Part shown: positions 1 to 64,000 of the stretch, one piece after another
How the letters are laid out: the number at the start of each line of letters is the position of its first letter
Numbering within the stretch: position 1 is the stretch's first letter
Origin: Psococerastis gibbosa
Taxonomy: Eukaryota > Arthropoda > Insecta > Psocodea > Psocidae
Direction of reading: 5' to 3'
Length of the DNA stretch: 64,000 bases
NCBI GenBank assembly: GCA_963971405.1
Contig: OZ020489.1
Location: 19,060,290 to 19,124,289 of the forward strand
Translations under genes and position numbers: made by a program
The notes under the pieces: generated by a model
The model's input: only the letters and a program-made list of their open reading frames with translations
What the model was told of the DNA's origin: nothing
The model's database searches: none

Positions 1-1757
1 TCAATGAATCTGTGGAGGAAATAATCAGTGAAAATGATCCTGACGGTGAGTCTGAATCAGAACCTGAAACTCCAAAGGAATACCCTTATAAATTAAGAAG
101 TAGAATTAATCTACGGAAACCTGCTACACTTGATGATTGTGAAACTAATTTAACTGATCTATTTGATGATAGCGTATATTTAACGTTTGAAGAAGCCGTA
201 AAAGGCAATGGATGTAAAGAATGGGTAGATGCTGTAGAGAAGGAGAAAGAATCGTTGATTTCTAATAAAACTTGGATTTATATTCCAAAAGCAGAAGCTG
301 AAAATAATAAGATTTTGACTTCTCGCTGGATTTTTCGCAAAAAAGATAATAATACTTTTAAAGCCAGACTCGTTGTAAGAGGTTTCGAACAAGAAAATGG
401 CATAGATTTTACCGATATATTTAGTCCAGTGGTAGATTCAAATAGTTTACGATTGTTATTTGCTTTAGCAGCAAAGAAAAAAATGCTAATTGCTTCATTT
501 GATATAAAATCTGCATTTTTAAATAGCGATCTTAATGAGAAAATTTTTATGCATATTCCGGAAGGATTTAAAAACGCTAAAAACAAAGACAAAGTATGTC
601 TATTAAAAAAGTCATTGTACGGACTTAAACAATCTCCAGCATTGTGGAATTCTAAGTTGAATGATTATTTATTATCGATTGGTTTACAGAGATTAAAATC
701 AGATCCTTGTATTTATTGTAATACTGATAAAAGCTTGATAATTTCAATTCATGTTGATGATGGATTAATAATAAGTAAAAATGAATTGATGTTGAATGAT
801 TTTGTAAAAAAGCTAAGCAAACTTTGCGAAGTTACCTATAACAAAGACATAAAGAAATATGTAGGTATTGAAATTTTGAGAATTAAAGCTGGTATAAAAA
901 TTAGCCAGAAGAAATATGTTGAAAACATGCTTAAAACTTATAATATGTCGGAAGCAAATTCTGTTAAAACTCCAATATGTAATCAAAAGTCAGATAACAG
1001 TAAAAATATATCCTTTCCATACCGCGAAGCAGTCGGTAGTCTCTTATATTGTTCTACTAAAACACGACCAGATATAACTTTCAGTGTGAATTATGAAAGT
1101 CGTTCTATTGAACCTAAAACTGATAATGTTTCCGATGTAAAAAGAACTTTAAGATATTTAAAAGGTACAAAGAATTTAGGAATAACGTATAATGGTTCAA
1201 ATTGTAATAAACTAATTGCATATTCAGATGCAAGTTACGCAGATGATGAAATATCTCGGAAAAGTACCACAGGTTTCGTGATTTACTATTGTGGCGGACC
1301 TGTAGCTTGGTGTTCAAAGAAACAAAATATTGTAACACTTTCCACTACTGAAGCTGAATATATAGCAGCTGCAGAATGTCTAAAAATGTGTTTGTTTTTG
1401 AAATCTTTAATCCAGGAATTAACTGGTGAAAAATTGGAAATCTTACTATTTGTTGATAATACTAGTGCAATTGAAGTAATGAAAACTGGTTGTGGAAAAC
1501 GAACAAAGCACATAGATGTAAGATATAAATTTATTACTGATCTAGTAAAGAACAAGGTAGTAGAAGTAAAACATGTTCCAAGTAGTGAACAAGCAGCAGA
1601 TATTTTTACAAAAGCTCTACCTAATTCTTCATTTGAAAAGTTTAGAAAAATGCTTGTTGATTAAACTTTTTATTGTATTTCTATATAATGAAGGAATTTT
1701 ATTTTATTTTACTAAAAGTTTGGAATTTAATTATTCATGCAAAAATTAAGGGGAGGA
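1..1757 (+). mobile_element. Copia-type LTR retrotransposon, 3' part of pol (RT and RNase H)
   Basis: An open frame of 550 codons runs from the window edge to 1664. It holds a Ty1/Copia-type reverse transcriptase (WVDAVEKEKESL entry region, KARLVVRGFEQ, then HVDDGLIIS, the family's usual YVDD box with H for Y) followed by the Copia RNase H (AYSDASYADD, RKSTTGF, LSTTEAEY). A purine-rich tract at 1743-1757 (AAATTAAGGGGAGGA) is the expected plus-strand primer site directly before the 3' LTR. Gag, protease and integrase would lie left of the window. The visible part looks whole, which suggests a fairly young copy. It is a transposon protein, not a host gene. Confidence 0.93.
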
Positions 1758-2047
1758 TGTTGAAATAAATTTTTAAATTATAATTTTTGCTATTTCATAA
1801 TAAAATAATAATAAAATTAAAAATAATAATAATGAAAATAAATATTAATTTAATAATATTTTTGTTTGTCTATGACATTGTCTGTGACACTGTTTAGAGT
1901 TTACAATGTTTTTTTTACTTCCTTGCTACAAAGATGGCGAATACACAATATTAATTCAAAGTGTGATATTTTTTTATCTATAAATTTAAAACCGATCCAA
2001 GGCATAACCCAACAGTTAGTATCTTTGCCATTGTCTTCTTCTTTTCA
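1758..2047 (+). repeat. 3' LTR of the Copia element (right edge uncertain)
   Basis: The LTR starts with TGTTGAAATAAA directly after the polypurine tract, as in Copia elements. The left edge is firm. The right edge is a guess: a CA dinucleotide at 2046-2047 is followed by GGTATCAACC, which resembles a primer-binding site and would normally follow a 5' LTR. No second LTR is available for comparison. The DCP1 start codon lies about 150 bp further on, in the same orientation, so LTR signals could enter the DCP1 leader. Confidence 0.6.
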
Positions 2048-2195
2048 GGTATCAACCATGAAGTTAAATATGTATAATTTTCCATTGTTTTTGAATTTTA
2101 GTGGGAAAATTAAATTCTCGTGGCAGCAGAAATAAAAATGACAACATCACAACAACAAAAAGATACATCGTTGATTTAAAAAAAAAATAAATAAA

Positions 2196-4255
2196 ATGGC
2201 AGAAGCACCTATTCAAGCCTCTTTAAATGAAGGAGCAATAAAAAGGCTTGATCCATATGTTAACAAAATCTTAGACGTTGCGAAGTATGTAGCCCTTTAT
2301 GATTTTGAAGAAAACTCTTGGAAGAAAACGAATATTGAGGGATCTCTATTTGTGTATTCGCGGTCTGGTGAACCATTCTATAACATTGTTGTTTTAAATC
2401 GTCTAAACAAAGACAATCTTGTCGAATCGATAACTCCCCAGGTGGATATAGAGCTGCAAGTACCTTTCTTGCTGTACAGAAACAGCAAAGGAGCCATTTT
2501 GGGCATTTGGTTTTTTGATAAAAGTGAGTGTATTCGACTTTCCAAACTTATAAGTAAACTCATGGCTAAGTCAACGCACCCTAGTAATCCTCGAGTTATA
2601 GCCCCAAAAGGTGGTGATGGTGTTGATATATTTCAAATGCTGACAAAAGCCCAAGAAGCCTATTCCATCTCAAAGGAGGGCAATCAAATTTCACAAAAAA
2701 TACAAAGTCCTTGTGAAATTGACGGCACTCCAAAAATTGTGGCAGATTTCTTTGCTAAAGCAGGCAGTGCCCCTCAAGCTGCTAATGTTCCAGTTACATT
2801 TGGAAGAACGAAGACAGTGTCGGAGCTGGAGGCTGGGAGCTCTACGTTAAGTGGTACAATGATGTCAAAGCTTACCATTGCTAGGCCTCAGAAGGCAATG
2901 GAAAGAGAAAAGCCCTTGTCTATTTTTAAAGATATTTCAGTACACTCTGTTGAACACATTGAAAAACAGCAGCGAGCTATTACGCCTGTTGCTGTAGAAC
3001 CAGGTATGTAAATGTTCAACATTTCCATTCGCTCTGTACAGTCTTAAATGTTATTACGATTAGATGTATAGGTCTACGACCTACGTTGAATACCGTTACT
3101 AGCCTACATACGAAATTTGATTAATAAATGCATACATGATGAATGGACGTAGCATATTTCATATCTTTTCAATAAACCTGCATGCAGGCTGATATTAAAC
3201 TTCACATGTTATCTTCAATCGTTGCGTTAGCTCCTTCCTAGCCGGCCGCCTTACCAAGTTGAATCCAGCGGACCAGAGCAGGTTCAAAGATGCAGATAAC
3301 TTGGTAGTGTGCACAGTTCCGGTAGGGAAACATGGTAGGACTTGTCCTGGTCACCTCCGAACTAATCGTGTGACTTCACTGTGTTTCCCAAGTGGTTCGG
3401 AATCCACTATAATCAGGAGGTCCCCTGTCCTATGGGCCCACACCGTGGCCTGGGACTGTGTCCAACCATACTACTACTAGCTCCTTCCTTATATACATAT
3501 ATATATACATATATCCGGTATTTAGCATGCTGAACCGTTTTAAATCGAGAATCCAATTCTCGATCGTAAACTAAAACAATGGATGATTATTTACGACAAC
3601 ACGGAAATTCAGGAAACCCCAGGGTTCGCTAAATCCATCGTAAATGTAAACATAAATTTGTGAAAAACAGCCTAGTGGCCTAGGCCGTTATAATTTTATT
3701 ATATTGTTTATCAGCGGATATTTAGAGATTATTTATTATTTTATTTATTTCCATTTTATGAGAAATAATTTGTGTATTTAAATTTTAACAAGACTATTAT
3801 GTATAAAGTGAACTTCACGAAGTTTACATTTCCGAATTTCAAATCATTTAGCATGCTGAATCACAAAATGAATACACCTATGGTTTTCAGTTTCCTTCAA
3901 GCAAATTACCCGTGGGCAACCTCCAGGGTTTGGACTTGGCAGAACGCCGTCGGTGGAAGATGTAAAAAAGGCGTCAGTTAGAACTACAAAGAATGAAAAT
4001 GGGTTGAATGGTATGAGTCTTCCGACAGTGTCATCCCCTCCAGGTTTCGCAACAATGGGAGAGGAAAAGAAGCCTGATCTGATGCCGCCTGCTATGTTTA
4101 CTCCGCGAGGATCCTTTGTAAAGCAACCACCGCCGGAACCATTAACGCGGAACCAGTTATTCCAAGCATTCGACTACCTCCTCCGCAATGATCCTGAGTT
4201 CATGACGAAATTGCACGAGGCATATGTAAAATCATTAACAGATAAGATTCTTTAA
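2196..4255 (+). CDS. DCP1: mRNA-decapping enzyme 1 (DCP1), two coding exons
   Basis: DCP1 activates the DCP2 decapping enzyme in cytoplasmic P-bodies. Exon 1 (2196-3003) starts MAEAPIQASLNEGAIKRLDP and encodes the EVH1-like domain at about residues 8-130 (YDFEENSWKKTNIEGSLFVY, IWFFDKSECIRLSKL). It ends CAG|GTATGT in phase 1. Exon 2 (3891-4255) follows TTTTCAG, restores the frame (VSFKQITRGQPPGFGLGRTP) and ends with the DCP1 trimerisation segment (LTRNQLFQAFDYLLRNDPEF). The protein is about 390 aa, close to the fly protein as I recall it and shorter than vertebrate paralogues. The intron (3004-3890) carries a SINE-like insertion. The promoter region contains a Copia LTR. Confidence 0.93.
3240..3477 (+). 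mobile_element. SINE-like retroposon 'A', copy 1, with 12-bp target duplication
   Basis: The insertion lies in the DCP1 intron and is flanked by identical TAGCTCCTTCCT copies at 3228-3239 and 3478-3489. It starts GCCGGCC and ends in an (ACT)n-like tail. A second copy in reverse orientation lies at 56460-56730 with its own target duplication. Length (about 240-270 bp), target duplications and the simple 3' tail indicate LINE-driven retroposition. A GGTTCAAAG stretch near the 5' end could be a weak B box. No coding capacity is supported. Confidence 0.75.
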
Positions 4256-4605
4256 ATTTACAAGGTTTTTAAGTATGGGTGGTAATGATAGGTTGATCTG
4301 AGTGTTTACACGTAACTAAGCTGAGTCTTCGACCTCAGTAATCTGTTGAAAATACTTGGGTGTGCTACATGAACGTTGCAGCCAAAATGTATTTATCATA
4401 TTGAAATTTAAAATTGTATTTTAATTTTCCTTAATTTCAAGTTTCTCCTGAGCTGACGGCGGGCTTTAGTAAATGACCAAGTAACAACAGTATTGACCTA
4501 TGTTGTACTGTATGTAATACAACAGCATAAAATATACATAGCATGTTCATTGTAATGCACGTTTGGACATATTCGATTGGAATGTAAGAGTGCAGGCCTT
4601 GTTTA

Positions 4606-4611
4606 AATAAA
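4606..4611 (+). terminator. Poly(A) signal of DCP1
   Basis: AATAAA lies 350 bp after the DCP1 stop codon and is the first clear signal downstream. The stretch from 4256 to here reads as 3' UTR. Confidence 0.6.
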
Positions 4612-4710
4612 GCAATACGAAAATGCTGTCTATGGTAATTATTATAATAATGTTGACTAAGTAGCTAAATTGACAAAGAATATTATCCGAAAAGTAAACT
4701 AGGTAAAGTT

Positions 4711-4780
4711 GATGACAGCGTCAGTTGCCTTGCCAGACGACGTGGCAGGTCAAATGTGGGTGCGAATCCCTTATCACCAA
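4711..4780 (+). repeat. tRNA-like remnant (possible SINE head)
   Basis: GTCAGTTGCC followed about 35 bp later by GTGGGTGCGAATCCC resembles the A-box and B-box/T-arm regions of a tRNA. The rest does not fold as a full tRNA, so this is at best a decayed SINE head. The stretch between it and 4906 shows nothing else. Confidence 0.3.
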
Positions 4781-4906
4781 TTTTTCTTGGTTTTTCTTTT
4801 GGGACAACTGCCTTACTTTGTGTAAGCCTGGCAATGTGTAATGCTATGCTTCTATAAAATGTACGCGTAATTTAATTATTAATATTTTATTTTTTAGTTG
4901 GCAGCC

Positions 4907-5304
4907 GTAAGAGTGTACAGACAGCCCTTAGGAAAGTGGCAGCCCGAAATTTAATGCTTTTTATTTTTTATTTAATTAACTAAGCATATTATTAAAGATT
5001 TGGCTCATCAAAGTTGTAGAAGACTACTTCGTGCATCATATATAAAAAGGTATTTTTAATTTTCGAAATTTTAGATTTTTTATAAAATTGATTATACGTG
5101 AAAAGTTATTGTTTATAAAATATTTGCATGTTTATGAAAAAACTACAATTTCGAAAATTAAAAATATCTTATAATATGATGCATGAAGTAGTCTTATACA
5201 ACTTTGAATAGCCAAATATTTATTAACATGCTTAGTTAATGAAATAAAAAATAGGAAGTATTAAATTTCGGGCTGCCAATTTCCTACGGGCTGTACACTC
5301 TTAA
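4907..5304. mobile_element. Foldback MITE, type P1, copy 1
   Basis: An almost complete palindrome of about 398 bp. The left arm (AAGAGTGTACAG, CAGCCCGAAATTTAAT, ACTACTTCGTGCATCAT) is repeated as its reverse complement in the right arm (ATGATGCATGAAGTAGTC, ATTAAATTTCGGGCTGCC, CTGTACACTCTTAA). The right end is TTAA and the left end TAA. P1b at 21775-22153 has TTAA at both ends. No ORF. Confidence 0.8.
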
Positions 5305-6555
5305 TTAAGTTGGAGTTTTTATCTTGGTTTATTTAATTTGTTGCTTAAAAATTGAATATTAGTGCCTGGTTGTCACTTCTTAAAAGTACTTACTTTAAAA
5401 GACAGAATCCCCCGGCTGATGCTACTTGGTATTATGTGAATTGTAAATTCGACATTTATAAATGTTGTCGCGTAATTAATGGTAAGATTATGGTTATTAA
5501 TAGTAAATAAATAATAGAAACATGAAGAAAAGTAAAATTTGTGATGCATTCATTCTCATTGCAGTATAAGAAAAATTAATCTGTCGAATCATCATAGATA
5601 CTTACATCTGTTTTCTACTATTGTTTTTAAACTTAAAAATACATGAACGTTTTAGTGTGAGCGGTGAGTTCCAGCCTGTTAGAAATCAATATTTTCAAAT
5701 TTGGTTATGTATGCACAAGAAAAATTATTGATTCGTTCAGAAATAAAATTAAAATCCTAAATTTCATTAAATCAATTGACTGGGCTATAATTTCGCTGCT
5801 TCAGTGACAAAATCTGCGTATACTTCTCTTGAGCTAATGGCAAGAGTTGGAACCATTATGACCCAATTTTTGCTGTTGCCTTATCAGTAATGTTATGTAT
5901 ATGTTCAAACATATCATATACCATTTTAATTTAACTAATGTGCTGAAAAACTTTATTTAGTCACGATTTTCGCCAATTTTAAGGACGCCTTAATTGTTTT
6001 CTGTTCTAGTGAAGATCCCAACTTTTACATTATCTGCGATTACTCCCCCTCCATTGCCAATTAATATCTTTATTTCATCTCATTTCCATCGCGTATGAAT
6101 ATAGCTCCCATAGATAAAAATAGCTTAGCAAATGCCCTGAATCTACAGTTTACGTAAATGTTACATCGCAAATTGGACATGATATTTTTCGTTAATGAGC
6201 ATGACTTATGACCCCTCCCTGTGAAATCTCACAACTTAACTCTGGATTTTTGTAATTTTAGTTTTTCAATGCTCTTTCAATTTTTCGCTTAATTCTGCTT
6301 TGATTTTACTAGATAATATCAAAGACTTGTCTGGAGCACATTACTTAAATATATTTTTGAAATAAATTAATCAAATTCACATTTTCCATGTAGACCACCT
6401 ATTGTGATTAAAAATATTCCACGATAACTGCAGATTAATAATTTAGTGCAATACGTAATAGTATTATTAAATTTTTTATGGCTCATTCCATTGCAAATCG
6501 CGAGTTTTTTAACTGCTCACTGTATCATTGACTGTATATGAATAGAAAAATAGGC
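5305..6555. other. Spacer with no recognised feature
   Basis: AT-rich intergenic DNA between the P1 foldback and a LINE remnant. I see no conserved coding frame, RNA gene or clear repeat. Confidence 0.5.
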
Positions 6556-6559
6556 GCTC

Positions 6560-6790
6560 ATGCTGTTGCTAACCCGAGACTCCTTGGAGTGGTCTGAAAC
6601 TTAAAGTCATTGCCAAGTAGGTGTACGGAAGCGGCAGAAGACCTGAAGCAAGTGTAGAGCGGGCAGGTCAGCAGAACACTGTCAGTGTGACGGCCACTCG
6701 GGTGATTTGCCATGAGATGACCTTGTGTGACCCTAGAGTGGCCCACACGCATGCGCATCTTTGAGGGCTGCTCGCTGCTGCCCAATAGCC
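6560..6790 (-). mobile_element. LINE ORF2 C-terminal remnant (Jockey/I-like)
   Basis: The minus strand reads MRMRVGHSRVTQGHLMANH then LTCPLYTCFRSS. This matches the pattern at the end of many non-LTR ORF2 proteins (R-IGH-RLTHGHL, then a CP-Y segment). GC content is above the surroundings. Only this short piece is recognisable. Confidence 0.6.
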
Positions 6791-7411
6791 CAGGCAGGGC
6801 TTACCTACGCTTAGCTTACTAACTGGAGATAACTACACGGAAACTTTTGTTCTTAAGGTGTGTACTGATTTGCATTAGTGAGCGAATGTTGGCCTATTTT
6901 CAAGTTGCTGCATAAGTAATTCTCGAATACATATTTTAGAATTGGTGTTGGTTGGTGTTCCCAAATTTACTATGTGCTGTTGTGCTTGTTTTGATATGCC
7001 ATAATATATAGGGTACCACAGGCCTCAGCCTAACAAATGGTTGTTTTATGTTTGTTGTACAATGGTTTGATTTATCTATGGTGACCAATGCTTCCGCATA
7101 TTTACCTTGTTCCGTTATAAATTCTCCCTCAATTGAGTAGCTTATTCGATACATTGCTCAAGAATGATCTTTTGTTGTCTCGGTACAGCTAGGGTTCTAA
7201 ATATATTATATGCATATGGTATTTATAGCCCTAGGTACAGCGAAACAGAGCAAGTTATGCATGCTATGCTGAATGATGACTTATAATTGGCGACGAATTG
7301 TGTTAATAAAATGTTCTTACTCCGAAAATGACACCCAATAAAAATATTCAATTGTAATAGGTTCTTTTTTATGTTCTAATCTGGAGCGATAACCCCCACT
7401 CACTCTCAGCA
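6791..7411. other. Spacer with no recognised feature
   Basis: AT-rich DNA with short open frames that show no family resemblance. Confidence 0.4.
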
Positions 7412-7576
7412 GCCTGATCGAGGCGATTATAATACTGGGGTTAAATAAATACCCAAGGATTATAACTTTAAACAAACAAATTTTGAATAGCACTTTCCAT
7501 TATAAAATTATCGTGTTTACATTTTTATTACCAGGGGATTAAATAAATACCGGTATTATAATCGCCATGATCAGGC
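7412..7576. repeat. Small foldback element
   Basis: GCCTGATCGAGGCGATTATA is mirrored at the other end as TATAATCGCCATGATCAGGC, about 24 paired bases per arm. A direct repeat (GGGGTTAAATAAATAC / GGGGATTAAATAAATAC) lies inside the arms. No target duplication is obvious. Bases 7577-8179 downstream hold nothing I can name. Confidence 0.55.
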
Positions 7577-8179
7577 GGCAGAGGAGACTATCGAACACAA
7601 TGCATCTGACACATAGCCTAGGAGCGCCAAATTGGACAAAAAATAGTCAATATGCATATTATGTAACAAAAAAATTATAACAACTAATTAAACATTTCAA
7701 AATAAAAATACCAAAACATAGGGCCTACTGCAATTTCATTGTGGAACTGGGGTTTATTTAGTAAATATTTATTCTATGATTTAGGGAGCAGCCAGCCTGC
7801 AATAAAGCTGGTCTATAAACATTTTGACAATCATTGCCACATATGAGAGGATTTTTCTTAAAATGAGAATCAATTAAAATACTATTTACGAGCGACAGAC
7901 AGTGTCTTAAAAGAAGCTGAGCTCTCTTTTCTCCAGGGGCGCCCCGCTCTGTCCATAAAGCGAACAAGGCAATGAGTTTAAAGCCCCGCGCTTCTGTAGA
8001 AACTCACTATTTTGCGCCTCTTTCTTCAAAAAATTTCCTCCGAGGGTGGCCCCGGCCCCCCTTCTTTGAGTTCCTTCCCTTCGGCAGCTCTAGCGCCTGC
8101 ACAAGGGACATTAAAGTCATGCCCCCCTTAAACAACCATGGCCAAATGGTGTCAGTGTAGAGGGAGCCTTCTACTGTTT

Positions 8180-9702
8180 TTGCTTTCCAATTTATACCTA
8201 GTACAAGGAAAGCTTTGTGATGGTCAAAGCTTTCGATTCCGAAATTTCAACGCATTTACACGAGTTGAGTTTTAACGAAACGCGGTGGGTCGCTGGCCCC
8301 TTGATAGTTTGCTTCTGGCGGTAAAAAAATAAAAATAACCAAATTTTATGAAAAATGACAAGTTATTTTTCTGGAGAACCTTTCTATCGATGATTTCTAC
8401 CTTCAGGTAGGCTATATAAAATAGATTTAAAAAACCAATTAGGTTTCCCAAAAAAAATATTTGGTTTTGTGCAAAAAATTCTTTTTTGAAGAAATTACAT
8501 TAAAATTCACGCACATTGCGTGCATTGGCGTAAATTCCCAAAATTTCTGGGGGGGGGGGGGCTTTAGGACCCCAAGACCTTGTTCCCCCGGAGAAAAAAA
8601 ATCGATAAATGGGCCCAAATTAGTGAGGTTTTGCGCATATTATACCCTGGAGAAAAGGGAGCCCGGGGCCCCTGGAGAAAAAAAATGATAATTGGGCCCA
8701 AATTAGTGAGGTTTTACTAATATTCTATCCTGGAGAAAGGGGGGGCCCGGGGGTCTCCCCCACAGAATTTTTTGGAAAAAATCGGTCTTTTTCTGGGGTT
8801 TTTAGTATTTTGAGTAATATATTTTTGTGGAAGTACTTGGTCAATATGTTAATTTTTTTCATGATGTCTTTCATGTGAAATAAGCATACCAAGAATTAAT
8901 TTCCTTTTTGTTATTGTGGTTACTATGCCTTTCGCCCCCATAAGGTCTTTGTCACCAGAAATCCTGGGGGGCCCAGGACCCCCCTAGATACGCCAATGTT
9001 TGCAAGCAGTACAATTGAGATATTATAACGACGAATAAACCTACCATTGTGGGGGCCTCCTCCGGAAAAAAATTTGAAAAAAATAGCTAAGTATTAGGGT
9101 TTAAAGCATTTTGAGTAATATGTTTTTTGTGAAAGTACTTGGTCAATATGTTGATTTTTTTTCGTGTAAAATAAGCATACTAAGAATTAATTTCCCTCTC
9201 ATTATTGGATGTGGATACTATGCCTTTAGCTTCCATAACGTCTTTGTCACCTGAAATCCTGGGGGGGGCTACAGGTGGACCTGGGGGCCCCCCTATTTAC
9301 GCCAATGATTGCGTGCCCTGCCATTATTACTGTGGTATTATATTGATCTGCCCGTACTAGAATATGCAATAGGCCCTACCATCGATCAATTGAGTGGTTT
9401 GAGATAGGGGAAATCCAAGGCCGTAGCCAGAGGGGGTGTGGACGCTCTGGACCCCCATTCCCCGAACCCCGAAATGTTTGCAGCGTACACTAGATAGAAT
9501 GGTGCTTTAAGGATTTTTAAATATATATTAACGTTACCTCACCTCCACTGACGTCAGATGGACCCCCCGAAAAAATTGGTGACTTAGGCCATGGGGATAC
9601 CGAAATTGAACAATTATTTACTATGAAATTACTCATATTATCTAGGCTATCTACTAATTGATCAATTGGAGAGCATGTTCGAGTAAAGTCGGACCGGTTC
9701 TT
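8180..9702 (+). mobile_element. Repeat family 'Z', copy A, split by a hAT-like insertion
   Basis: It begins TTGCTTTCCAATTTATA, contains CCCCTTGATAGTTTGCTTCT and GCGTGCCCTGCCATTATTAC, and ends GAGTAAAGTCGGACCGGTTC. The same order of blocks occurs at 11938-12754 (+), 13888-14750 (-) and 15831-16660 (-). A hAT-like element (8523-9307) sits inside it. No coding frame is evident. The class is unknown; the inverted TTGCTTTCCAATTTAT blocks near both ends suggest a non-autonomous DNA transposon. Confidence 0.7.
8523..9307. mobile_element. hAT-like non-autonomous element with 8-bp target duplication
   Basis: Ends CATTGGCGTAAATTCC ... TTTACGCCAATG are inverted repeats. Both flanks are ATTGCGTG (8515-8522 and 9308-9315), an exact 8-bp duplication of a site present once in other Z copies. 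The interior repeats blocks of GGGCCCGGGGG / GGAGAAAAAAAT and carries G-runs. An internal CGCCAATG at about 8992-8999 looks like a duplicated end. No transposase frame. Confidence 0.8.
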
Positions 9703-11340
9703 TTTAATTGATTTTAATTTGACTTATTTGTACAAAAAACGCTAAGTGGGGGTGATTGATTTGCGTTTAAAGTACGGTAGCTAGGCTATTTGTTTGGTGG
9801 GCCGAGTGTTGACTGTCTACAACCGTAAAAACATTATTGACCACTTGAGTAGATTTGTTTAATTTAGGTCACGTTCAAATAAAATCCATTATACACAGTT
9901 GACAGCTGCTGAAAAGTTTACAGAAGTCTTTACGTCTTTTAGTGGCATGTATGTCAAAGCTACTAACTAATGTCTAATTTAGGGCCTTATCTGGGTGCGA
10001 CGGATATTACCTAGGAAGGGGTAATTTAGGGCATAGCCCTAGGCTTTTGTATTCTGCTAGCAGCTAGCACCAGACGAGAGATTAAGACCTGAGCAGTTGA
10101 GGAGGCATTTTAACAACACTGAAGATATGTACAGCCTGGGGGCATATAAAGAATAGATCGCGCCACACCATGAGCCCAGTTTGGCCAATGGTCTTGGTGC
10201 TTTTTTTAATGAATAACTTTGACAATGACTTTTACAATAAAGAACGTTTTAAATACTCCCGCCAATAATAATGCAGTGGCAATAGAATGATAACAGATGT
10301 CAAAGGTCTTACGCCGGCGTCAGCTATATGGCAATCCAAGGATGATCACGTGACTTTATTGACACCAGCGCCGCAGTGCCGGTACACATGTACATGGTGA
10401 CAACGAAGTTCAAAATCGATCTTTTTGTTCGAAATTAAGGAATTTCTTCTAATATTTAGTTTATTAAAATCACAGTGTTATTATTTAAGCTCTATTGAAA
10501 TTATTAGTTTTCCTATAAGGTGCATAAGATGTTAAATGAAACGTCAAATGACAGTCAATAATACTAGACACAATTTTTCCGCCATTTTTTAAAATAACAT
10601 ACATAATACATTTTCCCAATAATACAGCAGTGAACCCTCATGAATAATTCTAGAAGTATTTGCTGTTGAAATACAAAATTTTAATTAAAAAAGAAATAAA
10701 TAACCAGCTTTTTCATTGTGTTTTCATTTCCAATTTCTATTCGATTGCAAGATATTGAGCATTTCAACCAGATTTTAAAGTTTGGCACATATATATTATT
10801 AAATGTCCAAAATAATTATGTTATTAAACTAATAAGAACCCAAATTTTACGCCATGTAAAAAAATTATAGTTTAATATTATTTTAACGATTATTTGCAAA
10901 CAAATAAGATTTTGAATTTCAGCGGGAAAGCTGCTAGCGCGCGGTGGATGAATCCACTTTTAAACTAGTCTTTATTAGCAGCAGACGGAAAAATTGCAAA
11001 TTATAATGGACTACCTACCTGTAGGCTCTATAGCTCATCCAGCTCTATCAGTCTATCGCCTTGATTGTTGTGTGAAAACAAAAATACAGTAGTTATGTTT
11101 TTTGACAATATTTTAATATTATCTACATAAAGTTTTAATTACGGTAGACCTTTTTCCCTTTTGGTAGATAAATATGAAAGTTCTGGACAATCTGCCATAT
11201 TTAGTGACGTTACCATAAAATAATGAAAACGCAAACTTACTAGTTACTGCTGTTTTGCGTTCACACAGTAAATTACTAGTCACTGTAATCTATTTCAATA
11301 TGCAATCTACAAAATTTCATTTTTGACATTATTGTCTGTA
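9703..11340. other. Intergenic region upstream of TMEM222
   Basis: Contains a single hAT-like end at about 9420-9480 (CAAGGCCGTAGCCAGAGGGG). Otherwise no recognised gene or repeat. The proximal few hundred bases should include the TMEM222 promoter, but no motif stands out. Confidence 0.4.
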
Positions 11341-13468
11341 ATGACTGGAGAAATGCGAGTTGCCTCATCAGAAATGGAATACATGTCACAGATAGACCCA
11401 AAATCCAATAGATATCCTGCATGCATTGTTTGGACCCCAATCCCTCTTCTTACTTGGATGTTCCCCTTTATTGGGCACATGGGCATTTGCACATCTGCTG
11501 GAGTTATTAGGGACTTTGCAGGACCATATGTGGTGTCTACAGATAACATGGCATTTGGTACGCCTACCCGGTATTTGCAATTGGACCCAAAAAAGGTTGA
11601 TGGTGGTTCGCAGACATGGGATACTAAAGTTGCCGAAGCTAGCGACATTTACAAGGAGAGAATGGTAAGTCTTTCCTAAGGTATGTAGGAGACACAAAAC
11701 AGAATCACAGCCGGTGGGGAAACACCTTATACGTGTAAAAATCAAATATCTTATGAAATGTCAATCCTAGTCAAAAAATCAAACAGTCGAAATGGTTCTT
11801 AGCATTTTGATATAGTCTATGCTATGATTAAGATACAGATGCATAATTTCACTTTTTTAAAAAGCACTATCGCTGTTGATGGATGGTTTCCTTATATCAT
11901 AACTATATGCACTTGATTTAACACAGATTGACAATTATTGCTTTCCAATTTATACGTAGTATAGGGAAAGCTTTATGATCGTCAAAATTTTCGACTCCGA
12001 GATTTCAACGGATTTACACGTTTTGAGGTCCCAGGAACCCAAAAAAGTGGTTTTTACGAAATGTCTGTCTGTTTATCGATTTCCGGGCAAACCACTTGGT
12101 GGATTTTTCTGAAATTTGTCATGTAACTTAACAAATATCATACCTCTGGTCCATTTTTTTATTTTGGGCTAACTTAATTTTGGGGGGTTTTATTCTCAAG
12201 AAATTCAAAAAAAAAATTATATCTCAAAAACGGCTCGAACGATTTATTTTAAATTCACATATATTGTAGTCGTTAGTAATCTTAATAAAATGCGGGGGGT
12301 CGCTTGCCCCTTGATAGTTTGCTTCTGGGGGTAAAAAAACGAAAATAACAAAATTTCATGAAAAATGACTAAAAAATAATTTTTCTGTGGAACCTCTCTA
12401 TCGATGACTTCTACCTTCAGGCATGTTTTAGGTGTTAAATTGCGTAACAAAACCGGACAGGTAGCTTTCCCAAAAAAGTAATTGGTTTTGAACAATATAA
12501 CTGATATAACAAAAAAAAAAATTTGAAAAAATGATGGAAAAAATTCAAGTTCAAATGCATTGCGTGCCCTGCCATTATTACTGTGTGGTAATGTGTTTGT
12601 CTGACCTATCTAGAATTCACCTTCCAGTGACGTCAGGTGGACCCCCCCCCCCCCCCCGAGATATCCGAAAATTATTTAACAGAAATTACTCATTTTCTCC
12701 ATCTACTAATTGATAAATTGGAAAGCATGTACGAGTAAACTCGGACCGGTTCTTAAATTTGTTTTTGCTGAGAAAACATTTTTGTAGCTGTTATTTTGAG
12801 TATAATTACCATGGTTTCACGGCCGGAGTTACCTATATGTGATGATGCTGTGGAATCCGGGATGAGAGGCCGTGGTCGTTCTGAAAGCGTACTTTTGATG
12901 TTTTTGTAGGGTAAACCCCCCAATTTGGGTTAGCCCAAATTAAAAACGGTCCCGAAATGTGAGTTTTGTAAACCTACAGTGCAAAATTTCATCAAAATCC
13001 ACACTGTGGTTTGCCCACAGAACCGACAGATCTACAGACATTTCATAAAAGACAAAACGTGTAAATCCGTTGAAATCTCGAAATCGAACATTTCGCCCAT
13101 CACCAAGCTTTCCTTATAATACTAACGTATAAATATGAAAGAAAAAAGTTTTATGTGCTGTGCTAAGAGTGGAGAGGGAACCAACACGCGACCCTTTGCA
13201 TTTATTTTACAATTTACTGGCTAAGGCCAACTGCATACTAAGGTGTGAATTTTTCTTTCAGCATAATTTATTCTGCGACAATTGTCACTCGCACGTTGGA
13301 CTTGCACTGAACTTAATGCGATACGAACATGGCAAATGGAATATGGTCAAGTTGGCAGCTTTAATATTCATATGGGGCCGCTACGTCGGATTTTCTGGGT
13401 TTTTAAAAACCTGGGTGCCATTTTTAGTTATAGTATCTTTTTTCGTTATCTTCTTTTCATTATCATAA
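11341..13468 (+). CDS. TMEM222: TMEM222 family membrane protein (DUF778), two exons
   Basis: Exon 1 (11341-11664, 108 codons) starts [20 protein letters not shown] and carries the family signature [35 protein letters not shown] and [16 protein letters not shown]. It ends ATG|GTAAGT, phase 0. Exon 2 (13262-13468) follows TTTCTTTCAG and continues [20 protein letters not shown], then two hydrophobic stretches ([34 protein letters not shown]) before TAA. The product is 176 aa, slightly shorter than the human protein at its N-terminus. Family function is not well defined; it is an integral membrane protein. The ATG at 11341 was chosen because it is the first in-frame methionine. The intron holds Z copies. 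Confidence 0.93.
11938..12754 (+). mobile_element. Repeat family 'Z', copy B
   Basis: Full-length copy in the TMEM222 intron, from GCTTTCCAATTTATACGTAG to CTCGGACCGGTTCTT. It includes the family's internal poly-C/G tract at about 12641-12657, next to GACGTCAGGTGGA. Confidence 0.75.
12895..13135 (-). repeat. Repeat family 'Z', fragment in reverse orientation
   Basis: Matches the Z right half: AACCCCCCAATTTGGGTTAG, AAATTTCATCAAAATCCACA, GTGTAAATCCGTTGAAATCT, then a degenerate TATAATACTAACGTATAAA end. Lies about 140 bp after copy B in opposite orientation. Confidence 0.65.
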
Positions 13469-13629
13469 GTTACAGAAATGATAGGAACATACTATTAACT
13501 GTACTTTCACACAGTACGAGTGGATCCGCAAATGGACCATACGGACCAACGACATCGCTTGTCGGCTGGATTATTTTATTCTTCCTATCCCAAAAGCTTG
13601 GAATATTCCAGTGAAAATTTGTCAATATA

Positions 13630-13635
13630 AATAAA
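13630..13635 (+). terminator. Poly(A) signal of TMEM222
   Basis: AATAAA 160 bp after the TMEM222 stop codon. Confidence 0.6.
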
Positions 13636-13659
13636 TATAGATTTTTTCTGTTCTATTAC

Positions 13660-13836
13660 TAAGCCAACCTAGCGGAGTTAGGGCTATAAGCCCTCTCTTA
13701 CACTCAACTAGGAAAGCCCGGGACCGCCTGCTTCACATCCCCTCCGAAGCATGGCCAGAAAATAAAGCAACTGCAGGACTCGAACCAACAACCTTTCGGG
13801 TGAAAGTTGGAGTCCGTTCCACTACTCTACATGTCC
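13660..13836 (-). mobile_element. tRNA-derived SINE 'B', copy 1
   Basis: On the minus strand the element starts GGACATGTAGAGTAGTGG. It has an A box (TAGAGTAGTGG, 13819-13829) and, 32 bases later, a perfect B box (GGTTCGAGTCC, 13776-13786), the internal Pol III promoter of a tRNA. CTTTCAC in the anticodon position recalls tRNA-Glu. The non-tRNA body follows (TTTCTGGCCATGCTTCGGAG ... CTCCGCTAGGTTGGCTTAG). Other copies: 49488-49665 (-) and a worn one at 30500-30625 (+). Confidence 0.82.
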
Positions 13837-13887
13837 ATAATATGCTAAATGCACAAAGAACAGACATGGGCCGGTCACAGCAACTTT

Positions 13888-14750
13888 AAGAACCGGTCCG
13901 AGTTTACTCGAACATGCTTTCCAATTTATCAAAATTAGTATATAGAGAAAATGAGTAATTTCATGGTAAATAATTTTCCTATGGTTAAATTTACGATATC
14001 TCGGGGGGGGGGGGGGGGGGGGTGTCCACCTGACGTCACACTCGTCACTGGTGGTGAGGTAAATTCTAGATAGGTCAGACCAACACATTACCGCACAGCA
14101 AAACTGGCAGGGCACGCAATGCATTTGAGCGTGAATTTTCTATCATTTAAAAAACAAAAAACATTCTTTTGTACAAAACCAAATACTTTTTTGGGAAAGC
14201 AACCTGTCCGGTTTCGTTACTCAATTTAACACTTAAAACATACCTGAAGGTAGAAATCATCGATAGAAAGGTGTCGCTGAAAAATTATTTTTTAGCCATT
14301 TTTCATTAAAATTTAGTCATTTTTATTTTTTTACCCCCAGAAGCAAACTATCCAGAGGCAAGCGACCCCCCGCATTTTATCAACATTAACAACAACTACA
14401 ATATATGTGAATTTAAAAGAAATCGTTGGAGCCGTTTTGGGGAAATAATTTTTTTAAACGTTTTTTTGAAGTTTTTTGAAAATAAAAACCCCCCAAAATG
14501 GAGTTAGCCCATAATAAAAAAAATGGTCCCGAGGTATGATTTTTGTGAACCTACATGCCGAATTTCATCAAAATCGACCGAGTAGTTTGCCCGGAAATCG
14601 ACGCACAGACAGACAGACAGACATTTCGTAAAAACCACTTTTTTTGGTTCCTGGGACCTTAAAACGTGTAATTCCGTTGAAATCTCGGAATCGAAAATTT
14701 CGACCGTCACAAAGCTTTCCTTATACTTCGTATAAATTGGAAAGCAATAA
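13888..14750 (-). mobile_element. Repeat family 'Z', copy C
   Basis: Reverse-oriented full copy, AAGAACCGGTCCGAGTTTAC to TACTTCGTATAAATTGGAAA. It carries a G-run of about 18 at 14004-14022 beside GTGTCCACCTGACGTCAC and a (CAGA)n stretch near 14610. Bases 14751-15254 beyond it contain only a short TATA microsatellite. Confidence 0.75.
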
Positions 14751-15254
14751 ACATTCTGATTAAGACTGGAGTCATGGAACACCTATAGACAAATAAAGGC
14801 TAACTGTTCCAAGCGGTAACTGCCAACAAAAACCAAATGAGAACCGTATACATAGACCGACCGGCGCATATCCTGTAAAGTGTCCCGCGCCTTAAAAAAT
14901 ATATGTATACATATATATATATAGTACTGTGAAGTATCGTACGTAGCTACTCACACAAGCGCGCACAATTTGAACATATTTAAGGCCCCTCCTTACCTTA
15001 GCGGACATGGCTACACCCCGTCCCCATTACTTCCTGGTTGTAAATATAGCTGTTTAATGGGGACGAAAGATTCAAAGGTTAGTAAAAAGGAATTTTAAAT
15101 AATTTTGCGTGAAATGATACCGACGTCAATGATCTATCCTAGCCCACCAATCAATAATCAGAGCGAGAATTCTACATAAGTTAATCATCCTTCAATGGGC
15201 AGTGTCACACACAAAAAAACCAATTACGACAAACCTAAAACCTTTGATTCCAGC

Positions 15255-15650
15255 ACCCTTTAAGGGCCAACCGGAGTCGCCCATATTCCATTTTCAGTCC
15301 AAACTTCAATTTCTCATGAAATATGGAACGCAGAACAATGACAAAAATGTTGAGTCGCAAGGAGAATTTTTTCTCCTAATTTTGATATACACCGTAGTAT
15401 GTGGCCTTAACTAACCCCAATTCGCCACAGTTGATGAACTCCTTCAACTTGAACTCCTGAGTGACCGTTATTTTTTGCGTATCAAGTTCACTAACTATAG
15501 CCTATCGCTATGCTTGCTACATACTATGTATCAAAATTAGGAGAAAAAATTCTTCTTTCGACTCAGCATTTTTACATTGTTTTATCTTTGATATTTCATG
15601 AGAAATTGAAGTTTGCACATAAATGGAATATCGGCGACTCCGAGTTGCTC
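15255..15650. repeat. Long imperfect foldback element
   Basis: A left arm at about 15262-15392 (AACCGGAGTCGCCCATATTC, AATTTCTCATGAAATAT, TTTTTTCTCCTAATTTTGAT) is matched as reverse complement by a right arm at about 15525-15645 (ATCAAAATTAGGAGAAAAAA, ATATTTCATGAGAAATT, GGCGACTCCGAGTT). Arms are about 120-130 bp with scattered mismatches and a loop of roughly 130 bp. No ORF. Confidence 0.7.
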
Positions 15651-15830
15651 TTAATAAATGCTCAATTTTTCAACAGCATTATTAAAGAAATTAAAATGTT
15701 GACTATTATGTTTTTTCACTTTGTTTGATGTGTTGATATTTATTGACTGTTGTAAGTTCTTGCCCTCAAAATTATACTAATTAAATTATTAAACTAATAA
15801 TCGAATTCTCATCAAACCTTTTACCATATA

Positions 15831-16660
15831 AAGAACCGGTCCGAGTTTACTCGAACATGCTTTCCAATTTATCAACATTAGTAGATAGAGAAAATGAGTA
15901 GTTTCATGGTAAATAATTTTCCTATGGTTAAATTTCGGATATCTCAGGGGGGGGGGGGGTTGTCCACCTAACGTCACTGGAGGGGAGATAAATTCTAGAC
16001 AGGTCAGACCAACATATTACCACACAGCAATAATGGCAGGACACGCAATGCATTTGAGCGCGAATTATCTATTATTTTTCAAAAAATAATTTTTTGCACA
16101 AAACCAAATAGTTTTTTGGGAAAGCAACCTGTCCGGTTTCGTTACTCAATTTAACACCTAAAACATGCCAGAAGGTAGAAATCAGAAAGGTTTTGCAGAA
16201 AAATTATTTTTTAGTCATTTTTCATTACAATTTAGTTATTTTTATTTTTTTACCCCCAGAAGCAAACTATCAAGGGGCAAGCGACAACATTAAAGACGAC
16301 TACAATATATGTGAATTTAAAAGAAATCGTTGGAGCCGTTTTTGTAAATTAATTTTTTTAGGCGTTTTTTTATAATAAAACCCCCCCAAATTGAGTTAGC
16401 CCAAATTAAAAATAAAATGCTTCGAGGTATGATTTTTGTGAACCTACATGCTAAATTTCATCAAAATCGACCGAGTAGTTAGCCCGCAAATCGATGAACA
16501 GACAAACAGAGCTACAGACAGACATTTCGTAAAAACCACTAAAACCACTTTTTTGGGTTCCTGGGACCTCAAAACGTGTAAATCCGTTGAAATCTCGGAA
16601 TCGAAAATTTCGACCGTCACAGAACTTTCCTTATACTACGTATAAATTGGAAAGCAATAA
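15831..16660 (-). mobile_element. Repeat family 'Z', copy D
   Basis: Clean full-length copy (830 bp) from AAGAACCGGTCCGAG to ATAAATTGGAAAGCAATAA. Near both ends TTGCTTTCCAATTTAT-type blocks lie inverted to each other. The G-run sits at about 15947-15959 next to TGTCCACCTAACGTCAC. A good reference for the family boundaries. Confidence 0.78.
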
Positions 16661-17720
16661 AGCTATTACCGGTATATACACGATCTTATATCGATGATTT
16701 AAATATACAGGGATGAGACGTTGTATATTTTCCAGGAGGGGCAAGAAACCATAAACTATACTGTGGAATTTTTAAATATATTAATAATAAGTACCAACTC
16801 CACCTTTAGGTAAGGGAGCTGTGACTACGAGCTTCACAATAGCAATTGACACACAAGGCCGTTGTCAGGAATTAGTGGAGGGGTTTTCTGGAACAATTAT
16901 CCATACGAATCTACTTGCTGTTCTATATCACATTATTATTTTATTTATGTATAGAAACTAAAAGAGTAAAAAATCGAAATAGAGGGACATCACTTTTACC
17001 TGGGCCACCCCGAGGTTTGAAGCGATAAGCACAAATCCATATAATTGCAATCAATCAATCTTTGTCCATGACCCACCAAGGTGGGATAGACGGCGCCAAA
17101 AAGAAAAAAACAAAAATTTTCATGCGGAAGCATACGTTAGATGGGGGGGGTAATGTTTAAGCATCCCAGCTACAAATAGGGGAAGGGATCTCTCCTGGAG
17201 ATTTTTGGATAAAAAATTGGGTATTCAAATTATACAGAAAGGAGGTCTCCATTGAGAAATATGTTATCTTGTGAAAGCAACCAAAAACTTGGTATGCAAT
17301 GTAGCTCAAATTTTACAACAATTTAGTATTGAATTAAACTATAGTTATTTCAAGTTATCAGGGGGATGACAATTGGTTTCCCCCCCTGTTGTTGCGTCCC
17401 TGCAAATATATCCCTAATACATAACACCCTACGCTTGACGGATTATTCATGAAATAGGCCTACGTGGCAGAATTTATACCGTGTAATTGAAGTAGGTATA
17501 ACAGAATTATAGTAAGTTATAGGTTTGATAAAGCATACAATAAATACATATCTGACGTCCCACCACAAAACAATTATTGGAGACCGATTTAAATACAATT
17601 AAGAATAAAAATTAATTTATATATTTGAAAATTTTGAGACCAGGGCCTCCCGTTTGATTCAATCTGACGCTTATTAGTATGCATCGTAAATAGTCTATCT
17701 TCGATAGGCTTAAAAAAAAG
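16661..17720. other. Spacer with repeat ends
   Basis: Contains a LINE-like tail in reverse at about 17041-17095 (minus strand CAAAGATTGATTGATTG, like the tail of the LINE in the CHMP2A intron). A single hAT-like end lies at about 17380-17403 (minus strand CAGGGACGCAACAACAGGGG), with another possible end at about 16856-16890. No gene found. Confidence 0.4.
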
Positions 17721-17721
17721 T

Positions 17722-17727
17722 TTTATT
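17722..17727 (-). terminator. Poly(A) signal of the UMAD1-like gene
   Basis: AATAAA on the minus strand, 134 bp past the stop codon. Confidence 0.5.
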
Positions 17728-17860
17728 TATTCAAATCCATGTACATCAGGGATTTGTCTGCTAGCCCTTTCTTTTCCACTGTCGTAAATCTTGGGGCAAC
17801 TTCAACAATTTTCAACAGAAGTGTGATTTAGAGTGACCCTGAAAACCAATAATTAATATT

Positions 17861-18264
17861 TTACTGCACCACAGATCTTTCATTTTTGAAGTCATAATCG
17901 AATAAAGCAGTTATATCGGGATGAACACAGTCTCTGGCTTTGATTAAAATAGACTGTATTGAGGCGTCACTTTCACGAGAAAATTTACTAGATAAAAGAA
18001 ACGGCACTCCCGATAGCATGTCTAACTTATTTTCACACACTTTTGTTTCCACCAATGTTGTTTGTACGGGGTATGGCAAGCTGGAGCGGGTGTCAACGTT
18101 GTAGGGAAGTTTTGTAGCTAGCGTTGGGTAAATTGATGAGCCATCAGATGTGTTGTCAATAATAACGAAGTCATCAGAAGGTATGTCACTGACTTCTGAA
18201 GCAATTTCGTCATTCCCGCGCGATTTCTTCCTTCCAAAGATATTTCGGAACATTCTGTTGAGAA
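17861..18264 (-). CDS. UMAD1: UMAD1-like (UMA-domain) protein, last coding exon
   Basis: The coding part is 130 aa (ATG at 18253, stop at 17861-17863). The N-terminus MFRNIFGRKKSRGNDE is basic. A DDFVIIDNT segment recalls the DGFVLLGDT of human UMAD1. The C-terminal half has the UMA pattern: LDMLSGVPFLLSSKF then LFDYDFKNERSVV. UMA domains bind ESCRT-I in UBAP1 and MVB12. The reading frame is preceded by TTCTTGCAG at 18265-18273, so the exon starts at 18264 with 11 bases of leader and the 5' UTR is spliced. The family call rests on short motifs and length. Confidence 0.72.
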
Positions 18265-19549
18265 CTGCAAGAATATTTAATTGAAATAAATAAGTAGGTA
18301 CCCAATCCTCTGTTGTTTGTTATTGTTCCCCATGTCAGTAGAAGTGAGTAGCATCGTACATTTCAAATTCACCAAAAGATACTCTACATAACATGCAGTG
18401 TAACTTTTACGTATAGAAGTAAGTAAACGGAAGTAAATTTCAGATCAGCTTCTGATACAACTGCGGGTGCCTGTCAGCCTGACATCAATTTTGGTATCAT
18501 CTGCGTTCATATAATATGTACATAACACATTGAGGAGCAATACTCGCCAGAGTTTTAGAATGATGGCGGGGGCAAAACTAAGTAGATCAGGCTGGATAAG
18601 GAAGAATTGAAAATAGAAGAGCAAAACAGTAGGGTTTTACGCATTTTAGTTGTAAAGTATAGCTGTAATTTTACAAAGCTAAAAAAGGAATGCTTATATT
18701 CATATTGTTGCAAAGGGACCATGAAGTATGAACCACGTTTTACAATGCTCGAGGCTGGGGGACGAAGCCCCCCCCAAAAGAGCGGGGGGGGGGGGCAAGT
18801 TGGACAGTGCCCCCCCCCAACATTACGCCCCTGATACTCCCCGGTAAACTATTGGTTAAAAAAAGGATGAAAACAACGAGTCCTAAAATCGACCTTTATC
18901 TAATCATCGGAATAAGGGTGACTGGGTAAACCAAGGTCTATAGCAATAAACTAGAAAACCTTGACGGAATCATGAGCTAAATATCTGCCATGCCGCATTG
19001 GCGTCTGAAATTTTAAATTAACAATACCTACCTGTGTTACATAAAATCTTGATGATTTATACAATGTTCGTCAACTTTTTGGCGATTGATTTCGTCATGA
19101 CTTCAGTCACTCCAGTCAGACTTTCATTTTTTGTTTGGATTTTTATTTTTTTTTTTCATTTTTTACAGCGCATTTATTTTTAAAGCACAGAGATAATGCG
19201 TATTACTCAATAAGAAATTAAAAATCCCAAATAATATAAATAAAAACAACTCTTAATTATTTAATGTTTTAAAAATAGTACATAATATATATGATATTTG
19301 TAAAACCTTGGCCCAATATTGATATAAAATTATATTTTGCTTTTATCTGTTATTTAAATGCTGTTGCTTCCACGTCTTTCACGTCTTTGTAGTTTGTTTG
19401 TCGACCATTTTACATCTTTCGTTTTGTAATTTGTTACGAATTTTTGTTGTAATGGTTTACAACTATATTTTATATTTTAACAATCGTGATTGATAAATAA
19501 AGATATATTTTATTGTTAAAGTTTGAAGTAACTGTAAGCAGACAGTAAA
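18265..19549. promoter_or_regulatory. Head-to-head region between UMAD1-like and BAP60
   Basis: The two genes diverge from this 1.3-kb stretch, which must contain both promoters and the 5' non-coding exon of the UMAD1-like gene. A hAT-like element occupies 18548-18833. No core promoter motif is distinctive. Confidence 0.45.
18548..18833. mobile_element. hAT-like MITE 'G', copy 1
   Basis: Starts CAGAGTTTTAGAATGATGG and ends CATTACGCCCCTG. Flanks ATACTCGC (18540-18547) and ATACTCCC (18834-18841) match 7 of 8 bases, the hAT duplication length. It shares its body (TTTTACGCATTTTAGTTGTA, CATATTGTTGCAAAGGGACC) with the reverse copy at 42879-43178. Adjacent long G and C runs near the right end could form a hairpin or quadruplex. 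Confidence 0.75.
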
Positions 19550-31825
<12,276 letters not shown>

Positions 31826-34049
31826 AATATATCAAGACTATAAATGTGTGAAAGAGTATGTTTTGTAGGCAGTATTATGTAGGTATGGAGGACTGGAGGA
31901 GAGGACGAATAAGCCACCGTATATTTCTACTTATTGCATTTTGCAAGCAAATCTTCAACACAATAGGGGTATTCACTGTGTTGGGTTTACTCTATGGGAA
32001 GGAAGGAAACTGATGGAAAATAGTTAAATGGAACTCCAGTTCTTCGATTAGAAAAATAATGCTATAAGGAAACGTATTTCCAAACATTCCCACTTTACTT
32101 AACTACTACGTTGGGTAAACTGTACTTGGGGAATCGAAAACGGCCATATTTGTTGTTGTGCTGTTGAATTTAAAAAATGAGCTCTGCGACATAAATTAAT
32201 TTTTAAAAAAAAGGAAACATGTGGCAAGAGGTGGACCACAGCAGATGTTCATAAGGTAATAGCCAAAGGCAAAGAAACTTAGGAGGTAAGTTAGGTTAGG
32301 TTTTTCTATTTCTATGGTCGGTGGAGGTATCCTCACGCTGAGCTATTTCTCTATTTTCCCTCTATCCCTTTTCTATCAACACAGTGAATATCCCTATTAG
32401 GTTAAATCGCATTTATGTACTATCCCACCACGATAGAATGTCATTTGGAACGCTTTGTTTATTCGAAAATCGCATATGCGGAACACCAAGTTTATTCGAT
32501 AGTGTGTGAAGTGTTCCAAATTTCATCCTATTGTGGTCAGGTGGTAAGTCCGCAACATACAATGAGTTGCATTTGGTTTTCAGTTTTTTTTTAAAACTAA
32601 AACTTGTAACGAAGCGTGTAAAAAACTCTTTCTACGATGAACCGGAATATTTATTGTAGTAATGGTAATGTTTGTAAACAACGGTAATATGGAATCAAGC
32701 GAAGCAAATATGGCTATTTCCTTACAAAGGCTTCGGTGAGCCAGTGCATAAGAATTTATGGTAAAATAAACCTACGGAAGCTTATTGTTTCCAAGTAACT
32801 TGACTCTGAAGCAAGAAAGAAAGAAAATTGTCTTCATTTTCCATGTGGGCGAATTTTGGGTCTTTCGGCCCACTCTTACAATTAACCCACTGAAGCTTTG
32901 GTTTTCATTAAATAACTTATGTATAACAAATTTAATTTCATAGTTGAAACGTTTGTGTGAATAGTTGTTTGAATTAAATGGGTACTTGACATATATAAAA
33001 TGTTCTTTTATTATTTTTTTAATTTGCTGTCTTTCTTGCATGCAAATGACGCATTCCCGTCATTTTTGTAAACTAGAATCATTCATTGGCGCACCTGGCA
33101 TGCACCGTAAACCTGTAATTCAAATTTAATTTTTATTTTGTATTATGTATTTTCAAATAACATGTCCGCAGACTTTCCAAGTAGTCTATTTCTTCACAAA
33201 TTAAGGCAGGAATGTACGAAAGAAATGCTGAACTTTTTAAATTCAAATTATGTAAGCAGGGACTCCGTCATCACTTTTTTCTTATCAGCTTCGGGATGTC
33301 TTAAATACATGAGAATTTATAAGGGGGCTCTCCAAATCCACTGGTGTGCCCCACATTAACAGGTCCCCTTTTGAAAATATTACAAGAAATAAATTGACAT
33401 ATTAATCAAGAGTTTAATACACAAGCTCAGTAAAAAATATTCGGTACAATTATGATTCCAATAAAAACTTAACTTCTCATCTGAAATAACTTACTAATGG
33501 CAGGCACTTGAGATTAAAGGTCATATAAAGATAAAGATAGAGATTTCAATTTCCACTTCGAAACAATGTTATACAGTTAAGATTTAAAGGCAATAAATGT
33601 AATATCGTGTCACTAGTCCTTGGAATGACTTACTGTATATCGTAGAATTGTAAAAATATATTGATTTGGATTGGAGGGCCGCAGCGAGTGAATCAAGTTT
33701 TCATTCATACAAGTAATTATCGCAGCCATTTATAATATCAGTCATATTATTAGTCCTACCATTTAATTTGAGCAATAGCAAAAATAATACGAATAAAATA
33801 TGTATTAATAATTATAAAGTAAAAACTTATTTTCCTATGCAGAAATAAATAAAAAATTAATACACCATACGGCTTTCAACACACTACTAACTACTTAACT
33901 TTGCAGTATAGTACAGAAAGCAAAATTCAGCAATGAAAAAGACTTAATCTATTTATTAATTTGTTTACAGTAGACAATATTTTCACGTTATTTTGGATAA
34001 GTTAATGAGCTCATTTAATTCTTTGTTATCAAAAATCCTTAACGGTTCT
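31826..34049. other. BAP60-AGTRAP tail-to-tail spacer
   Basis: Includes the BAP60 3' UTR without a clear AATAAA close to the stop. An imperfect foldback lies at about 32426-32543 (CCACCACGATAGAATG ... CCTATTGTGGTCAGGTGG). Nothing else is recognised. The short open frames are AT-rich and unsupported. Confidence 0.4.
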
Positions 34050-34645
34050 GGCCTTCCCTCGATGCTACGTTATGTATATGTAATTAAAAATAGTAAGTTC
34101 TTCTAAAATTATCCTCCATATCGATTTCATTCTTTTCCCGACCACGTCAACACCCAAAACACTCTTGTGTTCCAAATTTCGAACCACAATGACGTCTATG
34201 AACTTTTTCTTAAATATCACCTTGACTGAACGCCATCTTGAAATCGTTGATTTGTCGTTAAAGTGTTTATCACTATTATCGTATATAATAGTACGGGCTT
34301 TCAGTTAGACTTTATTTCATTCCTCTGCAACCAATATTAACTGAGATATGAGTTATATAAGGTTTTAATCGGCCGCGACCTTGTTCCAGGCGAATCTATC
34401 TGGTTAACGAACTCGATCAAGACATTTGTATGATAAATTTTTGGGCCAAGTTTAATCGGTTAATATTTACGGAAGTTACTGTTTCCTAAAATCGATACAC
34501 TGTATATATACATATAATATATATGCAACATTTTGAACGGGGGGTGGTTTTAGGCTCAGTGGGTCATGAAATGAAAAGTTGTGAAGACATTTTCCGGAAG
34601 TCGAACATGGGTAGATGAATCTCCCTAAACAGGCAGGTTTATGCT
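34050..34645 (+). mobile_element. Repeat family 'B', copy 1
   Basis: Shares AACACTCTTGTGTTCCAAAT, CTTGAAATCGTTGATTTGTC, GAACTCGATCAAGACATTTG and GTAGATGAATCTCCCTA with copies at 42350-43247 (-) and 61093-61718 (+). A TA microsatellite lies at the same internal position in all three. The TA-flanked inverted end GGGAGATTC suggests a mariner-like MITE, but the left edge is unclear. Confidence 0.65.
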
Positions 34646-35169
34646 AAAATAGTATAGTGGCTAATCTGTTCCTATATTGTAATGCAGGAACAAGAAAGTT
34701 TAAAATAAGATACAGATAATCTGATCACATCAGTTTGTTTATACTACTTATTACAGCCACAAAAATTAAGTCTATGATGTGACAGGAAATGATTAGTTTA
34801 GGACTTATTGTCAAAGCTCTTGAGAGATAAATATGAAAGTTATTGTACTAATTTACAAAGAAATGAATGCAATAGCTAGAAATGTGCATCCAACGCTTAG
34901 TTTGTGAATCGTAAGGTTTGCTTACAAGTTATACACAATCTGTATCAGAGGCAGCAAAACCAAATATACGAAAGAGATAATTAAGTAAGAATTAGGAATT
35001 TTTAGTAGATTTCACCAAATGTCCGAAACTGTAGGAGACAGTTCACTAAGTCGCAAGAAGCAACAGACAACCATTGAAAGTGCGGCCGATGTGATGGAGT
35101 CAGATTATCCCCTGCATTTTTTCAGCACTAATCCAAAATGCTTCCCTACTTAATTTCTGTTGGCTAAAA

Positions 35170-35175
35170 TTTATT
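35170..35175 (-). terminator. Poly(A) signal of AGTRAP
   Basis: AATAAA on the minus strand, 68 bp after the stop codon. Confidence 0.6.
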
Positions 35176-35242
35176 ATGTAAATATCATTTTTTTTTTAAT
35201 GGCCGTGGTGATGATGATTATGATGATTCATTAGAGAATCCA

Positions 35243-37582
35243 CTAGATTCCTTCGTAACCTGGAACCCCGTCAGGATCTTCATCTACGCCGCGTTTAAGA
35301 GTTTGGAAAATACCATAGCAGCTGATTGGACGAATCAACAGGTTTATAATGGCCATTCCGGCACTGAATCTATCCGCAGAACCTGCAAACAAAGTAGCAT
35401 AAACTTGGAGTACTATTAGCATAAAACTGTTTTGAATGTTGCCAAAAATACATCTAATTTACAAGTATGAACCACAACATTCAATTTAAAAAGTTGAAAC
35501 CTGCGACAAAATTGATCCCAAGCTTCAAAAACTTTCTTTGGCTAGTTTGGCTTTGGCTGAAATCTTAAAACCCCAATTTCAATAGTTGACTTTATAAATA
35601 TGCATGTAGGCTAGGACAGGCATGAAAAAAAAAATATAATAATACGCATCCGGAAAAACGAGGATCAGCACATATCTCCGTGAGAAGTTGCGATGTCGTC
35701 AAGGCCCCAAAGGACTATCACGTGACATGCTTCATATCACAAAAACATTAATCATAGAGCTATTTTATTTTAAAATACGAATGTAAACACATCGTAGACA
35801 GATTAAGATGCCTATTGGTGCAACAGGCGAGGACCTGGCCAAAGTGAACAAATTGAAGTACCTACAGGCTACATTGGAAGCATGGTGATGGAAAGGGACG
35901 GTGGATGCGAAGGCCAGAAGAAAATAAGAAATTTTCTCAATACAGGATGGGCCAAATTCAAAGAAAGGACAGGGGTACTAGTAGATCGGAAGATGCCTCA
36001 GACGCTATGGCGCAGAGTGCCATGGTGTGAGCCGTGAGGCTGGAAATACTGCACCGGGCAGCGCATTAACTCTGGCTGGCAGGCAGAGAAACGAGATGAA
36101 AACAGCTGCCGCTCAGGGGAAAACGACATTCACAGCATGGACATATGCGCCGGGGGAAGGAGACCCACATCAACAAGATTAACAAAAATGCAGCCCTGGG
36201 TGGTCGGAGAAGGGGAATGAAAAGTGCTATTCAAAATTGTTTTGTTTGCATATTTAACCCCAAGAATAAGTTAATACAAGACGGCATAATGGGGCCACAG
36301 GACGTTCTTGACTGAGGTGCGATGCTATACCAGACCTCCCGTCTGAGACAAGCCGAGGAAAAATTAAAAACTTTTGTACATACAGTACCTACATGCACAG
36401 ATATAAAAAAAAGTTCCAAAAAGCTATATAGAGCGCTTACCTGAAACTCCGCTTGGGAAGTAGACTGCTAATGCTATAACGTCGAATACTACTGCAAGAG
36501 CGTTGATTGCCAAGCAAACGCCAACTATAGATTTGTCATTTTTTAAAGTAATTGCTACAATTAACGTTCCTAAGAAGAAAGCATTGTAAAATACGTATGA
36601 ATTTGGGGTCCAATATCCTTGACAACCCCAAGTTGTAAATATGAAATGCGCTATGAATGTGACCTGTAACAAGCAAATTACGCCCATCTATAATTCCATC
36701 AAATGATTGGCGGAGAGTAGCAATTAGGCGGGTAAGGTGGGCATCCACAGCGCTTGCAATGGAACGGCGAAAAAATGCGACTGAGATAAAGCTTGGGTGG
36801 GTCCCGTCATAAGATAATCACAGTCATAATACAGCTATTTGGATTGCAAGTCAATCAACTTACAGTACCGGAATCTGTTGTCAGCCCGGCCTGTCACTTT
36901 GAATCCAATATTACATTTTTTAATTAATGAGGGATTGTTCTGGGAATTTCCGCAAAACAGTTCAAACCTTTTGACCTGAAACACTCTTTTCCCGTGTGTT
37001 TTTTCTTTGTTGTTTATTTTATTTTCTATGCTAGGAGGCTTTTGTTCTTATTGGGTCCATTAGCCGGGGAAAGCAGACAAGCAAGAAACACGTGATGCTC
37101 CTCGCCGTCTTTCATTAAGAAAAAGTTTCCTGCGCAGCACCACCCCCGCCACTAACGTTCCGAGTGATCACCGCATACAGGCATTAAGAAAAACCTCGAT
37201 GAGAAACTGATGGTGGGTTCGGGCCTCCCTTATCCCTCCTGGCGTACATTGAACCGCCTCCGGACTCTCGAAGACCACTGCTGCCAAGTGGGGATTGCGT
37301 GCTGCCGATAATGTCGGTTGTGACTGTGTTCATGATACTGCCCACCTGCTAGTCAGTCCACTACTGTCATCTGGTCCCAGCACGATTGACGACTTCAAGC
37401 AAACGACAAAGCCGTCCAAGCTGCTAAATTTTGCGTGTCTCACTGAACCCGCGATGTAAGTAGTGATAGTGATACTAGTCCCCTCATTATTTCCTAACTC
37501 ATTACAACTAATGTAGTAGGAAGAAGGAGCTTACCATTAAGCTGGAATTTTTATAAATCTGCATAATCCCGTCGGTCTCCAT
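35243..37582 (-). CDS. AGTRAP: Angiotensin II receptor-associated protein family (AGTRAP/ATRAP), three exons
   Basis: Exon 1 (37535-37582, 48 bp) encodes METDGIMQIYKNSSLM and ends at GTAAGC. Exon 2 (36441-36663) follows TTGTTACAG and reads VTFIAHFIFTTWGCQGYWTP, NAFFLGTLIVAITLKN, then AINALAVVFDVIALAVYFPS; human ATRAP has WLLTTWGC in the same place. Exon 3 (35243-35382) follows TTTGCAG: DRFSAGMAIINLLIRPISC, IFQTLKRGVDEDPDGVPGYE. Phases fit (0, 1) and give 136 aa with three or four membrane segments. Human ATRAP modulates AT1 receptor trafficking. An invertebrate member probably has a more general membrane-trafficking role, which is inference. Exon 1 is inferred from splice sites, phase and position. 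Confidence 0.85.
35800..36200 (+). mobile_element. LINE remnant (RTE-like) in AGTRAP intron 2
   Basis: Broken frames read EDLAKVNKLKYLQATLEAW and then the equivalents of GWAKFKE, TGVLVDRKMP, as in the RTE-type RT thumb region. Several frameshifts. The rest of intron 2 is featureless. Confidence 0.5.
37030..37450 (+). mobile_element. LINE ORF2 C-terminal remnant in AGTRAP intron 1
   Basis: A frame reads AAKWGLRAADNVGCDCVHDT then AHLLVS, matching the L-KWGL---CDCG--Q-HLL-CP ending of many LINE ORF2 proteins. Opposite strand to AGTRAP. Confidence 0.55.
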
Positions 37583-38141
37583 TGCAAGTTACGTAATGTT
37601 AATGTTTATAGACTTATTAGTAGCACTCTGTTATAACTAGTCCTTCATCGACTTCAAGCCCTCTCAAATCACAATCCAAAGTATTCCGTTATTGCATAAT
37701 CACAAATTGTTTATCATCATACTGACAAAAATTAACAGGAAAAAATAGTAACGAGATGTCCAAACATTTTGTTTATTTCTTGCTTGACCTTGACAGTTGA
37801 CGCCAAACGGCCAAAGACGCAAGTCGCAACTGCTCAAGGTCAGCTTGCGCCACAGAGCTGTAATCAAAAGCGTTATTTATTTAATTTTTAAATTAAAAAC
37901 TTGATTTCTTATTAAAATATCATTTAATATTTTAAAGATAATAAGCATTTTGTAATATTTTTCTGTGAAAAATGCCTTTCTGTAAATTTTCTTATTTATC
38001 TATCAAAAGTCAGTGTCAGTGACACACTCACATATAAAGTCATTAAAGTCATTCTCTCAATCACTCATTCGTAAACCTAAACCAACAAAAAACACCGGCT
38101 TCAAGTAGAAATTATTCTTTATTTAAATTAAACCTGTCATA
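37583..38141. promoter_or_regulatory. Divergent promoter region of AGTRAP and SAE1
   Basis: The start codons are 559 bp apart on opposite strands, so both promoters lie here. A GC-richer patch sits at about 37795-37860 (GTTGACGCCAAACGGCCAAA). No TATA box is convincing in this AT-rich context. Confidence 0.55.
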
Positions 38142-41100
38142 ATGGTAACCGATACAGCCATGGAATTGACAGAGGATGAAGCGGAACTGTACGACAGGCA
38201 AATACGGTTGTGGGGAATTGATAGTCAGCGAAGGTTAGTCAAATTATATCAAGTACTCCAATGACAAATGCTATCTTTTCCATACTGTATATAAGCATTA
38301 TGTTGTGTGCAGAACCTTGGCAATTCAGCAACTACTTAATTTGAGCTCAACGTTGTAGTGCAATTGTGGCGTCTTTCGCTTCTTGCTTCTTTTCGGGAAA
38401 GATTCACTTTAGCTACCCCGCTGTACACAAAATTGGATGAAAATTCATATAAAGTAGATGGTAAACTTTGCATTTGCAAAACAACCTCCAAAATAGGCGG
38501 TTTTATAATGTTTATGTAATTTAATACTTGTAAAGATTACGATCTACTCAATTTGCAGAACTGACTATTTCAAACATAGTCCTGGTACTACGAGGGATAT
38601 TATAGTTTTGGGTGCAGCGGCTTTTCCGTGAAAATGGTAGGTGACAGAAATTTACAATGAATGAAACATACCTGATTATAGGGTATGAAATGAAATTCGC
38701 ACATAACGTGTACATCCACTGAATAGATTGTCTTCATGTTTAACCTATCACTTAACTATGTGTATTGCATTGCAGACTAAGGAATTCAAAAATTCTGATC
38801 ATAGGATTGCAAGGTTTTGGAGCAGAGGTGGCGAAAAACGTAATTCTCGCGGGAGTCAATCAAATGACTCTTCTGGATTCAGCTAAAGTTACTGAAAATG
38901 AGAGCATGGCTCAATTTTTGGTACCACCCAATTCCGAGGGACAAAATGTAAGTAATGAGTTTTAACTTTATTTTTGCCCTAGCGCTATTTTGCTCTGCTT
39001 ATCTCGTTACCGCTGTTCTGGATTTTGACAGTTGTAATACCCCGAGCACACTACAACAAATACTGCTGACGACGACCTACAAGTTCAAGAGGAGTTCAAG
39101 TCACTCGACGGGGCCTGACAATCAAACACCCAGTTAGTCTGGATTTGTAGTCTGGACCTTTTTCTTTTTTGTTTGCGCGGGGAATGTTAGATGTGTCAAT
39201 ATTATATCGAAACATTGTATTTGAATCTTATGCTCGATAGAGCCGCCATCTATTTATTGTTCAAGAAAAATGAGAAAAAGGTGGGAAACATTAAACCATT
39301 GAAATATAAGCCTTTTTACCACAAAGCTGAAGTTATTAAGATCCTTGACACCCGATTTGGTCAGTTTGTTGACATGCATCTGCTAAAGTTCAAGCTGGCT
39401 TAAAATCTGTAAAATTCTCCTCTCCAACTATTGAATCTACCTTTCTGGACTGGATATGTTCTATCTTATACATCACCGGTGCCACACCGTATGTAATCTG
39501 ATAAAAGTTCTGTCCATGTCTTGAAGTGTTGAGTTACGATCGCATGGTGTGTTGAAACTCGTACGAGCACGCTACCACCTTGCCACCGAAGCCGAAGCTC
39601 CACTGTTTTTCTGCGTCGTGCAAATGAGGTTAAAGGAGAAAACTGTCACACTGCTGGTTCTTTTTTTGCATCATCCTCTAAAACCCAGTTGCCCGGATGT
39701 GATTCGTGAGCCTCCATTCCTTCCGCGTCTTTACTTGTGATCATTCAACACTTTCTTGGGTACTAGTCCCACTCTCCAGATACCATCCTCAATTAGGTTT
39801 CTGTAACTCCTCCTTGGTCTTCCTCTTCTTGGTGTTCCCTCTATGTCTTTCGATTTACGCATCCGAACAATTGCAGTCTCCTCGCTATTTTCCCCACCAA
39901 TGATTCCTAAATGTTTATGTAACTCTTGTAACATGAATGATATTGATTTACTTTCAGCGAGCCGAAGCATCCCTTAAAAGAGCGCAAGCATTAAATCCTA
40001 TGGTTAAAGTTTCTGCGGACTCGAGCAGCGTCGAGAGTAAGCCGGACGAATATTTTGCCGAATACGATGTGGTCATTGCAACTGGTTGCAGCTTAAGTGA
40101 GTTGAAGCGCATCAACACAGCTTGCCGTCTCCGCAACATTAAGTTCTTCTGTGGCGATGTCCTCGGAATGTTTGGATATGCCTTTGCTGATCTTCTCATT
40201 CACGATTACACTGAGTAAGTACAGATTGTTTTAAAACATCTAAGCCCCTTCTTGGTATTTGAAATCAAATTTTAATGTTGAAATTATCGCCTTGTAATGT
40301 TTAAATGGTGAAAAAGAACCTTTAACAGTAAAATAGTAAAAGTAGGGACGAGATTTTATGTTACGATATGAATGAGATTGAACTTATCCATAGTGGTATT
40401 ATGTTTGAGGGCTGTTTTTAAGGCGAAAATTCCACCGACCTCGTTTTGCACCGTGAGCGTGATATTGACGTGGTAGCAGACATTAAAGACAGTCTTTAAT
40501 TAAATTAAAGACAGTCTTTAATGTCTGCTACCACGTCAATATCACGCTCACGGTGCAAAACGAGGTCGGTGGAACTGCCGCCTAACAGATTTTTTACACA
40601 ATATACAAATGCTCATTGACATTTCGGTTAGAAATGCCGATGAAAATTCTCAAGTAGCAACTGAGCTAATTAAGCTTCGAGTTTTTTCCATGGTACGATT
40701 TCACTCAGCACATACTGTATATGCCTATGTACGTACAAATTAAAAAGCTGCACAACATCCGTGTTAATCGCACACTATCCGCTGATTTGTAATGTGCAAT
40801 GCATCAAAATGTAGAGGTTCATTTGCTCTCCTTTATGTCTTTAATAACTCTGCTATCTGTTTCTCCTGTGGAATTTGACTTGGTGTAAAACGGGATATTA
40901 GCGATTAGATTTGCTACTGACATTCACAGCAACTCATTTTTAAAGCATTTAAATGCATTTAACGAGTACCAACACCTAAAACTAAGCCCTTTCGGGATTA
41001 TAATAATATAAATATGGTCAATTTTATTACTGTGAATTTTCTTTAAATATTTTAGGGAAATTGCTGTTTATCAGCAATTAAAAGGCCGGAAAGTGGAGAG

Positions 41101-44100
41101 AAGGACAGTGAAGAGAACCAAAACCTTTGTACCTCTGGTGGATGCTTTAACTGTTGATTTTACGCAGATGAAGCCCAGGCGAATCTCAAGATTAGACTAC
41201 TCATTCTTCCTCATGCTTGGTAAAGATAATTTAATTAACCTTCCACACATATTGAGCACATATTAAAGCCAATTATGCTTGTATGGCGTATTTATAAAAA
41301 TGTAGATAATTATAGGATATGCTGCATACAGGACTACCGTTTGGGACATGTTCATCATTCGGAAAGCTAATTTTCAACTTGTCCCGCTAGACTGTGGATA
41401 GGAGCTCAAGCAACGTCACTTGAAATGTAATATTGGTTTTAAGAGTGACTTCGATCATCCATCTGACAGTGCTAATCATAACGGCCGTTCCCACCAACTT
41501 CCAGAAAACTTTCTGAATACCAACTTTCATAAGGTATACTGAGCATCTGCTATTGGAAGGATTGAAATGAACTCAGCAAAAACTTTCAAGAAGATTGAAT
41601 TGTTTTTACTATCGATATACCAGGACCAGATTGTCTCTGGCGGTCTCATTTGCTCTAAGGAAAGTTTTCTGGAAGTTTGTGGGAATAGCTCTTGGTTTTA
41701 GGATATATAGTGGCACTGGAAAAATCGCCCTATAGACATCAATTGTCGAGACTTAAATAGCTAGAGTGGAAAGGAGTGGAGAGGAATCTGCTTGTAATGG
41801 GTGATCATGGTTCAAGCCATATTCAGAAATAAAACATCCTTTGCTAAACCATTACCCAGATTTCCTGCCGCTATTTTTTCTTTCGCGATGTATTAGGTAA
41901 TCAACAGTCAAATTATTTTCCGGTCGTTAAAAGAAATAGCTTCTTGTAACAAGGTAGAATCTTCATTCTGTCTAACCTAAAAATATGTGATTCATTACCT
42001 TTTAGCCCTCTTCGATTTTCAAAAAATCAATGGTCGCATTCCGGACAGGAAGGATCGTGAAAACGACATAAAGAAGTTGCGTGACATCTCCAACAAAGTT
42101 CTGGAAGACAATGGATTCCCCACTGATAAGATTCCAGACTCTATCCTTGGGTGAGCATTTTTTTAAATTAGTATATCACATCGTAAGGTATTTTTCAATG
42201 GCCGGCTGTATACCAGCTCATATCCTAGTCATACGCGAATTCGTATCCGTAAGGAAATTTGTAAAGCAACATTTCATTTTCAGACGAGTGTCATACTTAA
42301 GCCAGCTACATTTGCAAGTTAAGCTACATGTGTTGTAAGGCATTCCCCAATATTTTAGGGAGATTCATCTACCTATTGAGATGGCGACCAATGTTCGACT
42401 TTCGGAAAATTTCTTCACAACTTTTCATTTCATGACCCCCTGAGCCTAAAACCACCCTCCGTTCAAAATGTTATATATATATATATATCGATTTTAGGAA
42501 ACATTCTAACTTCCGTAAATGGCACAAAAATTGATCATACAAATGCCTTGATCGAGTTCGTTAACCAGCTAGATCCGCTATTTAGTTATAAGATGGCGGC
42601 CGATTGAAAACTTATATATTTCATATCTCAGTCAATATTGGTCGCAGAGGAATGAATTAAAATCTGACTGAAAGATCGTATTATTATCTACGATAATGGT
42701 AATCTACACTTTTTACGACAAATTAACGATTTCAAGATGACGTCCAGTCAAAGTAAAAATAATTTAATAAGTAAAAGTTCATAGTCGTCATAGTTTGGAA
42801 CACAAGAGTGTTTTGTGTGTTGATGTTGCGATCGGGAAAATAATGAAGTTTTTTTATATTTTCTATTACACATAGCGTCAGGGGCGTAAAGTTGGGCGGG
42901 GGGGGGGGGGGCACGGTCCAACTTGCCCCCCCCCCCCCCAGCTTCGAGCATTGTAAGACGTGGTTCTTACTTCATAGTCCCCTTTGCAGCAATATGAATA
43001 TAAGTATTCTTTTTTTAGCTTTGTAAAATCTACAGCTATACTTTACAACTCTTAAAAAATGCGTAAAACTCTACTATTTTTCTATTATATTATCAATTTT
43101 TTCTTCAATCCTGCCTGATGACGTCATAAGGTCTGCTTAGTTTTGCCCCCGCCATCATTCTAAAACTTTACGCCTCTGGGTAGCGTAGAGGAAAAGCAGG
43201 GTCTGCGGAATCTCCCTACACCTGATCGGCCATAGCCGAAAGGGATTTTTTTATCAATCCATCACTTGTTCTTCTTTAAATGCCTCTTCTATCGAAGATT
43301 GTCGATCATCGGCAATTTGTACCTTGGAGACTGCTGCTCGGAAGTCGTGCTCTTGCGAAACCACTGCCTCTGGTTTTTCAACCAGGATATTTTTCTTCGG
43401 CAGAGAGCCCTCTATAACTGAAAAGCTGACAGATGAACTTTTACGATGTGATTGAAATGTTGTGCGTAAAGTAGTTGCCCTCCTTACTGGGGTGAATGGG
43501 CCCTTCCATGCGGAGTGCCGGTTTAGGAAAAGTGAAGGCGAAACGTGTTGGCATATCTTAGCGGAATGCCCGTCAATTTGAAGAAGGAGACTGGAGCATT
43601 TATGTTATGGGCAAACAGACGATGACTGCGGGTTAAATATTGAACCTCCGATGTGGCCGGGTTATGGCGTGCCATTGACATGAAATAGTGACTCAGGGAC
43701 GGACTTATGGGCCCAATTCGCGGCCTGAGTCCCTATTTTCTCAAACTACTACTTATTTTTTAATTTAGATATTAAATTATGACTGTTCTAAGTGTTTTTT
43801 GTTTTTTATTGTGACGTCGACCGCATGTACCTACATCCTGGTTAAGAAATGACTGATCAAAGTAAGTATTGTCTATTGTCCTACTTTATGCGCCCTGTCC
43901 CTCCCGCGGGGTCGGCGGCAGAGATCTTCAATTTCCAGGTGTTACGGTCATGTACAACCTTCAGGCGACAAACCAAGTGTCGTGAGGTCCTCCCTGACTT
44001 ATGTGTTGCTAGGGACATCCTTGGTTATCCTAGTGGTCTGGCGCCCTCCACCGAATGAATAGTCACTCAAACGACACCTCTTCCCCACCATTCCCTGACT

Positions 44101-44580
44101 TTTTCGGTGACAGGGGCTACCTGCAACTCCGCTCGAGTGTCTTCGTTTCTCTTCCTATCCGTTAGCTGAGGGAGTACGCAACATTCGCATCTCCGCCACA
44201 TGCTGCAGTTAGTCTTCGTTCTTCTTCAGTGGCCAGCCTCGTACACCTACCCCTACTTGTTTGACGTACCTGGGAATTACCTGGTTTCAATGTCCAGGCG
44301 TAGTTTATTGTATTTATTCTCCATATTCGCTTTTCAATGCGTTAATAGTAGAATGCTTTAACCCGTATTAGAGTCAAGAACTCTTGTAAGTTGTCTATAT
44401 TTTATTATTTATTTCAGGATGGTTTTTGGTGAAGTAAGTCCCGTATGCGCTATAGTCGGCGGCGTGATTGCTCAAGAAGTTATCAAAGCAGTGTCTCAGA
44501 AAGAACCACCTATCGATGAGTTTTTCTTTTTCAATCCAGAGAGATGCTGCGGGTTTGTTGAAGCTTTCCATAAAGAGTAA
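38142..44580 (+). CDS. SAE1: SUMO-activating enzyme subunit 1 (SAE1/Aos1), six exons
   Basis: Exons: 38142-38233, 38776-38947, 39958-40214, 41056-41219, 42006-42150, 44418-44580, all GT-AG, one frame of 330 aa (human SAE1 is 346). Order of motifs: YDRQIRLWG (the Arg that contacts ATP in the E1 heterodimer), the nucleotide-fold glycine loop ILIIGLQGFGAEVAKN, RAEASLKRAQALNPMV, FFCGDVLGMFGYAFADL, and the C-terminal PVCAIVGGVIAQEVIKAVSQ then FFFFNPERCCG. SAE1 pairs with UBA2 to adenylate SUMO in the nucleus. It lacks the catalytic cysteine domain, as expected for this subunit. Introns carry H3, a B/hAT nest and LINE debris. Confidence 0.95.
39520..39600. repeat. Short repeat shared with 62735-62825
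   Basis: GTTGAGTTACGATCGCATGG, ACTCGTACGAGCACGCTACC and ACC-TTGCCACCGA recur at 62735-62825. On the minus strand the TGGCCAGGTGGTAACGTGCT of the second copy looks like a tRNA 5' half, so this may be a SINE head. The rest of SAE1 intron 2 is unassigned. Confidence 0.4.
39731..39910 (-). mobile_element. Possible LINE C-terminal remnant
   Basis: Minus-strand frame RMRKSKDIEGTPRRGRPRRS then YRNLIEDGIWRVG resembles the GRPR-rich end of LINE ORF2. It abuts the SAE1 exon 3 acceptor region. Confidence 0.35.
40422..40582. mobile_element. Palindromic H element 3
   Basis: TAA at both sides. Tips GGCGAAAATTCCACCGACC and its partner. The stem TCGTTTTGCACCGTGAGCGT GATATT is perfectly mirrored. The core GACGTGGTAGCAGACATT is present in both arms, with a tiny loop (TTTAATTAAATTAAA). 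This 161-bp element is the cleanest uninterrupted hairpin of the family. Confidence 0.88.
42350..43247 (-). mobile_element. Repeat family 'B', copy 2, interrupted by a hAT-like MITE
   Basis: Starts TTTAGGGAGATTCATCTACC and runs in reverse to AATCTCCCTACACCTGATCG. It contains CTTGATCGAGTTCGTTAACC and ACACAAGAGTGTTTTGTGTG, with a TA run at about 42474-42489. The G copy 2 element interrupts it at 42879-43178. Lies in the last SAE1 intron. Bases 43248-43879 show nothing further. Confidence 0.7.
42879..43178. mobile_element. hAT-like MITE 'G', copy 2
   Basis: Tips CAGGGGCGTAAAGTT and AACTTTACGCCTCTG are inverted repeats. Flanks CATAGCGT and GGTAGCGT share TAGCGT (6 of 8), a hAT-length duplication. 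Facing G and C runs of about 15 bases lie at 42897-42940. Reverse-oriented relative of 18548-18833. Confidence 0.78.
43880..44220 (-). mobile_element. LINE (RTE-type) 3' end remnant
   Basis: Nucleotide similarity to the 27498-27790 part of the BAP60 LINE: GCGGGGTCGGCGGCAGAGAT versus ACGGGGTTGGCGGCACGGAT, then TCTTCAATTTCCAGGTGTTA. Heavily diverged and in the same orientation relative to the plus strand. Confidence 0.6.
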
Positions 44581-44799
44581 ATCGTATTGTTCAGTGAAAC
44601 TTAATACGAAAGTTTAATTTAATTTTTTTAATTTAATATAATTGGTAATGTGTTCTTAACGTGACGTGTTCGTAACTGGAAATACCCGCTTAATAACTTT
44701 ATAGCTATGATATTTAGGCTGGATAAGACGATCAAACAACTTCTTCGGCAGTGACATATCATAATTCAAAGTAATACAATTTTATTCAAAACTCCTTCG

Positions 44800-44916
44800 G
44801 TTTTGTTACTTTATTTAACACCTAAAATAAAACATGCCTGAAGTTATAAAGGTTCCACAGAAAATTTATTTTTTAGCGTTTTTGTTAGTTTTTTTTTTCA
44901 CAAGCGGACTTGGGAC
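44800..44916 (-). repeat. Repeat family 'Z' fragment
   Basis: GGTTTTGTTACTTTATTTAA, CACCTAAAATAAAACATGCC, then a TTCCACAGAAAATTTATTTTTTAG block, as in the middle of Z copies C and D. Ends at the hAT-like insertion. The 44581-44799 stretch is SAE1 3' UTR and spacer. Confidence 0.5.
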
Positions 44917-45656
44917 CAGTGGCGTAGCCAGATTTTTTTTAGGGGGTCCAGTTTTCATGCAACATCAATACATAAAGTTGACGAATTACGATAGGTTTTC
45001 GAATAGGGTGGTGTTTTATTTGGCGCTCCCCCCCCCCCTGTATTTTCGTAAAATAGTAGGAAAATAGGAAAGCCGTCCTCATGGATGTACGCATCTTTTA
45101 ATTAGGCGCATGATCTTAACTTCCCCACCCGCACCCGAAGGGTCGTGGGGCTGAAGGAGGGCCCGGAGGTCTCCCCCGGGAAGGTTTTTGAAAAAAAATA
45201 GGCCTGAAATTGTGGAGTTTTACACATTTTGATGTATATACGTCTTGTAACCTATTCTAATAACGTTTAGGTTTTACAGCCGAAGAATAGTAGACCTACT
45301 GCAAGAAAGGGGGGCCCGGGAGTTTACCCCGGGGCAATTATTTTGAAAAAGAATAGGCCCAAAATAGTGGAATTTACGCACTTTGAAGCAGTTATGCTCA
45401 TATTTTACATATGAAGAATATTACAGCTAACAAGGGGCGCCCGGGGATCTCCCCCGGGGGTGGTTTTTTAAAAAAGTAGACCTGAAATAGTTTGTCGGTA
45501 AAAAAATTTTGATTTTGCAGACGATAACATTATTAACAAAACTGGAAACAGGAGGACCGGGGTCTCCCCGGGGAATTTTGTTGAATAAATATCTGAAAAT
45601 TTTTGTTTTGCTAAATTTTTTTTTTGGGGGGGGGTCCGGACCCCGCTACGCCACTG
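44917..45656. mobile_element. hAT-like element with perfect 8-bp target duplication and internal tandem units
   Basis: Tips CAGTGGCGTAGCCAG ... CGCTACGCCACTG. Both flanks read CTTGGGAC (44909-44916, 45657-45664). Inside, four divergent units follow one pattern: GGGCCCGG-GGTCTCCCCCGGG, a T-run with AAAAAA, TAGGCCTGAAAT and GTGGAGTTTTAC, at about 45155, 45308, 45434 and 45552. No transposase. Confidence 0.85.
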
Positions 45657-47511
45657 CTTGGGACCGCTTCGCGACCCTGCCCCACTGGCGCCTGCGGCGG
45701 GCGGCAGCTCCTTCGGGGCTGGCATGACACAACTTCAATTTTCCGCGCAATTTTTTAAATTTTATTATCGTTCATAAGAACCTTCCCCTGACAATAACAA
45801 ACACAACAAAACAAAAAATTGTGAAATGGGTCCAGCCGTTCACGCGTGATGCCGTGACATAGGGATTCATTTTTATATATCTTCTTAAAGTGGGGAAATA
45901 TGTTAATAATGTACGATAGTTTCATGTGGGATAATTTTTATCGATATAAAATACATATTATAGAAATTTTAACGTGAAACTTGAAGACATCCACACTGTA
46001 GCCGAAATGGTAGGCCTAAGTTGGATGATTTGTTGATAATTTGTTTACATTAGTAACCAACATGCAAAACTGCAAATTTACGGAACATTGTGGCCCCGAA
46101 TAAGTTGGTAGATTTTTCGAAATTATAGAAAACGGGAATATCTAGTGAAATTTCCTGTTTGACCCGATTTTACAGTGGGAGGGGGAAGGATGGAACCACT
46201 TTTTGTATACTCGCTTGAAACCCCCATTCATACTGCCTTCAACGATATATTAACTTATGTCGGTTAAAAATTGCAGGCTGTGGAATTTTTTAACTTTATG
46301 CATGCACCGCTGAGAGTACCCTTTTCCCGCATGTAAGCGACTTTCACGCCCCCTTAAGTATAGCTGTGGAGAAACCGCTAGTCGAGAAGCTTAACCGGTT
46401 ATACAGTTGTAAAGAGCAAGAACAGTGGAAAGTAGCAAAGTGGTTTTAAATTTTTCTAATCCATTTTTTCCCCGAAAAACGCGTTTTTTTCGTCGAAAAT
46501 GGGAATTTTTTCGAGTTGCTGCCCGTTTTTACTTTTTGAGTTATCCAGAAGCAGTCAGGTATGGCATAGATGGGAGACTTCGGGGGAAAGTTGGCCATAG
46601 ATTCACCGAATACCGCTACGAAGCCATTTTGGCAGTAGTGGTTCTGGATTTCTTTTTATCGGGTTTTCCGCAGTATAGGAAAACCAATATGTATGTATAA
46701 GGGTCGAAAATGGGAAAATTAGGCTCTGATTTCGGGAAAAGGGTAATTTTTTTTTCTTTCATAAGAACGTTCTCCTGGCAATAACAAACACAACAGAAAA
46801 AAAACAGTGAAATCGGTCCAGCCGTTCACGCGTGATGCCGTGACACAGGGAAATAAGGATTCATTCTTATATATAGAGATTAAAATTGAGTCTTTTCTAT
46901 TTTTTGTTCCCAGAAGGTTAAACCCCCCAAAATTGAGTTAGCCCAAAATAAATAAATAAACTATCCCGAGACATGATTTTTGTGAGCCTACATGCAAATT
47001 TTCATCACGTGTAAATAGGAAAGCAACTAGGAAGAGAACTAAAAATCCGTTATGCTGATTTTCATTGACAGGTTATTACGCTGTTGAAGGCATAGATTTC
47101 AAAATACGCTAATTTGTAAATAAAAAATAACAGTTAAGTTGACGAAATTAACTAATTCCTCCTTCCACTGCTACAAAGATATGAAAATAGCCAGAAAAAT
47201 AAAAACTGATTTATTAGTGCTACTCCAAAAACAGTTTTTATGGAATAATAGTCGGGTAAATAGACTGCTTTTTGAGAAATCTTTTAAGATTTAGATAAGA
47301 TAATTTAATCTTTGAGAAATTTTTAATTATTTTTTCATCTGACCATTTTCAAGGCATATTATAATTTACGGGTAGCATATTGTATTATCATTGAGCCAAC
47401 GTTCTTATATATTATGTTGTTTTGTGGCGACTATGGAATGAGGAAACTAAAAATAGTAGTTTGTATACATTTTTACTCTCAGAATTATTACTATCGGGAA
47501 GTATTTAATAT
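45657..47511. other. Repeat mosaic between SAE1 and CHMP2A
   Basis: Two direct copies of CATAAGAACSTTC ... CAATAACAAACACAACA and GTCCAGCCGTTCACGCGTGA TGCCGTGACA at about 45770-45900 and 46755-46885. A Z fragment lies at about 46905-47040 (ATTGAGTTAGCCCAAAATAA, GTGAGCCTACATGCAAAT). A foldback-like piece at 47135-47360 is related to 60090-60400. No gene recognised. Confidence 0.5.
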
Positions 47512-47642
47512 GGCGCAAATTCCACCGACCTCGTTTGTGATGTGATAGTTATTGACGTGGTAGCAGACATTTTTAGTCTGTCTTTAATGTCTGCTACCAA
47601 GCCAATATCACTATCACAAACGAGGTCGGTGGAATTTGCGCC
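47512..47642. mobile_element. Palindromic H element 4
   Basis: TAT at both sides. Tips GGCGCAAATTCCACCGACC and partner. The stem TCGTTTGTGATGTGATAGTT is mirrored with a few changes. The core GACGTGGTAGCAGACATT on the left corresponds to AATGTCTGCTACCAAGCC on the right. 131 bp, the shortest copy. Confidence 0.82.
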
Positions 47643-48786
47643 TATGCAAATAGTACATATTCTTAATTATTAATATGGAACGTTAATCACTCAGTAACTT
47701 AAGTACGTAGTATACAATAAAGAATGTACGAAGTAAACTAAGGGGAACGCGTTAGAAAAGCCTTCAAAGTATTTATAAGAAGTATCCAACGGCAAACAAT
47801 TTTGTAATGTTTGTAAAGTTTGTAATGTAATTGTAATGTTGACCATAGAAAAATCCAGATGAGTGCCCCTTATTTTGTAACACGTATGGCGCAGTATAAC
47901 CACTTGTATACACTTTCAATGAGTAGACGAATCTTTGGAGGGAGAGAAGTTGCAAGGAACTGGAAGCCAATGTATTGTAGATCTGCTACTTCCAGTACTA
48001 CATAGACGAGGGTCTTAGTCACATAGAAAATTCTGAATTAAGGTAAAAGATTTCATTAATTTAATCAAACCGATGACAACTTGTATTCCACAGACTCCCA
48101 CCATCGTTGGGGAAGCTGTGGAAAGTGGAGTCTAGGCGAAGTCACCGTTCTTTTCTTGTTGTAATGCAAGGCGGCATCCTTCGTATTCCACTTTCCGGCA
48201 GCTTTCCTTACGACGGTGGGTGCGGCCTTAAGATAGTTGAATATTTTTGAACAAAAACAATAATAATAACGAGCCAATTTCGTTTGTAGTCTAATTCTAA
48301 AGAGAATGTCTGGCTATCCGTATATGTGGAAAAGTTCATAAAATACAAATAAGCTAATAATTTCAGTAGCAGAAACTACAAACTAAAAATTAGGTTGAAC
48401 ATTCTCCCTTGGTTCAAACCTACATATATAAATATATATATATATAGATATATCTCACACATTTTTTTATGAGGAAGAAGAGCTAAAAAGAAGGCTCAGA
48501 CTCGAACTGAAATTCAGTCCAAACTTTGCCTATGCAAAATTTTAGCTGGATCTGTCAGATAAAAACTTTAAATTTCCAAGCCTTATGAGTTATATTTACA
48601 GCTCTAAATAGTTAATTTATCGAACAGGTAAAGTTGCTTCAGTGAAACTTCGGAACAAATCATTTTCAACAACCTGAAGCTCAGTATTTTCACTAGGCCC
48701 AGTCGTACTTCTCCTTATTTTCAAGTACCATTGATCATCCACTCAATATTTTACACAACCCTTCCATTGTTCAAATTCTGCCACAT

Positions 48787-51181
48787 CTACTCCCGACGAA
48801 GGTTGTCTAACCTGGCCTGTAAATCGGCATCCGCATCCGACAGCGGACCATCGGCAACAGGCGTTTTTCCACCTTTGGTTGGGGCCAACGATCCACTAGC
48901 CTGCGGCAACCCAGAAAGCTCGTCATTTAGTTGCAGACCCAATTCGTCCAAGACTTGATTAACCACAGCATCGCTAGAAAATGAATAGAATAATTATTCA
49001 TAAACAAACATTTGAGACAATGTCTTGTTCCTGAATCTTGTGGATTAAATTCCCTTCCACACGGGTACATGGGCAACCGCAGGGAGATCCCATCTACGTC
49101 TTTATCTATAGAGGGGGCACTATTCAAGAAAACCTCCAAGTCGAATACATACGTTTCTTCTTCATCATCATCTCCTTCCATAGCATCATCCATGGTGTCA
49201 TTGATAATTTCTTCCTTCATTTCCATAATTTCAGATTGTTTCTCAAACTCTTGCATTATCTTCTGTATTTGGGGCAGATTCATCTGGCGATTCATACTTT
49301 GCATTGCCTTTGTAACTCCTTTCATCGCATTTGCCATGGCGCTCTGGGATTTTAATGTCTGAACCTAAAAGCACAGTGATGCTATATTTCCATGATATAA
49401 TCATAATTCTATACTGTTGCATTGACATAGACACAGATTGCTATACCGCCAGGAATCTATAGAAATGAAATATATATATATTATATACTAAGCCAACCTA
49501 GCGGAGTTAGGGCTATAAGCCCTCTCTTACATTCAACTAGGAAAGCCCGGGACCGCCTGCTTTACATGCCCTCCGAAGCATGGCCAGAAAATATAGCAAG
49601 TGTGGGACTCGAACCAACAACCTTTCGGGTGAAAGTTTGAGTCCGTTCCACTACTCTACATGTCCTGACGGTTCTGTGGTTAATAATTGCCCTAGTACTA
49701 AAGTTGGCTGCCTCGAATGGACAGCCCCATGTATTGATCTGCTACTGCAACTGAGAGTTAAAGGAGCTAGCCCATATGCGTTTGCAGGCGACTGTAACGC
49801 AATTGTCACGGCACCATCGTCGAGCACACTGCAGGTTGCAGCAGAAGACTCCCTTTCCAGTGCTTTTGCCTGGTTTTCTAACAATCGTTTAGCCCTAAAT
49901 GTTCAAAAAACACATTTTATATCATTCAGTTTCAGAGAAGCTTCCGCACCAACTGTACAGCAACATCGACAACAACGACATCGTTGGAAGAGTATGAAAA
50001 AGCAAATTTCTAGGAGTATGGATTGACTCGATGTTAAGCTGGAAAGTACACGTAGAAGAAGTATTAAGGAAAATAAGACGAGGCTGCTTTGCCCTACGCC
50101 AACTCCGTAGGATAATCTCGAAAACGGACCTGCGAATGGTTTACCATGCAATTGTTGAATCACACATATCATATGGCATAGTATGTATAGTATGGGCAAT
50201 CAACATGGATGGATAAGGTGTTGAAGCAACAAAAGCGAGCTGTACGAATAATGGCTGGAAAATGTCAGAGACATCCATGTCGGCCTCTATTTCAGGAACT
50301 CAAAATACTTACCGCTCCAAGTATATACGTACTGCGCAGTGCTACACTGGTTAGAGAGCACTTAAATGAGTATCCTGTAAATAGGGATCGCCACAGTCAC
50401 GATACAAGGCATGCCGGAGACCTCTCAGTCACAGCAGCCAGGCTGACAGTCCGACAGCGCAGTTCACGAGCCGCAGGCATCCGCATATATAACGCTCTAC
50501 CAGATGCCATAAAACAGGAGCCTACGGCTAATGCTTTAAAGGAAGCACTAATTAACTTTTTGATGCAACGAAGATTGTACAATCTGAAGGAACTATGAAG
50601 CTAGAGGCGAACTATATTTATTTTATTATATATTGTATTAGGACGCAAGATGACTGTGCTCAATGTTTGATTATTATTGTTTTAATAAGATGTAACAAAG
50701 ATGGGCAAATACACTTTGATTGATTGATTGGAATTTCGACCAACGCAAAGCTTCCCATATAAATAGGAAAGCAAATATCACATGACAGTTAATTATGTGC
50801 CTGGTAACGTACCCTAGAGTAATCGCTGCGATTAATATCATACCAAATTGTAATTACTACACAAAGAAACTAAGCACCTAAATTTTAACAGGTTAGTGGT
50901 ACCCATGCAATTACCTTCAAACTAATTGCTTGAATATTAGCTTTCATAATCATGAATTTTTTTATGTAACTTCGTGTCCGCACCAAATCCTTTGCCATAA
51001 TTTTTACAGAATCCATTTGCCCATCCTTAGCCATTTTTTTTAAGTCCATTATCAGTTTCTTTTCTTGTTGTTCCATTTTCATCTTCTCTCTGTCTAGGTC
51101 ACGCATTGCCTTATTTAAGGCTCTATGGTTTTTACGAATCATCTCATCCGGAGTTACCCTCTTTCCAAATAGCCACTCCAT
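48787..51181 (-). CDS. CHMP2A: Charged multivesicular body protein 2A (CHMP2A/Vps2), ESCRT-III, three exons
   Basis: Exon 1 (50915-51181) MEWLFGKRVTPDEMIRKNHR, then DREKMKMEQQEKKLIMDLKK and IKKFMIMKANIQAISLK, donor AAG|GTAATT. Exon 2 (49153-49364) VQTLKSQSAMANAMKGVTKA, MNRQMNLPQIQKIMQEFEKQ, acidic MDDAMEGDDDEEE. Exon 3 (48787-48973) DAVVNQVLDELGLQLNDELS and the C-terminal MIM1 helix DADADLQARLDNLRRE before the stop. Phases fit; 221 aa versus 222 in human. It polymerises on endosomal and nuclear membranes and recruits VPS4 through the MIM. Intron 1 contains a LINE and a SINE. The gene is head-to-head with ETFDH. Confidence 0.96.
49488..49665 (-). mobile_element. tRNA-derived SINE 'B', copy 2
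   Basis: Nearly identical to 13660-13836, with the B box GGTTCGAGTCC and A box TAGAGTAGTGG on the minus strand. The tRNA end abuts the LINE fragment that starts near 49670 on the other strand. Confidence 0.82.
49670..50735 (+). mobile_element. LINE 3' half (CR1/L2/Jockey group) in CHMP2A intron 1
   Basis: Reads YAFAGDCNAIVTAPSS (the FADD box, here FAGD), WFSNNRLALNVQKTHFISF, then after a frame change LSWKVHVEEVLRKIRRGCFA and MVYHAIVESHISYGIV. After another frame change near 50205 it continues VLKQQKRAVRIMAGKCQRHP, HSHDTRHAGDLSV and RIYNALPDAIKQEP to a stop at 50598. It ends with a (TTGA)n tail near 50715-50730, typical of CR1/L2-like LINEs. 5'-truncated, two frameshifts, inactive. Confidence 0.85.
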
Positions 51182-51712
51182 CGTAAATCTGGAAGTAAAA
51201 GTTCAAAAAGTCTGCAATATCGTCTATTACTACGCTTCTGACTGATTAGCCTAGGCATAGAACTTGTCAGGTTTCAAGGCAACCCCATAATATTTAATTA
51301 TTTGATCGGGTCATTTGCATGCTCCATCCATCAAATCTAGGTGATGAATTTTATTCTACCCTTTTTCTGCATTAAATTTACCTTCAATTTAGATGTTAAA
51401 TTACAAATCCTGGATAGATGTCAAATCGTCATTGAGAAATAATTAGAAGAGAATGATTCATATCACAAGTCACAACATAAACATAAAAAAACTTTCAACG
51501 TAATAGACAAAAAAAGTATGAAATAACCAAATAAATAGCTAGAGTTAATTTAAATAGTTGTATTAAACTATATGAAATGATGTTTATAATACGCTTATTA
51601 TATTATATTTAATTATATATATTATATTAAAATAAGTTTCAAAAATATAAAAAAAGTTTCACCTTTTACCTTCTCTATGACCTTTTTTGTTTTGTTGACT
51701 TGTTTATGAGCA
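51182..51712. promoter_or_regulatory. Divergent promoter region of CHMP2A and ETFDH
   Basis: Start codons 531 bp apart in opposite directions. The sequence is strongly AT-rich with TATAT-like stretches near 51585-51625. No transposon is evident, in contrast to almost every intron here. Confidence 0.55.
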
Positions 51713-54700
51713 ATGGCTGCCATTCATAACTTAAAAATTGTGCCTTGTAAGTTATCTTAATTTTTAAAATTGAAATATAATTAATGATTAGTTTGATATT
51801 TCAAATATGTGGGCCTAAAAAACAATATACAGTAATGTATATTTTCTGATGTTTTATAAAGCTATTTAACGCTATAAATCATGCCTAACTCTTGTCTCGT
51901 CAACAATATTATCTTGGTTGCCCTTTGACAGCGTAATTATTTTTCAAATTATTTTTTAGATGTGCGGCATTTGTCGCGAAGATGGTACTCCGCCAATACG
52001 AAGATAACTACCCATTATTCTATTATCCCCCGTGAAACAGATTCACGATGGAAAGGTGTGATTTTTTAACATTTTTCCTATATTGACGTAATGACTAGGT
52101 ACCGTAATCCAGGTTCAATTCGTTTTTATAAACTAACTATTTTTAACCCTCCACCACCATATATTAACAGGCTATATGTGTGCACTGTGCAACTTCTCAA
52201 ATTAATAATTTTCTCAAGTATGAACAAGTAGGTATAACATACCTACTCGAATATAGGTAAATTGAATTGAAAACGCTCCTATCTAAATTAATACTTTTCT
52301 ATTACGATCAAATAGGGGTCAGGACCAGGGGTCTCCAAATTCGCGGGGCTCGTAGCACAGCACGAACGCTTGTTACAGCCGAACATAAATGATAAAAAAT
52401 GAAAAGAGTTATTAATATATCCAGTTTAAATGATAACCAGCTTGACTGCAATTTTCTTTCAGATATTAATATGGAGAGAGCTTCTGATGAGACTGACGTG
52501 GTTATTGTTGGAGGAGGCCCAGCTGGGTTGGCAGCCGCCATTAGGTTTAAACAGCTGGCAGGTGAAAATCTTCGCGTAACCGTTGTAGAAAAAGCCCCAG
52601 AAGTTGGTAAGCTATTAGTGCAAATTATTGTTCGGCGGTTCCTTATGGAATACATAACACATTATGTTTTATGGCAGTGCTTATGACAGAAATATCAAGA
52701 AAACAAGCTGTCTACGCCAGTACATAACCTTACTATTATTATTTATTTTTTTAAATAAATTTGTGAATGCTCGTTGGTATTGCTAGGAGAAACAAAACCA
52801 TTAGGCGAAATATATAATTTAAAAAATTACTCAGTAAATTGTGCTCGCATATTACGGGGATAATTGTTATTTTGTTATGCATTCAGACTCTTGACATCCT
52901 CGTCGAGTTTCTGTAAATTTTTAAATTACTCCATTGCGACAACAAAAAAATAGTAATTATACTTCTTTATTTGCTTTTGATTAGTATTTGTTTTAAACAT
53001 GACGTCTTGTCTCCCAAGGGCTGTATATTATCTTAAAACTGTCCTTTTTTAATGCAATTTTGCGCCGTAGGTGGACATATTCTATCTGGAGCCTGCATAG
53101 ATCCAATCGCCCTAAATGAACTTCTACCTGATTGGAAAGACAGAGAAGGCCCTTTCAATACACCCGTCACAGAAGACAAGTTTGGATTTCTCACTGAGAA
53201 GAGTCGAATCGCCATACCGATACTACCAGGTAAATATAGACAAAATACACGTTTTTTAATATAATTTGATGACCAACTACTTAAGTTTTGTCCATGAAAT
53301 ATGACATTTTAAGAAAGCACTAAATACCGTAACTGTTGTCATTTCTATATCTTTCACTTTGTCTACAGGTATGCCCTTAAATAACCATGGCAATTACGTT
53401 GTCAGGTTGGGTCATGTAGTCAGATGGCTTGGAGAGCAAGCAGAAGCTCTCGGTGTGGAGATATATCCTGGTTCACCGGCGTCGGAAGTTCTGTTCCATG
53501 AAGACGGCAGTGTCAAGGGGATAGCAACGTGTGACGTTGGTATTGCCAAGGATGGCAGTCCGAAGGTATGCTAAGGCGGCGATTCCACCGACCGGCTAGG
53601 GCTAGATACAAATACGGTGTCATTTGCATTCTGCAATGCGAGGTTTGTGGAAACCCCGCCTAACTCTTGAATGACTGCTACCACGTCACCGTTATTGTAT
53701 TTAGCCCTAGCCGGTCGGTGGAATCCCCGCCTAATTCAAATAATTCAAGAACGCCTATTCCATTGAAACTACTTCATTCATTTTGGCTGCTGTTATTAAG
53801 TGACGATCGAAGGGGGAAAGCCTTAAAAACATAAAAATTAATTATCTTACGAAATATCGCTTGTACGGCTGTCAACCATATCACATCCAAATTTTTCTGT
53901 GGATTTTGATACATGATTTGTGCCTCTTCCTAACAGCAAATGGCTACAATTATGGAAATTGATTTGTGCAAAAAACGGTTGGTAAAGGGGAATTTTTTCT
54001 TCGAATAAGTAGTAGAGTAAAAACTAAATATTCAGGTCGAAACTAAATACAAATATTTGCTTCGGTCTCCGGAGGAAGGAGCTTGAAATATGTATGAAAA
54101 TGTAGATGAGTATTTCATCTAAGGAATGCGCTATCAATGATATTTTCTGTGAATTTCAACTACTTTGTGCAAGCGAAAAACGCTTAATGGGTGGGTGGTG
54201 CCCGAAATTCTCTTACAGGTATTGTGAGTAAAAAGTACTGAAAATAATACGAGCAATAAAAATGCATTCTGGTACATTCAGAGGTGTAGAAGTGTAACCT
54301 AATAGTGTAAAATAAAATTAATTTTGTTGCTGCAGTTATATAACACTATGTTTTCTTACGTTTTATGAGTGGGACTCATACCCACGACCTTTTTTTTCTG
54401 GGGAAAAGGTAATTCACTATATGACCTAGCCAATAGTTCCTGATTTCCAAGGTAGTAGATGCTCTTTATAAGAACAGCTTATGAAGAGTTCTCAGCGCCA
54501 CACATCGTAACTTTATAAGTCTGCGGACTACTTTATACCATAAGTTCTTTAAATAGAAGTTATTGTTCATTCTAGTCTCAATTCCAATTCAGGTATCTAC
54601 ACATTAGGATCTCTTGCAACTTTGAGAAAAATGTTTGTTTTTTTTGTTTCCGATGTTACGGGTTATGAATTTTCAGGACAGCTTTGCACGCGGCATGGAA

Positions 54701-57700
54701 CTTCACGCTAAGGTGACGATATTTGCAGAAGGTTGCCATGGCCATTTAACGAAACAAATATCTAAGAAGTTGAAACTCAGGGAAAATTGTGAGCCTCAAA
54801 CATACGGCATTGGATTGAAGGAAGTGTGGGAGATTGCACCTGAAAAGCATAAACCTGGGCGAGTTGAGCACACCGTTGGTTGGCCTTTGGTAAGAAAATT
54901 CATAAACTCCCACTGGAGAGAAAGAACATGATTTAATTTTCAACCCCTAAGCAAAATGCTTACGAGCCATTTATTTGATATTGACAACAATGTGAGCACT
55001 CGCAAAAAATGAATGTTTTGTTTATTGATTTATTTTTCCACTTTTCCCACTTAACCACAGTACCGTATACTCCTAACTTACTAGGATTCAAGAAGATTCA
55101 GAAAAAGAACCGGAAAAGTAGCTGTTTGTAATTAATTTATGAAAAGATAAGTATGATTGCCAATATGTAAAATCGTCTCCTTTGCAACTTCATAATATTT
55201 TGCACTCATTTTAATTAGTGTATCTTAATAAAAAAATATTACAAAAAAACATAAATCACATAAATTACTACCGGTTTCGATTAATCGTCATAGTCAAGAG
55301 AAAGTTTTACATTAACACGTTATAAACAAAAACTTTACAAATTAATATTGGATTTGGCAGCAATATCTTATTTGTAAAGTGTTTTTGTTTACAACGTGAT
55401 AATTTTAATGTAAAACTTGCAATTACTTGTTTTAATTTTTATTTACTCACTTGACAATGAGGATTAGTCGGAACCGAGTGTGATTTATGTTTTTGTTTGT
55501 AATATTTTATATTAAGTTGCACTGACTGTAATGAATGCCAATAATAAGGCGGAGTTTCCACCGACCTCTCATTGCAGAATGGACTTACGTTGGCGTGGTA
55601 GCAGACATTCAAGACTTAGGCGGGGTTTCCATCGACCTCGCATTGCAGAATGCACATGACATTGACGGAAATTTTTGTTTTCCTCTATGCCATAGTTAAA
55701 ATTTATCAATGATCATAGAGTAAAATCACAAACAAACTAAAAATAAAAAAAATGGCGTCATGGGATATGCTAAGTACAAACATTTTAATAGATTTCTATA
55801 AAAAGAAAAATTCAATGTCATTTGCATTCTGCAATGAGAGGTCGGTGGAAACCCCGCCTATGTCTTGAATGTCTGCTACCACGTCAACGTAAGTGCATTC
55901 TGCAGTGAGAGGTCGGTGGAAACCCCGCCTAACCGCGCTAATCAATGCAAATGCGATTATGATTTGCAGGACCCGAAAACATACGGTGGCTCATTCCTGT
56001 ACCATCTTAATGAGGGGCCTCTGGTCGCGGTTGGATTCGTCGTAGGCTTGGATTATACCAATCCGTATTTACATCCTTTTAAGGAATTCCAAAAGTTTAA
56101 GCAACACCCCTCAATAAGACCTATTTTTGAGGGAGGCACCAGGTAAGCAACCAGGAATCCTTTAAAAAAATTGCATTATATCTTCAAGTATCATGCAACG
56201 CATAACAAAACACCATAAACACACACCGAACGGCGCATATACTCGAAACTGTCCCACGTCTAAAAAAATGTACATTCGCTAAGTCTAATTTCTCCTGGAG
56301 TGTGAAATGTTCATAGAAATGCCTAATAGATTGGAATTTCATTAGCAGCTTAAAATTCTTGGCTTGATTGCCTTCCAAGTTTTTGGTGGCAATAGGCTCG
56401 CAATAATACTTAGTCTAAAAACGCATATGCTAAATTAAAATCTAAATATTTATCATAGGTAGTAGTGTTCGTCGGATTAAAAACGGCTTAGGTCTCATAT
56501 TTGGCCCCATAGAGTGACCCCGACTTGACTGTCCTATGCCAGCCCATACGACAGTGGACCTCCTGATTATAGTGGATTCCGAACCACTTGGGAAACACAG
56601 TGAAGTCAAACGATTAGTTCGGAGGTGACCAGGACAAGTCCTACCATGTTTCCCTACCGGCACTGTGCACACGACCAAGTTATCTGCAGCTTTGAACCTG
56701 CTCTGGTCCGCTGGATTCAACTTGGCCGGCTATCATAGGGGTACTCACTGACTGGTTGTAAAGAAAAATTCAGGGAAAATATAGCCTAAATTAGGCATAA
56801 AAAGTAAATCAATATGAATTCTATTTTATGTTCATTTATTTACTTTCACGTATATTTCAATTTTACCCGACTTTTCCACTTTACCCCAGTGAGTATCGTA
56901 CATAATTTATAAAACGATAAAATAACAATAACTCTTGTCCACGTAATTACTGAAAGCCTATATTTCTCTTCTACCTTTTTGTAACCACGAATTATGACTA
57001 GGTTATGGCAATTACTTACAGAATAGCATATGGAGCGCGCGCCCTGGCTGAAGGAGGTTTTCAATCCATTCCGAAGCTGACTTTCCCCGGGGGATGCCTC
57101 ATCGGTTGTGCTGCTGGGTTTCTTAACGTCCCGAAGATCAAAGGCACCCACAACGCTATGAAGTCTGGCATGTTGGCGGCTGAGGCTACATACGATGCTA
57201 TTCAGGAGGGTGGTGGCGCCACAAAAGGGGTTAGTTAAACATTAATGCCTCATATTCTGGAGATTGAGAGTTCGAATTCCCTCCGTCTCTGAATTTAATT
57301 CATTATTCCCCGTGTTTATACCAAGTACAAATATAAATTAAATTGCCCTGTGGAAGAGGCGCACTTTCAAACCCCGCCCCTCCAGATTTTTAATATGGAA
57401 GAATGATGGTGTTAAATAAATCAAATATGTATGTTTATTTGAAAATGGTAAAAAACGGTGGTTGTAAGCACAAAGGAATGCATGAAAAAGTGGTCCCGAC
57501 TCCCGAGATATGATTTTTTTTCTTCTTTGTTTTAGTCTTTTTGTTAATCTATTTTTTTGCCCCAGAACCAAACTATCAAGGGGAAAGCGACCGCGCGGGT
57601 TTTAATCACACCAATAACCACTACAATGTGAATTAAAAGAAAATCATTGGAGCTGTCTATGAGGAATAATTTCTTTATCCGTCTTTTTGGAGATTTTTTA

Positions 57701-59892
57701 TTGGGTTAGGCCAAAGCAAGACAAAAAAATCTCCCAAAATATGATTTTTGTGAACCTACATGCCGAATTTCATCAAATTGCATTGATTAGTTTGTCCACA
57801 ATTTGCGTCACGGGAAAAGGATGACAATCCAGATGTCAAGATCCTCCCAAAGAAATTACACTTCAAAATAAATCTATAATATTTATATGTATAGGCTATT
57901 GAATTCGGACTGATTTCAGCTGGAACCTACAACTTATACAGAAAAATTGAAGAGTAGTTACGTTTTTAAAGAGCTTAAAGCAGTTCGAAATTGCCGACCG
58001 TCATTCCACAATCCGCTTGGGCTGTATGGTGGCTTGGCATACTCTGGCATGTCAATGATGATTAGAGGCAAAGAGCCTTGGACCTTCAAACATGGAGGTA
58101 TGTTTATAACTACATTATTGTCAGTCTTTCTCCCTGAGGCGAAGGAGTCTCCCCTTAGGGTGCCTCAAGTTAAGAAACAGACAGTCCCCCCAGTGCCAGG
58201 CTGACAGGGTTGTTTAAAGCGATGGCCCATCAGTTTGACTTCCTTTGCGAACCCACATACCTCGCTGACGTAGGATAGGTCGAATTTCACATAGAGATGA
58301 CACAAGGCTGCGCAGTGCTTGAGGATGTGCATGTAATTATAACTATAGGCTATATAATATATAATATACTATACATATAACTACATTATTTCATAGTATT
58401 TTATGTGAAATTAAAGCCTTTCTTGGGATTAATAGTTGACTGGATCCCTGTCCTGATTACCTGCTGCTTTTCAACCCTTTTTGTTGCCTGGTTTCATAAT
58501 ATTCTCGGAGGCAGTGTCTAAATCACCTATGACTTGCGGAATTTGGAGTTACCTGGTGCTCTAACTGCCCAGGAAAATTGCATAAAGTGACCTTATCGTA
58601 TAAATAAGGATATTAGCTTGGACCTTGGAAGTCTTACCGATAACAGCAACAGATCCATATTTTTGGCTGAAAATAGAGAGAGTAGAGTTCTATTTATTAT
58701 TGATGTGTTTAATTTCCGTAAGCGTGCGATTGCTTTTAGTTAGTGTAATGTACCAGAGTGACCTGTGCTCGTGGCTAGGGCGTTCAATAATTGCAATGAA
58801 AACGAATTTGACATGAACTATCTTATTATTGTATAATAGAGGATTGACTTGACTAGAACCACAATGTCTTGCAAACTGTTTGTTATTTATTTCAGCGCCC
58901 GACCACAATAGACTACTTCCTGCAAATCAGTCTAAGCCCATCGAGTATCCAAAACCCGACGGCAAAGTCAGCTTCGACCTTCTCTCGTCCGTCGCCCTCA
59001 CAGGAACCAATCATGAGGGGAACCAACCTGCTCATCTCACTTTACTCAACGATGATACTCCAGTCAATAATAATTTGGCTGTTTTTGACGGTCCTGAAGG
59101 AAGATTCTGTCCTGCAGGTCAGTATCTTTTTGTAATGCCTCTTCTATTGGAGATTGGAAATCATCATGGCAATTGTAGTCATGATGACTATACTAGGGAA
59201 TGAGATTCTGTAGGGACATATAATTGAATATATATATATTCTCCATGATTTATAGAAAAATATCACTTTAAAATAATTTTAAAATATTATTGAGACTTAT
59301 GGAAAAATCAACGCCTTGATATCTTAGCAACTGGTGCTGCCATCTACAAAATGGCGTCACAAATGAACCTCATAGTAATGCAGTGGTTTCCTACTGCTCT
59401 CTGCATCCTTATTCTGTTGACTCTTCAGTTCCTCCTCCTTCAAGGCCAGTTTCCCAGTACCAAGACAATTGAATGTTTGAATAGACCCTCCCATCACATC
59501 AAACCTTAAAAACCATTGTATCGGATTATTGGTATTGTTTCCGAATGAATTTCTAGCCGTTGACAAACTGGTTCACTCCTCGATGTCAACCCACACCGAC
59601 TGTAAGTTCCAATAGGCAACCTGGAGACATGCTTACCATTGACATTGTAACATGTATTAGCTCGACTTAACCAAGCATGGAAACGAGTCCATCATGGGGA
59701 TAGTAGTGTAAACACATGTTTTACGTTCCAGGAGTTTATGAATACGTACCTAAAGAAGCTGGCGATGGAATGCGACTCCAAATCAATGCGCAGAACTGCA
59801 TTCATTGCAAGACGTGTGATATAAAAGATCCGAGTCAAAACATCAACTGGGTGGTGCCTGAGGGTGGGGGCCCCGCATATGATGGAATGTAA
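51713..59892 (+). CDS. ETFDH: Electron-transfer flavoprotein:ubiquinone oxidoreductase (ETFDH/ETF-QO), eleven exons
   Basis: Exons: 51713-51746, 51960-52055, 52463-52606, 53071-53229, 53369-53565, 54677-54889, 55970-56142, 57022-57229, 57920-58097, 58896-59117, 59732-59892. One frame of 594 aa (human 617). The first two exons give a basic mitochondrial presequence ([20 protein letters not shown]) and [15 protein letters not shown]. Then the FAD loop [29 protein letters not shown]-type core, [31 protein letters not shown] (quinone/membrane region) and the 4Fe-4S cysteines ([24 protein letters not shown]). It passes electrons from ETF to ubiquinone at the inner mitochondrial membrane. Exons 1 and 2 are inferred from phase and similarity. 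Introns hold H5 and H6. Confidence 0.95.
53575..53731. mobile_element. Palindromic H element 5, rearranged
   Basis: TAA at both sides. Tips GGCGGCGATTCCACCGACCG and partner. The stem GCTAGGGCTAGATACAAATA is matched on the right by TATTGTATTTAGCCCTAGCC. The centre keeps only the right end of an inner H element (TTTGCATTCTGCAATGCGAG ... CCCCGCC) and one half of the core (GACTGCTACCACGTC), so the left half core was lost. It starts 9 bp after the donor GT of ETFDH exon 5. Confidence 0.8.
54368..54440 (-). repeat. tRNA-derived remnant
   Basis: On the minus strand, ATTGGCTAGGTCATATAGTG and GTCGTGGGTATGAGTCCCAC look like a D-arm/A-box and a T-arm with B box. The anticodon arm (CCTTTTCCCC then an A-run) is not intact. 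Probably a SINE head, not a functional tRNA. The rest of this ETFDH intron (53735-54676) and the next one (54890-55547) show nothing clear. Confidence 0.42.
55548..55929. mobile_element. Palindromic H element 6, with nested H element
   Basis: TAA at both sides. Tips GGCGGAGTTTCCACCGACCT and partner. The stem CTCATTGCAGAATGGACTTA CGTTG is mirrored. The core GGCGTGGTAGCAGACATTCA is mirrored as TGAATGTCTGCTACCACGTC. The inner element 55619-55858 sits at the centre. It ends 40 bp before the ETFDH exon 7 acceptor. Confidence 0.82.
55619..55858 (+). mobile_element. Inner H element in H6, with the same short ORF start as in H1
   Basis: Flanks TTA (left) and TAT (right). Tips GGCGGGGTTTCCATCGACCT / AGGTCGGTGGAAACCCCGCC. 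The ORF opens at 55752 ([19 protein letters not shown]) and reads through the right tip to a stop at 55866-55868. About 90% alike by eye to 22977-23218 over the middle. Confidence 0.72.
56460..56730 (-). mobile_element. SINE-like retroposon 'A', copy 2
   Basis: Minus-strand copy starting GCCGGCCAAGTTGAATCCAG and ending in CACTACTACC. Flanked by TATCATAGG at 56451-56459 and 56731-56739. Longer than copy 1 by about 30 bp near the 3' end. Confidence 0.75.
57530..57810 (-). repeat. Repeat family 'Z' fragment
   Basis: CCCAGAACCAAACTATCAAG, ATGTGAATTAAAAGAAAATC and TTTTTGTGAACCTACATGCC follow the order of Z copies C and D without their termini. Older and more diverged than those copies. Confidence 0.6.
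58098..58895. other. ETFDH intron 9, no recognised feature
   Basis: Contains only a short TATA-rich run near 58345-58375. The open frames are not conserved. Confidence 0.4.
59460..59700. repeat. Unclassified repeat, copy 2
   Basis: Partner of 24150-24390, in the last ETFDH intron. Similarity ends near GCTCGACTTAACCAAGCATG. Confidence 0.5.
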
Positions 59893-60089
59893 ACTGTAAG
59901 TTGTTCAATTTTATGGGAGACCAGGATGATATGGCAATGCAATACTTGATTATCCGATGCATTTGAAGAGCTATGTTACAAACATTGATTTTTCTGTGGG
60001 GGGAACAGATTTACGTTGCTTAGGGTGACTCCGACCATGCAACCATAATGTGGAAATCTTAAGGGAGAAATTTCAAAATATTTTGTAAA

Positions 60090-60400
60090 CAAGAAATTTT
60101 GACATAATTAATTTATTTCTCGTTCCACAGCCGCAAAGTTACTAATGTGGTCAGATGGAAAATGCATATGAAATGCAAGCTTTAGAATGGAATTGACATC
60201 TTCTCATCCGAAATGTTACTTCTGGAAACCCCGATAAAGTGCATTTTACCGGTTTTATAGAAAAATTGTTAATCCGTTGGGGAAACAGACTGTTTTTTGA
60301 GAAAGCTTGACTTTTTTATGAATTTTTAATCTGGCCACTTCCATATCTTTGCTGCTTTCTACATAGAAAATAATTAATTTCGTCAATAGTACACGACCGT
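60090..60400. repeat. Diverged foldback element
   Basis: ATAATTAATTTATTTCTCGT ... AAGTTACTAATGTGGTCAGA on the left is inverted on the right as TAATCTGGCCACTTCCATAT ... AAATAATTAATTTCGTC. CAGACTGTTTTTTGAGAAA is shared with 47261-47279. Bases 59893-60089 are the ETFDH 3' UTR and flank, with no AATAAA close to the stop. Confidence 0.5.
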
Positions 60401-61092
60401 TCCACGTTAACAAAATATTTGGAAATCTGTCCCTTTCTATAATCATTTTCTATGATTGCTTTGGAATAGGATAAAGCGTGACAATATACAAATTTGTTCG
60501 TCTGGCAGTTGGTCGGAGTCGCCGTTACTCACTGTCTGTTTTTAAAAAAACATTCAAAGGCGCATTGGTGATGGGTAATTTATCTTTCGTAACAGTGAAC
60601 AATATTTTAAACTTTCTGATTAATGATGTTGTTTTTATTCAAATATATTTGTACCTGTTTCATTACGGTTTTTTATATGTAAGTAAGTAAACTTGTTTAG
60701 GAACATGAAACAAATACACAATAATATTGTAAGGTCCCTAGACCTAAAACAATTGTCACTTTGCTGTAATAAAAATAAAAAATACATCAATAATTTAACA
60801 TGCAATTATTGCAACTAAACTTACTAATTAACAACAAATTTCACGGTAACAAACAGTTTAATCTACTATTTCAAATAATGATTCCACCTCTTCCTGTCTC
60901 TTCAGCCCGAATGACTTTTGAGAATTTATTTATTGACAAAGACCCAGGGCAAACATCTTCTAGTAAGTTAAATAATTTTGGTGCTATATATATTGGTAAT
61001 ATTTAGTGAAAGTTGCTATGATGTATGCTCTAGGTACTATAAGGTACTCAATTCTTGCAGTGTTTGCTGGTCTGAATCACTCTTCCATGCCC

Positions 61093-61718
61093 TGATGGAA
61101 TTCGGCTCTGGCCGATCAGGAATAGGGAGATTCCTCAGACCCTGCTTTTCCTCTGCGCTACCTGCGCTATGTATGTAATAAAAAATACTTCATTATTTTC
61201 CCGACCACAATATCAACACACAAAACACTCTTGTGTTCCAAATTTCGATCCCCAATGCTGACTATGAACTTTATTTAATAAATTATTTTAACTTTGACCG
61301 GACGTCATCTTGAAATCGTTGATTTGTCGTAAAAAAGTGTTGATAAACATTATCGTAGATAATAATACGGACTTTCAGCCAAATTTTAATTAATTCCTCT
61401 GCGACCAATATTAACTGATATATTAATTATATAAGGTTCCAATCTGCCGCCATCTTGTAACTAAATAGTGGATCTAGCTTGTTATCGAACTCGATCAAGA
61501 CATTTGTATGATCAATTTTTGTGCCAAGTCTCATCAAAATCAGACAATATTTACGGAACTTAGAGTGTTTCCTAAAATCCATTTATATATATGTATATAA
61601 CATTTTGAATGGAGAGTGGTTTTAGGCTCAGGGGTTCATGAAATGAAAATTTGTGAAGAAATTTTTCGAAAGTCGAACATTGGTCGCCATCTCAATAAGT
61701 AGATGAATCTCCCTAAAA
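61093..61718 (+). mobile_element. Repeat family 'B', copy 3
   Basis: Uninterrupted copy: TTCGGCTCTGGCCGATCAGG, TAGGGAGATTCCTCAGACCC ... AGATGAATCTCCCTA. The inner ends TAGGGAGATTC / GAATCTCCCTA are inverted repeats with TA at the edge. It supplies the empty-site comparison for the hAT insertion in copy 2. Confidence 0.7.
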
Positions 61719-62381
61719 TTGCAATGTGTTGCATATGAACGGGTGCCGCAGTGGGAATAAACTGGGAGTCGTAAAGAGAGGGAATGATGACCAAGTCCTA
61801 GGTTTTCTAACTATTGTTTTAACGATGTATTTTTGGTTAATGACAAGTGAATTTAAATTTGTAGACTGAAATTAAGTTATTTATAAATTGTTCTAACCGG
61901 TTATACAGCCAAAAATTCAAACTCCACATTAGCATGCATTAAAAAAAAATACACTAGGTTTTATATTCTGTAGTTGAAATTCACCACGCAAGAACGAGCA
62001 TGAGTCTTAATGAAACACAATTAACAGTGTATTTCTGACGCGGAAAATTGGAGCAATTTCATTTTCGGAATTTCCAACTGATCAGCATGCAGCAGCAGAC
62101 AGCTCTCTACCCTCTCCCCCCTCCCCGCCCCCTTCTATGTGCGGTTTGATTTTGCATTGAAGCATAAGTAAGTTTACACATGGGTGGGCGGACGGCACTC
62201 TATGTTTATTCATTTTGTTGTATTTATAGTCGAATTTCAGGTGGGAATTAAATGAATATTCAATGTTTTACAATTAAGCGCAATTGATGGATAAATAAAC
62301 ATAAGCTAACTCTAATCCCGAAATGCAATATATGGTCCCCGAAGATTTTATAAACTGCAGATTGCTCATTTTACAACAATA
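61719..62381. other. Spacer, no recognised feature
   Basis: Includes a CCCTCTCCCCCCTCCCCGCC tract at about 62111-62130. No gene or repeat recognised. Confidence 0.4.
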
Positions 62382-62449
62382 TATTCTATATAGAATATAT
62401 CTATTCTATAGAGAATATTCTATATAGAATATATCTATTCTATAGAGAA
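62382..62449. repeat. 34-bp unit twice in tandem, internally palindromic
   Basis: TATTCTATATAGAATATATC followed by TATTCTATAGAGAA, repeated exactly once more. Each unit contains self-complementary ATTCTATATAGAAT and TTCTATAGAGAA-type stems. Confidence 0.85.
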
Positions 62450-62734
62450 TGCTGAGAAATATTTTTAATTTGAACGGATTTGATTTGTTAGTCCCTTTGA
62501 TTTGGAAGCTTTTAAGCACAGCTATAGTAACTTAGGTCTTGTTTAATAATTAAAAATTGGCCGGTAAACAAATATTTGATCTAGAAGCCATGGTTGATTT
62601 TTAAAGGAAAAATCTCAATTAATTTTAATTTTAATTTTTTTATTTATTTTTTATTTAAAAAAAAGATTAATCGCATACAAACAATTTAATAAATGTATCC
62701 GATTGACCTCTTCAGTCGCCTCTGTAGGTTAGTA

Positions 62735-62825
62735 CCCTTGTTGAGTTACGAAACGTCTCCGATCGCATGGCGTGTAAAGACTCGCACAAGTGCAAGCACG
62801 TTACCACCTGGCCATCGATGTCGAT
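62735..62825. repeat. Short repeat shared with 39520-39600
   Basis: GTTGAGTTACGAAACGTCTC CGATCGCATGG and CAAGCACGTTACCACCTGGC. Read on the minus strand, the start resembles a tRNA 5' half. No B box is convincing. The 62826-63267 stretch is otherwise empty. Confidence 0.4.
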
Positions 62826-63267
62826 AATAGACCGGTTATGCGTACAATAGGCATAAATACAGTATGTAAGTAAGAAGAGTGCCTTCATTGGCTGTGAAGA
62901 TGGGTCACTTCTAATTTTCAGTGCAATTTTTTTAAAAATAATCTACCGATAATATACCGATATGTCACTGATGGTAGTTCTAATAGGCATTGCCCTGTAA
63001 ACAAAATGTTGGCTGACACATATTTCGAAATTATAACACAATACTAAAGGCGGAAGGATGAAACTACATGACTCCAATGAAGAATTAGCCCTAAAATTAC
63101 TAATAAGAGCTAATTCTATCAAAGAATGTCGAATTAAGCATGACACAAAGTATTGCAAGGACTCGGCAGCAGACAAGTCACAGTTTTCCTGATAAAACTA
63201 ATGTTTGAAACTTTGAGAAGAAAGCCGACGATTTTTTTTTGTTTATGTATAGTAATTAGGGAAAACA

Positions 63268-63669
63268 TTATAGGACATGCTACGTAGAAAATTAGCACCC
63301 CAAAATTTGTTGTTTTTATAGACTTTTTATTTTTTATTTAATTAACAAAGCAAGTCATTAAAGATTTGGCTCATGAAAGTTGTAGAAGACTACTTCGTGC
63401 ATGATATAATCGGGTATTTTTACTTTTTGGTTTTGTAGTTCTTCCAAAAATCCCAGAATACGCATAATTTTAGTCCGTTCTGGTATTTATGAAAGAACTA
63501 AGGAACCAAAAATTTAATATTTCCTATTACATGATGCATGAAGCAGTCTTCTACAACTTCCATGAGCCAAATTTTTAATGACATGCTTTGTTAATTAAAT
63601 AAAAAATAAAATGTCAATAAAAACAACAAATTTTGGAGTGCTATTTTTCTACGTAGCATATCCTCTTAA
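63268..63669. mobile_element. Foldback MITE, type P2, copy c
   Basis: Tips TATAGGACATGCTACGTAGA ... CTACGTAGCATATCCTCTTAA, 402 bp. The right flank is TTAA and the left is TTAT. The stem has GTTGTAGAAGACTACTTCGT and its complement. The most regular P2 copy. Bases 63670-64000 hold nothing recognised. Confidence 0.8.
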
Positions 63670-64000
63670 CGAAAATTAATTTTAAAAAATTTTGACCCTA
63701 TTCACCACTAAATATGGTAGCTTTGAATCCAGTTGTTAAAAAGCTTTGTCACTTAACCGGTTCATTTTAATGACCCTTATCTCATCAATATGACTAATGT
63801 TTCCGGTGCCGTACTTCAATTGCCTGCAGCAACAGAAAGGCAGCTTCGGAAGTGCAAGTCATATTGTTTCACTTGTAAAAGGGTTGATACGGTTCCCAGT
63901 AGTGGACCCCACGCTGTGGACCGTTCCCTTTTCCTCATCATTCAGTCCAAAGCCCAAGTTCTAATGACTTTTGAGACATCGCTGATTTGTTAAAGGTCCT

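Follow-up and report, generated by a model that had tools for sequence, protein, structure and literature searches.

The two arms of the palindromic elements described here (designated H) change together, far beyond shuffled controls, and this joint change is real and well supported. Six loci in the window, that is, the whole 64-kb stretch of DNA analysed, had in common a tip, a core and palindromy, as an earlier note on this DNA had claimed and as a re-reading of the sequence bore out. A total of eight elements was found at these loci, two of them nested within others (Table 1). One arm and its core were described by the pattern GGYR-N4-TTCCACCG, N15-40, GACGTGGTAGCAGACATT. All 18 arms, a count which takes in the duplicated arm of H2 and the remnant in H5, read GGYR-4 nt-TTCC and started with GGCG, GGTG or GGCA, it being noted that arms were chosen by the tip motif and repeats; the elements ended in GGCG...CGCC or nearly so. 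The 4-nt spacer of GGCG-nnnn-TTCC was also copy-specific and mostly paired, H3 being the exception. Furthermore, one exact tip 8-mer was present outside any H element (3951, minus strand). The group has the properties of miniature inverted-repeat elements (MITEs): its eight elements, spread over six loci in 64 kb, measure 131-384 bp, have inverted-repeat ends and contain no coding sequence.

Table 1. Positions and properties of the H elements in the window (TSD, 3-bp target-site duplication).
Feature	Positions	Length	TSD	Properties
H1 outer palindrome	22906..23289	384 bp incl. nested element	TTA	139-bp palindrome minus nested part, 5 arm mismatches
H1 inner MITE	22977..23218	242 bp	TAA	at exact centre of H1 palindrome, 68 bp each side
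H2	30024..30227	204 bp	none matching (TTA/TAA)	stem without significant relative
H2 tandem duplication	30084..30481	198-bp unit		89% matches; H2 right part plus flank; second right arm 30364-30428
H3, element under study	40422..40582	161 bp	TAA	4 mismatches in 80 pairs
H4	47512..47642	131 bp	TAT	stem 25 nt left, 22 nt right; related to H3
H5 outer palindrome	53575..53731	157 bp	TAA	stem of H1 type
H5 inner-element remnant	53620..53660			right arm of nested element
H6 outer palindrome	55548..55929	382 bp incl. nested element	TAA	139-bp palindrome minus nested part, 4 arm mismatches
H6 inner MITE	55619..55858	240 bp	none matching (TTA/TAT)	at exact centre of H6 palindrome, 68 bp each side

Covariation between the arms was measured in five of the eight elements (H1, H5, H6 outer, H6 inner and H2), taken without gaps from the tip over 44 positions per arm. 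Those excluded were H3, owing to its 28-nt stem, H4, with shorter stems, the inner element of H1, which carries a left-arm deletion, and the inner remnant of H5; the arm-to-arm stem identities of the first three were 1.00, 0.84 and 0.81, respectively, and the H5 remnant consists of one arm. It had been claimed that the arms match within a copy more closely than the stems resemble each other between copies, and the check, run in the window, upheld this, as the stem (positions 20-44) showed a mismatch per site of 0.088 within copies vs. 0.626 between them. The values between and within copies were 0.594 and 0.100 for the spacer and 0.073 and 0.036 for the tip, respectively, and the core had a mismatch between copies of 0.068 (11 arms, six copies). 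Moreover, 94.5% of the cells paired, and both sides had changed in 30 of the 44 arm pairs, while slid structures gave 5-11 double-change pairs. The observed covariation was matched by none of 500 shuffles on any of five measures, in controls which ignore the kinship among rows and for data from six loci of one window. When left and right arms were permuted, only one of the 120 arrangements, the true pairing, reached the observed agreement; about three types of stem are represented among the five rows (H1 and H5 being close, as are H6 outer and inner), which are therefore not five independent tests.

The flanks of the elements were informative about their class. Six of the eight elements were bordered by an exact direct 3-bp repeat (TAA four times, TTA once and TAT once), five of the eight fitting TWA, and the other two, H2 and H6 inner, had no matching flank repeat. 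The chance of six duplications in eight elements was 1.8e-9 with random flanks and 0.006 if the flanks were already T[AT][AT], the ends having been set after inspection in both cases. Terminal inverted repeats of PIF/Harbinger transposons typically have GG- ends. A TWA duplication of 3 bp is a mark of these transposons (PMC4482050), for which a TWA target together with a 9-bp insertion preference has been described (PMC4482050, PMC2836001), according to the available text of these sources. Given the 3-bp duplications, the H elements look, on sequence grounds, like non-autonomous PIF/Harbinger-type MITEs, with which they share both the TWA-type duplication and terminal inverted repeats starting with GG. 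The insertion context of both nested elements was GAC-TWA-GTC, at two sites that perhaps reflect a single event. No transposase was detected, nor a Myb-like ORF1 such as an autonomous partner would carry beside its DDE transposase, in the 25 of the 44 window ORFs (at least 95 aa) that were scanned, against Pfam only.

The window itself, with a G+C content of 37%, looks like animal nuclear DNA from its sequence. Its Pfam matches were DCP1, the decapping C-terminus, RTE1-like, Snf7, ETF-QO and reverse transcriptase, in addition to a weak match to MVB12 (22.9 bits vs. a cut-off of 22), and the solved structures nearest to the DCP1 exon were 2lyd and 4b6h. The reverse transcriptase match (RVT_1) was a fragment of a LINE-like element at 27847-28497 on the minus strand. 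No Rfam families at the gathering threshold and no tRNAs were found in the window. Other repeats were present as well, namely a separate inverted repeat of ~395 bp at 15260-15654, with three arm blocks that are 80-93% complementary; another at 7405-7583, with 80-nt arms that are 73% complementary and ends unlike those of the H elements; and an 80-bp unit duplicated exactly in tandem at 30990-31152 (100% matches). Exact matches to the core were absent from the viral contigs, and exact matches to the core pair were absent from both the prokaryote genome contigs and the viral contigs. A tip-pair match at one locus of the viral contigs (L001) showed no palindrome outside the two ends matched by the pattern; it has the look of phage coding DNA and was put down to chance.

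To account for the joint change of the arms, we lean towards an explanation in which the anchors are kept, the free segments drift and the arms are re-matched by copying, with subfamilies diverging in place at a nearly fixed length. Transposition proteins would bind the tip and the core, by which the kept segments and their spacing would be held, leaving the segments between these anchors free to drift. If one free arm then changes, the change may be copied to the other through template switching or hairpin gap repair (quasipalindrome correction), probably mainly in the lineages founding new subfamilies, and matched arms would be the outcome. What was observed of this explanation is the segment pattern, the covariation of the arms, the near-fixed length, the duplications in six of eight elements and the nesting at the palindrome centre. 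Template switching that homogenises the arms of inverted repeats has been reported in yeast (PMC8604942), and in RNA genes it is said to create hairpins, the evidence for stem maintenance there being called less clear and circumstantial (PMC8794818), as far as the available text of both reports goes. In H3, the DNA of positions 40421-40583 folded with -93.7 kcal/mol, compared to -17.9 on average for shuffled sequences (z -26.3). Its mismatches were found at positions 5, 6, 8 and 70, three of the four falling in the 4-nt tip spacer, with a chance of ~2e-4 for at least three of four (a hand count, made post hoc), and the mismatched spacer adjoined a 28-nt stem and a core that were perfect. These spacer mismatches look like the edge of an arm-copying tract, made either in H3 or in its founder.

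The time at which the arms were matched was examined with quartets, whose copy-shared, arm-shared and crossed counts were 2:0:0 for H1/H6 (core plus inner), 3:0:0 for H1/H5 and 1:0:0 for H3/H4 (alignment dependent); these counts are small and stand beside 10, 6 and 13 single-arm changes, respectively. A second palindromic repeat family of the window with five copies, K, was used as a control. Its sites were 4906-5303, 21464-22585 and 63266-63664, three of the copies adjoining each other at 21.5-22.6 kb, and its anatomy comprised a TTAAGA ending in six of ten arms, a common inner block and group-specific outer arms. When K1 or K2 was compared with K3 or K5, 16-23 changes were copy-shared and 1-3 arm-shared, and pairs with K4 gave 6 vs. 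1-3, respectively. Within the groups, by comparison, the copy-shared and arm-shared counts were 0 vs. 3 for K1/K2 and 3 vs. 8 for K3/K5. The control thus showed no sign of arm copying after insertion: matching of the K arms dates from the founders, each arm having decayed on its own since then, and H may behave likewise. Arm copying in H is plausible, but it may not go beyond the matching in founders.

Ordinary sister MITE families, each started by a palindromic founder without any arm copying, are a possible but less probable source of the same pattern; the alternatives weighed here and below are not mutually exclusive. The stem would then be a family-specific part of the terminal inverted repeat (TIR), with the ends selected for the family's own transposase/ORF1, and selection for matching ends could indeed yield the same covariation without template switching. 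Such an origin agrees with the coral CMITEs, in which family-specific TIRs surround a conserved interior, with K, whose K1/K2 and K3/K5 groups each behave like products of founder amplification, and with a within-copy stem mismatch of ~9%, which fits independent decay after insertion. However, within one transposase, selection for binding should keep the stem, whereas it was the tip and core that were kept, variation falling on the free segments, the 4-nt spacer among them. Sister families also sit poorly with the clustering of the H3 mismatches in the spacer, and a whole-arm match in each founder would still require a copying step.

The nested elements added a further layer of structure, since the palindromes of H1 and H6 each carry a MITE of 240-242 bp at their exact centre (Table 1). 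Once joined, the flanks around the nested insertion read ACATTCAAGAC-TWA-GTC(A/T)TGAATGT, which is a near or full palindrome. H5 is likewise an outer/inner composite, from which an internal deletion took the left core along with the left part of the inner element, leaving the inner right arm in place. In the inner element the tip is the same and the stem shows kinship with the H3, H4 and H6 outer stems, which places this element in the H group. H1 and H6 had the core, the inner element and the insertion point in common (85.6% over 319 bp), with outer stems at 52% identity (P = 0.16) and outer arms equal at 68 bp despite these different stems. It is rather unlikely, although the composites would allow it, that the central parts (core, centre and nested MITE) passed between palindromes by gene conversion, or that the inner MITE was inserted twice independently. 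The agreement of H1 and H6 inside differing outer stems speaks for such modular exchange, as does the joined centre GAC-TWA-GTC, palindromic in both, but descent followed by stem drift could also give a common insertion point, and exchange accounts for the mixed composites only, leaving the origin of matched, different stems unexplained. As a separate observation, CTCTC was present in the right inner arm and both outer arms of H6, and CTCGC in the inner elements of H1 and H5 and in the left inner arm of H6 (55556-55581, 55823-55921). This pattern at a single site is a possible case of conversion within one copy, between its outer and its inner arms.

The relatedness of the stems was compared in 28 element pairs by gapped identity, with 1000 shuffles each and uncorrected P-values whose floor is 0.001. 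At this floor were H1 inner/H6 inner (96%), H1/H5 (89%), H6 outer/H6 inner (81%) and H6 outer/H1 inner (74%), followed by H3/H4 and H3/H1 inner (71% each), H3/H6 inner (64%) and H4 with the inner elements (59-63%). Weaker pairs were H5/H6 outer (63%, P = 0.004), H6 outer/H3 (57%, P = 0.006), H5 with the inner elements (70%, P = 0.016 and 0.024) and H6 outer/H4 (70%, P = 0.037), while the remaining pairs had P-values above 0.05 with identities of up to 0.63, which represent background. The stem of H2 was at background in seven of seven pairs, none below P = 0.1, and that of H1 was significant with H5 only, which falls short of establishing a single ancestor for the whole set of stems; under the copying explanation, the H2 stem would presumably share ancestry with the others. 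The stems had been described as unrelated, which does not apply to most of them, as identities grade from 0.96 to background, H2 alone being without a significant relative. Moreover, 10 of the 12 core-bearing arms had a stem (counted from TTCCACCGA to the core) of 27 or 28 nt. Stems of 27 nt were found in eight arms (both of H1, the right one of H5, both of H6 outer, and the left, right and duplicate right ones of H2) and stems of 28 nt in both arms of H3, H4 being the exception to this rule. The arms of H2 are 65 nt long and 94% complementary (30021-30085/30166-30230), with an 80-nt spacer between them.

The near-fixed stem length and the graded identities favour drift in place with re-matching of the arms over capture of new sequence. 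In the model of the earlier note, new sequence was captured between the tip and the core and the second arm was remade by fold-back synthesis; its first half is unsupported and its second half, in so far as the arms do change together, agrees with the data. Capture can draw on the H2 stem, which has no significant relative, on the right arms of H6 outer and inner, which agree in 16 of the 17 first positions and then differ in a block adjoining the core (runs test, P = 0.034; one of seven pairs below 0.05), and on H3 and H4, which differ in mid-stem with a change in length. On the other hand, it is opposed by the graded similarity and by a stem length that is 27-28 nt in all but two of the 12 arms, and no source longer than 12 nt was found for any stem outside the elements of the 64-kb window, which is a weak test at that size. 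Capture as a general origin of the stems is therefore improbable, although the H2 stem and the H6 block difference leave some room for capture or block replacement. H6 outer was also considered to be a possible chimera, with an inner-type tip joined to an H1-type proximal stem, for which the H6 block pattern is the sole support. Finally, a core that is itself an independent inserted repeat can be given hardly any credence, for although its conservation is far above that of the adjacent stem, in 10 of 12 arms its distance from the tip is 27-28 nt, and inspection of the loci by eye revealed no duplication flanking it.

A more tentative, stronger form of the explanation by kept anchors and copied arms is a MITE lineage with repeated hairpin arm copying, whose ends evolve as a linked pair and which combines protein-binding anchors with a free spacer of fixed length. 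If this stronger form is right, it would offer a direct mechanism by which the two ends of one DNA transposon change jointly, and clustered mismatches like those of H3 would show where copying tracts stop. How diverging families keep the inverted ends of their transposons matched is seldom testable. Should kept tips and cores with free paired spacers occur in many copies, the arm-copying tracts could be mapped and separated from selection on the ends.

Compared to known systems, H is a PIF/Harbinger-like palindromic MITE group of nearly fixed anatomy, and its pattern is mildly unusual. Like PIF/Harbinger (Tourist-like) MITEs, the H elements are short, have no coding capacity and have GG- ends and a 3-bp duplication (TWA in five of the six having one), but the outer elements are palindromic through to the centre (with an 80-nt spacer in H2) and bear a variable stem between a kept tip and a kept core. 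A hairpin amplification model has reportedly been put forward for the Angel elements of zebrafish. Galileo elements, which are Foldback-like, are much longer than the H elements. Both have inverted repeats and a dynamic structure, and defective Galileo copies have been attributed to slippage, template switching and ectopic recombination (PMC4168063). However, Galileo belongs to the P superfamily and has target-site duplications of 7-8 bp, whereas the repeat flanking H is 3 bp long, and a fixed-length stem between conserved blocks is not described in the available text of that source (PMC4168063). Quasipalindrome correction and template-switch mutation resemble H in that arms are homogenised and hairpin stems are made and mended, but they are a mutation process in yeast coding DNA and RNA genes rather than a MITE family, from the accessible parts of the reports (PMC8604942, PMC8794818).

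An H-like family with the same anatomy was not found described in the open-licence literature, mostly titles and abstract openings. Nevertheless, the statement of the earlier note that no described family behaves in this way was too strong, given the coral CMITEs (PMC2872659) and the published arm-homogenising template switching (PMC8604942, PMC8794818), as these appear in the available text. Among the literature examined, the CMITEs are the closest case and a partial precedent. As described in the accessible part of the source, these piggyBac/TTAA elements of Acropora have, like H, a conserved interior, TIRs that differ between families, tandem arrays and a composite, which arose by CMITE insertion into a direct-repeat proto-element; the family-specific TIRs match along 13-14 bp in families I-III and at the outermost bases only in IV-VI (PMC2872659). 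They are unlike H in their TTAA target, 13-14 bp TIR and length of ~100 bp (PMC2872659), and in place of a TTAA duplication and piggyBac ends, the H elements have 3-bp duplications and GGCG ends. In the CMITEs, as far as that text describes them, it is the terminal repeat itself that varies, whereas in H the variable part lies between a kept tip and a kept palindromic core.
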